From positions 1-51,772 of the IMG/VR virus record IMGVR_UViG_3300045996_001760: a DNA stretch of 51,772 bases. The stretch is one strand, 5' to 3'. Under the pieces are notes generated by a model that was not told where the DNA came from, made no database searches, and saw nothing but the letters and a program-made list of their open reading frames with translations. Made by a program: the position numbers and the translations under genes. The first letter of the stretch is position 1, and the number at the start of each line of letters is the position of its first letter. The stretch is from a virus. This document shows, one piece after another, positions 1-51,772 of this stretch.

Positions 1-127
1 GGGGCGGGATGCCTTCAGCCATGCGGGCCTGTATCTCGCCAACGATCTTGAAGCCGATCAGCTTCAGACCTGCGACCGCCGAGATCTTGCCGAGGGCTGT
101 TTGCACGCCAACGCGCTTGACCATTTC
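1..127. repeat. Terminal direct repeat, left copy
   Basis: Bases 1-127 are identical to bases 51646-51772. An exact 127-base overlap at the two ends is what a de Bruijn assembler leaves on a circular or circularly permuted molecule (127 is a common largest k-mer). I read it as proof that the genome closes, not as a biological terminal repeat. The repeat lies inside a coding region that continues across the join. Confidence 0.95.
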
Positions 128-364
128 AGCGATGCGCGGACGGTTCTCGTCGATATACGCGCGAATGATTGATCGCTCTGGAACGTTGCCGAGGCCGAAC
201 TCGTGTGCGGTGATAATCTCGCCCACGGTCGCGCCGTTGCCGTCCTTGTGCTTCGCCGCAGCCGCGTCACCGATTGCGCCGACTTTTAGGCGTGGCTGGT
301 TCTTGCCCTTGGTGAGCTTGATCAGGGCCTTGGCGCCGTTGTCGCGTTGGGTGACTCGGCTCAC
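1..364 (-). CDS. Tail-completion / virion morphogenesis-like protein, 5' part (cut by window edge)
   Basis: This is the N-terminal part of a gene that continues at the other end of the window (51645 down to 51512). Joined, it gives about 165 residues. The start is a GTG at 364 in a GTGA overlap with the stop of the DUF4054 gene. The central segment (GEIITAHEFGLGNVPERS followed by an IR pair) has the 'HEFG...P.R.F/I.R' pattern of small phage proteins placed between head-tail adaptor and tail-terminator genes (HK97 gp10-like / Mu G-like virion morphogenesis families). Position between adaptor and neck genes supports a role at the head-tail joint or tail end. The exact family is uncertain. Confidence 0.75.
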   Translation of the reverse strand, partial: MSRVTQRDNGAKALIKLTKGKNQPRLKVGAIGDAAAAKHKDGNGATVGEIITAHEFGLGNVPERSIIRAYIDENRPRIAEMVKRVGVQTALGKISAVAGLKLIGFKIVGEIQARMAEGIPP

Positions 365-645
365 GGCGCGGCCCCGTATCCTCCGCAGTGGGTGAGCTCT
401 ATCTCCTCGCGCGCGGTCAAATAGACCGTCTTTGACTCCACGTCCTTCGGGCGTGCCTCGCGCCCGCTGGGCCCACCCGCGAGGTAGTGCGCCGCCAAAA
501 GCGACTGTGCCCGGTCCGTGAGGGTGCCGAACACAGTCGCGTCCGTCTGTGCCGCCGCATCGTCAAGCGCAGCTTGGATCCGAGCTTCGCCGGCTTTGGC
601 GAACTCAGGGAAGCGGGCAAGGAATGCTAGCGGGGTCGTGATCAC
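361..645 (-). CDS. Head-tail adaptor-like protein (DUF4054)
   Basis: A 94-residue protein whose N-terminal half (FLARFPEFA, then an ALDDAAAQ helix and a LAAHYLAGG helix) matches the pattern of DUF4054 proteins, small helical phage proteins found after the major capsid gene and thought to act as head completion or adaptor proteins. The start is a GTG at 645 overlapping the stop of the upstream gene (GTGA). The next gene overlaps its stop in the same way, so translation is probably coupled. Family assignment is by pattern only. Confidence 0.75.
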   Translation of the reverse strand: MITTPLAFLARFPEFAKAGEARIQAALDDAAAQTDATVFGTLTDRAQSLLAAHYLAGGPSGREARPKDVESKTVYLTAREEIELTHCGGYGAAP

Positions 646-974
646 GGGGTCTCTTCGTCTTCGTCTTCGTCTTCGTCTTCGTCTTCGTCTTCGTCTTCGT
701 CTTCGTCTTCGTCTTCGTCTTCGTCTTCGTCTTCGTCTTCGTCTTCGTCTTCGGGCGCAGGGTTCGAGCCCTTGTTGCGCTTGGTCTTCGGCGGGGGCGG
801 GGCTTCCGCGGGGTCAATGCCGAGCTCTCCACGGTCGAAGAAGTACTTCGCGTCCCGTTCGAGACCCTCGGTCACTTCGGCATCTGACAAGGTTACGGAC
901 TCGCCCGCGGGCAATACGCGCGTACCCAACGTCAGCCCGTGATCCGTAAGGTTCGTGAGCCTCACGTGGTTCAT
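642..974 (-). CDS. Hypothetical head-region protein with (ED)n tail
   Basis: 110 residues. The first 65 or so look like a small beta-rich domain with a proline-rich linker (APPPPKTK). The last third is an almost pure Glu-Asp alternation encoded by a hexamer array. The start is an ATG in an ATGA overlap with the upstream gene at 971. It lies between the major capsid gene and the DUF4054 adaptor, a place where small head accessory proteins are common. I do not recognise a family. The N-terminal part (NLTDHGLTLG...LPAGESVTL) vaguely resembles the neighbouring gene at 971-1252, so the two may be diverged copies. Confidence 0.8.
   Translation of the reverse strand: MNHVRLTNLTDHGLTLGTRVLPAGESVTLSDAEVTEGLERDAKYFFDRGELGIDPAEAPPPPKTKRNKGSNPAPEDEDEDEDEDEDEDEDEDEDEDEDEDEDEDEDEETP
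652..753. repeat. 17 tandem copies of hexamer TCTTCG (coding)
   Basis: A perfect hexanucleotide array of TCTTCG (GAAGAC-type on the coding strand) encodes alternating Glu-Asp at the C-terminus of the leftward gene at 642-974. Because the unit is 6 bases, unit gain or loss keeps the frame and changes only tail length. Confidence 0.95.
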
Positions 975-1252
975 GCCGCGCGCTTCGCTTTCTTCGCCTT
1001 GGGCGGGGCCTCGGGCGCATCGACGAGCTCCAAGCCGCGCTCTCCGAAGTAGTCCAACTGCGAAAGTTTGCCCGCGGTACCGGGCGCGCTGAACGCCTCG
1101 ATCTGGCGGTCGGTCAAGACGTACTCGGGCGGCTTGTCGCCCTTGACGGGTTCGTCCACGCGCCCGCGGGCGCGGCCGTACGGCTGCAAGACCAGGACCT
1201 GATCGTCAGCCTGCAACATCATTGTGTGATCGCTCATATTCCGGATTTTCAT
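971..1252 (-). CDS. Hypothetical head-region protein
   Basis: 93 residues. N-terminus KIRNMSDHTMML then VLVLQPYGRARG, a pattern similar to the N-terminus of the next gene (NLTDHGLTLG...VLPAGES). The C-terminus is Lys/Ala-rich and basic (KAKKAKRAA). ATG at 1252, preceded at a short distance by a GGAA element. It overlaps the downstream gene by ATGA. It lies just after the capsid terminator, so it may be expressed from read-through or from its own promoter. Function unknown. Confidence 0.75.
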   Translation of the reverse strand: MKIRNMSDHTMMLQADDQVLVLQPYGRARGRVDEPVKGDKPPEYVLTDRQIEAFSAPGTAGKLSQLDYFGERGLELVDAPEAPPKAKKAKRAA

Positions 1253-1291
1253 GGCGTGTTCCCTTTCGATTCCTGCCTTCGAAATAGAAAC

Positions 1292-1331
1292 GCCCTGGCC
1301 CGTCGAAAGTCAGGAAAGCCCGGGCCAGGGC
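1292..1331 (-). terminator. Intrinsic terminator-like hairpin after the major capsid gene
   Basis: Arms GCCCTGGCCCG (1292-1302) and CGGGCCAGGGC (1321-1331) pair perfectly over 11 bp with an 18-base loop. Read on the minus strand, the hairpin is followed by GTTTCTATTTC. It lies 31 bases past the major capsid stop codon, where phages often place a partial terminator that raises capsid mRNA relative to downstream genes. Confidence 0.75.
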
Positions 1332-1361
1332 ATAAGGTGCGAGGTGTGACGCGCGCGAGGA

Positions 1362-2375
1362 CTACTGAATATCCATGTAGGAGCACGCGAGCGGGTAGTG
1401 GACCGCGAGGCCACCGAACCGCATTTGGCTCTTCACCTGGATAATCAGGCCGTCCGTGGGCGACGGAAATTCGAGGTACTCGTAGGCCAGCAAGGCCTCG
1501 AGCACCATGGGGTCGTTCTTGTAGCAGAGGGCGCGGCCACCGGTGCCGCCCGCGTTGGCCAAGTTCAACTTGTTCCAGTATTGGATCGAGGTGATCCCGG
1601 TCTTCGCTTGCTGCTGTGTAGCGAGCCACGCTTGTTCGATCGTGGTGGGCGTGGTGGTCGTGGACCAAGGCGCCGTCAAGTACGGCTTGACGCTCAGCGG
1701 CAACACCAAGGTGTCCGACTTGAAGAAGCCGCCCGTTGCCTGCTCGGCCGCTTGAACCAACTTGTTCAAATCGCCGAAGAGCTGCGTGGGCGTGGTGGCC
1801 CCGGTCCAAGTACCGGTCACCGGTGCTACCGCGGTGAAGTCCGTGTTACCCGCGAGGCCGCGAATACCGTGGACCAGATCACCGCGCGTGATCACATCGT
1901 CGAACTTCTGCTCGAGGGCCATGCGCGCAGCCAGCGCAAGCTTGGAGTTCAGCGGGGTTTTGCTGAAAATCGCGGCTTGCAGGTCCTCGAAGGAGTACTG
2001 GTACTTGTCCCAGATCGTGCGCATCGGGAACGTGAAGCGCTTCTTGCGGAGCGTGACTTCTGGCGCATCGGTCGCGCCGGCGGTCTTGAACTCAGCTTCG
2101 CCCAGCGCCTCGTATTGATCGTAGCTATACGTATCCGCGCCGGGGTGGACGGTCTCCGAAAATGGGACCAGCGTGCGTGCCATCGTCGGGAAATTGACGA
2201 CATCGTACGTCTTGGCGGAGACTTGACGCAGCTCGCTTTGGAGGAAGGCCGTTCCGCCTTCGACCGATGGCACCGCGTCCGAGCGATACCCGCCCGCTCG
2301 GGACTCTTGAACAACGTTCGCGACGATCCGCGCGATGTCCGCGCGGTAACCACCGAAAGCAAAGTGAGCAGACAT
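1362..2375 (-). CDS. Major capsid protein (DUF2184-type)
   Basis: 337 residues from the ATG at 2375, which overlaps the stop of the cement gene by one base (TAATG). The sequence has features of DUF2184 / major capsid family proteins: an N-terminal arm, an early segment ending in VPFSETVHPGADTYSYDQ, a FPMRTIWDKYQYSFEDLQAA helix region, and a C-terminal part with LEFPSPTDGLIIQVKSQ and MRFGGLAVHYP. It should have the HK97 fold and build the shell. The upstream protease/scaffold and cement genes and the downstream terminator-like hairpin fit. An in-frame extension to 2450 is an overlap artefact. Confidence 0.9.
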   Translation of the reverse strand: MSAHFAFGGYRADIARIVANVVQESRAGGYRSDAVPSVEGGTAFLQSELRQVSAKTYDVVNFPTMARTLVPFSETVHPGADTYSYDQYEALGEAEFKTAGATDAPEVTLRKKRFTFPMRTIWDKYQYSFEDLQAAIFSKTPLNSKLALAARMALEQKFDDVITRGDLVHGIRGLAGNTDFTAVAPVTGTWTGATTPTQLFGDLNKLVQAAEQATGGFFKSDTLVLPLSVKPYLTAPWSTTTTPTTIEQAWLATQQQAKTGITSIQYWNKLNLANAGGTGGRALCYKNDPMVLEALLAYEYLEFPSPTDGLIIQVKSQMRFGGLAVHYPLACSYMDIQ

Positions 2376-2866
2376 TACAGGATCTCCAGAAGGACGGGGC
2401 CCGCCGCGGTGCAAGCTTTGGCGACGCGGACGTTTGCGTATGAGGTGCACGACGCGGTGTCCGCGTCGTTCCGGACCTTGCCGGTTATGGTATTGCCGCC
2501 GGAAGCGGCATGGCGAATGAACACGGTGTCACCCATGGCCATGGGCTCTTCGGCGAAGCCGTACACGTAGCCCTTGTGAACGATCGTCATCGGCTGTTCC
2601 GCCGAGTACTGAACCGTGGTGGTGAGGTCCGGGACCGTCGCACTGTGCTTGTACGCGGCCACGCCGAGGAGTGACTGGAAGTCCACATCACCCGCTGCGG
2701 CGATCGACTTGGCCTGCTTCGCGTTGTCGGTGCCTACGCACACGAACACGCCGAACAGGATCGCGGCCTCGGCAACACGATCCGCGATCACGCGGTCTCG
2801 GTCGCCGTCGCCGTACCGCATACCCGGGAGGGCCGCGGTGAAATTCTGCGTCATTGAAGTTTGCAT
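2375..2866 (-). CDS. Head cement / decoration protein (Gp24-like)
   Basis: 163 residues, ATG at 2866. It lies directly before the major capsid gene and has the pattern of phage structural cement proteins: an N-terminal segment NFTAALPGMRYGDG, a central ILFGVFVCVGTDN, then a beta-rich stretch with a Gly/Ala-rich region (AMGDTVFIRHAASGG). Such proteins sit on the outside of the capsid and lock capsomers together. Six bases separate it from the upstream scaffold/protease gene. Assigned from pattern and synteny. Confidence 0.75.
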   Translation of the reverse strand: MQTSMTQNFTAALPGMRYGDGDRDRVIADRVAEAAILFGVFVCVGTDNAKQAKSIAAAGDVDFQSLLGVAAYKHSATVPDLTTTVQYSAEQPMTIVHKGYVYGFAEEPMAMGDTVFIRHAASGGNTITGKVRNDADTASCTSYANVRVAKACTAAGPVLLEIL

Positions 2867-2872
2867 GAAAAC

Positions 2873-4030
2873 TTACTTTCTCCCCGCGGTGTGAAGGGTT
2901 CGTGCCTTGGCGCGTTGCTGCGCGATATAGGCGTCGGGGTTGCTCTCCGCGGTGACTTCGCGGGCGTCCTCGCGGGCGTGGCTGCCCCCGCCGGTAAGAC
3001 CCGCGGTGATCGCGTCTTGGCGGTCGCTGCCCTCGGCGGCAGGCTTCACCTTGACGGACTCACACGCGAGGTCGAAACGGACGTCCACGTAGGCGTCCGG
3101 CTTGCCAGCGAGCGGTACGTTTGCGTCCAGCTTCAGGATCGCGCGCTCTTTGATCTGGCGGTCGGTTTCGTCCGCTTTGAACGTGGCTTCCGCGCCCAGC
3201 ACGGTCTTGGCCGAAGCCTCGAGTGCAGCGCGTGCGGCCTTGGCCGCGTCCGCGCGGAACGTCGCAAGCTCGGTGTCTGCCTTGTCCGCGCGGGCCTTTT
3301 CCTTGTCGCGTTCGCTCGTAAGCGAGGCGATCTGCGCGTCGCGCGTGGCGTCGATCCGGGCCTGAGCAGTCAAGTGCTCCGCTGAACCCGCCTCGACTTC
3401 GACGTCCTTGCCGTCCAGTCTCAGAGTGATTTTCATTTTTGGTGTCTTCTCTTCCGCGGGTTCGCGGTGTTCGTTGCCGGCTGCGTCCAATCGCAACCCA
3501 ACACTTTCGCCTTGGCGGCCCTGGCCCCGACCGATCAACGCAATGTGGTTGTAACGGATGTTCCGTTGCACCTGGTCATAGCGGCCGTATACGGGGTGGG
3601 TCCCCGGTGTGGGGTCAATGTCCACGTGATAGCCTGGCGATATATCGCGCAGGGCTTCGCGGTCTGCGTCCTCGCGCGCGATGCGCGCCTGCGCGTCTTG
3701 GCGCGAAACGATCAGCGTTGCGGCTACGCCGTTCGTGGCCTCGTCTTTGCGCAGCTGGCCGCGCACGTGGCCTACGCTTTCGCTCGCCCAGTTGGCGGGG
3801 CTCACCCCGCCCGGCGGGTGGCCGATCGTAACGGGCACGTCACCCAGTGAAGCGACCGACTCTGGAGAGTGGACTTCTTCTGGGGGCCTGAGTTCGAGGA
3901 TTTCGCGGCCGGTGTCGGTGCGATACTTGAAGACGCCCGCACGCGTCAGAACAGCCGGGATAGCCACCCCGCCGTTGCCGGTTCGCTCGAACTTATCGAG
4001 CCTGACAGTATCCGTGCGGAAAACGCCCAT
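2873..4030 (-). CDS. DUF2213 capsid maturation protease/scaffold fusion
   Basis: 385 residues, ATG at 4030. The N-terminal half (about 1-185) matches DUF2213: EEVHSPESVASLGDVPVTIGHPP, RGQLRKDEA, and DISPGYHVDIDPTPG, the arrangement of phage prohead proteases. The C-terminal half is highly charged and predicted coiled coil (Ala/Lys/Asp/Glu-rich, about 220-300), as in scaffolding proteins. It would assemble the prohead with the capsid protein and be cleaved during maturation. A TGGGTC-N6-GACCCAGG box lies 28 bases upstream of the start. Confidence 0.85.
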   Translation of the reverse strand: MGVFRTDTVRLDKFERTGNGGVAIPAVLTRAGVFKYRTDTGREILELRPPEEVHSPESVASLGDVPVTIGHPPGGVSPANWASESVGHVRGQLRKDEATNGVAATLIVSRQDAQARIAREDADREALRDISPGYHVDIDPTPGTHPVYGRYDQVQRNIRYNHIALIGRGQGRQGESVGLRLDAAGNEHREPAEEKTPKMKITLRLDGKDVEVEAGSAEHLTAQARIDATRDAQIASLTSERDKEKARADKADTELATFRADAAKAARAALEASAKTVLGAEATFKADETDRQIKERAILKLDANVPLAGKPDAYVDVRFDLACESVKVKPAAEGSDRQDAITAGLTGGGSHAREDAREVTAESNPDAYIAQQRAKARTLHTAGRK

Positions 4031-4057
4031 TGACCCGATTAGGGTCGCATGCGTTCA

Positions 4058-4077
4058 TGGGTCCGTCAAGACCCAGG
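4058..4077. promoter_or_regulatory. TGGGTC-N6-GACCCAGG box upstream of scaffold/protease gene
   Basis: TGGGTC CGTCAA GACCCAGG. It is one of four copies of the same spaced palindrome in the genome, 28 bases upstream of the leftward start at 4030. It could be an operator for a dimeric protein or form an RNA hairpin in the leader. Confidence 0.55.
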
Positions 4078-4093
4078 TCAAAAACTACCCAGA

Positions 4094-4366
4094 TCAGAGG
4101 TCTTCGGGGTGGGCCTGGGGGAGGCCCTCCGCGCCGAGTAGCGAAAACCCCTCGTAGATGCGCCCGACCAAATCAGCCACCTCGCGCGAGCCCTCGCGGG
4201 CTTCTTCCAGCCGGCTATCGTAAGCCCAGCGCCCGTGGCCGCCGGTAATACGGTCCAGAGCAAACGCCACGTGCCGCGCGCAGTCAGGGGCGTGGGCGGG
4301 GATACCAGGTTCGGCGGGGACTCGGATCGTCGGTCGGGACTCGGTGCGTCGCTCGCGGTCGGCCAT
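4094..4366 (-). CDS. Hypothetical small protein, probably leaderless
   Basis: 90 residues, charged, with no recognised domain (RHVAFALDRITGGHGRWAYDS in the middle looks helical). It has no Shine-Dalgarno site. Instead a TTCACT-N17-TATATA promoter on the same strand ends six bases before the ATG, so transcription would start at or near the A of ATG. It sits between the minor head gene and the scaffold/protease gene. Confidence 0.6.
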   Translation of the reverse strand: MADRERRTESRPTIRVPAEPGIPAHAPDCARHVAFALDRITGGHGRWAYDSRLEEAREGSREVADLVGRIYEGFSLLGAEGLPQAHPEDL

Positions 4367-4372
4367 GCCTTG

Positions 4373-4401
4373 TATATACGACGGGGCCGCGCGCTAGTGA
4401 A
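4373..4401 (-). promoter_or_regulatory. Sigma70-like promoter, leaderless geometry
   Basis: On the minus strand TTCACT (4401-4396), 17-base spacer, TATATA (4378-4373), then six bases and ATG. The -10 and spacing equal those of the promoters at 17526-17554 and 23154-23182. Confidence 0.55.
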
Positions 4402-4419
4402 GTTAGCCGCGTACGATTC

Positions 4420-5508
4420 TCAAATACGAACCCACCCGTCCGGTGTCCACTGCTCGACCCAACGTATAACAGTGTGAGTCCAGCCGCGTTCGGCGTGCGC
4501 ACGTTCGTACCTAGCGATCGTTGCGCGCGCCCGGTCCGCGGACGCGAACGTCCCGCCATTCTGCTGTGAGGGCCCTGGGTTCGAAAGGTTGTCGGACATA
4601 ACTCGGAACTTACGTTTAGGCTCGTCCACGATTTTGGAGGTCTCCTGCTTGGCTTCAGCGGAGGGCGCTTGCTTCTTTGGGGCGTCTGACCCCGGCCGCA
4701 CCATAGGCCCGATATCGTCCAACAATGAGACTACGGGGAGCGCCACACACCTGCATTGTATATCACCACCGGGGTTACGCCGTTCACCTGTTCGCTTGTT
4801 CACTATCGGGGGTGAGTCGAACCGAAAGCGCTTGCCGTGCAGCTTGCGGTGATCCTCGCGCACGGCCTCGTCCAGGGACGTTGACCAGTCGTATTCTTCA
4901 ATGCCTGCCTTAGTCGCGTTGTCTTGTAGCAGTTGCGCATTGAGCTTCGTTGTCTGGTCTCGCGCGATCAGCTTGGCGTGAGACCAGCCCACGCCCGTGC
5001 GTTCACGTATCGCGCCGGCGGTGTCCTCGAAGCGCTGACCCGCTGCGCTCGCCTTGCGCAGGATCGGAAGTAGTTCGGCTATCTGCTCATCACCCAGCGT
5101 CTTGATTAGGCTGATATTCTCGCGAATGAAACCTTCCGTGCGATCCTTGGTTGCGAGCTGCGTTGCCGGGATCTTCGCTACGCGCGCGATGTAACCCTTG
5201 TTCTGATCAGCTAGCTTGCGGGTGAGCCCTTTCAAGTAGCGTTCGACCCCGCTCTGATCGAACAAGCGATCGAAGTCGAGGGACAGGGTCTCCTTGCTCG
5301 GGGGCTTCGCGTCCACGCGCGCATCGTCGCGGGCGTCCAACACACCGCGCGAGACTTTCTCGACGTGCGCGGACCATCTCTCCCAGAAGACACCGAACGC
5401 CCGTACCGTGCGCGCCTCGTCCGTGCGGGCGTTAGGCGGTAGCGTGCGCGCGGGGCCCTTGGTTGGCTCCTTACGGCCAAGCTTCCTGTAAAGCGCGGAC
5501 TGGGCCAT
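4420..5508 (-). CDS. Minor head protein (Mu F-like)
   Basis: 362 residues from the ATG at 5508, which overlaps the portal stop (TGATG). The middle (about residues 180-290) carries the Phage_Mu_F / SPP1 gp7-like domain: a helix with ERTGVGWSHAKLIARDQTTK, then EEYDWSTSLDEAVREDHRKL, and a C-rich ending GGDIQCRCVALPV. In relatives this protein rides in the head near the portal and aids packaging or ejection. The C-terminal 70 residues are a separate extension ending in a Trp-rich VIRWVEQWTPDGWVRI. Gene order portal-minor head-scaffold-cement-capsid is standard. An in-frame extension to 5610 overlaps the portal and is not preferred. Confidence 0.9.
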   Translation of the reverse strand: MAQSALYRKLGRKEPTKGPARTLPPNARTDEARTVRAFGVFWERWSAHVEKVSRGVLDARDDARVDAKPPSKETLSLDFDRLFDQSGVERYLKGLTRKLADQNKGYIARVAKIPATQLATKDRTEGFIRENISLIKTLGDEQIAELLPILRKASAAGQRFEDTAGAIRERTGVGWSHAKLIARDQTTKLNAQLLQDNATKAGIEEYDWSTSLDEAVREDHRKLHGKRFRFDSPPIVNKRTGERRNPGGDIQCRCVALPVVSLLDDIGPMVRPGSDAPKKQAPSAEAKQETSKIVDEPKRKFRVMSDNLSNPGPSQQNGGTFASADRARATIARYERAHAERGWTHTVIRWVEQWTPDGWVRI

Positions 5509-7451
5509 CAGGCGCCAAACTGTTTCGCAGCCTGCTCGAAGTCCCACGCCTCGAGCGCGAAGCGCGCCGCGTCCAACTCTTTGCGGACACGGGCGAGCTC
5601 TCGGAAGCACGCGCGCACCTCGGGCGGTAGCGTGGCCACCTTGCTCGCCTCGGGTAGGTGTGCGGCGCGTTCAGCCTTGCGCGTGGAGATCTCGACCTTG
5701 AGGGGTGCGGTGTACTTCTGCGCCTCGAGCGGGTCTTTCGTGTCGGCCTCGAGATCACGGACCGACGCAGCAAGCCGGCTGATCGCCTTGCCTAGGCGCC
5801 TGCGTTCAGCGCGTGCCTCGAGCGCAAGCGAGGCTTGCGGGTGTTCCTTCTGCGCAGACTTGGCCGCACGCTCGGCAAGAATGAAGGCTTGCTTGGCGGC
5901 CTTCAATTCGGCCACGCGCTTCGCTAGTTCGTCCTCGTCCGTGCGCTCTTTCTTCTTCGTGGGCGGGGCGCCCTCCTTGCCTGGGGGCAGGGCCTTGGCC
6001 TTCGCTTCACGGTCGGCCTGCGCGGCCTCTTCCTCCTTGGCTGCGCGGTCTGCGATCTGATCCGCGGCGCCGTTCTTCAGCGCCTCACGGCGAAGGTTGA
6101 TCGCTTCTTCGTCGAAGTCCAGATCGCTCATTTGCCAACCGTCTTCGCCCGCGCGCGCAAGGAACACTTCTTCGGGCAAGATGACCTGGTTCGTGATGTA
6201 CGCCGCGTCAGCCGCGGCCGTGACCGAGTAGGCTTCTGCTTTCTCTTTGGCCGTGGGTTGGCGGATGGGGCCAAAGCTGATCTGAATCTCGTACCCCGCC
6301 GGGAGCTTCGGCGCCGAACGCGCGCCAAGTAGGATCTCGTACATGCGCCTGCATCGGGGCTCGGCTTCTTGCGTGCGGTCTGCAATCACGCGACCTTCGA
6401 ACCATTCCAGATCGCTCGCGCCCGTGGCGTTGAGGCCGGCCGGTGCCTCACCCATCAGGATGGTAACGGGGACTTCGGCCTCGGCCGCTACGCGTTTGAT
6501 CGAGCGATCGTCAAGGTCGGCCAAGCCAGCGAACGGCGCGGCCTCACGTGAGAACTCTTCCTTGTCCTTGTCCAACACGATCGCGCGGTAGACGCCCTTG
6601 ACCTTGTTGATGATGCTGTATCGCTCGAGGGCCGCGTCCTTCTTACCGGAGCCGATCAGGCTGAACAGGCCTTGCACCTTGAGGATGTTCACGGACGCTT
6701 CTTGGATCAGCGTCTGAATGCCGCCCCATACCGTCCCGTCGTTCTTCAGCGCGTTGTATGGGCGCTGAAGAACGCTGAAGTCCCAGCCGTCCAAGTAAGA
6801 GCACTTTGCGAGCATCTCGGTGCGCGCGCCTGGCCAGATCACCAGCCGGCTTTCGTGGACCAGGCCAAGCGGCGTAGTGACTTGTCCGCGCGTGGTGGGC
6901 GGTCGCACCGAGTAGACTACCGTCTTGCCAGAGCGGTCATTCTGGTGACGGCCAAGCCAGCGCTTATCTACCACGCGGATCCCGGTGACCTTGTCATAGC
7001 TACCGGGCGTGAGCGGCATCAATGGATCCTGGTCCGTCAGAAACCACATGACGGACCCGCCGAACAAGCGAGACCAGATCCACGCCTCGGTGGCGCGCGC
7101 GGTGCACTCATACTGAGCGAGATACCGGGTGACGTCCTGGGCCTTCTTACCCAGCCCACTCAGCCACATACCACCCTGGAACGCCGTGCGCGGGTATATG
7201 TCCACGATACGCGCGGCCATGCCGTCATGTGTGAACATGCTAGCCAACGTCACGTCATCCAAGTGGAAGCTAGTAGCCGAGTTCCAGATCGTGGCCGCGG
7301 ACTTGTCCGAGCTCGTCCCCGCGCCCGTGAGAGCGTTGTAGTAGGCATCCTCGCGCGCGCCTTCGAGCTCGCGCCGGCCCTGCGTGCAAACTTGCTCGAG
7401 GTCCTGGGCCATTTCCTGATCGGTCTTGTAGCTGCGAAGTGAGCGGTTCAC
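5508..7451 (-). CDS. Portal protein (DUF1073)
   Basis: 647 residues, GTG start at 7451 (an internal ATG 13 codons later is an alternative). Residues 1-430 match DUF1073 portal proteins: ARIVDIYPRTAFQGGMW, a WIWSRLFGGSVMWFLTDQ core, TPLGLVHESRLVIWPGART, and APAGLNATGASDLEWF, the wing/stem region. The last 200 residues are a long Ala/Glu/Lys coiled coil, unusually large for a portal. It should form the dodecameric DNA channel of the head. It is the first gene of the leftward late operon. A TGGGTC box lies 17 bases upstream and probably controls it. Confidence 0.92.
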   Translation of the reverse strand: MNRSLRSYKTDQEMAQDLEQVCTQGRRELEGAREDAYYNALTGAGTSSDKSAATIWNSATSFHLDDVTLASMFTHDGMAARIVDIYPRTAFQGGMWLSGLGKKAQDVTRYLAQYECTARATEAWIWSRLFGGSVMWFLTDQDPLMPLTPGSYDKVTGIRVVDKRWLGRHQNDRSGKTVVYSVRPPTTRGQVTTPLGLVHESRLVIWPGARTEMLAKCSYLDGWDFSVLQRPYNALKNDGTVWGGIQTLIQEASVNILKVQGLFSLIGSGKKDAALERYSIINKVKGVYRAIVLDKDKEEFSREAAPFAGLADLDDRSIKRVAAEAEVPVTILMGEAPAGLNATGASDLEWFEGRVIADRTQEAEPRCRRMYEILLGARSAPKLPAGYEIQISFGPIRQPTAKEKAEAYSVTAAADAAYITNQVILPEEVFLARAGEDGWQMSDLDFDEEAINLRREALKNGAADQIADRAAKEEEAAQADREAKAKALPPGKEGAPPTKKKERTDEDELAKRVAELKAAKQAFILAERAAKSAQKEHPQASLALEARAERRRLGKAISRLAASVRDLEADTKDPLEAQKYTAPLKVEISTRKAERAAHLPEASKVATLPPEVRACFRELARVRKELDAARFALEAWDFEQAAKQFGA

Positions 7452-7467
7452 GCCAAGACTGTATCAC

Positions 7468-7490
7468 GGGCCTGGGTCAAATTCGACCCA
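7468..7490. promoter_or_regulatory. TGGGTC-N6-GACCCAGG box upstream of portal gene
   Basis: Minus strand reads TGGGTC GAATTT GACCCAGGCCC. It is 17 bases upstream of the portal GTG, in the intergenic region between the divergent late operon and the small rightward operon. It contains a TTGACC that could be a -35 element, but no convincing -10 lies 17 bases downstream. Confidence 0.6.
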
Positions 7491-7512
7491 CACGATTTCT
7501 TGAGCTAGGGCC

Positions 7513-7541
7513 TTGCATGTAAACGTGGAAGGGTACATATA
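7513..7541 (+). promoter_or_regulatory. Promoter of the small rightward operon
   Basis: TTGCAT (7513-7518), 17-base spacer, CATATA (7536-7541), followed at once by the strong ribosome site AGGAGGGG and ATG at 7554. The very short distance implies that the Shine-Dalgarno lies at the extreme 5' end of the mRNA, or that the true promoter is further upstream. Confidence 0.4.
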
Positions 7542-7553
7542 GGAGGGGTCCTC

Positions 7554-7778
7554 ATGACGAACACGCCCAACCCGAACCGTTTCCAAGTAGGTATTATGCG
7601 CCGCACGAAGCGGTACCCTAACGGCCACCTCGCTAAGTTTGACGCCTTGACCGTGTTTGACCGCGGCACGTCGCTGAATATGTGGGCCGCTATCGCCTCG
7701 TATCGGGGGCAACATTCTGGCGCCGAAGCCGCGGCGCATGCCGCAACGCTCAATGCGGCAGAAGGTTCGCGCCAATGA
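7554..7778 (+). CDS. Hypothetical protein, first gene of rightward operon
   Basis: 74 residues with one of the strongest ribosome sites in the window (AGGAGGGG, 6 bases before ATG). Basic N-terminus (RRTKRYPNGHLAKFDAL) followed by an alpha-helical MWAAIASYRG...AEAAAHAATLNAAE segment. No family recognised. The stop overlaps the next start (ATGA). Confidence 0.75.
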   Translation: MTNTPNPNRFQVGIMRRTKRYPNGHLAKFDALTVFDRGTSLNMWAAIASYRGQHSGAEAAAHAATLNAAEGSRQ

Positions 7779-7945
7779 AACGCTGCTTCTACTGCGATCG
7801 TCCCGTGCGCGGCCGTTACTGCCGAGCCTGCGCGGACCTGTTCGGCCCCGAATCTTCCCCGCCCGCCACGGACTGGGTAAGCGCTATCGTGAGCGCTATC
7901 GTCATCGGCGCGGCCCTCGCCTACTGGCTCATATCGAAACCCTGA
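7775..7945 (+). CDS. Small zinc-ribbon membrane protein
   Basis: 56 residues starting at the ATG of an ATGA overlap. The N-terminus has CFYC-x8-CRAC, a compact zinc ribbon, and the C-terminus a single hydrophobic helix (about 34-52, VSAIVSAIVIGAALAYWLI) ending KP. The likely topology is a tail-anchored membrane protein with a cytoplasmic zinc knuckle. Role unknown. Confidence 0.7.
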   Translation: MKRCFYCDRPVRGRYCRACADLFGPESSPPATDWVSAIVSAIVIGAALAYWLISKP

Positions 7946-7955
7946 AAGGAAAGTC

Positions 7956-8207
7956 ATGTTCAAGTACCTATCCCTCGTAGCCCTGATCCTCACTTCCGCG
8001 TGCGCGGTAGAAGCTGAGCCCGAAGCCCCTGCCGAGCTCCAATGCAACGTCATCGCCCAAAGTGAGGAATGCGGCAGCACCGCGTGCTTCGACTGCAATC
8101 GCGCGCCCAGCCAGGCTGACCCCGGTTTCATCCGGAGCGAATGCGAACCGGTCGGCCCCACGGGCGTGCACGGCGCGGGCCTCTACTTCTGCCTAGTGGT
8201 GTTCTGA
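7956..8207 (+). CDS. Small cysteine-rich lipoprotein
   Basis: 83 residues. N-terminal signal MFKYLSLVALILTSAC with a lipobox-like Cys16, so it is probably exported and lipidated. The mature part has six more cysteines (CNV, EECGSTACFDCN, SEC, YFC), suggesting disulfides in the periplasm. GAAAGGAAA precedes the ATG. Phage lipoproteins of this size may be o-spanins or superinfection-exclusion proteins, but nothing here decides. Confidence 0.75.
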   Translation: MFKYLSLVALILTSACAVEAEPEAPAELQCNVIAQSEECGSTACFDCNRAPSQADPGFIRSECEPVGPTGVHGAGLYFCLVVF

Positions 8208-8536
8208 TGCCCCCTCTCTACACCCATAACTACTGCCTCGGCATGGCCGCGGGCATGCGCCGCGCGACGAAGTGGATCCGCGATGTGTTCCCCGCCGTCG
8301 CCCAAGCCCCCTATCGGCCCTTTGCCTCGATCGGGGACTTGGCCCTCGCCCAGTGCCTTGAGCGAATCGAGGAAGCCGCGAGGCACGAGGAGCGCGGGCG
8401 CACGGGGCTACGGACCGAGCTAGCCGAGCTCCTCGCGCAGTGGCGGGACAAGACCCACAGCCCGCACATAGGCCCGGACGAGGCCTGCGTCCTCGCCGCG
8501 TGCGCGGACGAGCTCGAAAGGGCCCTGCACAAATGA
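8207..8536 (+). CDS. Hypothetical helical protein
   Basis: 109 residues. ATG at 8207 overlaps the lipoprotein stop by one base (TGATG). Mostly alpha-helical with Ala/Glu/Arg heptads (about 50-85). No motif recognised. Followed by an ATGA overlap. Confidence 0.7.
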   Translation: MPPLYTHNYCLGMAAGMRRATKWIRDVFPAVAQAPYRPFASIGDLALAQCLERIEEAARHEERGRTGLRTELAELLAQWRDKTHSPHIGPDEACVLAACADELERALHK

Positions 8537-8814
8537 AACCCCTATCCGCCAAACAGATCGCGTTGCTCGAATACGTCGAGCAACACCCTGGCATTACCGC
8601 GGCCGAGGTCCACCGCGCGATCGGGAAGAAGAACCGGAAACACTCCGGAACCTACGCGCGGATCGCTCGGCTCAAGGCGCGGGGTTTGCTCAAGGAGGGC
8701 GCGGTAACGTTGACCTCGTGCGCGCGTTGGCCCTCCAATAACGGGGTCGGCAGGGAAGTACTGTTCAGCAACGCGATCGGCCTATACCGGGTCGCACATT
8801 TGGAGGCGCCATGA
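8533..8814 (+). CDS. Winged-helix DNA-binding protein
   Basis: 93 residues. LLEYVEQHPGITAAEVHRAIG, then TYARIARLKARGLLKEGAV, is the H1-H2-H3-wing pattern of MarR/GntR-type winged helices (residues 10-60). The short C-terminal part is unassigned. ATGA overlap with both neighbours. Probably a small transcriptional regulator of this operon or of the divergent late genes. Confidence 0.7.
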   Translation: MKPLSAKQIALLEYVEQHPGITAAEVHRAIGKKNRKHSGTYARIARLKARGLLKEGAVTLTSCARWPSNNGVGREVLFSNAIGLYRVAHLEAP

Positions 8815-9221
8815 ACGGAGCCGCACCCCGCGAAGATATGAAAGCTCCGCCGGCCTCGCCGGTGTGGTGGGTCGCATACCATGACGGATCCACGTGCTGG
8901 GTTTTCTGCCGGCTGTGGGTCGAGGCCAGAGAAATGGTGCGGGTAGCCTTAGGCGCGGGGGAGGTGGCCTTAGACTTCGACCCGCTGTGTACACAAGTGG
9001 CGGAGTTCAAGGAGGACTCGCACCTCTCGTGCTGGGCCACGTTAGCCGCCCCCGATAAGTATGGTGGCCACCACGAAATCGCGCTGCGCTCGCTTCTGCG
9101 CTACTGGCAACCCGACCTCAATATCAGCCAGCTCAGCCTACAGGGAGACCGAGCTCACCTCGCCGCCAAGCTTCAAGAGCTTCGGCAAGACCCGAGGAAT
9201 TCTCCGCGAGGTGCAAGATAG
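8811..9221 (+). CDS. Hypothetical protein overlapping terL antisense
   Basis: 136 residues, last gene of the rightward operon, ATGA start. Trp-rich N-terminal part (SPVWWVAYHDGSTCWVFCRLW), mixed alpha/beta. Its last 89 bases run antisense to the 3' end of the large terminase gene, so the two convergent operons share their ends. No family recognised. Confidence 0.65.
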   Translation: MNGAAPREDMKAPPASPVWWVAYHDGSTCWVFCRLWVEAREMVRVALGAGEVALDFDPLCTQVAEFKEDSHLSCWATLAAPDKYGGHHEIALRSLLRYWQPDLNISQLSLQGDRAHLAAKLQELRQDPRNSPRGAR

Positions 9222-10653
9222 CCTGCGCGGTGGCCGCGGTGTCGTCGTCATGCTGGACACCGTGCGGGTAGTTCTGAAGGTTCCTGCACTTCTCTTCGGT
9301 CCACTGCTCACCATCGAGAATGAACACCTTGCCCGCGCGGAAGTACGCGCCCGCCGCGTGGGCTTTGGCTTCGATGCCGCCGCCGGTCCCCACGGCCACC
9401 ACGTCCAGCGCGAGCTGGCCCATGCGCTTGGTCAAAGTCTCGACCACCGCGGGGCCGTTCGCTGCGTCCTCGATCAGCACGGAGTGTGGTCGCCAGATCG
9501 CAACGGCTTCCAACACGGCCTCGACGGTATCGAAGAAGCCAGCGTGAAGCATGCGCGAGAAGTACAGGTAGAAGTTCTCGCCGTTCCAGCCCCACACCTC
9601 GATCGCCACATAGTCGTTGTGCGCGGCGTCCTTGAAAGAGCAGTCAATCGACACAACCGAGGCAGTGTTGACGAAGGGCATTTCTTTCAACGTGAAGCGC
9701 TTAAAGGGGCCCTTGAAGATCGTCCCTCCGGGTGGCGCTGGGTTTTGCTGAAGCTGCGCTTGGACGTCCGCCGAGGCGTAGCCCGCGCCCTTGCCGATGT
9801 CACGGACACGGCGCTTGTGCGCGCGCTCATTGAACCGCTTCGGGTTTAGTAGCTCACCCTCGCGCGTGCGCCGGTCCCCGCCCACCTTGGTCACGCAGCG
9901 CCGCTCAGGCTCGAACACTTCCGGCAGGCAGAGGTGACACGCCCCGCGATCGATCATGACCTGCGAGGGGTCGATCGCGTGGAGGCGTTGCATGACCAAA
10001 CCAACCTTGAAGGTTGACTTGCCGCCCACGCTGCGCGAGCCCAGCGTGTTGCTGAGCCAATCGGTGGCGTTCTGAAGCCGGGCTTTGAACTGCTTGCCCT
10101 TGCCTTGCTTGGCGTCCGCGGCTTTGACCGGGTCGTCAACCAAGAACATATGCGCGTGGACGCCCGTGCCAACGGAGCCGATCGAGGTGGTGAAGCGCGA
10201 CCCGCCCGCAGTGGTGAAGTACTCACCAACGGCCGTGGCCTTGGCGCCCGCGATCTTCACATGCGGCCAGCGCTCTTGATACCAGGCCGACTTGACGAGC
10301 TCGACGGAGCTGCGCGCGGCCTTGCGCGCGAGGCTGGCCGCGTAGCTGGCCGTCATGAACCGGTAGCTCGGATCTATCGTCCAGATCCACGCAGGCAAAA
10401 GCACAAGGGCCAGAAGCGTTTTGCTCTGGCCCGGCGGGACGTTTACGACGAGCTCGTCAATCTCGCCCTTGTACAGTGCCTCCCAGTGGGCGCACTGCTC
10501 TGTCATCTGCCAATCCCAGATCAGAGCCTCTGGCTTGGGCATGGTGATGTAAGGCCACGCCCGCTTGACGAACTCCGCGAAGCCGCCACGTGTGACGGCC
10601 TCGCGATCGAACTCCGCGCAACTCAGTTTCGGAACGAAGACGGCCGCGGACAA
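9133..10653 (-). CDS. terL: Terminase large subunit
   Basis: 506 residues. ATPase: Walker A-like NVPPGQSKT (about 71-79) and Walker B MFLVDD (169-174). Nuclease: RNase H-like acidic residues in VVSIDCSF (D337), VLIEDAANG (E395/D396) and HDDDTAATAQAI (469-471). It cuts concatemers and pumps DNA through the portal. The frame opens with TTG at 10653, seven bases upstream of which lies AGGTAAG. A later start is possible. It ends the leftward early-type operon, far from the portal, an unusual placement since terL is normally next to the portal. On the circle the two are separated by the small rightward operon. Confidence 0.95.
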   Translation of the reverse strand: MSAAVFVPKLSCAEFDREAVTRGGFAEFVKRAWPYITMPKPEALIWDWQMTEQCAHWEALYKGEIDELVVNVPPGQSKTLLALVLLPAWIWTIDPSYRFMTASYAASLARKAARSSVELVKSAWYQERWPHVKIAGAKATAVGEYFTTAGGSRFTTSIGSVGTGVHAHMFLVDDPVKAADAKQGKGKQFKARLQNATDWLSNTLGSRSVGGKSTFKVGLVMQRLHAIDPSQVMIDRGACHLCLPEVFEPERRCVTKVGGDRRTREGELLNPKRFNERAHKRRVRDIGKGAGYASADVQAQLQQNPAPPGGTIFKGPFKRFTLKEMPFVNTASVVSIDCSFKDAAHNDYVAIEVWGWNGENFYLYFSRMLHAGFFDTVEAVLEAVAIWRPHSVLIEDAANGPAVVETLTKRMGQLALDVVAVGTGGGIEAKAHAAGAYFRAGKVFILDGEQWTEEKCRNLQNYPHGVQHDDDTAATAQAILHLAENSSGLAEALEAWRRGELGLPVG

Positions 10654-10659
10654 GGGGTC

Positions 10660-10830
10660 TTACCTGTGCCCCCGCCGATTACGTTTAGCCTTCGCTTCGT
10701 TGTGGATCTTGTAGCCGCGCAGGTAGGCTACCTCGGAGCTGTGACCCTCACGCTTAGCCTGCGCCACGTTGTGATCGAACGCGGCTTGGCCCTCTTCGAG
10801 ACGATACTTGACTCCGTTTCGGTGGCTCAT
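10660..10830 (-). CDS. Small basic protein upstream of terL
   Basis: 56 residues from the ATG of an ATGA overlap with the upstream gene. It runs from MSHRNGVKYRLEEGQAAFD to AKAKRNRRGHR, very basic at the C-terminus. Its stop lies 6 bases before the TTG of terL. Helical, possibly nucleic-acid binding. Its position directly before terL fits a packaging accessory, but this is only inference. Confidence 0.7.
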   Translation of the reverse strand: MSHRNGVKYRLEEGQAAFDHNVAQAKREGHSSEVAYLRGYKIHNEAKAKRNRRGHR

Positions 10831-11108
10831 GGGGCCTCGACTGAGAGAAAGAACCCGTTGACGAAGGCTATGGCCGCGCCTTGAGAGTCATATGTTATAT
10901 TGGCGAAAGTGTCCTCCCCTTGCCAAGTCCACGCGCTATCACTCTCGCGCGCGCGGGTGATACGTACCCGCAGGCCAGAAGGCAGCGTTCTCCACTCTAA
11001 TCGCGCAAGAGGGTAGCGCCTCATGACCTCGCCGGTGATGATACCGGTAAAGGTCCTGAGGGCCGTTGTTAAGGCGTCGGGTTGATCGCCTGGGCTAACT
11101 GCGGGCAT
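10827..11108 (-). CDS. Hypothetical protein
   Basis: 93 residues, ATG with AAAGGAA upstream. Alpha/beta: a helical N-terminal half (LTTALRTFTGIITGEVMRRYP) and a beta-rich C-terminal half (LRVRITRARES, ANITYDSQGAAIAFVNGFFL). No family recognised. Coupled to the next gene by ATGA. Confidence 0.7.
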   Translation of the reverse strand: MPAVSPGDQPDALTTALRTFTGIITGEVMRRYPLARLEWRTLPSGLRVRITRARESDSAWTWQGEDTFANITYDSQGAAIAFVNGFFLSVEAP

Positions 11109-11141
11109 ATACCTTGATTCCTTTCCGTGTTTGACACGAGG

Positions 11142-11939
11142 TTAGTAGTCGGACCCGCGGTAACCCTCAGGGTCACCGCAGGCACAGGGGGCCATGTTGC
11201 AAATACCACACACGGGGCCGCGGGCGTATGTCAGGTCTACCATCACCGTAGGGCCGCGGGTGTACACCTTCGCCGCGTGGGCGCGCGCGGCCTTGAGGCC
11301 CTCACACTCATGCAAGGATACGTCTGGGGTGTTCAGGTTCCCGCCGCACCACGGACACGCGTACCCGAAGACCACCGCGGGGTCGTTCACATCTGACTTG
11401 CCGTCCTCGCGGTGGCCCTTCTTGATCGGGCCCTTCGCTAGTCGATCGTTCATGGCCGGCCACTCCGCGCGGTTCGCCTCGGTGTACGCGCCGCGCTCAT
11501 ACAAGGCGCCGTTGCGTTCAATGATCCGGCGTGCGATCTTGTTCAGGCCCTCGAGCCAACCCCGCGCCTGCGCGGGCGGGCGGTCGTCGATCAGCGTCCC
11601 GTACACCTGCGCGGCGCGGATGATGAGCAAGCAGGCGCCGGCCTTCATGAGGTGGCTAACGCCCGTGCCAGGGATAGGGACTCCGGCCTCGTCCTTGTCG
11701 CACGTGTCCGGGTCCTCGTCCTCGCCTTCGACCCACGCGGCCACGTGCCGATCTAGGGCCTCGACGTACACCATCGCGCGCACAGGCGAAGCGAGGTAAT
11801 TGTGTCGGAAGTACTTGGTGTCACCTTCCAGGAAGGCAAGACCGAGCTCGAACAAGACACGCCGCGGGATAGCGCCCAGCGTGGCCTTGAGCGAGCCGAT
11901 CGCGTCTTTGGGGTTACCGTTGATCGCCACTGGGCTCAC
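11142..11939 (-). CDS. DUF5664 / dATP-dGTP diphosphohydrolase-like protein with C-terminal zinc motifs
   Basis: 265 residues from a GTG at 11939 with AGAAAGG five bases upstream. Residues 7-120 match DUF5664: NPKDAIGSLKA, then LGLAFLEGDTKYFRHNY, an RAMVYVEALDRHVAAW helix, and GVSHLMKAGACLLIIRAAQ, an all-alpha metal-dependent nucleotide pyrophosphohydrolase-like domain (databases label this family dATP/dGTP diphosphohydrolase, related to MazZ). The C-terminal third is unusual: CPWC and CGICNMAPCAC plus an HECE, a likely zinc module. It would change dNTP pools during infection. No purZ-like gene is visible. Overlaps the upstream gene by 26 bases. Confidence 0.75.
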   Translation of the reverse strand: MSPVAINGNPKDAIGSLKATLGAIPRRVLFELGLAFLEGDTKYFRHNYLASPVRAMVYVEALDRHVAAWVEGEDEDPDTCDKDEAGVPIPGTGVSHLMKAGACLLIIRAAQVYGTLIDDRPPAQARGWLEGLNKIARRIIERNGALYERGAYTEANRAEWPAMNDRLAKGPIKKGHREDGKSDVNDPAVVFGYACPWCGGNLNTPDVSLHECEGLKAARAHAAKVYTRGPTVMVDLTYARGPVCGICNMAPCACGDPEGYRGSDY

Positions 11940-12198
11940 ACAGGCCTTTCTCGGCGCACAGGTCCAGGGCCTTATCCAGCGCGGCCAGCAGCACAGCACG
12001 AGACTTGTCCTTGTTCTGAGCGTACGTGCGGATCAGGTTCTTGGAGGCCTCGACCTGGGACTCCAACTTACCCGCGCCGTAGGCCGTGAGGATTTCGCCT
12101 AGCACGTCCTCGGGGGTTATATCGCGCTTGGATACGATGGCGGCCTTGCCTTCGAACGCGGCACGGGCCCGCGCGAGGCCTTCGGGGGTGTAGTTCAC
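11914..12198 (-). CDS. Hypothetical helical protein
   Basis: 94 residues, GTG in a GTGA overlap with the upstream small RHH-like gene. Wholly helical (PEGLARARAAFEGK, ITPEDVLGEILTAYG, VLLAALDKALDL). Not recognised. Confidence 0.7.
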   Translation of the reverse strand: MNYTPEGLARARAAFEGKAAIVSKRDITPEDVLGEILTAYGAGKLESQVEASKNLIRTYAQNKDKSRAVLLAALDKALDLCAEKGLCEPSGDQR

Positions 12199-12371
12199 GC
12201 CCAGCCCACGCTCTCCCGCACGCATTGCACGATATAGGCGCAACGGCTGACGCCTGCCTCGGCCGCGGCCTCTTTGAGAGCCTCGAGCTCGGTCTCGGTG
12301 AAGCCCCCCACGAGAATCGGGCGCTTCGGGTCAGCGGTCGGCTTGGCTTTCTTCTTGTCTTTCTTGCTCAC
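12195..12371 (-). CDS. Small ribbon-helix-helix-like protein
   Basis: 58 residues, GTG start with AAAGGA upstream. Basic N-terminus (SKKDKKKAK), then a short strand (RPILVGGF), and two helices (TETELEALKEAAAEAG, SRCAYIVQCVRES), the layout of CopG/Arc ribbon-helix-helix proteins, which act as dimeric DNA-binding regulators. Assigned from secondary-structure pattern only. Confidence 0.6.
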   Translation of the reverse strand: MSKKDKKKAKPTADPKRPILVGGFTETELEALKEAAAEAGVSRCAYIVQCVRESVGWA

Positions 12372-12460
12372 TTGGTCTGGTCCTTTCGATTGGAGGCCCC
12401 AGCGCGGCACCCCGCTTGGATTACCCAAAGCCGAGGCCGCGCTGTGGCCCTGAACAGATA

Positions 12461-12724
12461 TCACGCCATATATCTCGGCGCAAGGGCCAGGGCCGCGGCT
12501 AGCTCCTCGTTCGTCTTCTGGATACGCTCGGCCAGCTTCAAGGCCGCGGCTAGGTCCTCGAGCGCGCGGTCTCGCTGGCCCTCGGCCGCTATCAGATCGA
12601 TAGCGATCAGGGCCGTGGCTTGTTCGGCCTTGACTACGCGCTCGCATAGGTCGCTGAGCTTTTGCAGGTCCTCGGGCGGCAAGCACACCGACAAGACGAT
12701 TAGTGTCTCCACGTGGGCGCTCAC
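12461..12724 (-). CDS. Coiled-coil hypothetical protein
   Basis: 87 residues, GTG in a GTGA overlap. Continuous Leu/Ala-rich heptads from about 20 to 80 (LSDLCERVVKAEQ, ALEDLAAALKLAERI). Function unknown. An 88-base gap to the next gene follows, the only real gap in this operon below 13 kb apart from those around 11.1 kb. Confidence 0.65.
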   Translation of the reverse strand: MSAHVETLIVLSVCLPPEDLQKLSDLCERVVKAEQATALIAIDLIAAEGQRDRALEDLAAALKLAERIQKTNEELAAALALAPRYMA

Positions 12725-13083
12725 TCGGCCCTTTCCTGTCTCGCGCCGCACACCGGGCATGGTTCGCCTACCAGAATACCGTGAGTGTCCTCGGGGATCA
12801 CTGCCTCTACGCGTTCGATCATTGTGACGGCCCCAGGGTGACCGCACCACCACGTTTCCGTCCTCGCGTGGTGTTGGCCCTCGAGTTCAGCTACGCGCGC
12901 CTGTAGGCGGGTGATCTCCTTGGCCATATAGGCGTGTTCGAAGTAGACACGCTTGATCGTGTCCAAGTCCCGCAGCACGCTACGGAACCAGTTATATCGA
13001 GCGTTGACTCGGCGGATTTCCCTGCGCAGCACAGCGACCTTGGCGCGTAGGCGGTCGTTCTCCTTGACCAGGCCCTGATCCAC
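12721..13083 (-). CDS. Coiled-coil protein with C-terminal zinc knuckle
   Basis: 120 residues, GTG start at 13083 one base past the upstream stop. Residues 1-70 are a basic coiled coil (VKENDRLRAKVAVLRREIRR, KEITRLQARVAELEG). The C-terminal part has WWCGHPGA...PCPVCGARQE, a likely zinc-binding module. Possibly a small regulator or adaptor. Confidence 0.7.
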   Translation of the reverse strand: MDQGLVKENDRLRAKVAVLRREIRRVNARYNWFRSVLRDLDTIKRVYFEHAYMAKEITRLQARVAELEGQHHARTETWWCGHPGAVTMIERVEAVIPEDTHGILVGEPCPVCGARQERAE

Positions 13084-13084
13084 G

Positions 13085-13348
13085 CTACACGCCCTCCAAA
13101 ATGGCCTTGGCTATGGCGATAGACTCTGCCGCAACCCGTTCGCTGAACGGAGCCCGCCCCGAACCGCCAATCGCAATCCGGTTCACTACACCAGGCGCGA
13201 TCGTGGCGGCCAGCTCGGCCACCTTCATGCGGTATCGCAATGCCACCCGCCGCTCCGCTGCAAGCCTGCAATCGTCAGCGGTCCGTGCCTCGCGGCCTGG
13301 GTCCGTGTCGATCAGCCCGATCGATTGTCCGAATTCTTTCTGATCCAT
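13085..13348 (-). CDS. Hypothetical protein
   Basis: 87 residues from the second of two tandem ATGs (13351 and 13348). The site GGAGGTAATGATG gives better spacing for the second. Mixed composition with a helical C-terminus (RVAAESIAIAKAILEG). A promoter with a TATATA -10 lies about 25 bases upstream. Not recognised. Confidence 0.7.
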   Translation of the reverse strand: MDQKEFGQSIGLIDTDPGREARTADDCRLAAERRVALRYRMKVAELAATIAPGVVNRIAIGGSGRAPFSERVAAESIAIAKAILEGV

Positions 13349-13375
13349 CATTACCTCCTGCCTTTCGGTCTTGAC

Positions 13376-13404
13376 TATATAGCACTGGGCCTAGGAGTCG
13401 TCAC
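13376..13404 (-). promoter_or_regulatory. Internal early promoter
   Basis: Minus strand GTGACG (13404-13399), 17-base spacer, TATATA (13381-13376), followed by AGGAGG and the start at 13348. The -35 lies inside the end of the preceding gene. Same pattern as the promoters at 17526-17554 and 23154-23182. Confidence 0.5.
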
Positions 13405-13600
13405 GCCCCACCGCGCCCAGCTGCGCGCGACGCAGCGCCTCGTTCATATCGCGCGCCCGCCGGCACGCTTCGCGGCCTAACGTAAAACCCGTGCCGCCGC
13501 ACCAGCCGCAGTGGGGCCACGCCGTACCGTTGCACAACCTGCAAGGCATTGCGTCCGGATCGTTTTGGTTAGCTGATATCTGTGGGGGTTGCTGAATCAC
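13391..13600 (-). CDS. Small DnaJ-type zinc-finger protein
   Basis: 69 residues from GTG in a GTGA overlap. It has CRLCNGTAWPHCGWCGGTGF, two CxxCxG-like units resembling the zinc centre of DnaJ, followed by a helix (RRARDMNEALRRAQL). Phages carry many such peptides, usually of unknown role, some of them binding host RNA polymerase. Confidence 0.65.
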   Translation of the reverse strand: MIQQPPQISANQNDPDAMPCRLCNGTAWPHCGWCGGTGFTLGREACRRARDMNEALRRAQLGAVGRDDS

Positions 13601-14256
13601 GTCACTAGCCCTTTCTTGGTCTTGGTCGGGCTCAATATAGCACCCTTCGGCGAGCCCTTGGGCAACGGCAAGTGCGCAGGGTGGATCTTGATGGGCGGGT
13701 CGGGTACGCGCGCGAAGAGGGCTCTCCACCACAGGTCTTCTTCGTCGGCGACTTCGCCTTTGGCGCGGCGCATGATCGCGCGTAGGGCGCTGAACTCCGC
13801 GTCCGATATACGAGACCAATCCGGAGCGTCGGGGTCCTCGTCTCGATCCGGAATGCCCGCCTCTTGTTGGAGCTTGGCCGCCTCGAGCCAACGCTTCGCC
13901 CCGATCGCGTCGCCTATCTTGATCGCCTCCCTCGCCTTACCCGCGGGGGTGTTGTCGCTGCCCTCTTCAGTGTCCCCGAGCTCCGCACCCTCGGGGGCCG
14001 CGTCGGTGTGACCTGCTTTGATGGCCTCGCGCCAACGCCGCATGGTGGCTTTGGTGAGGGAAGGCCCACCACAACGTTCGAGCTCGGACGCAAGCTCGGC
14101 CGCGCTGGCCTTGGGCGCACGTTCGAGTAGGTACACAACGCAGCCGTACGGATCGAGCTGCGCAGCGTCGCCCAGGATCGCTACGGGAATATCCCGCCAC
14201 TCCTCGCAAGCGGGTTGCCTGATATAGGTCGGGGGTTTGGGTTGCTTCTTCTTCAT
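13597..14256 (-). CDS. DNA-binding protein, candidate terminase small subunit
   Basis: 219 residues from the ATG of an ATGA overlap at 14256. N-terminal basic patch (KKKQPKPP), then a helix-turn-helix-like segment (ASAAELASELERCGGPSLTKATMRRWREAIKAG, about 50-83), an acidic linker, helices about 107-185 (AKRWLEAAKLQQEAG, SDAEFSALRAIMRRA) and a proline/lysine-rich tail. HTH plus central helices plus basic tail is the design of small terminases, but the gene is about 3 kb from terL, and a regulator is equally possible. Confidence 0.6.
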   Translation of the reverse strand: MKKKQPKPPTYIRQPACEEWRDIPVAILGDAAQLDPYGCVVYLLERAPKASAAELASELERCGGPSLTKATMRRWREAIKAGHTDAAPEGAELGDTEEGSDNTPAGKAREAIKIGDAIGAKRWLEAAKLQQEAGIPDRDEDPDAPDWSRISDAEFSALRAIMRRAKGEVADEEDLWWRALFARVPDPPIKIHPAHLPLPKGSPKGAILSPTKTKKGLVT

Positions 14257-14435
14257 ACGGCTAACCATAGCGCGTGATCGCGCGCTACGTGCCGAGCTAT
14301 GATCCGCGCGCACCGCTTGCACCGCTGTGCAGGTTCAGGCGCTGGCGCCTGCGTAAAGGATCGCGAGACCCCACATAGCGCGCGCCGGGACAGCACCCCG
14401 AGAGACACCAATCGAACGCGGTGGACCTTCCTCAC
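14253..14435 (-). CDS. Small basic protein with CxxC
   Basis: 60 residues, GTG in GTGA overlap upstream and ATGA overlap downstream. Very basic, with one CKRC near the C-terminus. The double coupling is the main evidence that it is real. Function unknown. Confidence 0.5.
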   Translation of the reverse strand: MRKVHRVRLVSLGVLSRRALCGVSRSFTQAPAPEPAQRCKRCARIIARHVARDHALWLAV

Positions 14436-14644
14436 CGCAACACCTCGCGCCCTTCCCCCGCGTCGGTGCGCAGACCGCACGCGACACAACGATACGCGCC
14501 TGTGACTTCCTCGCACTCAGTGGAGTCGCACGCGTCAGCCTGGCAGATGAATTGCTGATCGCGCGTGGGCTGGGCCTCGGGCCGAGGGGTGGAGTAGTGC
14601 CAACACGCCCGGGCAGGGAACATGTGACAGGTACAGTCAGGCAT
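14432..14644 (-). CDS. Small cysteine-rich (zinc-ribbon) protein
   Basis: 70 residues. Cysteines at CTCH, ACWH, FICQADACDSTECEE and YRCVACGLRT suggest at least one treble-clef or ribbon with four ligands in the C-terminal half. ATG lies inside the end of the upstream gene (8-base overlap). Function unknown. Confidence 0.65.
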   Translation of the reverse strand: MPDCTCHMFPARACWHYSTPRPEAQPTRDQQFICQADACDSTECEEVTGAYRCVACGLRTDAGEGREVLR

Positions 14645-14810
14645 CGTCTTCGTCTTCCGTGGGGGTATATAGCACGTCCTCGTCGGACCATAGCTCACCT
14701 TCGCCGCCGAGCTCGCGCCGGCGGGTCTCACGCAGAGGGCCGCGCGCTAGGTCTTTCTCCTCGAAGAAGTTCGGCCCCGAGGGCGGGGCCTTGCGGCGGC
14801 GCCTGGTCAC
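14637..14810 (-). CDS. Small charged protein
   Basis: 57 residues, GTG in GTGA overlap. Basic N-terminus (TRRRRKAPP) and acidic C-terminus (SDEDVLYTPTEDEDD). No fold evident. Confidence 0.55.
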   Translation of the reverse strand: MTRRRRKAPPSGPNFFEEKDLARGPLRETRRRELGGEGELWSDEDVLYTPTEDEDDA

Positions 14811-15022
14811 AGGAAACCCCCTCGCTTCCACTCGAGTACTTCTTGATACAGTTTCACCGCCTCGTGCACGGGGACGTCTAAGCCCTTCGCACGTGCGTAG
14901 GCGATGGCCGACCAGCGCAGGTGCGACCCATGGCGGCGGCGCTTGTTCTTCCACGGATCGACCTTGATCCAGCCCCACGCGTTGGACTGACCCAGGTACC
15001 AGATCTGCACTTGCACAGTCAT
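14807..15022 (-). CDS. Hypothetical protein
   Basis: 71 residues, ATG in ATGA overlap. Starts VQVQIWYLGQSNAWGW, then a basic KNKRRRHG and helices SAIAYARAKGL and AVKLYQEVLEW. The IWxxGQSNAWG segment is strikingly like the active-site segment of the virion esterase at 48420-49976, but the rest does not match. Confidence 0.65.
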   Translation of the reverse strand: MTVQVQIWYLGQSNAWGWIKVDPWKNKRRRHGSHLRWSAIAYARAKGLDVPVHEAVKLYQEVLEWKRGGFL

Positions 15023-15291
15023 GGGAACCCCTTGCAGACGCAGCCCAGCACCTTGCACTCACCGTGCGCGCTGTCACTTGGCTGGTACTCGGGCGGTACG
15101 GGCGGGGGCACGTCCAACGAGTTGAACAGTCCGACGTCATGGCCTCTACTGAGGGCCACCGCAAGGCGCTTGGAGTGAGGGTGCGCTGCATCAGTGCTGT
15201 GCTGCAGAAAGAATACCCAGGCGTGCAGTGCGAGGGCGCGAGCCGCGCATACCTGCGCGCGCAACACACGCAACTCTTCGTCTTGGGTCAT
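15019..15291 (-). CDS. Hypothetical protein
   Basis: 90 residues, ATG in ATGA overlap. Helical N-terminal half (ELRVLRAQVCAARALALHAWVFFLQH), proline-rich middle (DVPPPVPPEYQP) and a C-terminal HGECKVLGCVCKG. Not recognised. Confidence 0.6.
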   Translation of the reverse strand: MTQDEELRVLRAQVCAARALALHAWVFFLQHSTDAAHPHSKRLAVALSRGHDVGLFNSLDVPPPVPPEYQPSDSAHGECKVLGCVCKGFP

Positions 15292-15638
15292 GGCCTCACC
15301 CTAGGGAAGAACAAGGCCATCAACCTCTTCGCGGTCTCCTCGGTGATAGGTACGGACGCGGGCGCCTTCGCCTCGCGCGTGCGTTTCATGCGTGACCCCC
15401 GCTCGGCCTCGGTCTCTAGTCGCATGAAGCCTTGGTAGTGCGGCCCCGTGCACGCGGGGTGGCACAGCGTGTGCGATCCGTCCGCGTTCACCTGCGCGCA
15501 CACGTAATACCAACTGTGCAGGGTGTTCTGGATCGTGATCGTCTGTGGCCCTCCCAACACCTCGACCTCAGCCCCAGCTAGCTCCTCGGGTAAGGGCGTG
15601 GATGGGTTAGCGATCAGCGTTACTCGGTGCGTCGTCAT
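15288..15638 (-). CDS. Hypothetical protein
   Basis: 116 residues, ATG in ATGA overlap. N-terminal beta-rich segment (HRVTLIANPSTPLPEELAGAEVEVLGG), a Cys/His-containing middle (YYVCAQVNADGSHTLCHPACTG) and a helical, basic C-terminus. May bind a metal. Function unknown. Confidence 0.65.
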   Translation of the reverse strand: MTTHRVTLIANPSTPLPEELAGAEVEVLGGPQTITIQNTLHSWYYVCAQVNADGSHTLCHPACTGPHYQGFMRLETEAERGSRMKRTREAKAPASVPITEETAKRLMALFFPRVRP

Positions 15639-15805
15639 GTGATCTCCACTTCGAGCTCGTTCACGGCGAAAGGCACGACAAGCCCGCTCACCTCCAACTT
15701 GACCTCAGCCACGCAGTCCACCGAAAATACCTTCACCACCTCACCGCGCAGGCCATTGAAGATCGACCACTCCACGCGCACGCGCACGATATCGCCTACC
15801 CTCAC
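15635..15805 (-). CDS. Small KOW-like beta protein
   Basis: 56 residues, GTG in a GTGA overlap with the upstream gene. VRVGDIVRVRVEW followed by NGLRGEVVKVFSVD has the shape of a KOW motif (as in NusG and ribosomal L24-type barrels), all beta. Such proteins often bind RNA or RNA polymerase. Called from pattern alone. Confidence 0.55.
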   Translation of the reverse strand: MRVGDIVRVRVEWSIFNGLRGEVVKVFSVDCVAEVKLEVSGLVVPFAVNELEVEIT

Positions 15806-16119
15806 AGCGCCCTCCGTATCAACACCTCGGTCATAATTCGGTGTTCCACCTCCGATAGGTATCGGGCATGCACACCGGGGAAGCTCTCCTCCAAGATCGC
15901 GCGAACCACCTCGCGCGTCCCTGCAAGGTGAGCCGCGTTGTGCGCCGCACGTCCAGAGGCCTCGCCCTGTTCGGCAAGGGTCTGCGTGCTGACTTCAGTG
16001 AGTAGCCCCGATGCATCGCGCACGAGGACGGACACGATCTTGACCGGCGCGCGGAAGGGCCCCGGCAAGATGGGGCCGATCAGGTCGGCAAGGTCTGTGA
16101 CCAGTTTGGGGATATTCAT
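15802..16119 (-). CDS. Hypothetical protein
   Basis: 105 residues from the ATG of an ATGA overlap at 16119. N-terminal helix (KLVTDLADLIGPILPG), central beta (VKIVSVLVRDASG), then helices with AHNAAHLAGTREVVRAILEESFP. Not recognised. Confidence 0.65.
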   Translation of the reverse strand: MNIPKLVTDLADLIGPILPGPFRAPVKIVSVLVRDASGLLTEVSTQTLAEQGEASGRAAHNAAHLAGTREVVRAILEESFPGVHARYLSEVEHRIMTEVLIRRAL

Positions 16120-16490
16120 CTCACGCTCCACGCGTCCAGCATGCGGTATATCGTGCGTCGGTCAATGCCGAGGAGCTTGGCCGCCTTGGTCCGGTTACCC
16201 TTGCAGTCCTCGATCGCAGTGAGCACGTGCGCCTTTACGATCGTCTGAAGCGTTGGTGCTTCGGTGGAAGGATCGAAGGTGACCCAGTCCTGGCACGCGG
16301 CGCGCGCAGCGTTCGCGGCCTCGGCAAGGGTGTGGGTCATGCGGGCGCTTCTGGTTCCGTGCACCACGTAGCCCGCGGGCCCGCCTTGGTCGAAAGAGGC
16401 AGCCGCCACGTGGTGGAAGGTGCCCGTGTAGGGCTCCTCGCCGCGGGCGCGAGCCTGGGCGGCTTCCTTGTCAAGATCGTGGCCCTTCAT
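16116..16490 (-). CDS. Fis-type helix-turn-helix regulator
   Basis: 124 residues, ATG in ATGA overlap. The C-terminal 45 residues (TLQTIVKAHVLTAIEDCKGN, RTKAAKLLGIDRRTIYRML) are a clear Fis/HTH_8 domain, as at the C-terminus of sigma54 activators and in Fis. The first 80 residues are a separate small domain. It lacks an AAA+ module, so it should act as a DNA-bending or repressor-type protein. It lies near the start of the leftward early operon, a good place for a transcriptional switch. Confidence 0.8.
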   Translation of the reverse strand: MKGHDLDKEAAQARARGEEPYTGTFHHVAAASFDQGGPAGYVVHGTRSARMTHTLAEAANAARAACQDWVTFDPSTEAPTLQTIVKAHVLTAIEDCKGNRTKAAKLLGIDRRTIYRMLDAWSVR

Positions 16491-16681
16491 GAGCGCACCC
16501 CCACAACAAGCCAATCACGCAAAGCGCGTTGTCCTCGCGCGTACACACCACCAAGACGCGTTTGCAGGGCCAGACCGCTAACGTCCCGCATCGCTGCTTT
16601 ACGCACTGCACGTGAACGGCTAATGGCGTCAACGTGTGTCTTGGTCATGTTCATCAGGTCGTAAACGATATAGGCCCGCAT
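16487..16681 (-). CDS. Small hypothetical protein, first gene of the 16.7-kb leader
   Basis: 64 residues from the ATG at 16681, preceded by AGGAGGG at 9 bases. N-terminal AYIVYDLMNMTKT then basic helices. The promoter at 16756-16784 and a leader hairpin precede it. An in-frame extension upstream lacks a ribosome site. Confidence 0.65.
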   Translation of the reverse strand: MRAYIVYDLMNMTKTHVDAISRSRAVRKAAMRDVSGLALQTRLGGVYARGQRALRDWLVVGVRS

Positions 16682-16704
16682 AGAAGAAGCCCTCCTAGCC
16701 TGAA

Positions 16705-16737
16705 GCCCAGGCGCCGGAACCATTCCAGCGCCTGGGC
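16705..16737. promoter_or_regulatory. Leader hairpin
   Basis: GCCCAGGCGC (16705-16714) and GCGCCTGGGC (16728-16737) pair over 10 bp with a 13-base loop. It lies between the promoter at 16756-16784 and the ribosome site of the 16681 gene, so it is in the transcript leader. No T-tract follows on the minus strand, so a simple terminator is unlikely. It may be an antiterminator, attenuator or mRNA stabiliser. Confidence 0.5.
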
Positions 16738-16755
16738 CCTCATGGTGACCCGAGG

Positions 16756-16784
16756 TATATGGCCTCTATATAGCGTGGCGTCAA
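16756..16784 (-). promoter_or_regulatory. Early leftward promoter
   Basis: Minus strand TTGACG (16784-16779), 17-base spacer, CATATA (16761-16756). A second TATATA lies within the spacer. Upstream is a terminator-like hairpin that isolates it from the lipoprotein unit. Confidence 0.6.
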
Positions 16785-16798
16785 GGCCCAAAATAGAC

Positions 16799-16832
16799 GA
16801 AGGCCCCGGACGGTACGAACGCCGGGGCCTTC
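16799..16832 (-). terminator. Terminator-like hairpin
   Basis: GAAGGCCCCGG (16799-16809) and CCGGGGCCTTC (16822-16832), 11 bp with a 12-base loop. Minus-strand continuation GTCTATTTTGG is moderately T-rich. It lies upstream of the promoter at 16756-16784. Confidence 0.6.
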
Positions 16833-16859
16833 AAGATGGATCATGCAAGATTGTTAGGT

Positions 16860-16919
16860 TTACGCGCTGGCCCCCGATACCACGCGGGGCTGGCCGTGGT
16901 TAGCGACCTTCGCGCTCAT
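16860..16919 (-). CDS. Possible 19-residue peptide
   Basis: ATG at 16919 with GGAGG six bases upstream opens MSAKVANHGQPRVVSGASA and stops at 16860. It lies between two terminator hairpins. The good ribosome site is the only support. The rest of 16682-17064 holds only the hairpins and promoter listed. Confidence 0.25.
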   Translation of the reverse strand: MSAKVANHGQPRVVSGASA

Positions 16920-16972
16920 GACGCGCCTCCGTTCGATATACCGAGCATGAACCCAGGCGCCAGAAAAAACAA

Positions 16973-17001
16973 GGCCCTGATCGCACGAGACGATCAGGGC
17001 C
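16973..17001 (-). terminator. Strong intrinsic terminator
   Basis: GGCCCTGATCG (16973-16983) and CGATCAGGGCC (16991-17001), 11-bp stem with 7-base loop. Minus strand continues TTGTTTTTTCTGG, a proper T-tract. It ends the short unit formed by the lipoprotein and the gene at 17325-17519. Confidence 0.85.
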
Positions 17002-17064
17002 CTGGGCCGCACCGCGCACCGCTCACAACGGGCCTTTCCCCGTGCGCTTGTGCGTGGTGCGGAA

Positions 17065-17289
17065 TTAGTCTGAAGCGCCGCCCGCACCGGCCTGGCCTGC
17101 GTCGGGCGAGGCCTTGGGCTGGACCGACGCGCAGAAGGCCAACACCTCGGGCGCTGCGTCGGGGCCTGGGCTAACCACGGCGCAGAGGTGGCGCGCGGCC
17201 TTGAGCTCGCGTTCACCCAACGCGCTCACGCAGCCGGCTACGGCGAATGCGACGATCAACACGAGGGCGGCACGGGTTCGGAGCGACAT
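17065..17289 (-). CDS. Small lipoprotein
   Basis: 74 residues from the ATG at 17289. Signal MSLRTRAALVLIVAFAVAGC with lipobox VAGC (Cys20), then a short helical mature part ending in an Ala/Gly/Pro-rich tail. An o-spanin or a superinfection-exclusion lipoprotein is possible. Its early location beside a strong terminator, away from the endolysin, favours the second, but this is inference. A promoter and half of a TGGGTC box lie immediately upstream. Confidence 0.7.
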   Translation of the reverse strand: MSLRTRAALVLIVAFAVAGCVSALGERELKAARHLCAVVSPGPDAAPEVLAFCASVQPKASPDAGQAGAGGASD

Positions 17290-17298
17290 GGTTCGTGG

Positions 17299-17328
17299 AG
17301 TATGACCCAGGCCCTGGCCCTGTGTCAA
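17299..17328 (-). promoter_or_regulatory. Promoter with TGACCCAGGCCC half-site
   Basis: Minus strand TTGACA (17328-17323), 18-base spacer, CATACT (17304-17299), 9 bases before the lipoprotein ATG. The spacer contains GGGCCTGGGTCA, the same half-site found in the TGGGTC boxes at 7468, 41315 and 48384. Confidence 0.5.
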
Positions 17329-17519
17329 ATCGCGCAAAACCAGGCCCAGGACTTGGCCTGAAAACGCAGCTGACGATCCTGCTGACGTTGTTGGTACGCC
17401 GCTTGTTCGGCGCACGCAGCGCGCCACATGGCCCTGCCAACCTCAGCCAGCTCCTCTATGTCGGCCTCGGTCAACGGGCCCTCGATCACTGCCTCGTCGT
17501 GGATCCACGTAATAGCCAT
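17325..17519 (-). CDS. Small hypothetical protein, probably leaderless
   Basis: 64 residues starting MAITWIHDEAVIEG, with an acidic helix (TEADIEELAEVGRAMW) and a Gln-rich C-terminal half. No ribosome site. The -10 of the promoter at 17526-17554 ends six bases before ATG, so the mRNA should begin at about the start codon. Confidence 0.65.
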   Translation of the reverse strand: MAITWIHDEAVIEGPLTEADIEELAEVGRAMWRAACAEQAAYQQRQQDRQLRFQAKSWAWFCAI

Positions 17520-17525
17520 GCGACC

Positions 17526-17554
17526 TATATAGGCCCGCCGCGCTTACTGGTCAA
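17526..17554 (-). promoter_or_regulatory. Early leftward promoter, leaderless geometry
   Basis: Minus strand TTGACC (17554-17549), 17-base spacer, TATATA (17531-17526), then GGTCGC and ATG. Confidence 0.65.
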
Positions 17555-17662
17555 GGTGCACTTATATCGGTGTGCGGTCGAGGGCTGGTTAGCCCCACGA
17601 CCCAGGCCATACGCGCACGCACGCACGCGAGACCCTCTAGCCCTCTGGCCAACACCCCGACC

Positions 17663-18046
17663 GACCGGGGTAGGGACCACACCCCACAATAGGTGGGGAT
17701 CCCTACCTACCCCCATTTATGGGGGTAGGGGGAAACAGGAAACAGCATCAACATGGCTCGATTTACACTCGTGTCCCTTGCATCGGGAAATTCGGGCATC
17801 GACTGCAAAGACCGCTGGATTTCTGGGCGTTGGAGTTTCCCCGCATCACATAGGACGCAGAGGTCTTGGATCGACGGTAAACAGAGCCTGGGAAACAGGG
17901 TTTCGTGTTTCCCTGTGTCGGAGGTGGCGTGATTTAGGCCCTGTCGTAAGGTGCTCATTGGGGCCTGAAACGGGAAAATAGCTGAATCGAGTTTCCCGAC
18001 GGGTTCTGTCGAAGTATTTGGTGTTTCCCGGTTGACGTTTCCCGGG
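17663..18046. other. Non-coding dyad and GTTTCCC-repeat region (candidate origin / control region)
   Basis: The 589 bases from 17520 to 18108 hold no convincing gene. Dyads: GGTAGGGA (17670-17677) with TCCCTACC (17700-17707) enclosing CCCCAC/GTGGGG, and CCTACCCCCAT (17706-17716) with ATGGGGGTAGG (17719-17729). Then GTTTCCC or its complement at 17835, 17890, 17907, 17991, 18023 and 18037, plus shorter GGGAAA/GGAAAC sites at 17731, 17737, 17785 and 17972. Two pairs face each other (17890/17907 and 17971/17992). The block separates the divergent early and replication operons, as expected of an origin with iterons or a master operator. Confidence 0.6.
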
Positions 18047-18108
18047 CAACGGTTCATGCTCCTTGAGTCGGTCGCGCAGTGCGGCCTGGAAGGAAGCGAC
18101 GGAGCAAA

Positions 18109-18366
18109 ATGGCGATCAACACCACCAGCAAAGCCTATCTCGACGGCCTGAAAGACGGCGCAGCTTGGGACGTTAACCACCTCAACCCCGACCATATCCC
18201 ACGCGAGGGATGGGACGGAGCGACGATTGTCGCTATGGGTGTCGGCCCGTGCGCGGATGCCTGGGGCGTGGACAGCTTCGATGCCGAGGAGTTCACCCAA
18301 GCGTGCGCCGAGTACAACGCTGGCTGCCATGCGGCTGTTTGCGCTCGACTTAGCGAGGACGCATGA
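18109..18366 (+). CDS. Hypothetical protein, first gene of replication operon
   Basis: 85 residues from the ATG at 18109 (GGAG at 5 bases). KAYLDGLKDGAAWDVNHLNPD, then GCHAAVCARLSEDA. Small, acidic. No family recognised. Coupled by ATGA to the next gene. Confidence 0.7.
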   Translation: MAINTTSKAYLDGLKDGAAWDVNHLNPDHIPREGWDGATIVAMGVGPCADAWGVDSFDAEEFTQACAEYNAGCHAAVCARLSEDA

Positions 18367-18647
18367 CCGCCCACAGAATCAAACTCTCTTCCTACGCCAG
18401 CCCAGCCGCCGCGGTAGAAGCCGCAATCCTACTCAGCGCACGGGACGCGGGAGCGCGGGTAGTGCTGACGAATGACAGCCAATGGGGCATGCCGGCAGAC
18501 CCAGCCTACCCCGAGGTCTGCGATCGGCTGTTAGCTGAGTCCGACCTGAACGCGCCCGAGCTAGGCCTTTGGTGTGACGGCCAAGATTGCCTACGCTACC
18601 ACGGTCACACGTCCGCCGGTCACCCCTGGGAAGTGGTGTTGCTGTGA
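18363..18647 (+). CDS. Hypothetical protein
   Basis: 94 residues, ATG in ATGA overlap. Alpha/beta (SPAAAVEAAILLSARDAGARVVLTND; ELGLWCDGQDCLRYHG; HPWEVVLL). Not recognised. Confidence 0.7.
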   Translation: MTAHRIKLSSYASPAAAVEAAILLSARDAGARVVLTNDSQWGMPADPAYPEVCDRLLAESDLNAPELGLWCDGQDCLRYHGHTSAGHPWEVVLL

Positions 18648-18847
18648 AGGCCTACACACTCACGCCCAAGCAAATGCAGCGCTTGGAAAAGCACCTCGAG
18701 AAGGTCAACGCAATACGCGCAGAGACCCGCTCGGCGGGTCTGTCCGTGGTGGATATGGCCGCTGAGGAAGCTGTGGACCATATGTTGGATGACGCGGCCG
18801 CTTTCTTTGACCGCGTGCGTGAAGTGCGCAGGAGACATCGAAAATGA
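18644..18847 (+). CDS. Small helical protein
   Basis: 67 residues, GTG in GTGA overlap. Two long helices (TPKQMQRLEKHLEKVNAIRA; DMAAEEAVDHMLDDAAAF) and a basic C-terminus (VRRRHRK). Possibly DNA-binding. Not recognised. Confidence 0.65.
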   Translation: MKAYTLTPKQMQRLEKHLEKVNAIRAETRSAGLSVVDMAAEEAVDHMLDDAAAFFDRVREVRRRHRK

Positions 18848-19281
18848 GCACAGTCAAAGCATATCAAGGCGTCCGAGCTGTATACAATTCCGACCTGAGC
18901 GGGCTTCGGTTCGAGGCCGACACACCCGCCGGTTACGGCGCAGAGGGTGGGTGTGCTTCCGTCGAGGTCCCCGCCGAGCTCTTGTTCATGATCGTTGGCG
19001 AGTACCTAAACAACCGCAAGATCGCCAAACTAGAGCAGGCCGACTACCGCCAGGCACTGGGCTTGCCGCGCGCGAAGAAAGAGTCTGACGCGATTGGGTA
19101 CAACGCATCGCAGTTGAACGCCGCTATTAGGGCCTGGAACGATGGGCGCGCGTGCGCGCTGGAACGAACTTTGCTGGTGTCCGCGGGCTATATAGACACC
19201 GCGGCCGACCGTCGCTCGCAGGTGTACTCAGCAACCCGCCGCGGCATGGCGGCCGGCCTTCGATCGGACGTGCGCCGATGA
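18844..19281 (+). CDS. Hypothetical protein
   Basis: 145 residues, ATG in ATGA overlap. N-terminal beta-rich part, then LLFMIVGEYLNNRKIAKLEQADYRQ, and a helical C-terminal region with SQLNAAIRAWNDGRACALER. Not recognised. Confidence 0.7.
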   Translation: MSTVKAYQGVRAVYNSDLSGLRFEADTPAGYGAEGGCASVEVPAELLFMIVGEYLNNRKIAKLEQADYRQALGLPRAKKESDAIGYNASQLNAAIRAWNDGRACALERTLLVSAGYIDTAADRRSQVYSATRRGMAAGLRSDVRR

Positions 19282-19517
19282 ATACGATCCACCATTTCCT
19301 GGCGGGTGACCTTCGGTGCGAACGGTGCCTCATACGTACTAAGAAGATCCACACAGCTGTTTCATGGCGGGCGGATGCGCCCACTGAAGTAGAGCGTAGG
19401 GCGCGAACCCTGCCTAACTTTCATGGGTTCATGTTGCCGGGCGTTTACTGCGCCGAATGTGCGCTTAAGGTAGGGCGCGCCTTCGACAGTCTACCCCGGG
19501 GTGAGGTGGGGTCATGA
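19278..19517 (+). CDS. Small two-CxxC zinc-ribbon protein
   Basis: 79 residues, ATG in ATGA overlap. LRCERCLIR near the N-terminus and VYCAECALK near the C-terminus give a four-cysteine zinc ribbon with a long insert. Function unknown. Confidence 0.65.
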   Translation: MNTIHHFLAGDLRCERCLIRTKKIHTAVSWRADAPTEVERRARTLPNFHGFMLPGVYCAECALKVGRAFDSLPRGEVGS

Positions 19518-19858
19518 CCTGGGCGCGATGCAAGCCAGCAGCCGAGCCAGTGAACACGCAGCAACCCCCGCGGGATAACTACGCCTCGCGCGTGGCGGCC
19601 GAGGTGTTGGAAGCGCTGCTGAACTTCGCGGGGCTCCAACACCTACCCATACCCTCGCGCGCGATATGTGGATCCGTTAGCCGACGCACCGAGTCCGTGT
19701 TGGAGGCCTTGCGCTTCCTCGAAGCCGAGGGCTGGATCCGCGTCACAGCGGGAGGGTGGCTGCTTCGCCGAAAGCGCTTCAGCGGGTACCCTGGTGTCAG
19801 CTTCGACGAACGCGCGCGAGCTCAGATTGAGGCCTGGAAAGCGGGGGAGCCGATATGA
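19514..19858 (+). CDS. Winged-helix-like DNA-binding protein
   Basis: 114 residues, ATG in ATGA overlap. IPSRAICGSVSRRTESVLEALRFLEAEGWIRVTAGGWLL (about 45-85) has the recognition-helix and wing pattern of winged helices. Likely a regulator, but the call rests on pattern only. Confidence 0.6.
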   Translation: MTWARCKPAAEPVNTQQPPRDNYASRVAAEVLEALLNFAGLQHLPIPSRAICGSVSRRTESVLEALRFLEAEGWIRVTAGGWLLRRKRFSGYPGVSFDERARAQIEAWKAGEPI

Positions 19859-20268
19859 CCCCACCAGAAGTCAGGCAAAGGCGGGATGTCTTGGCGGTCT
19901 ACTGGCGCAGAGCTAACGCAAAGCAGCGCTTAGGCGTGTTGGAGGTAGAAGACAGTCTTGACCTAGCTATGATACAAGCCGAGTGGACCGAGCTTCAAGG
20001 GCTGTGCCCTCACCAAACACGCGCGCCGATATCGCCCGTACACGCCCCGCCGAACACCCCCGCGGGAGTGTGGTGCAAGGACTGCAATCGGTTGTTATAT
20101 AGCGCGTGGCCTCGGTTCGGGGTGCCTTCCGCTACTCACGGTGATGGCTACCGTGTTTTCATGCTGAGCTTGGATCGGGATTGCGTTTGCCCTTACGGGG
20201 CCCGCGCGCCGGCGGTCCACTTCAGCGCGGGTAACTGCGTGGTGTGCTGGTTTTACGATCACTACTAG
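19855..20268 (+). CDS. Cysteine-rich hypothetical protein
   Basis: 137 residues, ATG in ATGA overlap. Helical N-terminal half, then cysteines at LCPHQ, WCKDC, DCVCPYG and NCVVCWFYDHY, consistent with zinc binding. Not recognised. After its stop there is a 43-base gap with a TTGACG but no clear -10. Confidence 0.65.
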   Translation: MTPPEVRQRRDVLAVYWRRANAKQRLGVLEVEDSLDLAMIQAEWTELQGLCPHQTRAPISPVHAPPNTPAGVWCKDCNRLLYSAWPRFGVPSATHGDGYRVFMLSLDRDCVCPYGARAPAVHFSAGNCVVCWFYDHY

Positions 20269-20311
20269 GGCCACTTGACGCAAGGCCCCCGATCGGTCAG
20301 GTTCAACGCCC

Positions 20312-20539
20312 ATGCCTACCCCGCTGCAATGCGCGATCAGCTGGCCAGACCAGCTGAGGATCCAAGCTCAAAGCCTCGTAAGCCTTAAGACAATCCGCCG
20401 GGCGTACGGGGGGCAGAGCGTAGTCCGGGCGTCATGGGAGCGCATCACACAAGCGGCCCTATCGCTGAACCTACCCCCGCCGGGGCCCTGGGTCCCGCCC
20501 GATCGGGCCAGGAACCGAGCTCCGGCGGGGGTAGCGTGA
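20312..20539 (+). CDS. Small helix-turn-helix-like protein
   Basis: 75 residues. SLVSLKTIRRAYGG, then SVVRASWERITQAALSLNL, resembles the HTH of small LacI/XRE-like phage regulators. Proline-rich C-terminus. No strong ribosome site before the ATG. Coupled by GTGA to the next gene. Confidence 0.55.
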   Translation: MPTPLQCAISWPDQLRIQAQSLVSLKTIRRAYGGQSVVRASWERITQAALSLNLPPPGPWVPPDRARNRAPAGVA

Positions 20540-20730
20540 GCTTTCGGCTGCGTCACCCTGGCCAGCTGCGTTTCCTGTCCTGCCAACGCTGTGGACGGGC
20601 GCTGTGGACGTCCCCGGGCCTATTCTGTTCGAGTTGCCAGATCGTCGCAGACCAAGCCGCGGCGGATGCAGCGCCGTGCCCGCGGGGTCTGTGGGCGGCT
20701 TTCGTGGCGTGGGTTAGGTGTGAGGCATGA
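20536..20730 (+). CDS. Zinc-ribbon protein (tandem paralogue 1)
   Basis: 64 residues, GTG in GTGA overlap. CQRC-x11-CSSC zinc ribbon, then a helix ending AAFVAWVRCEA. The C-terminal segment is encoded by a 23-base sequence repeated in the next gene. Confidence 0.65.
   Translation: MSFRLRHPGQLRFLSCQRCGRALWTSPGLFCSSCQIVADQAAADAAPCPRGLWAAFVAWVRCEA
20698..20720 (+). repeat. 23-bp direct repeat, copy 1 (copy 2 at 20889-20911)
   Basis: GCTTTCGTGGCGTGGGTTAG plus GTG is identical at 20698-20720 and 20889-20911, 191 bases apart. Each copy encodes the shared C-terminal AFVAWVRCE of two consecutive small zinc-ribbon proteins. Confidence 0.9.
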
Positions 20731-20918
20731 ATCACCCTAATTGCCGCTGCACAGTGACCTACCTCAAGTGCATTTACTGTCATACCCGGGGCGACTTCAG
20801 GCAGGGGGTCTGTGTGCCTTGCCTGGCCTGGGAACATTGCATGCTGGCCCGTGTGGCCTGGCGTGCCGTTCGACGCAGCCTGTGGCGCGCTTTCGTGGCG
20901 TGGGTTAGGTGCGAATGA
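20727..20918 (+). CDS. Zinc-ribbon protein (tandem paralogue 2)
   Basis: 63 residues, ATG in ATGA overlap. CRC, CIYC and CVPC supply ribbon ligands. The C-terminal LWRAFVAWVRCE repeats the end of the previous gene at protein and DNA level, so the pair arose by duplication. Coupled to the primase-helicase gene by ATGA. Confidence 0.65.
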   Translation: MNHPNCRCTVTYLKCIYCHTRGDFRQGVCVPCLAWEHCMLARVAWRAVRRSLWRAFVAWVRCE

Positions 20919-23173
20919 CCGACAAGATCACGGTGTTGCTGTGCGCCAGGGGTAAGCGCGCAGCCAAGGCCTACTATGATCCCGCCGAGGACCCTAGCGA
21001 GTACGACGCGGGGAAGTACTTCGAACCGGTCGAAACTGAGGTGTCCAACCTAGCCGAGCTGGCCGAGGTGCTGGACGACCTGCGCGGGGAGCCGGGCGCT
21101 TTCGTTGTGCGCGGGGCCCCAATCGAGCGCGGGGCGAAAAAGGTCCGGCGGGTGTGCCAGCGGCAGAAGGACGGTACGCTGGCCGAGTTCGAGTCCGCGG
21201 CCCATCACTGGGTCATGCTGGACGCGGACAAGACAGAGGTCCCGTTCAACCCCCGCCGTCCGCGTGCATCCGTCGAGGCGTGGCGTAAGACCCTCCCAGC
21301 CGGCCTGCGCGACGCTGAAATGCTGGTGCACCTGAGCGGGTCACAGCACCGCAAGGCCAACGTTCGCGCGCACGCGTGGATCTGGTGCGATCAGCCGATG
21401 GGCGATCTAGAGCTGCGCGCTTGGGCTCGCGCGTACGGCCTAGACCCCGCGATATACAACCCCGTCCAGCCGCATTACACAGCGGACCCGGTATTTCTGG
21501 ACTGCGAGGACCCGCTAGCGCGTAGGCGCAAGATCCTTCACCTGCCAGGAAAAAAGGCCCGGCTCCGGATGCCCGACGGTAGCGCGCCACCCAAGGACGG
21601 AGGGCCTTCCAACGCGTCGAAGTCCAAGGCCGTCGAGGGCCTGGACAAGCCCCTATCGAAGAAGTATGCGGACGCGCGCGCCGCTCTGGTGCGCAGCTTG
21701 GGCGATCCACGCGACTGGGACGGATCGCGCTTCACCATGTGTGGCGCGATCGGCGGCATGTTGTGTAAGAGCCGCTGGCCTGCGCACGAGGCTGCACAGG
21801 TTGTCCGCGAATGGCTGGACGTGGGGGACGAGGGTATAGACGTCGAGCTGGGTGTGTGGCGCGCAGTGGGCGCGTGGGAGCTTGACGACCCGAACACCGC
21901 AACGGGCTTCAAAGAGTTGGAGAGCATTTGCGGGCGCGGCGTGGCGAAGGCGCTGGACGCAGTGGCAACGGGGCTCGAGGAAACGCGCGAGGAACGCCTT
22001 GCAAAGTATGAGGAAGAAGAGGGCCCCCCAAACCCAAAAGACGAGGGCGAAGACGAAGAAGACGCAGGGCCGTGGGCGGGCATCGGTGAGAGCTGGACAG
22101 ACGCCAACACCCTAGACGCAGATATACCCTACGTAGTGCCTGGCCTCGAGATAGGCCCAGGCAAGGTCTCTGCGATCACGGGCGCGATCAACACAGGCAA
22201 AACACCCTTCGGGCTAGAGCTCGCAGTGTGCGTAGCGCTGGGCCAGCCGTTCTATGGTCACGAGACCGTCGCGACCAAGGTGGCCTATGTAGCCTTCGAA
22301 GGCGCGCGCCTGGCGAAGAAGCGCCTAAAACGTATATGCCAAGGCCATGGCTTTGAGCTGAACGATATACTTGGGGGCCTGCTGGTATTTATCACGGCCC
22401 CGCCCGGGATCTTCGACACGGACAAGGCCACCGAGCTAGCCGAAGAGTGCCAGGCCCAGGACGTCGGCCTCGTGATCCTGGACACATATAACGCGGGGGT
22501 GAAGGGCGGCTTGGACTCGAACCAGCCAACGTTTGCGGATCCGCTCAAGGCCCTAGGCTTCCACAGCGACGCGAGCGGGATCACCTTCGTCGCGCTGCTA
22601 CACGAACGCAAGCCGGGCGCGGACGCCACCGAGGGCATTCATCGGATCGCGGGCACCACGGCCCTAGGCGGCGCGCTACAATCCGCTATATCGCTCACCC
22701 GCCCCGAGGGCCTGAGCAGACAGACGATTCAGGTTGAGTGCGCCCGTGAGGTGGAAACCCCGTTCGAGCCCTTCCGCGTGGTGTGGACTGACGCGGACGA
22801 CGGCGGGCTGTGCAGTGAGCGCCACGAGGTAACCGAGGTCATGCCCGGGGAACACCCCTCGGACGCGCCGGAGCGGGACGCGCTCAAGGCGGACATCTTG
22901 CGTGTATTGGCCGACCCAAGGCACGCAGAGACAGGCCTAGCGCGGGGGCAGATCAGCACGTGGCTACGGGTTCCACACAAGGGATCGGCCCTAACACCCA
23001 AGCTTCAGCAGTTGATGGCGTGTAACGAAATTCACGTTGAAATGAGCTTAAGAGGGAAGAGTGTGTTCCGTATAGGACCAGACACCGAGGCCAACCAATA
23101 CACAGCCAGCGAAGGCGGGCGCGAGGCCCGGCAACGAATAGGCTTCGAGGACGTTGACGAGGACGAGGACTAG
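20915..23173 (+). CDS. Primase-helicase (AEP-like N-terminus, RecA-like C-terminus)
   Basis: 752 residues, ATG in ATGA overlap. N-terminal part: HHWVMLDADKT (D103/D105), LSGSQHRK (141-147) and RAHAWIWCDQ fit the DxD, SxH-like and hD motifs of RepB/PrimPol-type primases. Middle: a helical linker ending in an acidic stretch (about 360-385). C-terminal part: RecA-like AAA_25/RepA domain with Walker A GAINTGKT (423-430) and Walker B GLVILDTY (D523), then LLHERKPG and GTTALGGALQSAISLTR. A winged-helix tail (RGQISTWLRVPHKGSALTP) follows. It should open the origin and make primers, close to the candidate origin at 17.7-18.0 kb. Confidence 0.85.
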   Translation: MTDKITVLLCARGKRAAKAYYDPAEDPSEYDAGKYFEPVETEVSNLAELAEVLDDLRGEPGAFVVRGAPIERGAKKVRRVCQRQKDGTLAEFESAAHHWVMLDADKTEVPFNPRRPRASVEAWRKTLPAGLRDAEMLVHLSGSQHRKANVRAHAWIWCDQPMGDLELRAWARAYGLDPAIYNPVQPHYTADPVFLDCEDPLARRRKILHLPGKKARLRMPDGSAPPKDGGPSNASKSKAVEGLDKPLSKKYADARAALVRSLGDPRDWDGSRFTMCGAIGGMLCKSRWPAHEAAQVVREWLDVGDEGIDVELGVWRAVGAWELDDPNTATGFKELESICGRGVAKALDAVATGLEETREERLAKYEEEEGPPNPKDEGEDEEDAGPWAGIGESWTDANTLDADIPYVVPGLEIGPGKVSAITGAINTGKTPFGLELAVCVALGQPFYGHETVATKVAYVAFEGARLAKKRLKRICQGHGFELNDILGGLLVFITAPPGIFDTDKATELAEECQAQDVGLVILDTYNAGVKGGLDSNQPTFADPLKALGFHSDASGITFVALLHERKPGADATEGIHRIAGTTALGGALQSAISLTRPEGLSRQTIQVECAREVETPFEPFRVVWTDADDGGLCSERHEVTEVMPGEHPSDAPERDALKADILRVLADPRHAETGLARGQISTWLRVPHKGSALTPKLQQLMACNEIHVEMSLRGKSVFRIGPDTEANQYTASEGGREARQRIGFEDVDEDED

Positions 23174-23182
23174 CGCTATATA
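23154..23182 (+). promoter_or_regulatory. Rightward internal promoter
   Basis: TTGACG (23154-23159), 17-base spacer, TATATA (23177-23182), best match in the window. The -35 lies in the acidic 3' end of the primase-helicase gene. It would drive the genes from 23213 on (HNH, nuclease, helicase, polymerase). Confidence 0.65.
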
Positions 23183-23212
23183 CCAGGCTCGGCCCTAGGT
23201 TAGGAGAAACCG

Positions 23213-23410
23213 TTGGCTACACACGAACGACACCCCGCGCCCAGCCGCGCAGGCATGACCCGTTGCGGTAAACGGATCGTGCGGGCCTGGCACGGCGGGA
23301 CCAAACCCGAGACCACCGACCGGCCCGAGCTGGTTACGTGCAAGAGTTGCTTGCAGCGCAAAATGCAGCACTACAGCCCAGGTCAATTCAAGCTCCTCGG
23401 TGTGAAGTGA
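23213..23410 (+). CDS. Small hypothetical protein, TTG start
   Basis: 65 residues. AGGAG lies 7 bases before a TTG at 23213, which decides the start (an in-frame ATG is 14 codons later). RCGKRIVRAW and VTCKSCLQRKM may form a zinc ribbon. Coupled by GTGA to the next gene. Confidence 0.65.
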   Translation: MATHERHPAPSRAGMTRCGKRIVRAWHGGTKPETTDRPELVTCKSCLQRKMQHYSPGQFKLLGVK

Positions 23411-23616
23411 ACACGCAGGCCCCAGGCGCCTTGGCGCTCCTGCAAGAGTGTTTCGCCGCGCTACACGCGAAAGCCGTGGAGTGCAATCTAGTCCCAGCCC
23501 CGCTCGAGGCTTTCCAGGCCTTCGCCCGTATATGTGCGGGTGAGGTGGCCCGGGCGGACGTGGACCTAGTGATCACTGAGCTACTGGGAGTTGAACGCGA
23601 TGCCTGCAAACGTTAA
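23407..23616 (+). CDS. Small helical protein
   Basis: 69 residues, GTG in GTGA overlap. Wholly helical (ALALLQECFAALHAKAVE; APLEAFQAFARICAGE; DLVITELLGVERDA). Not recognised. Overlaps the HNH gene by 17 bases. Confidence 0.65.
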   Translation: MNTQAPGALALLQECFAALHAKAVECNLVPAPLEAFQAFARICAGEVARADVDLVITELLGVERDACKR

Positions 23617-23947
23617 CGGCTCCAAATGGATCAGGCCGGAGAAACGGATCCGCCTATACAGACGAGACGGGTGGGCGTGCGTGTGGTGCGAACGTCTTGT
23701 GACTGCCAAAAATGCGACTAGCTTTTCACGTCTGGCCACTCTCGATCATGTGCTCCCGCGCAGCAAGGGTGGTTGCAACAAGGCCAGTAACTTGGTGACC
23801 GCGTGCCTTGAGTGCAACACCGCGCGCGGTGACGAGGATAGCGCGGTGGTGTTCGCCGAACGCCTCGCGGGGGCTGATATGGCCGTCTTCTGCGCAACCC
23901 TGGACCGCGTGATCGAGGCTATGGGCAAGGAGTTGCCCTCGCTATGA
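23600..23947 (+). CDS. HNH endonuclease
   Basis: 115 residues from the ATG at 23600 (GGGAG upstream). CVWCERL, then TLDHVLPRSKGG, NLVTACLECNTARG: His-Asn-His core with two CxxC zinc knuckles, compact HNH_5 type. It is not next to the terminase, so a packaging role is less likely. It may be a recombination or free-standing nicking nuclease, since it is coupled by ATGA to a Cas4/RecB-like nuclease. Confidence 0.85.
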   Translation: MPANVNGSKWIRPEKRIRLYRRDGWACVWCERLVTAKNATSFSRLATLDHVLPRSKGGCNKASNLVTACLECNTARGDEDSAVVFAERLAGADMAVFCATLDRVIEAMGKELPSL

Positions 23948-24852
23948 CCTCGATCGTCGCAGCTCCGAAACTGCCCTACTCCAAGCGCTACAGCCCAACG
24001 GGGCTCGAAATGGCGCTGGGGTGTGAGTACGCCTGGGGCCTGCGCTTTATAGGAGGCCTGGACGCCCCAGAGGTGACTTGGTCCAAGAAGATCGAGGCCC
24101 TGGTGTACTACCACGCGATCCAACTGTGGGGGCCTAAGGCGTTGGCGGGGGAGGACTCCTCCGTCTTCGCAGAGGCTCGGCATCGATTCATAACAGGCAA
24201 GCAACGGACCCTTGCGCTCGGCAAGGCCGTGCACTCCGAGCTCGAACGGTACGCACTCGGGGGTGATATAGACGTAGGAACGTTTCCGGGCCAGTGTGCC
24301 CTGCCTGTGTTGCGCTACGTGCCGAACCTGGAAGAGTGCGATCTGGTGTTGCCTGAGCTGAGCTACACTTACCAAGGTATTCCGGGTACCACGGACCTGG
24401 TCACGTTGCGCGGCCGTCGCACTTGGCGCGTGACAGACTACAAGTCTTGTCGCGACTTCGAGATCAAGACCCGCGAGGGTGTCGTTATACAGTGTCAGAA
24501 GCCTGTGGCCGAGCTGCGCACGAACTTCCAGACGGCTCGATATACGATACCGATTATGCGCGAATACGACCTTGACACGATCGAGGTCTCGTTCATATAT
24601 ACGCGGACGGATCCGAAGCTTCGGCGCGAGGCAAGGGCTACGGCCTTCCTCCAAAACCGCGAGGATTCGGAGCGAACGTTCGAGAAGATGCAAGCCGCGA
24701 AGCGGCGGCTTAAGCAGTATACCAGTCTGGCCGATTGCGAGAAGAACACCGACCACTGCGATCGGTTCGGCGGGTGTCAATACCATGTTTCGCGCGGGGG
24801 CCCATGTAGCCCGCCTCGCGACGTTTCGAAAGTTAGGAGTTTCAAACAATGA
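23944..24852 (+). CDS. PD-(D/E)XK nuclease, Cas4/AddB-like with Fe-S cysteines
   Basis: 302 residues, ATG in ATGA overlap. Motifs: GKAVHSELERY (H97), GTTDLVTL (D151), WRVTDYKS (D165, K167) and FQTARY (Q-Y). Cys27 (LGCEYAWGLRF) plus a C-terminal cluster (CEKN, HCDRFGGCQY, GPC) is the arrangement that holds a 4Fe-4S cluster in Cas4 and AddB nucleases. It should be a DNA exonuclease used in recombination or end processing. It sits between HNH and an SNF2 helicase. No CRISPR array is present. Confidence 0.82.
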   Translation: MTSIVAAPKLPYSKRYSPTGLEMALGCEYAWGLRFIGGLDAPEVTWSKKIEALVYYHAIQLWGPKALAGEDSSVFAEARHRFITGKQRTLALGKAVHSELERYALGGDIDVGTFPGQCALPVLRYVPNLEECDLVLPELSYTYQGIPGTTDLVTLRGRRTWRVTDYKSCRDFEIKTREGVVIQCQKPVAELRTNFQTARYTIPIMREYDLDTIEVSFIYTRTDPKLRREARATAFLQNREDSERTFEKMQAAKRRLKQYTSLADCEKNTDHCDRFGGCQYHVSRGGPCSPPRDVSKVRSFKQ

Positions 24853-25259
24853 CGATCAAGAAGAAGAGCACCGACGAGAAACCCAAGTCCAAGTTTGCTG
24901 CCGCGATCGAGGAGCGCAAAGCCGCGGCGGGCAAGGCGTCGAAGAAGAAAGTCAAGGAAGAGGAAGAAGACGAGGAAGAAGAAGAGGAGGACGAGGACGA
25001 GGAAGAGACCGACGAAGGGGAAGAGGAGACCGACGATGACGAGGAAGAGGAGGACGAGGAACCCGCTCCAAAGAAGAAGAAGGCTTCAAAGAAGGCCTCG
25101 GCCAAGCCCAAAGCCGCTACTTTCGATGCCAGTGAGCTCAAGGTGTTCGTGATCGTGGAGTCGCCCAACGGTGTGCTGATCCGCGTGCCCGCTTCGGCTG
25201 AGGTAGCGAAGTCAGCCAAGCTCATGGTGAGCACGATCAGCGAAGCTTTCGAGGGCTGA
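24849..25259 (+). CDS. Acidic-linker protein
   Basis: 136 residues, ATG in ATGA overlap. Basic N-terminus (IKKKSTDEKPKSKFAAA), an acidic run of Glu/Asp (about 37-73), a basic Lys-rich stretch (KKKKASKKASAKPK) and a small C-terminal beta-alpha domain (VFVIVESPNGVLIRVPA). The charge blocks recall other acidic proteins in this genome. Possibly binds the helicase encoded next. Function unknown. Confidence 0.7.
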   Translation: MTIKKKSTDEKPKSKFAAAIEERKAAAGKASKKKVKEEEEDEEEEEEDEDEEETDEGEEETDDDEEEEDEEPAPKKKKASKKASAKPKAATFDASELKVFVIVESPNGVLIRVPASAEVAKSAKLMVSTISEAFEG

Positions 25260-25266
25260 TTCGCAT

Positions 25267-27018
25267 ATGTCCGCGGCTAATATGTTCGCGCGCGAGGTCG
25301 AGGAGTCCCCCGACTTCGAACGCATCCAAGCTCTCCCCCGACGCAAGGTCACGCTTGCCAAGGGGGAGGCCGCGGCTGAGCTTCTAACCCCGATGCTAGC
25401 CACGAAAGAGGGCTTGCGTCGGGGTGTCCGCTTGCGCCCGTGGCAAGCGTTGCCGCTGCTAGAGCTCGCGCAGCTGCGCAAGGGGTTCTTCGGCGGTTCA
25501 ACTGGTATCGGCAAGACCCTGGCCTTGTTCCTTGCGCCCACTGTGGTCGAAGCAAAGAAGCCGTTGTTGATCCTGCCAGGCAACTTGGTTGACGACACCT
25601 GGACCAAGTTTGCAGCCTATCAGAGGGACTGGAGAGCCCCTCGGCCCATGTATAATCTGATATCGTTCGAGGCGCTTCAAAGCGACGATAACTGGAACTA
25701 CCTCCAACGATACGAGCCTGATTTTATTGCGATCGAGGAGTGCCATAAGCTGCGCAACCCCGAGCGCGCGGTGTGCAAGCGAATTGATCGGTACCAACGC
25801 AAACACAAGGGCGGACTGGTCATGTTCCCGGTCTCAGGCTCACCGATCAACGTGTCGGTGTTCGACATAGCTCACTTTCTGATCTGGTCTCACCAGAAGG
25901 CCGCGCCCGTGCCGCACAACAAGGCCGAACGAGAAATGTGGGCCGCGGCCGTGGATCTGAACGAACCCCGACGAGGCCAGCGCCCTGGCGTTGGTGTGTT
26001 GGTGGACTTGGTGCCGAAGCTGAAGCCGCGCCCGACACGCGTAGGCACCGCGCGCAGGGCGTTCATGAAGCGCCTACTGCTCACCCCGGGCATAGTGATC
26101 GCGGATGACACCGAATGTGACGCACCGCTGGACGTGGTGTTTGAGGTCGCCCCCGACGATCCGAAGCTGGATGTGGTGTTCAAGGGTTGGCGCCTGAAAT
26201 TCAAGATGCCCGACGGCCAGATCGCGGGCGACTTGTTCTCCCAACTGCGCTGGGAGGATGAGCTCTCGAGTGGCTTCTTTCAGAAATGGGACCCGGCCCC
26301 GCCCGAGGAGTGGCGCGAGGCGTGCGGCGCCAAGAATGACTTCGTCCGTTACTGGGTCAAGAGAAGTACCGAGGCCTCGCGCCCGCTGGACACCGAGGGT
26401 GCGGTGTTGCGCGCACACAAGACTCACCCCGTGGTGCAAGAGTGGCTGAAGATCAAACCCACGTTCACGCCCAAGACAGTCCCCACGTGGCTTTCGTCCT
26501 CGGTGGTAGACAGGGCCGCGCGGTATATACGCAAACACAATGGCCTAGTGGTAGTGCGGTCACCGCTCGTCGGGCGTGCCATCGCGCGCGCGGCTGGCGT
26601 GAACTACTACGGAAGCAAGGGTCTGGACGCATCAGGGCGGTATATCGAGCGCGAGCGCAAAGGCCGCGGCGCTGTGATGTCCCTCAAGGCCAACGCGGAA
26701 GGGCGAAACTTGCAATACCTTTGGCATGATATGCTTTGGGTGTCAGTCCCGCGCAACGCGTTGGAGCTCGAACAAGGCATCAGCCGCATTCACCGCTACG
26801 GCCAGACCGAGGCCTGCAAGGTGCGTATTCTGTGCACCAGCTCGGTCACGTATACCAATTGGTTGATCGCGCAGGAGCGCGCGGACTGGGCCCAGGAAAT
26901 GGCCCCGCACATAAACAAGATCTTGACTGTAGACCCACGTCCGCCAGTATATCGAAGTCAGGCGCACCGCTGGGGTAATATGGCCCTGGACCTGGACCGC
27001 AAGGAGAACGCAGCGTGA
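25267..27018 (+). CDS. SNF2-family helicase/translocase
   Basis: 583 residues. LRPWQ (Q-like), Walker A GGSTGIGKT (76-84), IAIEECHKLRN (motif II, EECH in place of DEAH), VSGSPIN (motif III) and a C-terminal EQGISRIHRYGQ (motif VI) define SNF2/RapA-type SF2 enzymes. Such phage proteins act in replication-fork or recombination remodelling. Walker A is standard. The DEAH box reads E-E-C-H, still with the catalytic Glu. Coupled by GTGA to the next gene. Confidence 0.88.
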   Translation: MSAANMFAREVEESPDFERIQALPRRKVTLAKGEAAAELLTPMLATKEGLRRGVRLRPWQALPLLELAQLRKGFFGGSTGIGKTLALFLAPTVVEAKKPLLILPGNLVDDTWTKFAAYQRDWRAPRPMYNLISFEALQSDDNWNYLQRYEPDFIAIEECHKLRNPERAVCKRIDRYQRKHKGGLVMFPVSGSPINVSVFDIAHFLIWSHQKAAPVPHNKAEREMWAAAVDLNEPRRGQRPGVGVLVDLVPKLKPRPTRVGTARRAFMKRLLLTPGIVIADDTECDAPLDVVFEVAPDDPKLDVVFKGWRLKFKMPDGQIAGDLFSQLRWEDELSSGFFQKWDPAPPEEWREACGAKNDFVRYWVKRSTEASRPLDTEGAVLRAHKTHPVVQEWLKIKPTFTPKTVPTWLSSSVVDRAARYIRKHNGLVVVRSPLVGRAIARAAGVNYYGSKGLDASGRYIERERKGRGAVMSLKANAEGRNLQYLWHDMLWVSVPRNALELEQGISRIHRYGQTEACKVRILCTSSVTYTNWLIAQERADWAQEMAPHINKILTVDPRPPVYRSQAHRWGNMALDLDRKENAA

Positions 27019-27313
27019 ACATTACACCCGATCCGGTTACGTACCGGGACACGTATAGGCGATTGATTCGGACCCCACGCCAGGGCCTACGTGAAAGTCT
27101 CGAGGCCTACTCCAAGCGGGTAGGTCTTCACTATGACGTTGCCCGGCCGTATTGGAGGAGTGAGGGCCTGCGTTTACTGAACGCCGCGCCCGCGTTCCGC
27201 GCCGCTTTCCCTCTTGTTTTGGTGGCCCGTTGCGCGATCGGCCTGTGCGCCGTGGCCCCGGGCGTGGTGGTCGAAACCAAAGAACAGATTCTCGAACGCG
27301 AGGAAGAAATCCA

Positions 27314-27320
<7 letters not shown>
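27015..27320 (+). CDS. Hypothetical protein
   Basis: 101 residues, GTG in GTGA overlap. N-terminal basic helical part (YRRLIRTPRQGLRESLEAYSKR), a hydrophobic stretch (FPLVLVARCAIGLCAVAPGVVV, about 65-86) that could be one membrane helix, and an acidic tail (ILEREEEIQ). Overlaps the next gene by 7 bases. Confidence 0.6.
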
Positions 27321-28287
<967 letters not shown>

Positions 28288-28294
<7 letters not shown>

Positions 28295-28360
28295 GCAGCA
28301 AACAGGGCAGGTCACCGCTAGGGCGGTCCCGGGGTTCGATTCCCAACCTACCCGCTAGGC
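28288..28360 (+). other. tRNA-like element with three CCGCTAGG repeats
   Basis: GGTTCGATTCC (28333-28343) is the T-arm consensus of tRNAs. GGGCAGG (28305-28311) and CCTACCC (28347-28353) could form a 6-of-7 acceptor stem, and CCGC/GCGG lies between, but the 49-base span has no room for an anticodon arm. CCGCTAGG occurs at 28288, 28315 and 28352. It could be a degenerate tRNA, a tRNA mimic or a remnant attachment site. No integrase is present. Not a usable tRNA as read. Confidence 0.4.
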
Positions 28361-28380
28361 CCGCTCCGGAGCGGCTTTCT
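28361..28380 (+). terminator. Terminator-like hairpin
   Basis: CCGCT CCGG AGCGG (28361-28374) followed by CTTTCT. A short stem with a weak T-tract directly after the tRNA-like element, before the polymerase gene. It could end or attenuate transcription into the polymerase genes. Confidence 0.5.
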
Positions 28381-28421
28381 CCCCGCTCCGATGACGGGCC
28401 ATTATTTTCCGTGTGTAACGA

Positions 28422-29483
28422 ATGAAGAACCGCCAAGAAGCCAAGCGCCGCAAGAAGCGCGGCCCCGTCAAGGTCGACTTCGAGACCCGTTCGAAGGCGG
28501 ACCTTAAGGCCGTGGCCGGGCGCAAGTACAGCCTTCACCCCACCACGCAGGTTATATGCGCTGTACTCGAGGCGGGCGGTGTACGCGAGCTTTGGCTACC
28601 GGGGGACCCCGTGCCCAAACTGGCCAAGTTGGCGGTAAAGCGTGGGGCCTGCGCGCACAACGGCATATCCTTCGACCGTCATATATGGGCCAACACCCTA
28701 GGCTGGCCCGCGCCGGCGCACTGGCACGATACGGCCCAATATGCGCGCCTGGCCGGGTACCCAAAGGCCTCGCTGGACTTCTTGGGCAAAACACTCCTTG
28801 GAATCGACAAGGACAAGGAAGCCAGCAAGCTCACCAAGTCTCTGAGCAAGTGCTACCCGCTAACCACGCGCCGGAAGAACAAGGAGACCGGGGAGTGGTA
28901 CAAGCACCCCCACGCCATGGCTGGCCAGTGGCGTCTGGACCCGATACCCGAGGACGTCCTCGAGCGGGTCATTCGCTACTGCCAACTCGACGTCAAGATC
29001 CTGTCCGGCATATGGCCACTGCTCAAGGAGTATTCCTGTCTTGATCGCGAGGTCCGCGAGGTGGATCGGATCGTGATTGATCGCGGCATCGGCTTTGACG
29101 CTGAACTGGCCGAGTCCTTGATCGACGCCTCGCTGTGGTTCGCAGACAGAGAGCAGCGGGCCGCGGGTGTGGACGCGGCCTTGTGTCGGTCCGTGCCGAA
29201 GTTCTTAGCCGAGCTACGCAAAGCCCTAGGCGAGTTGGCCAGCTGCGCGGTGAATGCCAAGAAACCCACGCTAGAGGCCCTCCTCGATATGCGCGGGGTA
29301 TCGCCCTACGCGCGGGCACTGATAGACGCGCGCATCGGTACCAACACGATCGCGGCGGGGAAGCTGGCCGCGGGGCTGCGCAAACAGATCAAGGGCAGGC
29401 TACACGATGAACTCAAGTACGCGGGCGCGCGGACGTGGCGCTGGACCGGCGAAGGTATGCAACTTCAGAACTTGACCAAATGA
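28422..29483 (+). CDS. DNA polymerase family A, part 1 (3'-5' exonuclease and thumb)
   Basis: 353 residues. DnaQ-like exonuclease motifs: Exo I VDFETRS (D19, E21), Exo II CAHNGISFD (N80, D85), Exo III YCQLD (Y186, D190). Then helical thumb (about 200-330) and the start of the polymerase core: KYAGARTWRWTGEGMQLQN, matching the 'GA.TGRWSG.G.QPQN' segment that precedes motif A in phage PolA enzymes (TGRW reads TWRW here). The frame stops with TGA at 29481 inside ATGA. The rest of the polymerase follows in the -1 frame. The two halves must act together unless one is inactive. Confidence 0.88.
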   Translation: MKNRQEAKRRKKRGPVKVDFETRSKADLKAVAGRKYSLHPTTQVICAVLEAGGVRELWLPGDPVPKLAKLAVKRGACAHNGISFDRHIWANTLGWPAPAHWHDTAQYARLAGYPKASLDFLGKTLLGIDKDKEASKLTKSLSKCYPLTTRRKNKETGEWYKHPHAMAGQWRLDPIPEDVLERVIRYCQLDVKILSGIWPLLKEYSCLDREVREVDRIVIDRGIGFDAELAESLIDASLWFADREQRAAGVDAALCRSVPKFLAELRKALGELASCAVNAKKPTLEALLDMRGVSPYARALIDARIGTNTIAAGKLAAGLRKQIKGRLHDELKYAGARTWRWTGEGMQLQNLTK

Positions 29484-30463
29484 CCCTCGCTCAATTCGTC
29501 CCAGGCTACGATCCGAAGTCCAAGGACTGGTCACACCACGATTGGTCACGCGAAGAAGCTCGCGCGCGCATCCTGCGCGGCCAGACCAAGGGCCTCGATC
29601 CGTCCGTGATCAACGCGCTCACCCGCGCGTGCCTCAAGGCTAAGGACGGCTACACGTTCACGATCGTTGACTACGCCGCGATCGAAGCTCGGGTGAATGC
29701 GTGGGGTGCGGCTGATATGGCTGCCCTTGAGCTTTTCCGTAACGGCGGGGATCCGTACGCAACCCTTGCTGGGCGCTTGTTCGGTGTGCCCGCCGAGACT
29801 TGCCAGAAGGGCGGAGAGAACGAGAAATGGCGTCAGCTGGGCAAAATTGGAGAGCTCGGCCTCGGCTACGGCATGGGCAAGGACCTATTCCACGTCACTG
29901 CAGAGAAGGGCGGGACGAATTGGGAGGACATCGCGCCACTTGATGCGGAAACCTGCGTCGAGATCTGGCGCGGGCTTCATCGCCCGATCGTCAGCTTCTG
30001 GTACCAGCTCCAAGATGCAGCGGCCCAGGCCAGCGAAGGCGGGGAGGCACGTGTAGGGCCTACCGAGTGGTTCCGCCGCGGTGATGCGGTGTGGTGCTGG
30101 CTTCAGTCCGATCGGCCGATCGTGTATCACGGGATGCATCTTCGCCAGGAGAAGGGCGAGCGCAGGCCGGGCCTGGTATACAAGACGATCAAGGGCCTAG
30201 AGCGGACGTGGGGCGGAAAGCTTTGCGAGAATGTAGTCCAGGCCCTGAGCCGGGACGTGATGGCAGAGGGCCTGGTCAAGTGTGAGCGCGCGGGCTTGCG
30301 GCCTGTGTTGCACGTGCACGACGAAATCGTGTGCGAGGTCAAGAAGCGGGACGCACGGGACGCGTTGGAGCTCCAAGAATACCTTATGTGTGAGATCCCG
30401 ACCTGGGCCAAGGGCCTGCCGATCAATGTCGAAGGCTTCATTGCCGCCCGTTACCGAAAGTGA
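29480..30463 (+). CDS. DNA polymerase family A, part 2 (palm and fingers)
   Basis: 327 residues from the ATG of an ATGA overlap with part 1. Motif A VDYAAIEAR (D64, E69), motif B KWRQLGKIGELGLGYGMG (R117, K121, Y129), motif C HVHDEIV (H279, D280, E281): all catalytic residues of a family A polymerase are present. Nothing seems lost between the halves, as the QN-to-motif A spacing (about 60 residues) is normal. Whether it is translated by stop-start coupling, by -1 frameshifting, or is a base-calling error in a single gene cannot be settled from sequence. Confidence 0.88.
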   Translation: MTLAQFVPGYDPKSKDWSHHDWSREEARARILRGQTKGLDPSVINALTRACLKAKDGYTFTIVDYAAIEARVNAWGAADMAALELFRNGGDPYATLAGRLFGVPAETCQKGGENEKWRQLGKIGELGLGYGMGKDLFHVTAEKGGTNWEDIAPLDAETCVEIWRGLHRPIVSFWYQLQDAAAQASEGGEARVGPTEWFRRGDAVWCWLQSDRPIVYHGMHLRQEKGERRPGLVYKTIKGLERTWGGKLCENVVQALSRDVMAEGLVKCERAGLRPVLHVHDEIVCEVKKRDARDALELQEYLMCEIPTWAKGLPINVEGFIAARYRK

Positions 30464-30519
30464 TATACAACCAAGGCCCGGCGGCAACGTCGCGCCGCAA
30501 ACACAAGGAGACCAGGAGA

Positions 30520-30936
30520 ATGATGAAAGTCGTATATGTCGCAGGTCCGTTCACAGGCCCCACCCCATGGCACGTCGAGCAGAATGTCCGCCGCGCCGAG
30601 CTGGTAGGCCGTTGCGTGGCCGAGGCAGGCGCTAGCCCTCTGATGCCGCACGCGAACACGCGTTTCTTCACGGGCATTCAAACACCTCAGTTTTGGTACG
30701 ACGCGACGATCGCGCTACTGGCCAAGTCGGACGGCCTGGTTCTGATCCCTGGGTACCGAAAGAGCCAAGGCACTTTGGTAGAGCTGGCTTGGGCGCGTCA
30801 GAACGGCCTGCCCGTGTTCACCGCGGCGTTTCACGGCGATATGTCCGTAGGCACCATGCACGCGACGATCGGGGTTTGCGACCACATTGTTGGCCACCTG
30901 CACGGGCTCGCCTTTCAGGATTGGGTGACGCGATGA
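30520..30936 (+). CDS. DUF4406 / nucleoside 2-deoxyribosyltransferase-like protein
   Basis: 138 residues. The start is taken as the ATG at 30520 because AAGGAGACCAGGAGA precedes it; a GTG at 30460 in GTGA overlap is possible but lacks a site. VVYVAGPFTGPTPWHVEQNVRRAE, then ASPLMPHANTRFF, DGLVLIPGYRKSQGT, and ELAWARQNGLPVF are the signature of DUF4406, a Rossmann-like family near nucleoside deoxyribosyltransferases. It may salvage or modify deoxynucleosides. Confidence 0.82.
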   Translation: MMKVVYVAGPFTGPTPWHVEQNVRRAELVGRCVAEAGASPLMPHANTRFFTGIQTPQFWYDATIALLAKSDGLVLIPGYRKSQGTLVELAWARQNGLPVFTAAFHGDMSVGTMHATIGVCDHIVGHLHGLAFQDWVTR

Positions 30937-31625
30937 CCCAGGAAGAACGCGAGCGCGATACGTTGCCGGAGTTTCACGCCGAACTCGATATGAACGCGCG
31001 CCGGTTTTCTGCGACCTTGATCGTATCGGCGGTGTATATCGTGCTTCTACTCGGCGCTGCCTTCGCTTTGACCAAGTGCACGCCCCCGCCGGTAGCCCCG
31101 CCGCAAGGTAACCCAGCGGGTGAGCTGGCCAGCATCGTAATCATGCGGACGTTCGTGGATTGGGAGCCGACCGACCCTGAGCTCGAACGCTTCCCTTGGT
31201 GCGGTGGCGTGGCCGTTGGCCCGAACACGATCGTAACCGTTGCTCACTGTGTCTCCGGCGGGCGCGTGGACTACGTCACGCGCGATGTCTGGTTTCGCAC
31301 AGCACGCGGCGCCGCGCGCGGGCGAGTGACCTACGTGGACAAGGCCCGCGACTACGCCGAGATCACCACCCCGCGGAAGCTCGATCGGTGGGTTCAATGG
31401 GCCGAGTCTTTCACCGCGCAAGGTGCGGTGCGTATCGTTCGGTTCGAGCCCTCGCGCGTGCGGGTGGACGAGGGTGCTCGATCGTACCTGAGCGGCGGAG
31501 CTAAATTTGATTCAGGCGCTGGCGTCTTCTCGGACGAGGGGAGACTTTTGGGCTTGGTGGCCACCTGCTACACAGACGGAGCTGGGGAGTGCAACGGGCG
31601 CGGCGGGCGACTGGTGCGCCCGTGA
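30933..31625 (+). CDS. Membrane-anchored trypsin-like serine protease
   Basis: 230 residues, ATG in ATGA overlap. A charged N-terminus (1-24), one membrane helix (about 26-46), a Pro-rich linker (CTPPPVAPPQG), then a chymotrypsin-fold domain: WCGGVAVGPNTIVTVAHC with His105 and the Cys90-Cys106 pair typical of trypsins, ARDYAEIT with Asp140, and FDSGAGVF with Ser194, followed by GLVATCY. All three catalytic residues are present in order. The oxyanion motif GDSGG reads FDSGA. Arg before the helix suggests N-in/C-out, placing the protease in the periplasm. It is between DUF4406 and a RuvC-like gene. Role unknown. Confidence 0.85.
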   Translation: MTQEERERDTLPEFHAELDMNARRFSATLIVSAVYIVLLLGAAFALTKCTPPPVAPPQGNPAGELASIVIMRTFVDWEPTDPELERFPWCGGVAVGPNTIVTVAHCVSGGRVDYVTRDVWFRTARGAARGRVTYVDKARDYAEITTPRKLDRWVQWAESFTAQGAVRIVRFEPSRVRVDEGARSYLSGGAKFDSGAGVFSDEGRLLGLVATCYTDGAGECNGRGGRLVRP

Positions 31626-32194
31626 AGGTGCTTCGCGCGATCGACCCTGCGGTGGACCTCGCTTACTGCGCGGACTTCGACTTGTCCACACATAGCCTCG
31701 TGCAAACTGAGACGGAGGATCGGGCCTTCTCGCCCAGTGATTCCCTTCTGCAGTATGGGCGGGTTTACGCGCTCGTGGTCGAACGGCCGCTGATCCGCCC
31801 GCGCTCCAAGGTGAAGCCGAACGATATCGTTGACCTTGCCTGGTGCGCCGCGATCATGTTTGAGCGTTTCCGCCCGAAGAACCTGGACGCCGCGCGCTAT
31901 TACAAGCCCGAGGAGTGGAAAGGCCAGCTTCCGAAGCCGGCCCACCACTTGTTGACGCTGGACGAACTGACCCGGGCCGAGCTCGGATTATTGCCCCTGG
32001 ACGTGCGCCGGGTAGTAGAACTCGCAGCGAACAAGGGCGCGCGGGACGGCTGGAAGCCCGGCAAGAATTATTACCGCGAGAAAGACACGGTGCACAACAC
32101 ACTCGACGCGGTGGCCTTGGGCCTTACCGCGCTGGGGCGTTTGCCGTTCCCTCGGGGGCGTCGTGCAAAATCGCTACCGTCCCTCCTGGTGTGA
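31622..32194 (+). CDS. RuvC-like Holliday junction resolvase
   Basis: 190 residues, GTG in GTGA overlap. VLRAIDPA (D8), YALVVERP (E54), DLAWCAAIMFE, PEEWKGQLPK, and HNTLDAVALGLTAL (D162) match the RNase H-fold RuvC-type resolvases of phages, including the conserved WKG.PK segment. It would cut branched DNA before packaging, which fits the recombination genes around it. Confidence 0.8.
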   Translation: MKVLRAIDPAVDLAYCADFDLSTHSLVQTETEDRAFSPSDSLLQYGRVYALVVERPLIRPRSKVKPNDIVDLAWCAAIMFERFRPKNLDAARYYKPEEWKGQLPKPAHHLLTLDELTRAELGLLPLDVRRVVELAANKGARDGWKPGKNYYREKDTVHNTLDAVALGLTALGRLPFPRGRRAKSLPSLLV

Positions 32195-32948
32195 GTGCTG
32201 CTGTTTCTTCCTATGGGTGCACAGCCGATCGGGGCTGTGCGCCTTCTGTCGGAACGAGTCCGCCGTTACCGAGGATACCTATATGCAATCGAAAGCCATC
32301 GTAGTTCAGAAACCCGCCGAGCTTCAGACCGGCAAGAAAACACTTCTAACCCTATACGTTGACACCTCGATCCTGGAATCCACCGAGACCGAGGCCGCGG
32401 ACGAGCTCAAGGAGGTCACCTCGACGGACGTGGACGCGGTGACCGTCGAGGTGTTCGCAGAGCGGGCGCGCGAGGTTGCGCGCGATTGGGACAGGATCGA
32501 GGGCATGCGCCTCGCCGCGGTCGAACCGCTGAACGCGGAGAAGACGCGCGTACAAGCCTTGTTCAAGCCTGCGCTACAGGCCTTGGACACCCTCAAACGC
32601 GCGCTAGCAGGTAAGGTCGGGGCCTACCAGCTCAAACAAGACGAGGAGCGACGCGCGCTCGAAGCCGAAGCGGCGAAGGCCGCGAGGAAGCGCGACCAGA
32701 AGGCTTTGACCGAGGCGATCACCAAGGCCGAGTCCGCGGGCCCCGTCAAACTCGCCGGGTCGGGTACGCGCTTCGCTTGGCGCGTGGCCAACGTGGACCC
32801 AGCGAAACTCCCCGAGGAGTACTTCAAGCGTGTTGTAGACGAGGACAAGGTCCAGGCCTTGGTCAAGGGCCTCAAGGGTGACGCGCAGCCCAAGAAAGTC
32901 CCCGGTGTCACGTTCGAACGCGTGGCCGTTACCTCGGTCAAGCGCTAA
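32163..32948 (+). CDS. Coiled-coil recombination-region protein, possible zinc-ribbon N-terminus
   Basis: Main domain from the ATG at 32283 (222 residues): SKAIVVQKPAEL, an acidic helical part, a long coiled coil (about 70-160), and a C-terminal TRFAWRVANVDPAKLPEEYF...KVPGVTFERVAV. The 'W.v.nvd.lP.ey...PGv.fe' ending is a family common in phage recombination modules, function unknown. The frame is open back to GTG 32163, adding WCECCCFFLW...LCAFCRNE, a zinc-ribbon-like segment that would overlap the RuvC-like gene by 32 bases. Which start is used is uncertain. GAGG before 32283 favours the short form. Confidence 0.7.
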   Translation: MQNRYRPSWCECCCFFLWVHSRSGLCAFCRNESAVTEDTYMQSKAIVVQKPAELQTGKKTLLTLYVDTSILESTETEAADELKEVTSTDVDAVTVEVFAERAREVARDWDRIEGMRLAAVEPLNAEKTRVQALFKPALQALDTLKRALAGKVGAYQLKQDEERRALEAEAAKAARKRDQKALTEAITKAESAGPVKLAGSGTRFAWRVANVDPAKLPEEYFKRVVDEDKVQALVKGLKGDAQPKKVPGVTFERVAVTSVKR

Positions 32949-32961
32949 CCTAAAGGACCCA

Positions 32962-34146
32962 ATGAGCCGAAATAGACCCTGTGAAAGTACCCGCACGTAC
33001 AAGGACAAGCGCAACGCCCGCGAGCGCGAAGCCAGGCTGAACAAGAAGCTTGGCTTGCCGGTGGGCCAGCGCCTGCGCGGGGTCTCTACCTTGGTTGACG
33101 AGGACGGAAGCACCCTCAAGGAGTGGCGCAAGACGGAGCGCAAGCCAAACGAACCACCTGCGCGTCCGGTCGTTCCAGAGGGACACCATGTTCGCCGCTC
33201 GGCCACCATGTTGGACCGTCAGGGCAAGGCCCTGGTCCAGTGGGTGTCTACCGAGGCCGACAAGGAGGCGCGAGATCAGGGTTGGCTGGACGCAATGCGC
33301 GCGCTGGCCCGTAAACACTCGGGCGCAGCGAAACCAGCGCCCTCCCCTAAGTTCGTGGCGCATGATTGGCTTAGCGCGTACCCGATCGGTGACGCGCACT
33401 TAGGGCTTCTGGCGCACGAGTCCGAGGTGGGCGAAAATCACGACTTATCGATCGGCGCGCGGGACTTGCTCACCGCGTTTGACTTACTAGTGGCCGCGGC
33501 GCAGCCCTCGTCCAGGGCCCTAGTGATTGACGTGGGCGACTACTGGCACGCACAAGATAACCAGCAACGCACCCCGGGCCACGGCCATAAGCTGGACGTG
33601 GACGGGCGCGCGGGGAAGGTCTGGCGCAAGGGCATGGCGGTGGCCCGCGGCATTGTTGACCGTTTGCTAACGAAGCACGAAACCGTCGAGTTTTGGGCCG
33701 TGCAAGGGAACCACGATCCGGACCTCGCGATCATGCTCGGTATATGGCTCGAGGCCTGGTATAGGGACGAACCACGCGTGATCGTCTCCCCGCCCGAAAA
33801 CCCTCACCATATGGTGGAGTTTGGGGTCAACATGATCGTTTCGACTCACGGCCACAGTTTGAAACGGGATCAAGTCTCGGGCTTCTCGTCCGCCTTCTGG
33901 CCTGAGGTGTGGGGTAGGACCAAGTGCCGGCGCGCTTTCACCGGGCACATACACCATGAGACCCACAAGGAATACCACGGAATGACGGTTGAGTCGGCCA
34001 ACACGATCGCGGGGCGTGACGCGTACACACACGCGGGTGGGTATATGAGTGAACGCGCGCTCGAGGTGGTCGGCTTCCACCGCGCGCTGGGCCTCAAGTC
34101 CCGCGGGCGCGTGGAACTGTCGGAAATCCGCGAGGCGCAGAAATGA
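32962..34146 (+). CDS. Metallophosphoesterase with duplicated N-terminal unit
   Basis: 394 residues, ATG at 32962 with AAAGGA upstream. Calcineurin-like phosphoesterase motifs: GDAHLG (D144, H146), VIDVGDYWH (D193), VQGNHD (N250, H251), STHGHS (H296) and FTGHIHHE (H329/H331). Such phage enzymes are DNA nucleases or phosphatases (SbcD/Mre11-like superfamily). Residues 35-100 contain two similar units, RGVSTLVDEDGSTLKEW and RRSATMLDRQGKALVQW, perhaps a DNA-binding pair. Coupled by ATGA to the methyltransferase. Confidence 0.85.
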   Translation: MSRNRPCESTRTYKDKRNAREREARLNKKLGLPVGQRLRGVSTLVDEDGSTLKEWRKTERKPNEPPARPVVPEGHHVRRSATMLDRQGKALVQWVSTEADKEARDQGWLDAMRALARKHSGAAKPAPSPKFVAHDWLSAYPIGDAHLGLLAHESEVGENHDLSIGARDLLTAFDLLVAAAQPSSRALVIDVGDYWHAQDNQQRTPGHGHKLDVDGRAGKVWRKGMAVARGIVDRLLTKHETVEFWAVQGNHDPDLAIMLGIWLEAWYRDEPRVIVSPPENPHHMVEFGVNMIVSTHGHSLKRDQVSGFSSAFWPEVWGRTKCRRAFTGHIHHETHKEYHGMTVESANTIAGRDAYTHAGGYMSERALEVVGFHRALGLKSRGRVELSEIREAQK

Positions 34147-35078
34147 CTGACCTGATCGTCCAACACGGATCGGCCTTGGACTTCGAGCCTGCGTTCGCAG
34201 CCAACTTCCAGCTTCTTCACACCGACCCGCCCTTCCGCGATCACGTTCACAAGCACGCTGTTACCGCGGGCATGGTACGGTATGGCCAAGGCTACAGAAA
34301 ACGCGAGCTTGGCTTCCGGTCCTTGTCGGTCCAGCTGCGCAGGCATATAGCCGCGTTTACCTCCAACGTGGACGGCTGGTCTCTGGTCCACTCTGATATA
34401 GAGTCCGCGAACCTGTGGCGTATATCGTGCGAGGCCGCGGGGGCGGAGTATATCCGCCCGGTCCCGTGGATCCGTTGGAGCCAGCCCCAGAAGTCCGGGG
34501 ACCGACCGACCCAATTTGTCGAGCTGGTCACGGTGTATCATCGAATGCACCACGGCCCCCGAGGCGGGCGCAAACCCCTCAAGAAGCGTTGGAGCGGGCC
34601 GGGCGGAAATGAGTCCGTGTTCACGACCGAGGACGAGGCCCTTACCTTCCGCCACGCTTCGGAGCGGGGCAGCGACAAGACGAAGCACACCACAGCGAAG
34701 CCGCTGGACCAGGCCCTTGACGTGGTTTGCTGGTTCAGCTCGCCCGGCGCGGACGTGTTCGATCCGACTTGCGGGCGCGGGACGGCGGGCGTTGCGTGCG
34801 CGTTGCTAGGGCGTGGGTTCATGGGAATCGAGCTCCAAAAGAAGGAAGCCAAGCTGGCCCGGGAACGGATCGAGAAGGCGGCCGAAGGTGAGTTGTCCAA
34901 GCGGGACTTGGAGCGCGCGAAGCGCTGGGCCGTCCGGACGTATGCCGAGGCCGGGCGCGTGCCGGAGCCGAAAGACAAGTCAATGGTTCGGACGTTCGAA
35001 CGGGCGACGCGCCGGCTAGAGGACGTGGCCCGCTTGTGTGAGCTGTTGGGGTGGGGGCCGAGCGATCTTGCGACGTGA
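34143..35078 (+). CDS. DNA methyltransferase (DPPF type)
   Basis: 311 residues, ATG in ATGA overlap. Motif IV HTDPPF (28-31 DPPF) comes first, then motif X-like AKPLDQALDVVCWFS (185-200) and motif I VFDPTCGRGTAG (205-216) with GRGFMGIEL. Order IV...X-I is that of beta-class amino methyltransferases (N6-adenine or N4-cytosine; DPPF favours adenine). No cognate restriction gene is next to it, so it is probably an orphan that protects phage DNA or regulates packaging. The C-terminal 75 residues are a helical extension. Confidence 0.85.
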   Translation: MTDLIVQHGSALDFEPAFAANFQLLHTDPPFRDHVHKHAVTAGMVRYGQGYRKRELGFRSLSVQLRRHIAAFTSNVDGWSLVHSDIESANLWRISCEAAGAEYIRPVPWIRWSQPQKSGDRPTQFVELVTVYHRMHHGPRGGRKPLKKRWSGPGGNESVFTTEDEALTFRHASERGSDKTKHTTAKPLDQALDVVCWFSSPGADVFDPTCGRGTAGVACALLGRGFMGIELQKKEAKLARERIEKAAEGELSKRDLERAKRWAVRTYAEAGRVPEPKDKSMVRTFERATRRLEDVARLCELLGWGPSDLAT

Positions 35079-35535
35079 GCTAACTCCGTTCGCCGTAGCC
35101 CAGCATGAGGCCGCCCACATATGTGTTGGTCTGTCCGTAGGCGTTCGGTTGATCAGGAAAGCCGAGGTGTGTTCGTACACCGCGGCGGACTTGGAAGGGG
35201 TTGGCCCGGCCGAAGATCTCGGCGGGGTGTGGTTTCTAACCCGGTCGGATCCTGCTTCTGCTTTAACGTTTGCCGCGGGTATTGCCTGGGACAAGGCCCA
35301 AGGCCACCGGGTGTGGCCGAACTTCGGGGATGATGCTTTGCTGCGACAGATCGCGCCCTCGGTGTCAGACCGACGCGCCTACGTCCGGGCGGCTTCAGCT
35401 ATCCTTCGCGCTCTGGGCCCCGAACATGAGGCTTTGACGGCCGCCCTTCTCGAGCGGCCGTTGACCCACGCAGATGCAATGTCAGTGGCCCGCCACGCGC
35501 GCAAGCGCCCGCGGCCGAAGCGCGTGAACGTCTGA
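35068..35535 (+). CDS. HEAAH metallopeptidase-like protein
   Basis: 155 residues from TTG at 35068 (a GTG at 35038 is possible). RRELTPFAVAQHEAAHICVGLSVG places an HExxH zinc motif (H13, E14, H17) at the very N-terminus, as in FtsH-type M41 domains and in small phage proteins of this class. The rest has helical parts (ALTFAAGIAWDKAQGH; AYVRAASAILRAL; AVARHARKR). A third zinc ligand is not obvious. Last gene of the rightward operon, its 3' end overlapping the convergent gene by 54 bases. Confidence 0.65.
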   Translation: MRRELTPFAVAQHEAAHICVGLSVGVRLIRKAEVCSYTAADLEGVGPAEDLGGVWFLTRSDPASALTFAAGIAWDKAQGHRVWPNFGDDALLRQIAPSVSDRRAYVRAASAILRALGPEHEALTAALLERPLTHADAMSVARHARKRPRPKRVNV

Positions 35536-35886
35536 ACGGCGCGCGGGCGGTGGATCGGACTTGCGGTGCTTCCGTTGAAGGTCCGTTAGGTCCGCGCCGT
35601 CTTGTAGTACTTGAGCCACGATCTTCGCGCTCACGTCGCGCAGCTGGTCCCGCGTCAGCCCGAGGCTTCGCGCGAGCTCGGTTAAGCTCGGTGGCTTTTC
35701 CTCGACGTGCGGGGGTTCGAAGGGCGCGGGCGCTTCGCCCAGGTCCAGTGCGATCAGAGGCAGGAAAGACTCACGGGCAAGGTCGCTAAGGGTGCCGCCC
35801 TTGGCCTTGGCCCAGCGCTTGGCCTGGTCAAGCTGCGCGTTGGAAACTCGGATCGAAAGCGTGGTGTAGTGTTCGGTGTTAGCCAT
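35482..35886 (-). CDS. Ribbon-helix-helix-like DNA-binding protein
   Basis: 134 residues, ATG with AGGAG 9 bases upstream. TTLSIRVSNAQLDQAKRWAKAKG, then TLSDLARESFLPLIAL, is a CopG/Arc-like ribbon-helix-helix (residues 8-48). The C-terminal part holds a second helical segment (SLTELARSLGLTRDQLRDVS) that looks like an HTH. It lies at the far end of the late operon but has its own promoter, so it may be an early autoregulated repressor. Confidence 0.7.
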   Translation of the reverse strand: MANTEHYTTLSIRVSNAQLDQAKRWAKAKGGTLSDLARESFLPLIALDLGEAPAPFEPPHVEEKPPSLTELARSLGLTRDQLRDVSAKIVAQVLQDGADLTDLQRKHRKSDPPPARRSDVHALRPRALARVAGH

Positions 35887-35936
35887 GTTGTTTTCTCCTA
35901 CGCGGCCGGGTTCCCCGTATCGGCTGCGTGCTGACC

Positions 35937-35966
35937 TATATAGCTAACGACGTGCCAAGTGCGCAA
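35937..35966 (-). promoter_or_regulatory. Promoter of RHH gene
   Basis: Minus strand TTGCGC (35966-35961), 18-base spacer, TATATA (35942-35937), about 50 bases of leader with ribosome site. The rest of 35887-36050 shows no gene. Confidence 0.4.
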
Positions 35967-36050
35967 TGGTCAAAAACACACGGGATCACTTATGCGGCGC
36001 GTTCTTACTATGTGCGAGCCTGCCACGGTGTGACGATATAGATCGTGGCG

Positions 36051-36296
36051 CTACCGTTGCTTCAGCGCGCGGATAGCTGCGCGTAGTACGGGCCTGCGCC
36101 GGTGCGGCCACCCGTCCAAGTACGCGTCCGCGAGGTCCAGAAACAACCGGCGATCTGCGTCTGTTTCGAAATACTGATATGCCGCGTGCCACTGCGAGGG
36201 AAGGATCAAAGTCCCACCAGTCGGGCGCGTCGGGGCCTCGTGCTCTCCCCCGAATGGCGAACACATAGCCTCACGGTGGCCGGCCGAGCAAATCAC
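36051..36296 (-). CDS. Hypothetical protein of lysis region
   Basis: 81 residues, GTG in GTGA overlap. PSQWHAAYQYFETDADRRLFLDLADAYLDGW is helical and aromatic. Basic C-terminus (HRRRPVLRAAIRALKQR). Cys and His near the N-terminus (CSAGHREAMCS). Function unknown. Confidence 0.65.
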   Translation of the reverse strand: MICSAGHREAMCSPFGGEHEAPTRPTGGTLILPSQWHAAYQYFETDADRRLFLDLADAYLDGWPHRRRPVLRAAIRALKQR

Positions 36297-36721
36297 GGCC
36301 GCTCGAGGGCTTTAGCCATTACCTGGGCTGCGCACTGACCGCGAGCCGTCGGGTCGTCAATCGTCTTGCAGGCCTCGATCGCACGGTCGTAAGCGCTGGG
36401 CGCCGTGGGCGGGGCCGGGGAAGGCTGCGTGGGAGCTCTTACCAGCGCGCCCGTGCCGATCATGCCGGTCAGTAGTAGGCCTGCCATGGCGCCAAGCTGT
36501 TTCAGTAAGTCGCCACGCCGTTCGCTCTTGTCCTTGGCCAACTCCTCGGTCACGGACGCACGGATCTGTTTCCCGAACAGGTCTAGATTAGACTCGATCG
36601 TCTTCTGGACGTCCCCGCGGAAGTGTAGGAGCTTTGCTTCAAACCGGTCCTCTAGTGCACCGAAGCGATCGGTACCATGCTCGGACGGGAACGGCGGGCG
36701 CGGGGGATTGGGCGGGGCCAT
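36293..36721 (-). CDS. Single-span membrane protein of lysis cassette (holin candidate)
   Basis: 142 residues. Pro-rich N-terminus, a coiled-coil segment (about 20-70, RFGALEDRFEAKLLHFRG...EELAKDKSERR), one membrane helix (72-94, LLKQLGAMAGLLLTGMIGTGALV) and a Pro-rich, helical C-terminal tail with two cysteines. Next to the endolysin, it could be a holin, i-spanin or a lysis regulator. One membrane span with a long coiled coil is as compatible with an i-spanin as with a holin. Confidence 0.6.
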   Translation of the reverse strand: MAPPNPPRPPFPSEHGTDRFGALEDRFEAKLLHFRGDVQKTIESNLDLFGKQIRASVTEELAKDKSERRGDLLKQLGAMAGLLLTGMIGTGALVRAPTQPSPAPPTAPSAYDRAIEACKTIDDPTARGQCAAQVMAKALERP

Positions 36722-36922
36722 TTACGCGGCCTCCAAGTCAGCCACGCGCGCGGCTAGCTTCGTGATCTCTTTGCGGGCTTCAGCGAGGTCCAAGCGCGTT
36801 GAACGTAGCTCGCGCTGCGTCGCGATCAGGAGTTCATTCGTGCACGTGAGGGCCGCGCGCAGCTCAGCCACCCAGCTCGGTTCGGTCTCAGCGGGCGGGG
36901 GTTGGGTGGGGTGCGAGGTCAT
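36722..36922 (-). CDS. Small coiled-coil protein of lysis cassette
   Basis: 66 residues from the ATG at 36922, 8 bases after the endolysin stop. The Pro-rich start is followed by a continuous coiled coil (LIATQRELRSTRLDLAEARKEITKLAARVADLEAA). No signal or membrane helix. Its partner could be the coiled coil of the next gene. Function unknown. Confidence 0.55.
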   Translation of the reverse strand: MTSHPTQPPPAETEPSWVAELRAALTCTNELLIATQRELRSTRLDLAEARKEITKLAARVADLEAA

Positions 36923-36930
36923 GACCAATT

Positions 36931-37752
36931 CTAGGCCCAGCCTTGTAGCGCGTCGAGTTCTTCGCCCGTGATTTCCTCGGTCACAACGCGGTAACACACG
37001 GGGCCCCAAACCCCGTCTGGCTTCAAGCTGTGGGCCTTCTGCCAAACCTTCACCGCCGATTCGGTTTTGGGACCAAAGGCCCCGTCATCGGGCACCCCGA
37101 CGATTCGCTGAACAATGGCCACAGCGTCGCCCGTAGCGCCTCGCCTAAGCACTTTGATCGGCCGGGGTACTTCGGACCCGTCCGGCATACTCTCGCCCGT
37201 TTCCCGGGCGGCTACCGCGCATGCGTTGGTCACTGCCAGGACGTGGTGCATGATGCGTTCGGTCCGGCTGCGCCCGAAGCCCTGGTAATAGACGGTGTCA
37301 TACAATCCCGCCGAAAACTCGCGCAGGTCCCCCTTGATCGCGGGGTCCAGCACGAGGCGGTGACGGGAACCAAACGCGTCGTTGACTCTTTCGGCATGGC
37401 CTAGGGGCGGGTTACGGCCCCCGGTGTAAACGACCTTGCAGAGGTCCGCCGCACCTTCAAGGTCCGTGTTATACGCGCGGAACTTCTGGGCGTAGGGCGT
37501 CGAGGTCCCGTCGTCGTTCGGGCGCGTGTCCACGTATTCGAAGGTCGGACCGGCCCAGCCTTCGTGTGCTTGGATCGCACCCCAGTTTTTACGCCCGCGG
37601 CCTCGTTCGTCCCAGTGCTGACCGTACCCCGTTTCGAGCCAGCCGATCGCTTGTGCGAGCTGGCGAATCGGCTTGCTCGGCAACACGCCAAATTTGGTTC
37701 GGTAGGCCTCGGTGATGATCTGCTTTGCGTCAGTGTGTGTGATCTTGGTCAT
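36931..37752 (-). CDS. Endolysin, lysozyme-like with C-terminal peptidoglycan-binding domain
   Basis: 273 residues from the ATG in ATGA overlap at 37752. N-terminal catalytic domain: helical with AIGWLETGYGQHW (Glu40 as likely catalytic acid) and RKNWGAIQ, the pattern of lysozyme-fold (SLT/glucosaminidase-like) muralytic enzymes. C-terminal (about 200-265): VLRRGATGDAVAIVQRIVG..DGAFGPKTESAVKVWQKAHSL..DGVWGP, a clear PG_binding_1 module. It degrades the cell wall at lysis. A structural-lysin role is possible since it follows the tail fibre gene. Confidence 0.82.
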   Translation of the reverse strand: MTKITHTDAKQIITEAYRTKFGVLPSKPIRQLAQAIGWLETGYGQHWDERGRGRKNWGAIQAHEGWAGPTFEYVDTRPNDDGTSTPYAQKFRAYNTDLEGAADLCKVVYTGGRNPPLGHAERVNDAFGSRHRLVLDPAIKGDLREFSAGLYDTVYYQGFGRSRTERIMHHVLAVTNACAVAARETGESMPDGSEVPRPIKVLRRGATGDAVAIVQRIVGVPDDGAFGPKTESAVKVWQKAHSLKPDGVWGPVCYRVVTEEITGEELDALQGWA

Positions 37753-39074
37753 AGGCCTAGCACCCTTTGGGTCGCGATCGATTCTAGCCACGTGTCCGCG
37801 GTATGCGTCCGGGACCGAAAAGCCATCAGCCTGCTGTCATGTTTCACGAGGCGTTGCCATTCAGCGCTACCACTGCCGCCGATCGAACTGAAGCCGGGAG
37901 ATATCGCGTGCCCGCGACCCGTGGCAGGGTTATACACCAGCATCAGGCCGCTAACCGCGGGCGAAGCGGCCAGCGCGGACGCGTCTTTACCGAGGATCAC
38001 TAGATTACGCCCAAAAGGCATCAGGCTGCACTCACTAGCGCCCATATAGCTAATGCCGCTAACCCCGTTTCCTTTCGAAAGAAACGGATCTGACGTTGCA
38101 TTGGCACTAACGAAGGTTGTTACCAGGGTCCACGCGCCCGCGCCCAAGGAGTCACGTCGCCACAAGCGTCCGTCCACCGCCAGCACGAACCACGATTTAT
38201 GCGCTTCGGACCAGCATCCGGCGACGAGCGCTAAGCCGGCTACGAAAGACTGCTCACTCCACGTAATGCCATCCAAGGACCAGCGCAAGCGGCCGTCGCT
38301 TACGCCGGCGATCACCCCGATACCGGACTCCCCGAGCTCTGGGGACGCAATGAACAGGGGTGCCAGGGTTGGCGTAGCAAATGCAGCCGTGGATCGCGAG
38401 GTCCACGCCGTGCCATTCGTCGAGGTAAACAGCACGGACCCGCCGAACACGATATATAGGCCGCCTACAGTGATATGACCTTTGCCGCTAGCGTTAGCCG
38501 CGCCGCTTGTGATCGTCGAGGGCCCCGTCCACACCACCCCTCCGTCCGCGCTCTGCCACGCCCGGATCGTGTTACCGCCGGAGGTACCCACGATCATAGC
38601 GCGCGGGCCGTTCATGTTGCGGTTACTCACCAACGACACCAACTCCCCCACCGTGAAAGAAGGGGGAGCCGTCGTTGCAGAGGTCCACGCCCACCCATCG
38701 CGGCTCGAAAACACGGTCGCTGAGTTGATGTCCCAGGAATTGATCGCGATCAGCCGCGGCCTGCCAACTGCGTCGAACGAAGAACACACGATCGCCCCCG
38801 TAGTGGACGGGAATAGGATCGGGGTTGAAGCCCCGTCTACACGGACTTCCCCCCAGCTCAGGGCAGGCAGGTCGGCAAGGGCGTCGAGGTTCTCGGCTAG
38901 GTTGTGGAATAGGTAGTTAAGCTCCTCGGCCGCCAACAAGCTATTTGGAACGAAGCCTTGCTCCGCTGTGGCGTTGGAAGGTTCGTCCTTGGTCGGTTGT
39001 AGAGACCAGGCCTCAGCTGACGCGTCGTAGGTTGCATCTGTGGCCCAGGGTTTGACTTTATTCGGTTGTGTCAT
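37749..39074 (-). CDS. Tail fibre / receptor-binding protein with beta-propeller-like repeats
   Basis: 441 residues, ATG in ATGA overlap. N-terminal PNKVKPWATDATYD and FVPNSLLAAEELNYLFHNLAENLDAL segments are typical of phage tail-fibre attachment regions. The rest holds Asp-box (BNR)-like repeats: SSRDGWAW, QSADGGVVW, TSTNGTAW, WSLDGITWSEQ and WRRDSLGAGAW, each starting a blade of a likely propeller. It probably recognises the host. It follows the last baseplate gene, the usual place. Confidence 0.8.
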   Translation of the reverse strand: MTQPNKVKPWATDATYDASAEAWSLQPTKDEPSNATAEQGFVPNSLLAAEELNYLFHNLAENLDALADLPALSWGEVRVDGASTPILFPSTTGAIVCSSFDAVGRPRLIAINSWDINSATVFSSRDGWAWTSATTAPPSFTVGELVSLVSNRNMNGPRAMIVGTSGGNTIRAWQSADGGVVWTGPSTITSGAANASGKGHITVGGLYIVFGGSVLFTSTNGTAWTSRSTAAFATPTLAPLFIASPELGESGIGVIAGVSDGRLRWSLDGITWSEQSFVAGLALVAGCWSEAHKSWFVLAVDGRLWRRDSLGAGAWTLVTTFVSANATSDPFLSKGNGVSGISYMGASECSLMPFGRNLVILGKDASALAASPAVSGLMLVYNPATGRGHAISPGFSSIGGSGSAEWQRLVKHDSRLMAFRSRTHTADTWLESIATQRVLGL

Positions 39075-39715
39075 GCGTGTGCTCCAAAACTCAGGGTGCC
39101 CGGGGTGCTTCCGGGGACCGCTACTTGCGAGGACGTTAGGGGTCCGGACGCGGTTGGCACCGCTACTTGCGAGGAAGTCAGCCGCATGGGTTGCACAGAA
39201 GTGGCTTGCACCACGTAGGCATATACGCCAGCCGCGCGGGCTTCACGCACCACACCAGGGATTTCGAAGGCGAGGTCCGTAGGCCCGAGGACTTCGATCC
39301 GGAGCCCCGACCCGACTTCAGTCAGACGAAAGACGGCTAGGCCCATAGTGCGCAGGATCCGGATAACTTCCGGGGCGGATCCATAACTAAGGTTGATCAA
39401 GATTCGGATCTTGATGCGCGCGCGGTAGCGTAGATCGGAGCGGCCGTTGCGTTCCTCACCTACCACGCGCCCGAGGACGTCCAGCTGAACACCTTCCGCG
39501 TAGTCAGGGAACCGCGCACGGAGGATCGTCCAGAAGAGGGCCTCTACCTCTTGCAGCTCCTCGGTGTAAGAATTGAGGAGCGCGAGTAGCTTCGGCTTTG
39601 ACAGCACGTCCACCACGCGCCCAGCGGCTTGCGTGGTGTGGTTCGCGGACGGGTCGCCCGTGGACACAGACCCGTTTGGTGCGATCTGCTGATTTGGAGG
39701 CAGAGGAATCAGCAT
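39071..39715 (-). CDS. Baseplate protein (DUF2612-like)
   Basis: 214 residues, ATG in TGATG overlap. LLALLNSYTEELQEVEALFWTILRARFPDYAEGVQLDVLGRVVGEERNG and RARIKIRILINLSYGSAPEVIRIL fit DUF2612 / tail protein I-type proteins that join the baseplate wedge to fibres. The C-terminus holds two copies of LTSSQVAVP separated by five residues, encoded by the 17-base repeat ACCGCTACTTGCGAGGA at 39117 and 39159. Confidence 0.8.
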   Translation of the reverse strand: MLIPLPPNQQIAPNGSVSTGDPSANHTTQAAGRVVDVLSKPKLLALLNSYTEELQEVEALFWTILRARFPDYAEGVQLDVLGRVVGEERNGRSDLRYRARIKIRILINLSYGSAPEVIRILRTMGLAVFRLTEVGSGLRIEVLGPTDLAFEIPGVVREARAAGVYAYVVQATSVQPMRLTSSQVAVPTASGPLTSSQVAVPGSTPGTLSFGAHA

Positions 39716-40920
39716 CAGGCCGGTACCGCCGTTACCGATATGCGGCCGGTGTCCAGCGCCGCGCGCTCATTGGCAGCAATAGCTAGGTTTGAGGTCCCGA
39801 CAGGCACCGCGCTAAACCCGAGGGTGAAGGTCGGGACGTCCTCGACGCCTGCGACCTGTAAGGCATCGGCGCGCCGCTGAAGCGCGATCACATCTTCGCC
39901 GATTGTATAGCGATGCGAGGCCACGATCGCGGCTTTGATTTGGTCCGCCCCATCCGCGGGGAAGTCACTTCGGACCGTGACGATCAGCGCGATCCACACA
40001 TCGCGCGGGGTAGCGCGCGAGAAGTAAATAGGCTGTAGCGTCCCGTTTTCGTCCGTCGCGAAAGCCAACTGGGCGCCGAAAGTCGCGATGCCTCCCGCCT
40101 TGGACTCGAAGATCGTTTGGGCTATGTCGTTGTTACTGACCGTAGGCGTGTTTCCGTCATCGATAATCACGTGGATCGATTTCGGCGGGAGGCCACCCAC
40201 CACGTAGTCCAGGGTGTTCTCTTGCACCAAAGCTTCGCGGATGCCTTCGAGCTCGGGGTGGTTCTCCGAATCCAGCAGATCCGCACGGATCGCGGCTATG
40301 GTCGAACCCCCGCGTAACGCGAGCTGGTCCGCGCGACGCTGGCGCAAAGTGATATCATCGTCCGCAAGCCAGCCGGGCACCGCGTCCGCTAGATTGGTCA
40401 CTGAAAGAAGGCCGGACAGGGTGTTGACTGGTTCGGTAACAGTGCCAGCGGCCGCAGTGATTGGGCCGACTTCGGTGCACAGCGCGTACCCCGTGTAATA
40501 GCCCGTGGACCCTGTGGGGTTCGTCACGTCGGCTTCGAGCTCGAACACCTTATCCGGGCGATCGTCTACCGCGATCAGGAAGCCGGCGGGCACCGTGGTG
40601 GCCGCGGCAAGTTGGAAGCTCAGCAGCACGCGCGTGGCTTGTGGGTCCCGACGCTCTGCGCCAGCAATAGACGCCAACACCGTGAGCGCATAGCCCGCCG
40701 CGGCTTCGGGGTCCCCTCCAGCAACGATTTCCGCGCCGAGCTCCCAAAGCTCCGCCACTTCACTCGCAAAAGTCCCGTTCAGCTGGCCAGCTGGGGTCAG
40801 ATCGTCGTTGTCGAAGTTAGGGCCGAGCTCGGGGGAGGCCCATTGCCTTTCGCGAATGCCTTGCAGAATGGCGGTTAGCGGCTTGGTTACGAAACCGGTT
40901 GAGAGATAGCCGTAGCTCAT
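39715..40920 (-). CDS. Baseplate J-like protein
   Basis: 401 residues, ATG in an overlap with the previous gene. GYALTVLASIAGAERRDPQATRVLLS, LSGLLSVTNLADAVPGWLADDDITLRQRRADQLA, then AAIRADLLD..GIREALVQEN, are the hallmark of baseplate J / gp6-like wedge proteins (PF04865). It builds the baseplate wedge with the gp25-like protein. Confidence 0.92.
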   Translation of the reverse strand: MSYGYLSTGFVTKPLTAILQGIRERQWASPELGPNFDNDDLTPAGQLNGTFASEVAELWELGAEIVAGGDPEAAAGYALTVLASIAGAERRDPQATRVLLSFQLAAATTVPAGFLIAVDDRPDKVFELEADVTNPTGSTGYYTGYALCTEVGPITAAAGTVTEPVNTLSGLLSVTNLADAVPGWLADDDITLRQRRADQLALRGGSTIAAIRADLLDSENHPELEGIREALVQENTLDYVVGGLPPKSIHVIIDDGNTPTVSNNDIAQTIFESKAGGIATFGAQLAFATDENGTLQPIYFSRATPRDVWIALIVTVRSDFPADGADQIKAAIVASHRYTIGEDVIALQRRADALQVAGVEDVPTFTLGFSAVPVGTSNLAIAANERAALDTGRISVTAVPA

Positions 40921-41297
40921 AGGTCACCCAAGATCAGCGGCTCGAAAGGGACGTCTTCGCCCTCGAGCGTCTGGACGTTGTCCGCCTCGATCTGCAATCT
41001 GCGATCGGGGCCTTGCGTCGCGATGACAGGGCCCGTCGAGCCTACGCCCCGCGTCTTTGCGATGCCTTGGCGGTATATAGATTGCGCTAAGGCCGGATCG
41101 AAGGGCTGCCCGATCAGGTCACGGAACACAGGCAGGCCTAGGCGCTGGTCTAGGAACCACTCGCCAAGGAACACACCGAGGTTGATCCTGAGTTGCTGGC
41201 GGGTGTACTCAGCCAGCCCCGAGGTCAAGCGCAGGCCCTTGGACAAGTCCAGATCCCCGGTCTCGGGGTCCAGCAGCAACGATCGAGGCACGGCCAC
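40917..41297 (-). CDS. Baseplate wedge protein, gp25/GpW-like (DUF2634-type)
   Basis: 126 residues, GTG at 41297. DLDLSKGLRLTSGLAEYTRQQLRINLGVFLGEWFLDQRLGLPVF followed by IYRQGIAKTRGV is the pattern of gp25-like / DUF2634 wedge proteins that always precede J-like proteins. A TGGGTC box lies 18 bases upstream. Confidence 0.85.
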   Translation of the reverse strand: MAVPRSLLLDPETGDLDLSKGLRLTSGLAEYTRQQLRINLGVFLGEWFLDQRLGLPVFRDLIGQPFDPALAQSIYRQGIAKTRGVGSTGPVIATQGPDRRLQIEADNVQTLEGEDVPFEPLILGDL

Positions 41298-41314
41298 GCC
41301 TACAGCCTAGCACG

Positions 41315-41337
41315 TGGGTAAGAAATGACCCAGGCCC
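41315..41337. promoter_or_regulatory. TGGGTC-type box upstream of gp25-like gene
   Basis: TGGGTA AGAAAT GACCCAGGCCC: same spacing as the other boxes, one mismatch in the left arm. It lies 18 bases upstream of the leftward GTG at 41297. Confidence 0.5.
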
Positions 41338-42026
41338 TAGTCGGCCTTCAAATTCGAGCTTGACACGTCCGATCCGCTGGGGGCTGTGGGCGTGTAGATA
41401 GGGACGGCCCCGGGGGTAACCGCACCCCCGGCGAAGGCGTGGCCATGGGCCGCGAACACGGTTTCCAGGGCAGCGAACGCGCTTTCCAGGGCGTTCAACC
41501 GGGCATTGACCTTGGCCGCCAGGGCCACAGCGTCCGACCCGTCGCCTACTTCGATCGCATCGTCTTTGAAGTGCGCTCGCAGGCCGCCCGCGCGCCCGAT
41601 CGAATCGTCGTCGTCGCTACCAGGCCCGCCGCTGGGCGCATACCAGGGTATCGCTACGGGGTACGAGGGCCCATGCAAGCGCAGGTCCCGCGGGTCCGAG
41701 ACCTCGCCAGTTGATCGCCACTGAGCGATTGCCCATTGCGAGAAAATCAACAACACCGAGTCCCCCTTGGTCAGGGTCGCGCGCAAGGAGAGCTTCGGTG
41801 ATCCGAAGCAGAGCACTGGCACGTTCGGGATCGGCTCGACTTCCTCTAGCACCACCCCATCGTCTTCGGTGTCGATCGCGCGCTTGACGGCCAGCTTGAC
41901 CGTGATCGTCTTCTCGGCGGCGTTGTAGGACTCTACGATCCCCGGTAAGGCGGTGAATACGTCCAGCAGACGCGACGCAATGGCCGCGCCGATCACGGCC
42001 TCGGGGCTTGGGGTGGTGTCAGCCAT
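41337..42026 (-). CDS. Baseplate spike / puncturing protein (Gp138 N-type)
   Basis: 229 residues. An N-terminal OB-like part (GIVESYNAAEKTITVKLAVKRAID, IPNVPVLCFGSPKLSLRATLTKGDSVLLIFSQWAI) matches the Gp138/gpV spike family. A short acidic segment, a coiled coil (AKVNARLNALESAFAALETVF) and HGHAF follow, ending in a Pro/Ser-rich tail. It should trimerise to the membrane-piercing tip. Overlaps the hub gene by 8 bases. Confidence 0.82.
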   Translation of the reverse strand: MADTTPSPEAVIGAAIASRLLDVFTALPGIVESYNAAEKTITVKLAVKRAIDTEDDGVVLEEVEPIPNVPVLCFGSPKLSLRATLTKGDSVLLIFSQWAIAQWRSTGEVSDPRDLRLHGPSYPVAIPWYAPSGGPGSDDDDSIGRAGGLRAHFKDDAIEVGDGSDAVALAAKVNARLNALESAFAALETVFAAHGHAFAGGAVTPGAVPIYTPTAPSGSDVSSSNLKAD

Positions 42027-42852
42027 TCAGCTTTCCTTTTGCTTCAAATTCCACGTACCACTCGTCTTCGCCTACGCCCGTGTCACCGGTATAGGTGCAC
42101 TTCTCGATGCGGAAGGCGCCCTTGACGAACTCGTGTTGGATTCGGACTTGGCGCCCGGGGAGAAAGTCCCGTTGAATGAAGGTGCGTCCTGTCACTATGC
42201 CCTTGGTGTTTACCGTGGGCGTGTCCAATAGCGTCTGCTCGTCTAAGAGCACAGCGAACGAGTTGATCGCCTTGCCTGGGTTCAGGATTTGGACAGCGCC
42301 GTCTTGCACACTCCACTCGAGCCCCGCGCTACGGACCAGCTGCGTCAACTCCTGGGACGCGTTGCCGCTAAGCGTGACCCCGCCTAGGTATATGTCTTGT
42401 TTCGTGCCGCGCGCGAGCTCGGCCGCTACGCGCGACACGTTGCCCTCTTTCAGGCCCAGCGACTTGACGAGGGCACGCAACACAGCATCGATCTTGGTGC
42501 GGGGGCCGAAACTCATATTGACGCGGGCCTTCTGCATCTTGTCCCCGCCGTCCGTGGTATTGACCGTGGTGATCACGTCACCACTGCGCTTGTCCCGTTC
42601 ATGCAATACGCTGATCACCTCACCCAAAAAGATCGAGGTGGTTTCGTCCGCGTAGCCTGCGCTCAGTGCGACGGTCGGGGTGCGCTTCTTGGTGAGCTGC
42701 GCGCGTTGGTCGGGAGTCAGGTTCCAGACCTTGACCTCACACTTGTTTGGATCCTTGGCTAGCGACTTCTCGGCCTTGAAGTGAATACGCAGACCGTTGA
42801 TCTTGATCGTGTCGATCTGCAAGTAGATCTGACGCCCGGACAACCGGCTCAT
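42019..42852 (-). CDS. Baseplate hub protein
   Basis: 277 residues. LRIHFKAEKSLAKDPNKCEVKVWNLT, GEVISVLHERDKRSGDVITTVNTTDGG, and EWSVQDGAVQILNPGK resemble gp27/gpD-like hub proteins of simple contractile tails. It links the tube to the spike encoded next. Coupled to the plug gene by overlap. Confidence 0.8.
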   Translation of the reverse strand: MSRLSGRQIYLQIDTIKINGLRIHFKAEKSLAKDPNKCEVKVWNLTPDQRAQLTKKRTPTVALSAGYADETTSIFLGEVISVLHERDKRSGDVITTVNTTDGGDKMQKARVNMSFGPRTKIDAVLRALVKSLGLKEGNVSRVAAELARGTKQDIYLGGVTLSGNASQELTQLVRSAGLEWSVQDGAVQILNPGKAINSFAVLLDEQTLLDTPTVNTKGIVTGRTFIQRDFLPGRQVRIQHEFVKGAFRIEKCTYTGDTGVGEDEWYVEFEAKGKLNG

Positions 42853-43187
42853 ATCTCTGCGAGCTCCGCCGCGGTGTAGTACAGCAAAGGCAACTCCGCT
42901 GTGCCTAGCTGGTCGTACCCTGGGTAAGAGACTTTGCGCGTGAAGTCCGCCGCAACAATCTCGCCCGGTGGCATGCCGGTTAGGTACGAGAACCGGGCGA
43001 ACAGGGGGCGATTTGAAACGACCTTGACCCCGCTTACTAGTGGGGTTCCGTCTTCACTTGCGAGCGAAAGGAACCACGCCCCCGCGCGAGCGTTCCAAGA
43101 CCAGTCGAGTAGGTAGTCCACGCCCTCGAGCGGGATGCGCAGTTGAAAGAAAGCCGCGTTACGGGTGAAGGGTAGAACAAGGCTCAT
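42849..43187 (-). CDS. Baseplate plug protein (DUF6983-like)
   Basis: 112 residues. FFQLRIPLEGVDYLLDWSWNARAGAWFLSLASEDG then LFARFSYLTGMPPGEIVAADFT fit the small plug protein known from baseplates of the cyanophage Pam3 type. It fills the hub between the Dit-like and hub proteins. Confidence 0.75.
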   Translation of the reverse strand: MSLVLPFTRNAAFFQLRIPLEGVDYLLDWSWNARAGAWFLSLASEDGTPLVSGVKVVSNRPLFARFSYLTGMPPGEIVAADFTRKVSYPGYDQLGTAELPLLYYTAAELAEI

Positions 43188-43873
43188 AGTCCAGACCCCT
43201 TTCGACCGATGCCCATATCGATCGCTAGCTGCTTCGCCGCGCTGGCTTGGTCCGCACTGTTCGCGTCAGACGGGTTGCCGGACTTGTCACCCTTCTTCTG
43301 CTGTGCGCGGGGCTCTAGCGGCAAGGGCACGGCCACCGCCACGTCACTCTGCGCAAAGTCCACGCGGTGACCTTGGATCGTGATCGTGCAACCCCCGCCC
43401 GAGGAGCTATCGCGGAAGCCGCGCGCGTCCTCGATCGCAAAGTTCTCGAGGCGGGCCATTGATCCCTTGACCGTGATCAGCGTGCCACTGGCCTGCCACT
43501 GATCGATCAACTCTAGGGCACGCTTCCAGCGCTCGCGCGGGGGTGAGTCGAAGGCGAGCGTGGAGAACGAGCTAGGCAGGCCGCTAGTGTTCACGCCCTC
43601 GGCATAGCGGAGCGGCTCAGACCGGTCGTTACCGTAGTTCTCTTCGTCAAGGTCACCGCGGATCGGCGCGTCACCAAAGACGAGCTCTCCGCGCAGCGCA
43701 CGGGGTTCTGGCTTGTAGTGGTCGCTAACCGTTGCCCCCGACTCCACCTTTTGCTGCGTGGCCACCGCTGATAGGGTGAGCTCCTCGGACTTCCAGGCAT
43801 CCGCGTACAGGCGCCGGACCTCACCCGCGTCAGTAGTCCACTCGAGGTAGGGGAGTTCTTCGATCTTTCTCAC
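43184..43873 (-). CDS. Dit-like baseplate protein
   Basis: 229 residues, GTG in GTGA overlap with the tape measure gene. N-terminal beta-rich part and a region (about 95-155) with PPRERWKRALELIDQWQASGTLITVKGSMARLENFAIEDARG, typical of Dit-like / DUF6046-type proteins in contractile-tail baseplates. Helical tail with DMGIGRKGSGL. Confidence 0.72.
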   Translation of the reverse strand: MRKIEELPYLEWTTDAGEVRRLYADAWKSEELTLSAVATQQKVESGATVSDHYKPEPRALRGELVFGDAPIRGDLDEENYGNDRSEPLRYAEGVNTSGLPSSFSTLAFDSPPRERWKRALELIDQWQASGTLITVKGSMARLENFAIEDARGFRDSSSGGGCTITIQGHRVDFAQSDVAVAVPLPLEPRAQQKKGDKSGNPSDANSADQASAAKQLAIDMGIGRKGSGL

Positions 43874-45615
43874 TTCTTCACCGCGGACCTTTGGACCAGC
43901 GCATCGCGCGCGGCTTGCCAGCCACCTACCGCGCCCTCGCTTGCAGCGCGACCCACGTCGCGCGCCTGCGCTAGGTCGGTTCCCGGCGCTACCGTGACGG
44001 TGACCGGAGCTTGCACCGTGACCAGCACGGGCGCGGGGGCTTGCACGTTGGCCGCCGGCGCGTAGGAAGCCAGCAAGGCGCCTACCGCGCCCATCGCGCC
44101 CGTGTTAGCGTTTGGGTCGGCCTTGGGCTCGTTCAACGTGACGGGTGTGGTCGCGCCGAAGGTAAGCGCGCGTCTGTGGTACGCTACATCATTGCCGCTG
44201 ACCTCCCCGCTCACCTCGGTCATGCCCCGACGATCGCGCGTGGGATCTGGCGTGTAACCTCCGCGCTGGCGTTCTTTCACCGCGACCCACGTCTTAAGAC
44301 TGTTTTCCACGGCCTTCGGATCTTCTTGGGGGGTCAACGCTCCGAATAGTTTGGAGGGCTTGTACCACTCGTTCTCAACGATCTGCCCGGGGTCTTCTAC
44401 CGCGCGCGCGATGCGCCCGCCAACCCGACTGATAGCTTGCAGGCCAGTGATCTTTCCGAGTGTGCTATCGATTAGCGCTGACATAGCGGCCTCGGCCCCG
44501 GCCGCGCCCATATCGGCCATGGCGTCGATCACAGGAGCCCAGGTCTCGGGCTGGCTCAGGTAGTGAACGAGGCCTTGCGGATCCTCCTTGGCTTTCGACC
44601 AAAACGAAGACCAGACCTTGCCCGCGTCGTTGACCCACGCGCGCACAGCGGTGGCCGTGCCGTTACCGAAGGCGTTGTTTAGCAGCGTGCCGATCAAAGA
44701 ATCCTTCCCCGCGAGAAAGGCCATTAGATCGTCAAAGGCGAGGAAGATGCCCGCGAACTTGAAGCCGGCCTTGGCGTACGGTGCCAATGCACCGGCTAGC
44801 TTCGCGCCGAGGGTGAGCGCAAGCGCGCTCGAGGCGGACTCCGCGAGGGTCGTTTGCTTCGCCCAGTTGGAAAGCCAACCCACCCCGCGCGCGAGCGAGT
44901 TGGTGACCGAGGTCAGCCGGGGAAACACTTGCTCTGCGATCAGGCCCTTGAGCGCGAAGAACGAGTAGTGCAGCCGCGCGAGGCTATCGCGGTAGGCGCC
45001 TGCTTTCGCGATCGCATCGTCGCTCGCACCGCCCCCGAGCTTATCCAATTCGGCACGCATCTTCTCGAGGCCGTCCGCGCCCTGGTCCAGCACAGGGATC
45101 AGGCGCGTACCGGAGCGCCCGAAAAGCTGTGTTGCTACGCGCGCCTTGTCCGCCTCGGTCTCTAACTGGCTGAAGCCCTCGAAGATCTGGGGCAGCACGG
45201 CGCCCAGCGTCGGGGCCTTCTTCGACGTGGAGTCGACTTCAATACCCAACTTCTTGAACACCTCTGTTTGGGTCTTGGCCCCGTCCTCGAGCCCGCCAAG
45301 CTGCGCGTTCAGCTTATATAGGGCGGCTTGCATGGCCTCGGCGCTGGACCCGTTCAGCTCGAACGCGAGGCCCATCGCTTGAAGGTCCTTGGTCGCGACA
45401 TTGGTGGCCGCGCTCAGATCGTCGAAGGTGTCGAGTTCGTCCGCAATCGCGTTCAGGCGCGAGACGAACAGACCGCCGGACACCGCGGCCAACGCGCCTT
45501 CCAGTCCCAGGACCAACGAGTCAACCGACTTGTTGGCCTGGTCCAGCTTCTGGGCGTCATACTCGAACCCCAGAAAAGCGAATACGGATCTTAGCGCGTC
45601 ATCGGCCACGGTCAC
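43870..45615 (-). CDS. Tape measure protein
   Basis: 581 residues, GTG at 45615 overlapping the chaperone stop (GTGA). Long helical part with low-complexity Ala/Leu (residues 1-250), a hydrophobic centre (about 245-300, LTLGAKLAGALAPYAKAGFKFAGIFLAFDDLMAFLAG) and a charged, Ala-rich C-terminus. FGRSGTRLIPVLDQG near residue 165 is typical. Length suggests a tail of roughly 90 nm at 0.15 nm per residue. It directs tube length with the frameshifted chaperones encoded just upstream. Confidence 0.88.
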   Translation of the reverse strand: MTVADDALRSVFAFLGFEYDAQKLDQANKSVDSLVLGLEGALAAVSGGLFVSRLNAIADELDTFDDLSAATNVATKDLQAMGLAFELNGSSAEAMQAALYKLNAQLGGLEDGAKTQTEVFKKLGIEVDSTSKKAPTLGAVLPQIFEGFSQLETEADKARVATQLFGRSGTRLIPVLDQGADGLEKMRAELDKLGGGASDDAIAKAGAYRDSLARLHYSFFALKGLIAEQVFPRLTSVTNSLARGVGWLSNWAKQTTLAESASSALALTLGAKLAGALAPYAKAGFKFAGIFLAFDDLMAFLAGKDSLIGTLLNNAFGNGTATAVRAWVNDAGKVWSSFWSKAKEDPQGLVHYLSQPETWAPVIDAMADMGAAGAEAAMSALIDSTLGKITGLQAISRVGGRIARAVEDPGQIVENEWYKPSKLFGALTPQEDPKAVENSLKTWVAVKERQRGGYTPDPTRDRRGMTEVSGEVSGNDVAYHRRALTFGATTPVTLNEPKADPNANTGAMGAVGALLASYAPAANVQAPAPVLVTVQAPVTVTVAPGTDLAQARDVGRAASEGAVGGWQAARDALVQRSAVKK

Positions 45616-46273
45616 ACCTTAGCACGCGCGGTGGCCTCGGCCCGGGCGTTTGCCTGGGCCTGCGCTTCCTCGCGTGCGTCTAAAAAGTCGTTTGCGGCCA
45701 GGACCTCGTCCAAGGTCCAAGCGTCGCGGATCGTAGCGTAGGGGTCTGTGTAGACCGAGCTAGTTGCGATCCGGTGAATCAGCCATCTTCGTTCACAGGA
45801 TCCGGGGATCCGGATTGGGACGCTGCGCTCGTCACTGCGTCCGCGGCGCTTTTTAGCGTTCCGAACTTGGCGAGCGCGCCAGCTAAAAAACCACTGAAGC
45901 TCAGCTCAAACGCGGCCTGGAACCACGCCGCGTAGTGGATCGAGTTCTCCCCGCCGAACACGGCGTGGAAAATGACCTCGTTGTCCAGAGTCTCCACCAA
46001 AGGGTTCTTCTTGGCTTTCGGATCCGTGGACAGGCGCTGTAGCCGCGTGCGCGCGCCGAACGCCTCGCGTAGCGCGCGGTGCGTGGACTTGAATTCGGGG
46101 TTGCCGAGCAAGGCCGCGCCCACGCGCGCGGCTGCGCCCTTGCCCGTGAGCTCACGCACCACGGGCGCGAGCAGCATGCCGAGGTCAGCGATCCAGTCCA
46201 ACGCGTCCCCCGCAAGGAGCGGATCGATCGTGAGCTCGAATTGACCCGCCCTGACTTTGCGAGCGTTGCTCAT
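45612..46273 (-). CDS. Tail assembly chaperone, long form by -1 frameshift (G-T like)
   Basis: The -1 frame after the slippery site (45890-45884) is open to TGA at 45612. Fusion: 130 residues of the short protein, then 90 from the new frame, including TDPYATIRDAWTLDEVLAANDFLDAREEAQAQANARAE, the expected 'W.l.EvL.A..fLD' helix of the T part. The stretch right after the site (SWRARQVRNAKKRRGR) is basic and seems a linker. The position immediately before tape measure and the T TTT TTA site match lambda G/GT-type chaperones. Confidence 0.8.
45779..46273 (-). CDS. Tail assembly chaperone, short form (G-like)
   Basis: 164 residues from the ATG of an ATGA overlap at 46273. It has ALDWIADLGMLLAPVVRELTGKG, NPEFKSTHRALREAF, IFHAVFGGENSIHYAAWFQAAFELSF and a variable Ser/Ala-rich tail ending VNEDG. 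Helical, like chaperones that coat the tape measure. Read without frameshift. Confidence 0.85.
   Translation of the reverse strand: MSNARKVRAGQFELTIDPLLAGDALDWIADLGMLLAPVVRELTGKGAAARVGAALLGNPEFKSTHRALREAFGARTRLQRLSTDPKAKKNPLVETLDNEVIFHAVFGGENSIHYAAWFQAAFELSFSGFLAGALAKFGTLKSAADAVTSAASQSGSPDPVNEDG
45884..45890 (-). promoter_or_regulatory. Programmed -1 frameshift site T TTT TTA
   Basis: On the minus strand GG T TTT TTA GCT in the zero frame is the canonical X XXY YYZ heptamer, the same as the HIV-1 gag-pol site. After it the -1 frame is open for 90 codons. A possible stimulatory structure downstream was not folded. Confidence 0.8.
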
Positions 46274-46710
46274 AGGCCGGCCTCGAACCAATCCGGATTA
46301 TACACTCGGATCTTCCAGACGCGGGGCGTGACCTTCGCTTGGATCCGGATCGCGGGCGGCTTGACGATGCGCACGGTGTCCGAGACGATGTAAGACCCGT
46401 TCGTTCGGTCCTTGGCTTGCAGCGTTACTAGGCCGCTTACCGTGGGGCTAAGCCGGTTCGCGCGGTAGATCCCCGAGAAGAGAGCATTGGCCTTGCTGCC
46501 CTGGCTCAAGTGGACGTTGAGAGTGCCCGCCTCGGCCACCACAGTGCAGACCGCGATATCTCCGTCAACGCCCTTCACCTCGGTGAAGCCGTCCTCGTCC
46601 AGCTCGAAATCGATCGTATCGGTCTCGTCGAAACCGCTGATCGACACGTTGGCCACGGACAGATCCCAGTTTCGGACGTCCCAAACTTTGACTTCTTGAC
46701 TCTGTCCCAT
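46270..46710 (-). CDS. Tail tube protein (DUF3277-like)
   Basis: 146 residues, ATG. VWDVRNWDLSVANVSISGF, FELDEDGFTEVKGVDGD, and a repetitive beta-rich segment, with the sheath upstream and chaperones downstream, identify the tube (DUF3277 in phages with DUF3383 sheaths). It polymerises into the DNA channel inside the sheath. Confidence 0.88.
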   Translation of the reverse strand: MGQSQEVKVWDVRNWDLSVANVSISGFDETDTIDFELDEDGFTEVKGVDGDIAVCTVVAEAGTLNVHLSQGSKANALFSGIYRANRLSPTVSGLVTLQAKDRTNGSYIVSDTVRIVKPPAIRIQAKVTPRVWKIRVYNPDWFEAGL

Positions 46711-46711
46711 G

Positions 46712-48355
46712 TTACACCGTTGCCGTTACGTTGACCGGGTCCACCAAGTGGATCGCGCCGGCCAATCGGAAAGAGATTGTGATGTCTCGCAGCACGCGCG
46801 CCGCGCGATCGATTTCGTCCGTGTCGGCCAAGGTCGGGACCTGGACCGAGGGCTCGTTCCCGTCCGCGTCGGTGGCTGCAATGCCGCCCGTCTTGCGGCC
46901 GGCTTTGAGCTGCGCGCGACACGCGGCCTCGTACAAGGCCAGGCCGGTCTCGTCGAAGGGAACGATTTCGTTGTCCAGCTGGACCGTTGCCAGGCGTTCC
47001 TGCAAGCGCACGCGGAACCAATCCAGGAACCGCACCACATCCGCATACTCGCCCGAGGCCGTCTTACCCCCGAGGGTGTGCGAGCGAGTCTTGGACGTGG
47101 TGATGTAGGGCTGAAGGTTGTAGCCCACGATCGCGGTCTTCTCGCTCGAGGTGAGCACGTCCGCGATCTGGCCGCGGAGTTGCTTTGCGTGCCACGTCCC
47201 GCCGTACCCACGCGAGCCCGGGTCATGTGGGAAGCGCTCGGCGCACATACGGACGCCGCCGTACGCGCCGGTGTCGTTGCCGTTGAAAATGCCGATGCTT
47301 CGGGCGTAGCCCTTGCCCTTGAGGATCTGGCCGATGTTCGTGGTTTGGCCCGCGACGCAGTCGCGCCAGCTGGACGTGTTGTAGCCGAAGATCAGCAACT
47401 GGGTTTCGGCCCAGTCCGCGGCCTCTTCCGTGATCAGCGCGGCATTGTGCCAGATCGCGAGGCCGTACCAGTCATCATCTAACACACGCAGCGCCGCGAG
47501 GTCCGCCGTGATACCGGGGTCCGCGGTGACGTCCTCGAACTTGATACGATCCCGCCGCCAATTCTTCACGAAGAACAGCCGGCCGCTTGTCGACTTGATA
47601 TCGATGTATGTTGCCGTGGCGTTGTCCGGGGTGACCGTGACACCGGGGAAGCCCGCTGCGAGGATCGCGGCTTGCAGTCCGTCGCAAATCTCGTCCACCG
47701 TCGCGCTTGCATCACTCGTGTAGCTGATCGCGGCGGTTTTGCCCTTGGTGTAGCCGGTGAAGGCGTACTCAACTTGATTCACCACGATGGGCGTCAAGCG
47801 CAGGGTCTGGCCTGGGGTGTTGTCCACCACGGTCAAGCGCGCGGTGTTCCAGCCCGCGAACTTGAGCACGTTCCCGCCCGTGATCGTCAAGGTCACGTTC
47901 GTGGTGTTGTCCGTAGCTACCACGTGGCTCAGGTTCGCGTTTGCAATGATCGCGGCGCGCAGGCCAGTGCAGATCTCGGCTACCGTCGCGCTACCATCGG
48001 ACGTGTAGCTGATCGACTCCAGGTCGAGGTCGTTCTCCCCGAGCTGAATTGCGTACGCTACGCTGTTCGTAGCGATCGGGGTGAGGACGATCGTCTGCAC
48101 TGGGCGCGAGGTGAGCTTACCCAGCTTGATCTTCTTCGGCTTCGGGCGCTGCGCAAAGCCAGCTTGAAGCATCAGATAGACCGGATCGTCGGTCTCGAAG
48201 CCGTCAGCCACCGCCTCGTCCGCGCTCAGGTACTCGCGGATTTCGTCTGCAAACTTGTTGTGGAAAGCAGCGATTAGCAGCGTGCCGAAACCGACTTGCG
48301 AGAGCGCGGCCCCGCCGGTCGAAACCACGATATTTGAGAAGTCGTCAAGGGCCAT
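46712..48355 (-). CDS. Tail sheath protein (DUF3383) with internal duplication
   Basis: 547 residues from the ATG at 48355 (TTGGAGCAA upstream). N-terminus MALDDFSNIVV, then FGTLLIAAF; the C-terminal half has SSWRDCVAGQTTNIGQILKGKG, LTSSEKTAIVGYNLQPYITT and RFLDWFRVRLQERLATVQLDNE, characteristic of DUF3383 contractile sheaths. Residues about 88-181 and 185-281 are two copies of one domain (ISYTSDGSATVAEIC / ISYTSDASATVDEIC, each followed by 'aai..n'), an outer decorated insertion. It contracts to drive the tube through the envelope. Confidence 0.92.
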   Translation of the reverse strand: MALDDFSNIVVSTGGAALSQVGFGTLLIAAFHNKFADEIREYLSADEAVADGFETDDPVYLMLQAGFAQRPKPKKIKLGKLTSRPVQTIVLTPIATNSVAYAIQLGENDLDLESISYTSDGSATVAEICTGLRAAIIANANLSHVVATDNTTNVTLTITGGNVLKFAGWNTARLTVVDNTPGQTLRLTPIVVNQVEYAFTGYTKGKTAAISYTSDASATVDEICDGLQAAILAAGFPGVTVTPDNATATYIDIKSTSGRLFFVKNWRRDRIKFEDVTADPGITADLAALRVLDDDWYGLAIWHNAALITEEAADWAETQLLIFGYNTSSWRDCVAGQTTNIGQILKGKGYARSIGIFNGNDTGAYGGVRMCAERFPHDPGSRGYGGTWHAKQLRGQIADVLTSSEKTAIVGYNLQPYITTSKTRSHTLGGKTASGEYADVVRFLDWFRVRLQERLATVQLDNEIVPFDETGLALYEAACRAQLKAGRKTGGIAATDADGNEPSVQVPTLADTDEIDRAARVLRDITISFRLAGAIHLVDPVNVTATV

Positions 48356-48368
48356 GCAAGTTGCTCCA

Positions 48369-48407
48369 ATTGTGTCAGGGCCTGGGCCCTGGGTCAAGTT
48401 TGACCCA
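48369..48407 (-). promoter_or_regulatory. Sheath promoter overlapping a perfect TGGGTC-N6-GACCCA box
   Basis: Box on the minus strand: TGGGTC AAACTT GACCCAGG (48407-48388), the centre of a 22-base palindrome CCTGGGTCAA-GT-TTGACCCAGG. The right half holds TTGACC (48397-48392), with CACAAT (48374-48369) 17 bases downstream, then TTGGAGCAA and the sheath ATG. A factor bound at the box would cover the -35. Confidence 0.6.
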
Positions 48408-48419
48408 GGACCAGGCTAT

Positions 48420-49976
48420 TTACGGGATTTGGACTCGGACTTGGCCGGCTAGGACGGTGCCCGTGAGGCCGATCGTGCCGAGCCGGGTCGCGGAATAGAG
48501 CAACGTTCCGCCGCTCGTCAGAGTATGGAAAGCTACGTGTGTGCCTGTGCCTTGGTGGGCTAGCGCGATATCCACGGCGGACGCCATGATGCCAGCCGAG
48601 GACGTGCCGAAGGCGGTGGCCTTGGTTAGGCTAGTGCGCGTGCCCGCTTGCGTGCCCGCGCCTTGCGGGTCACCTGCGTAGTAACTCATGTGTACCGTGG
48701 TGTCCGCGGTATAGGCGGTAGCGCCGAACATCAGGCCCAGCATGCGGTGTACGACGGTGTCGACGAAACCGCCGGCCGCGGCCGTGATCACGAACGCGCC
48801 GATCGCGATCGAGAAGGGCCCCGTCCCGACGTTCACGGGTACGGGCGTGAAGGTGTCGCTTGCGAGTACAACGCCCGCGCCTTCCGTGCCGCTAGTCGTG
48901 ATGCGCGCTTCGACCACGTCAGACCAAGAACCGGTAGGAGTCGGGAATGTCCACGCAGTCAAGTTGCTCACCGCGCGCCCGCTGGGCGTGGACCAGTTGC
49001 TGGTGTTGTTGGTCTTGCTTTGCACCGCGTAGCCGTTGCCGCTGATCGGCACGCCACCGGCTGCATACAAGTGCATATAGTGTGTGGCCGCGGGCGAGTA
49101 TGCGCCCTTGTTCATTTCGTGGTTGATCAGCGAATCTTTCGCCGTCGTTGATAGTGCGCCCATGGGGACTAGCTCCTTTATTGCTTGGACGATCGGCGTA
49201 GCGACGTCGGTGTAGCCTTGTTGTGTGAAGTGCAGATTGTCCGGCTCGATCGAGTATAGGTTCTCGCCCGAGGGGCCGTCTGTGTATACGCGTCGACCGA
49301 GGGGGCCCGTTGCCGGACACCAGATCTCTTGTTGCGCGCGGATCTCAGCTGCCCAATTCGGGGGCGGCCCTGACGTGCCGCTCTGCCAAAAGTTGATTTG
49401 CGACATCACGCAAACTTTGGGGACGGACTGACCTACCAAGGCTTCGAGGTCTGCGTGATGGATCTGCGTGTCCGCTGCCCACGCTGCGACGATCGGCGGA
49501 TAGCCTGACGTGGTAGGCAAGCGCATATCGCTTGTACCTTGGTCGCGCACGTGGACGTGACGGAAGGTAGCGCCCGGGCGGAGTGCTTGCAGCGCGGCCC
49601 AAGCCGCGCGGCTCTGGCCTAGCCAGCTATCTGAGCTCGGGCTCGATACGTTGCCCCATACGTAATCTGTGCCTGGTTTCCACATATATGCATACGTGGA
49701 TCCGCGGCTTAGGTTGATGATTACGACGTCGTAACCCGCTTCGACTAGCAGGCGTCCGATCGTGGCGTCGCTACCGTGCGCAACGTGGCCAGCTCCGCCA
49801 TTTCCGTGCAGGTCGTGGAAAGCGGCCGATGGCGTACCTTCGCCGCCAACAAGCGTAGTGCCTAGGAAGGTGTCCCAATAGGGCACGCTGGCCAACGTGA
49901 TCAACTCGCTTGGGTTAGCCCCCCAGGCGTTGCTTTGGCCAGTATGCCAAATGACTAGAACGGCGTTACGTGCCAT
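48420..49976 (-). CDS. Virion carbohydrate esterase (GQSN / SASA-type) with two tail-fibre repeats
   Basis: 518 residues from the ATG at 49976, one base after the upstream stop. Residues 1-265: SGNH-type domain with HTGQSNAWG (Ser15), INLSRGST, MSQINFW and EPDNLHFTQQG (D246, H249), the features of sialate/acetylxylan O-acetylesterases. Residues about 285-395 and 400-518: two copies of a phage tail-fibre domain (YMHLYAAGGVPISGNGYA..., HMSYYAGDPQGAG...). It would remove acetyl groups from host surface sugar. Placed between neck and sheath, not with the fibres. Confidence 0.8.
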   Translation of the reverse strand: MARNAVLVIWHTGQSNAWGANPSELITLASVPYWDTFLGTTLVGGEGTPSAAFHDLHGNGGAGHVAHGSDATIGRLLVEAGYDVVIINLSRGSTYAYMWKPGTDYVWGNVSSPSSDSWLGQSRAAWAALQALRPGATFRHVHVRDQGTSDMRLPTTSGYPPIVAAWAADTQIHHADLEALVGQSVPKVCVMSQINFWQSGTSGPPPNWAAEIRAQQEIWCPATGPLGRRVYTDGPSGENLYSIEPDNLHFTQQGYTDVATPIVQAIKELVPMGALSTTAKDSLINHEMNKGAYSPAATHYMHLYAAGGVPISGNGYAVQSKTNNTSNWSTPSGRAVSNLTAWTFPTPTGSWSDVVEARITTSGTEGAGVVLASDTFTPVPVNVGTGPFSIAIGAFVITAAAGGFVDTVVHRMLGLMFGATAYTADTTVHMSYYAGDPQGAGTQAGTRTSLTKATAFGTSSAGIMASAVDIALAHQGTGTHVAFHTLTSGGTLLYSATRLGTIGLTGTVLAGQVRVQIP

Positions 49977-49977
49977 A

Positions 49978-50934
49978 TCAAGCCCATTTCGCAACTAGGT
50001 AGTTATACACGCGGGTTAAAGCCGCGGCGTCCAGCTGAGCGCTGAATACTAGGACTTCAGCGATCAGACCGACCCATGGCCCATCAGGAGTGGAATCCGG
50101 CCTGCCACCGATTGAATACCGATCCGGACCTACCCCGGTGGAGTATTGGGGATCAGGCACACCCGCGGGGACAACGGCCGTGCCGTTGTTCTCACGGAAG
50201 TTGACGCCCACGCCCAAGGAGTCCCACGAAATGATCGTCTTCACCCCCGAGGCCGGGACGCCGGTGCGCGCGGCTGTAGTGCCGGCGGCAGGCGCGGTGC
50301 ACGCGTACTCATATTGAGCAACGCCAGGACGGAGGCCCCAGTATCGAGTAGACGAGGATTGCACCGCCGAATTGCCGAGAGCGAAGATGTTGCCGCTCCC
50401 CGTGGCCAAGTCCGCCGAGGCGTACCAGATCACGGTAAAGGGCTTAGCCCCGGGGTTCGGGCAATCGAACGCCGAAATCACAGCGGCTTCAGTGGCGATC
50501 GGCGCATGCCCGATCAGCGTGGGGTGAATACAGGGCTTGCCGTTCCAACCTGTGGCTTCGTATGGGACCGGCGTTCCTGGTGTTAGGTCCACGCCAGTGA
50601 CTCTGTTCTTGTATGCAGTGAGGGTCGCTCCGCTGATCGTCTTAGACCCTGCATCGAGCATATCGATCCAGACCTGCAGGTTCCCTTCGGCCAGCGGCGA
50701 ATATGCCGAGTAGCCACCTGTAACGACAACGTCGAGGGGTTGCGAAACGACGATTAGGCCTTGGGTGTGCGGGGCCACGTCCACGCCAATCGTCTGAGAA
50801 ACGGTTACCGTGTCCGCCGGGGGCTCCGGGTCTGGTGGGTCGGGCGGATCGGGCGTGACGGCCGCGGCGCTGGCAGCTGACAGGTAAAGGCTTCCGACCT
50901 TCACCACGATATTCGAGAAGTCATCTAGTCCCAT
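49978..50934 (-). CDS. LamG-like protein with sheath-type N-terminus
   Basis: 318 residues, ATG in TAATG overlap. Residues 1-11 MGLDDFSNIVV copy the sheath N-terminus (MALDDFSNIVV), followed by a Pro/Asp-rich linker (DPPDPPDPEPP), a short beta domain, and a concanavalin/LamG-like domain (about 80-318): GNLQVWIDMLDAGSKTI, ATGWNGKP, KPFTVIWYA, FRENNGTAVV, YSIGGRPD, GPWVGLIAEVLVFS. Likely a glycan-binding virion protein that docks with sheath subunits through the copied arm. Function inferred. Confidence 0.75.
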   Translation of the reverse strand: MGLDDFSNIVVKVGSLYLSAASAAAVTPDPPDPPDPEPPADTVTVSQTIGVDVAPHTQGLIVVSQPLDVVVTGGYSAYSPLAEGNLQVWIDMLDAGSKTISGATLTAYKNRVTGVDLTPGTPVPYEATGWNGKPCIHPTLIGHAPIATEAAVISAFDCPNPGAKPFTVIWYASADLATGSGNIFALGNSAVQSSSTRYWGLRPGVAQYEYACTAPAAGTTAARTGVPASGVKTIISWDSLGVGVNFRENNGTAVVPAGVPDPQYSTGVGPDRYSIGGRPDSTPDGPWVGLIAEVLVFSAQLDAAALTRVYNYLVAKWA

Positions 50935-51515
50935 TAGGGCTCCAATCCTGTGATCGTCGCTTCGGCGCGCTCGATCGTTGTGACGGCTTCGTCCGAGGCC
51001 GCGTCCACTGCGTTCAGAACCAACTCAAAAAGCGCGACGCTGATCTCGCGGTTCGCGAAACTGCTGCCCGAAAAGTCCCGGGTCAGCCCGATACTTACGA
51101 TCGACAGACCGAGCGCGCGCAACTCACGTTGCGCACTGGGCAAGCGCAGGCGCGTGCGAAGGCGTTCGCTGTATAGCTTCGCGGTGACGTCCTGAAAGTG
51201 GCACTCAACCTTGACGGTGTAGGTAAGAACGCGGTGACCGCTCGACGTATATACAACCCCGCCGAGCCGCGCCGAAGGGTCGTTCGGATCAGGCTCGTAC
51301 GTGTCGCCCTCGATTTCCGCGTCGGGGTCATACTCCACGCGCAACTCGTCTTGCGCTACGCCCGCGATCGATGTGAGTCGGAAGGTGACTTGTGCTTGCG
51401 TAGCGTCGTCGCAGTAACCGCCGGAACGATTCTCCGGATCGGATCCTGGTACGCCGGAAAGCCGATCGAACAAGGCGGATAGTCCCGCGTCCAGAGAGCC
51501 AGGCGCCAGACTCAC
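50934..51515 (-). CDS. Neck / tail terminator protein (gp12-like)
   Basis: 193 residues, GTG in GTGA overlap. The N-terminal part has VPGSDPENRSGGYCDDATQ and VTFRLTSIAGVAQDELRVEYDP; later VLTYTVKVECHFQDVTAKLYSERLRTRLRLP and REISVALFELVLNA, the pattern of phage neck terminator (gp12-like) proteins. It caps the tail tube and sheath at the head-proximal end. Confidence 0.78.
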   Translation of the reverse strand: MSLAPGSLDAGLSALFDRLSGVPGSDPENRSGGYCDDATQAQVTFRLTSIAGVAQDELRVEYDPDAEIEGDTYEPDPNDPSARLGGVVYTSSGHRVLTYTVKVECHFQDVTAKLYSERLRTRLRLPSAQRELRALGLSIVSIGLTRDFSGSSFANREISVALFELVLNAVDAASDEAVTTIERAEATITGLEP

Positions 51516-51772
51516 GTGAGCACCGTCCCCTGCGCGTCGGTCACTACGTGAGTGATCGCGCTGCGTGACTGCCCGCTAGCGATCAGCGGGGTAGCCGCGC
51601 CGGGGTATTTTGCAAGCTTCTTCTTCAAGTACTCGGGGCTGAGCGGGGGCGGGATGCCTTCAGCCATGCGGGCCTGTATCTCGCCAACGATCTTGAAGCC
51701 GATCAGCTTCAGACCTGCGACCGCCGAGATCTTGCCGAGGGCTGTTTGCACGCCAACGCGCTTGACCATTTC
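51512..51772 (-). CDS. Tail-completion protein, 3' part (cut by window edge)
   Basis: C-terminal continuation of the gene described at 1-364. Here it reads ...MVKRVGVQTALGKISAVAGLK to ...SAITHVVTDAQGTVLT and stops at 51512 in a GTGA overlap with the neck gene. The bases 51646-51772 repeat the start of the window, so the joined gene is 364 + 134 bases (165 residues). Confidence 0.75.
   Translation of the reverse strand, partial: EMVKRVGVQTALGKISAVAGLKLIGFKIVGEIQARMAEGIPPPLSPEYLKKKLAKYPGAATPLIASGQSRSAITHVVTDAQGTVLT
51646..51772. repeat. Terminal direct repeat, right copy
   Basis: Identical to bases 1-127; see that entry. It shows that the contig closes on itself. Confidence 0.95.

Follow-up and report, generated by a model that had tools for sequence, protein, structure and literature searches.

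The window, by which we mean the whole stretch of DNA that was analysed (51,772 bases, the single virus record IMGVR_UViG_3300045996_001760), carries on its plus strand, at 30933..31625, a real gene for a 230-residue protease (P0001). The protein is a new variant, and a divergent one, within a class of exported phage proteases that is known but uncharacterised. The coordinates and residue numbers given in an initial annotation of this DNA were exact, and the GC content at the three codon positions (0.66/0.54/0.74) is like that of the neighbouring genes. That annotation had proposed a search against S1 family profiles, and the translation indeed matches the S1 family PF00089 (Trypsin) above its cut-off (E 8.1e-7, 29.5 bits, cut-off 20.6). 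It also covers the entire PF13365 (Trypsin_2) profile (3-144), with a score just under the cut-off (25.6 against 27.6 bits), whereas no match was found among the PHROG profiles at 0.01 or in a scan with a defence library. Phage proteases are usually regarded as virion-assembly enzymes; a periplasm-facing protease that is co-expressed with replication would point to an editing of the host envelope during infection. A role as head maturation protease was considered and rejected, as this role is filled by the product of 2873-4030 (phrog_530) and the present protein has no match to a prohead family.

The Pfam matches (residues 88-188 and 92-208), the structure model and the fold search together define a compact chymotrypsin-fold domain at residues 60-230 (31110..31622), which is not followed by a PDZ domain. 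Within this domain the initial annotation had recognized a complete His105-Asp140-Ser194 triad, and this is borne out by hhalign: with a probability of 95% and an E of 3.6e-8, residues 50-230 were aligned to a set of 43 phage proteases such that the three residues are paired with the catalytic H, D and S. The alignment was not picked for the triad; none of 40 shuffled copies exceeded a probability of 4.1%, and in hmmsearch the protein scored 17.7 bits against a best score of 3.3 among 2000 shuffles. Each of the three MAFFT modes, and hhalign too, places His105, which is followed by Cys106 (31245..31250; His57 and Cys58 of trypsin), on the catalytic His. Asp140 (31350..31352; trypsin Asp102) is paired with the catalytic Asp by hhalign, while the MAFFT modes differ; its surrounding KARDYAEITT is like the PARDLAVVTT of P0002, a lipoprotein protease (LIGC) whose gene precedes the replication genes in a polymerase-related phage. 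Ser194 (31512..31514, in FDSGAGVF) is aligned with the catalytic Ser. Several MAFFT runs chose Ser187 (LSGGA) as the nucleophile, but only Ser194 fits the fixed spacing to the following GRLLG strand, and the ungapped spacing in S194-GAGVFSDEG-RLLG is identical to that in S-GGPLLDSDG-CVVG of P0002. His and Ser, whose loss in homologues the initial annotation would have counted as a refutation, are invariant in all 43 relatives, and the catalytic Asp is Asp in 40 of these and Glu in 3. The latter, in which His and Ser are kept, are Rhizobium phage 16-3 p036 (L118) and the proteins of L117 and L119.

The distance from His to Asp is 35 residues. That from Asp to Ser is 54, where three phage relatives have 70-72; compact viral proteases, arterivirus nsp4 and HCV NS3 among them, span a range that includes an Asp-Ser distance of 54. 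A Cys pair at the trypsin position had been noted as well, and the spacing agrees with this: Cys90 (31200..31202) precedes His105 by 15 residues and Cys106 directly follows it, as Cys42 and Cys58 are placed with respect to His57 in trypsin. Cys212 and Cys220 (31566..31592) may form a second disulfide.

AlphaFold modelling from the sequence alone resulted in a pLDDT of 46. A second model was computed with 12 helper sequences and has a pTM of 0.63, with good confidence in the first barrel and a poorly modelled second barrel (pLDDT <50 over much of its length). As the helper alignment (A12) was picked because the triad is aligned in it, this model supports the fold only and is no independent evidence for the triad. 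A fold search of the PDB with the model was led by HtrA1, the trypsin-like domain of IgA1 protease, HtrA2 and PDZ-deleted DegS, with probabilities of about 1.0 and TM scores of just about 0.3-0.5; when viral models were searched, the top matches included trypsin-like proteins from viruses of archaea and bacteria and from giant viruses.

The designation as trypsin-like in the initial annotation holds for the fold but not for several features in which the protein departs from trypsin. The Asp189 specificity position is occupied by Gly188, so that the Lys/Arg specificity of trypsin is not expected, an IVGG zymogen start is absent from the sequence, and HtrA1, HtrA2 and DegS-deltaPDZ are among the best fold matches. 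Also the motif FDSGA in place of GDSGG, which had been pointed out as an oddity, proved to be one, since Phe192 (31506..31508) occupies the position of the oxyanion-hole residue Gly193 that nearly all relatives examined retain: in an alignment of 21 domains it is Phe in this protein, Ala in one other and Gly in all the rest, and it is Gly in 43 of 43 16-3-type proteins. In addition, Ala196 replaces Gly197. With Phe192 in place of the oxyanion-hole glycine, catalytic activity is uncertain.

The N-terminal part consists of an acidic tail of 24 residues (30933..31004) that ends in NARR and is followed by a single hydrophobic segment at residues 25-47 (31005..31073). The best 19-residue stretch is at residues 29-47 (Kyte-Doolittle value 2.49) and no second segment occurs later, which agrees with the single N-terminal membrane helix claimed before. 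According to the positive-inside rule, the NARR before this helix argues for an N-in topology with a cytoplasmic tail, and Cys90 and Cys106 around His105, together with the possible Cys212-Cys220 bridge, suggest that the domain resides in an oxidising compartment. The earlier prediction of a periplasm-facing catalytic domain is thus supported by the single helix and the trypsin-type Cys pair. An AxA motif at residues 43-45 could permit cleavage of the helix as a signal peptide by signal peptidase, and we therefore regard membrane anchoring only as likely. Lipoprotein anchoring at Cys49 is ruled out, as there is no lipobox. Taken together, we are highly confident in the fold and the predicted membrane topology.

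Among known proteins, Fusarium trypsin (1fn8) as an example of the S1A trypsins shares the PWCGG...NT..T.AHCVSG motif and the Cys42/58 pair with the phage protein, but the latter differs by the missing IVGG start, by Gly for Asp189, by Phe for Gly193 and by its short second barrel. DegS likewise has an N-in membrane helix that is followed by a periplasmic chymotrypsin-fold domain, and its PDZ-deleted form was matched in the fold search with a probability of 1.0. Unlike DegS, the phage protein ends 36 residues after Ser194 without a PDZ family match, and it possesses the Cys pair; HtrA and DegS sequence models did not match it. Because it is compact and lacks a PDZ domain, Asp189 and a zymogen start, it is nearer to a PDZ-less DegS/HtrA protease domain than to a true trypsin. 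MarP (NF033740) is also a membrane-anchored periplasmic serine protease, but it has four transmembrane helices instead of one, and its model gave only a weak score (18.7 bits) that did not reach the cut-off of 250. P0004 of IMGVR_UViG_3300006162_000015 (L046:5821-6495) is a protein of 224 residues that also has an N-terminal transmembrane helix, with a PNTIVT.AHCV motif; its gene closes an operon that includes a helicase. P0004 differs by its canonical GMSGGP nucleophile motif, and BLAST aligns the two proteins at the His motif only.

The gene is embedded in a plus-strand block that comprises a primase/helicase (20915), a PD-(D/E)XK nuclease, a helicase, a two-part DNA polymerase, the deoxyribosyltransferase-like gene (30520) and the protease, followed by an unknown gene, two exonuclease-like genes and a methyltransferase. 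The ATG of the protease gene overlaps the upstream stop codon (ATGA) and its own stop codon shares bases with the GTG start that follows (GTGA). These overlaps of four bases each bear out the initial placement in a replication operon with DNA-metabolism genes, and they make it probable that translation is coupled to that of both neighbours. The upstream partner (30520..30936, plus strand) is a nucleoside 2-deoxyribosyltransferase-like gene (phrog_355, E 1e-20; PF14359). The downstream partner (31622..32194, plus strand) has no assigned family, as no profile family or PDB entry was matched; by eye only, its acidic and HNTLDA motifs resemble a RuvC-type resolvase. The family A DNA polymerase of this operon (28422..30463, plus strand; phrog_17 and phrog_10285) is split into two overlapping frames (28422-29483 and 29480-30463) with an ATGA overlap inside a QLQNL motif, while its relative in L005 is a single frame of 658 residues; phrog_10285 (321 residues) looks like a family made up of C-terminal polymerase parts of this kind. 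A further protein of the replication block (27314-28294) has a very long Asp/Glu repeat tail and, by neighbourhood alone, takes the position of a single-strand-binding protein.

The initial annotation had considered a phage protease of this type unusual. This is correct in so far as such genes are rare in phage isolates, where a tblastn search with bovine trypsin clearly found only one phage, but exported proteases of the fold recur in phrog_9683, in Rhizobium phage 16-3 p036 and in 43 viral contigs. These contigs were obtained by a scan with the exported chymotrypsin-fold proteases of Rhizobium phages 16-3 (p036) and RHph_X2_25 (QWY83218) and of Sinorhizobium phage NV1.1.1. The 16-3-type genes lie in temperate phages, between the lysis genes and the early genes. 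Rhodococcus phage Shagrat gp109 is a chymotrypsin-fold protease with a Sec signal; its gene is close to replication genes and adjoins the serine hydrolase gene gp108 (L043 4228-5666). Means of anchoring or export in early-region phage proteases comprise a transmembrane helix (L046), a lipobox (L013) and a signal helix (16-3 type). Matches to phrog_9683, annotated as 'protease', are obtained with 16-3 p036 (E 1e-72), X2_25 (2e-53), P0004 (4e-11), P0002 (1e-8) and Shagrat (5e-5). The present protein, at E 0.41, does not reach this profile, and hmmsearch and hhalign indicate distant homology only. Like proteins of the phrog_9683 phages, which have about 215-300 residues, it combines an N-terminal signal or anchor helix with a compact chymotrypsin-fold domain and has a phrog_704 neighbour on the same strand; unlike them, it possesses the trypsin Cys pair and Phe for Gly193, and its Asp-Ser stretch is 16 residues shorter than in P0006. 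Close relatives were found neither in viral contigs, phage records and genome contigs nor in the 241 and 399 sampled bacterial genomes; each of the latter two sets gave one match at E 1e-5, of about 70-80 residues within frames of 896 and 401 residues, respectively. HtrA matches in 'phage' records of Listeria, Staphylococcus and Acinetobacter were left uncounted, as they may be host sequence. For none of the exported phage proteases of this fold that were compared could an experimentally tested function be found.

The phrog_704 neighbour is a metallophosphoesterase of the 'DNA repair exonuclease' type (32962..34146, plus strand; E 4e-82; tblastn 29-39%), and in the window it forms with the protease a stretch (30933-34146) in which the two genes are 1.3 kb apart. 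A phrog_704-like gene is present on the protease strand in all 46 16-3-type loci (L074-L076, L078-L120). In 43 of them it lies downstream at a distance of no more than 4 kb, in the other 3 it lies upstream, and in 17 of the 46 the match begins less than 700 bases from the protease stop codon. We nevertheless see in the pairing no more than a lead towards a functional module. The exonuclease is widespread, being present in 2035 of 50,697 phage records; no such protease was found near it in four exonuclease-bearing phages that were examined from the exonuclease side; it is absent from two other protease phages; and the copy of the window is deeply separate in the tree and not nested with the protease-linked exonucleases. 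The linked exonucleases come from more than one clade, as if the slot were retained while the gene is exchanged. In Salmonella phage SeF1 (Jerseyvirus; L123 5699-7071), a phrog_704 exonuclease lies beside an 'immunity to superinfection' gene (phrog_1039).

As overall best explanation, to which we hold tentatively and at somewhat less than even confidence, a tethered periplasmic protease is made with the replication genes and cuts a target in the envelope. In a diderm host, one N-terminal helix would tether the protein to the inner membrane, the disulfide-bearing catalytic domain would be located in the periplasm, and since the gene is expressed alongside replication genes, the protease would act in early or mid infection. 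Cleavage of a protein at or near the membrane would then change the envelope of the infected cell. We know of no superinfection exclusion system that uses a protease. The word 'protease' is also absent from a 2024 review on superinfection exclusion (PMC11436027). Exclusion, by destruction of an inner-membrane or periplasmic entry factor or of the ejection protein of an incoming phage, is our first choice of outcome because early periplasmic proteins with such a role exist: T4 Spackle is an early, periplasmic and disulfide-bonded exclusion protein (PMC7677548), as proposed here, but it is a helical lysozyme inhibitor and no protease, so that the likeness is one of role only. A role in exclusion or envelope takeover is possible, if rather doubtful. 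Against the explanation as a whole, the oxyanion hole may be seriously impaired by Phe in place of Gly193, the stretch from Asp140 to Ser194 is short, and the second barrel is poorly modelled. Phe192, Ala196 for Gly197 and the shortened second barrel would fit a chymotrypsin-fold protein of little or no catalytic activity that binds instead of cutting, and replacement of Gly193 strongly lowers activity in thrombin-type enzymes. Human mesotrypsin, in contrast, is active with Arg193, which indicates that a non-glycine residue can be tolerated, and as all three catalytic residues are kept despite a divergence almost beyond the range of BLAST, we consider a mere binding protein improbable.

An envelope target would also be cut if the protein were a PDZ-less, always-on site-1 protease of the DegS type that cleaves a host anti-sigma factor or membrane regulator and thereby switches the envelope-stress response. 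The architecture of DegS without its PDZ domain, the place of DegS-deltaPDZ structures among the best fold matches and the basal activity that DegS retains without PDZ speak for this, but the ranking of the matches depends on a low-confidence model and the sequence is not HtrA-like, which makes this role rather unlikely. The placement in an early operon, and the fact that temperate as well as other phages recurrently carry exported proteases of this fold, would also be compatible with the removal of an envelope-located antiphage protein or the shedding of a phage receptor. As the position between lysis and early genes in the 16-3-type temperate phages does not single out counter-defence, we would not readily expect such a function. 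A helper in lysis or egress that loosens envelope proteins is suggested by endolysin-like and spanin-like genes that in many 16-3-type loci share the strand of the protease and lie some 4.7 kb upstream of it, but in the window the lysis genes are distant and on the other strand, while the protease sits with the replication genes, and we think that this is very unlikely. Returning to the tethered envelope protease, one could speculate that exported PDZ-less chymotrypsin-fold proteases were acquired time and again by unrelated phages, that these enzymes, produced together with the replication genes, cleave an envelope protein for exclusion or a rewiring of signalling and form a class absent from current reviews, and that Phe193 confers resistance to periplasmic protease inhibitors of the host, like Arg193 of mesotrypsin; that both parts should hold jointly appears improbable. 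In this context, Rhizobium phage 16-3 p036 is a tractable member of the class in a long-studied, isolated phage, and the comparative set provides a test bed for function.

The window encodes a terminase, a portal, a head-maturation protease, a major head protein, a tail sheath and a tape measure, which indicates a contractile tail; tRNA genes were not found in it. The relatives of its polymerase and terminase in viral contigs all have less than 40% identity, so that the phage represents an isolated lineage, and two small lipoprotein-like genes (7956 and 17065) suggest a diderm host. On the minus strand, 14807-15022 and 48420-49976 have near-identical starts with an IW..GQSNAWG motif that recalls SGNH hydrolases, and the longer of the two (48420-49976) matches the fibre family Gp80. 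Also on the minus strand, the starts of 46712-48355, which is the tail sheath, and 49978-50934 have an LDDFSNIVV stretch in common, and the latter looks like a diverged or partial duplicate.
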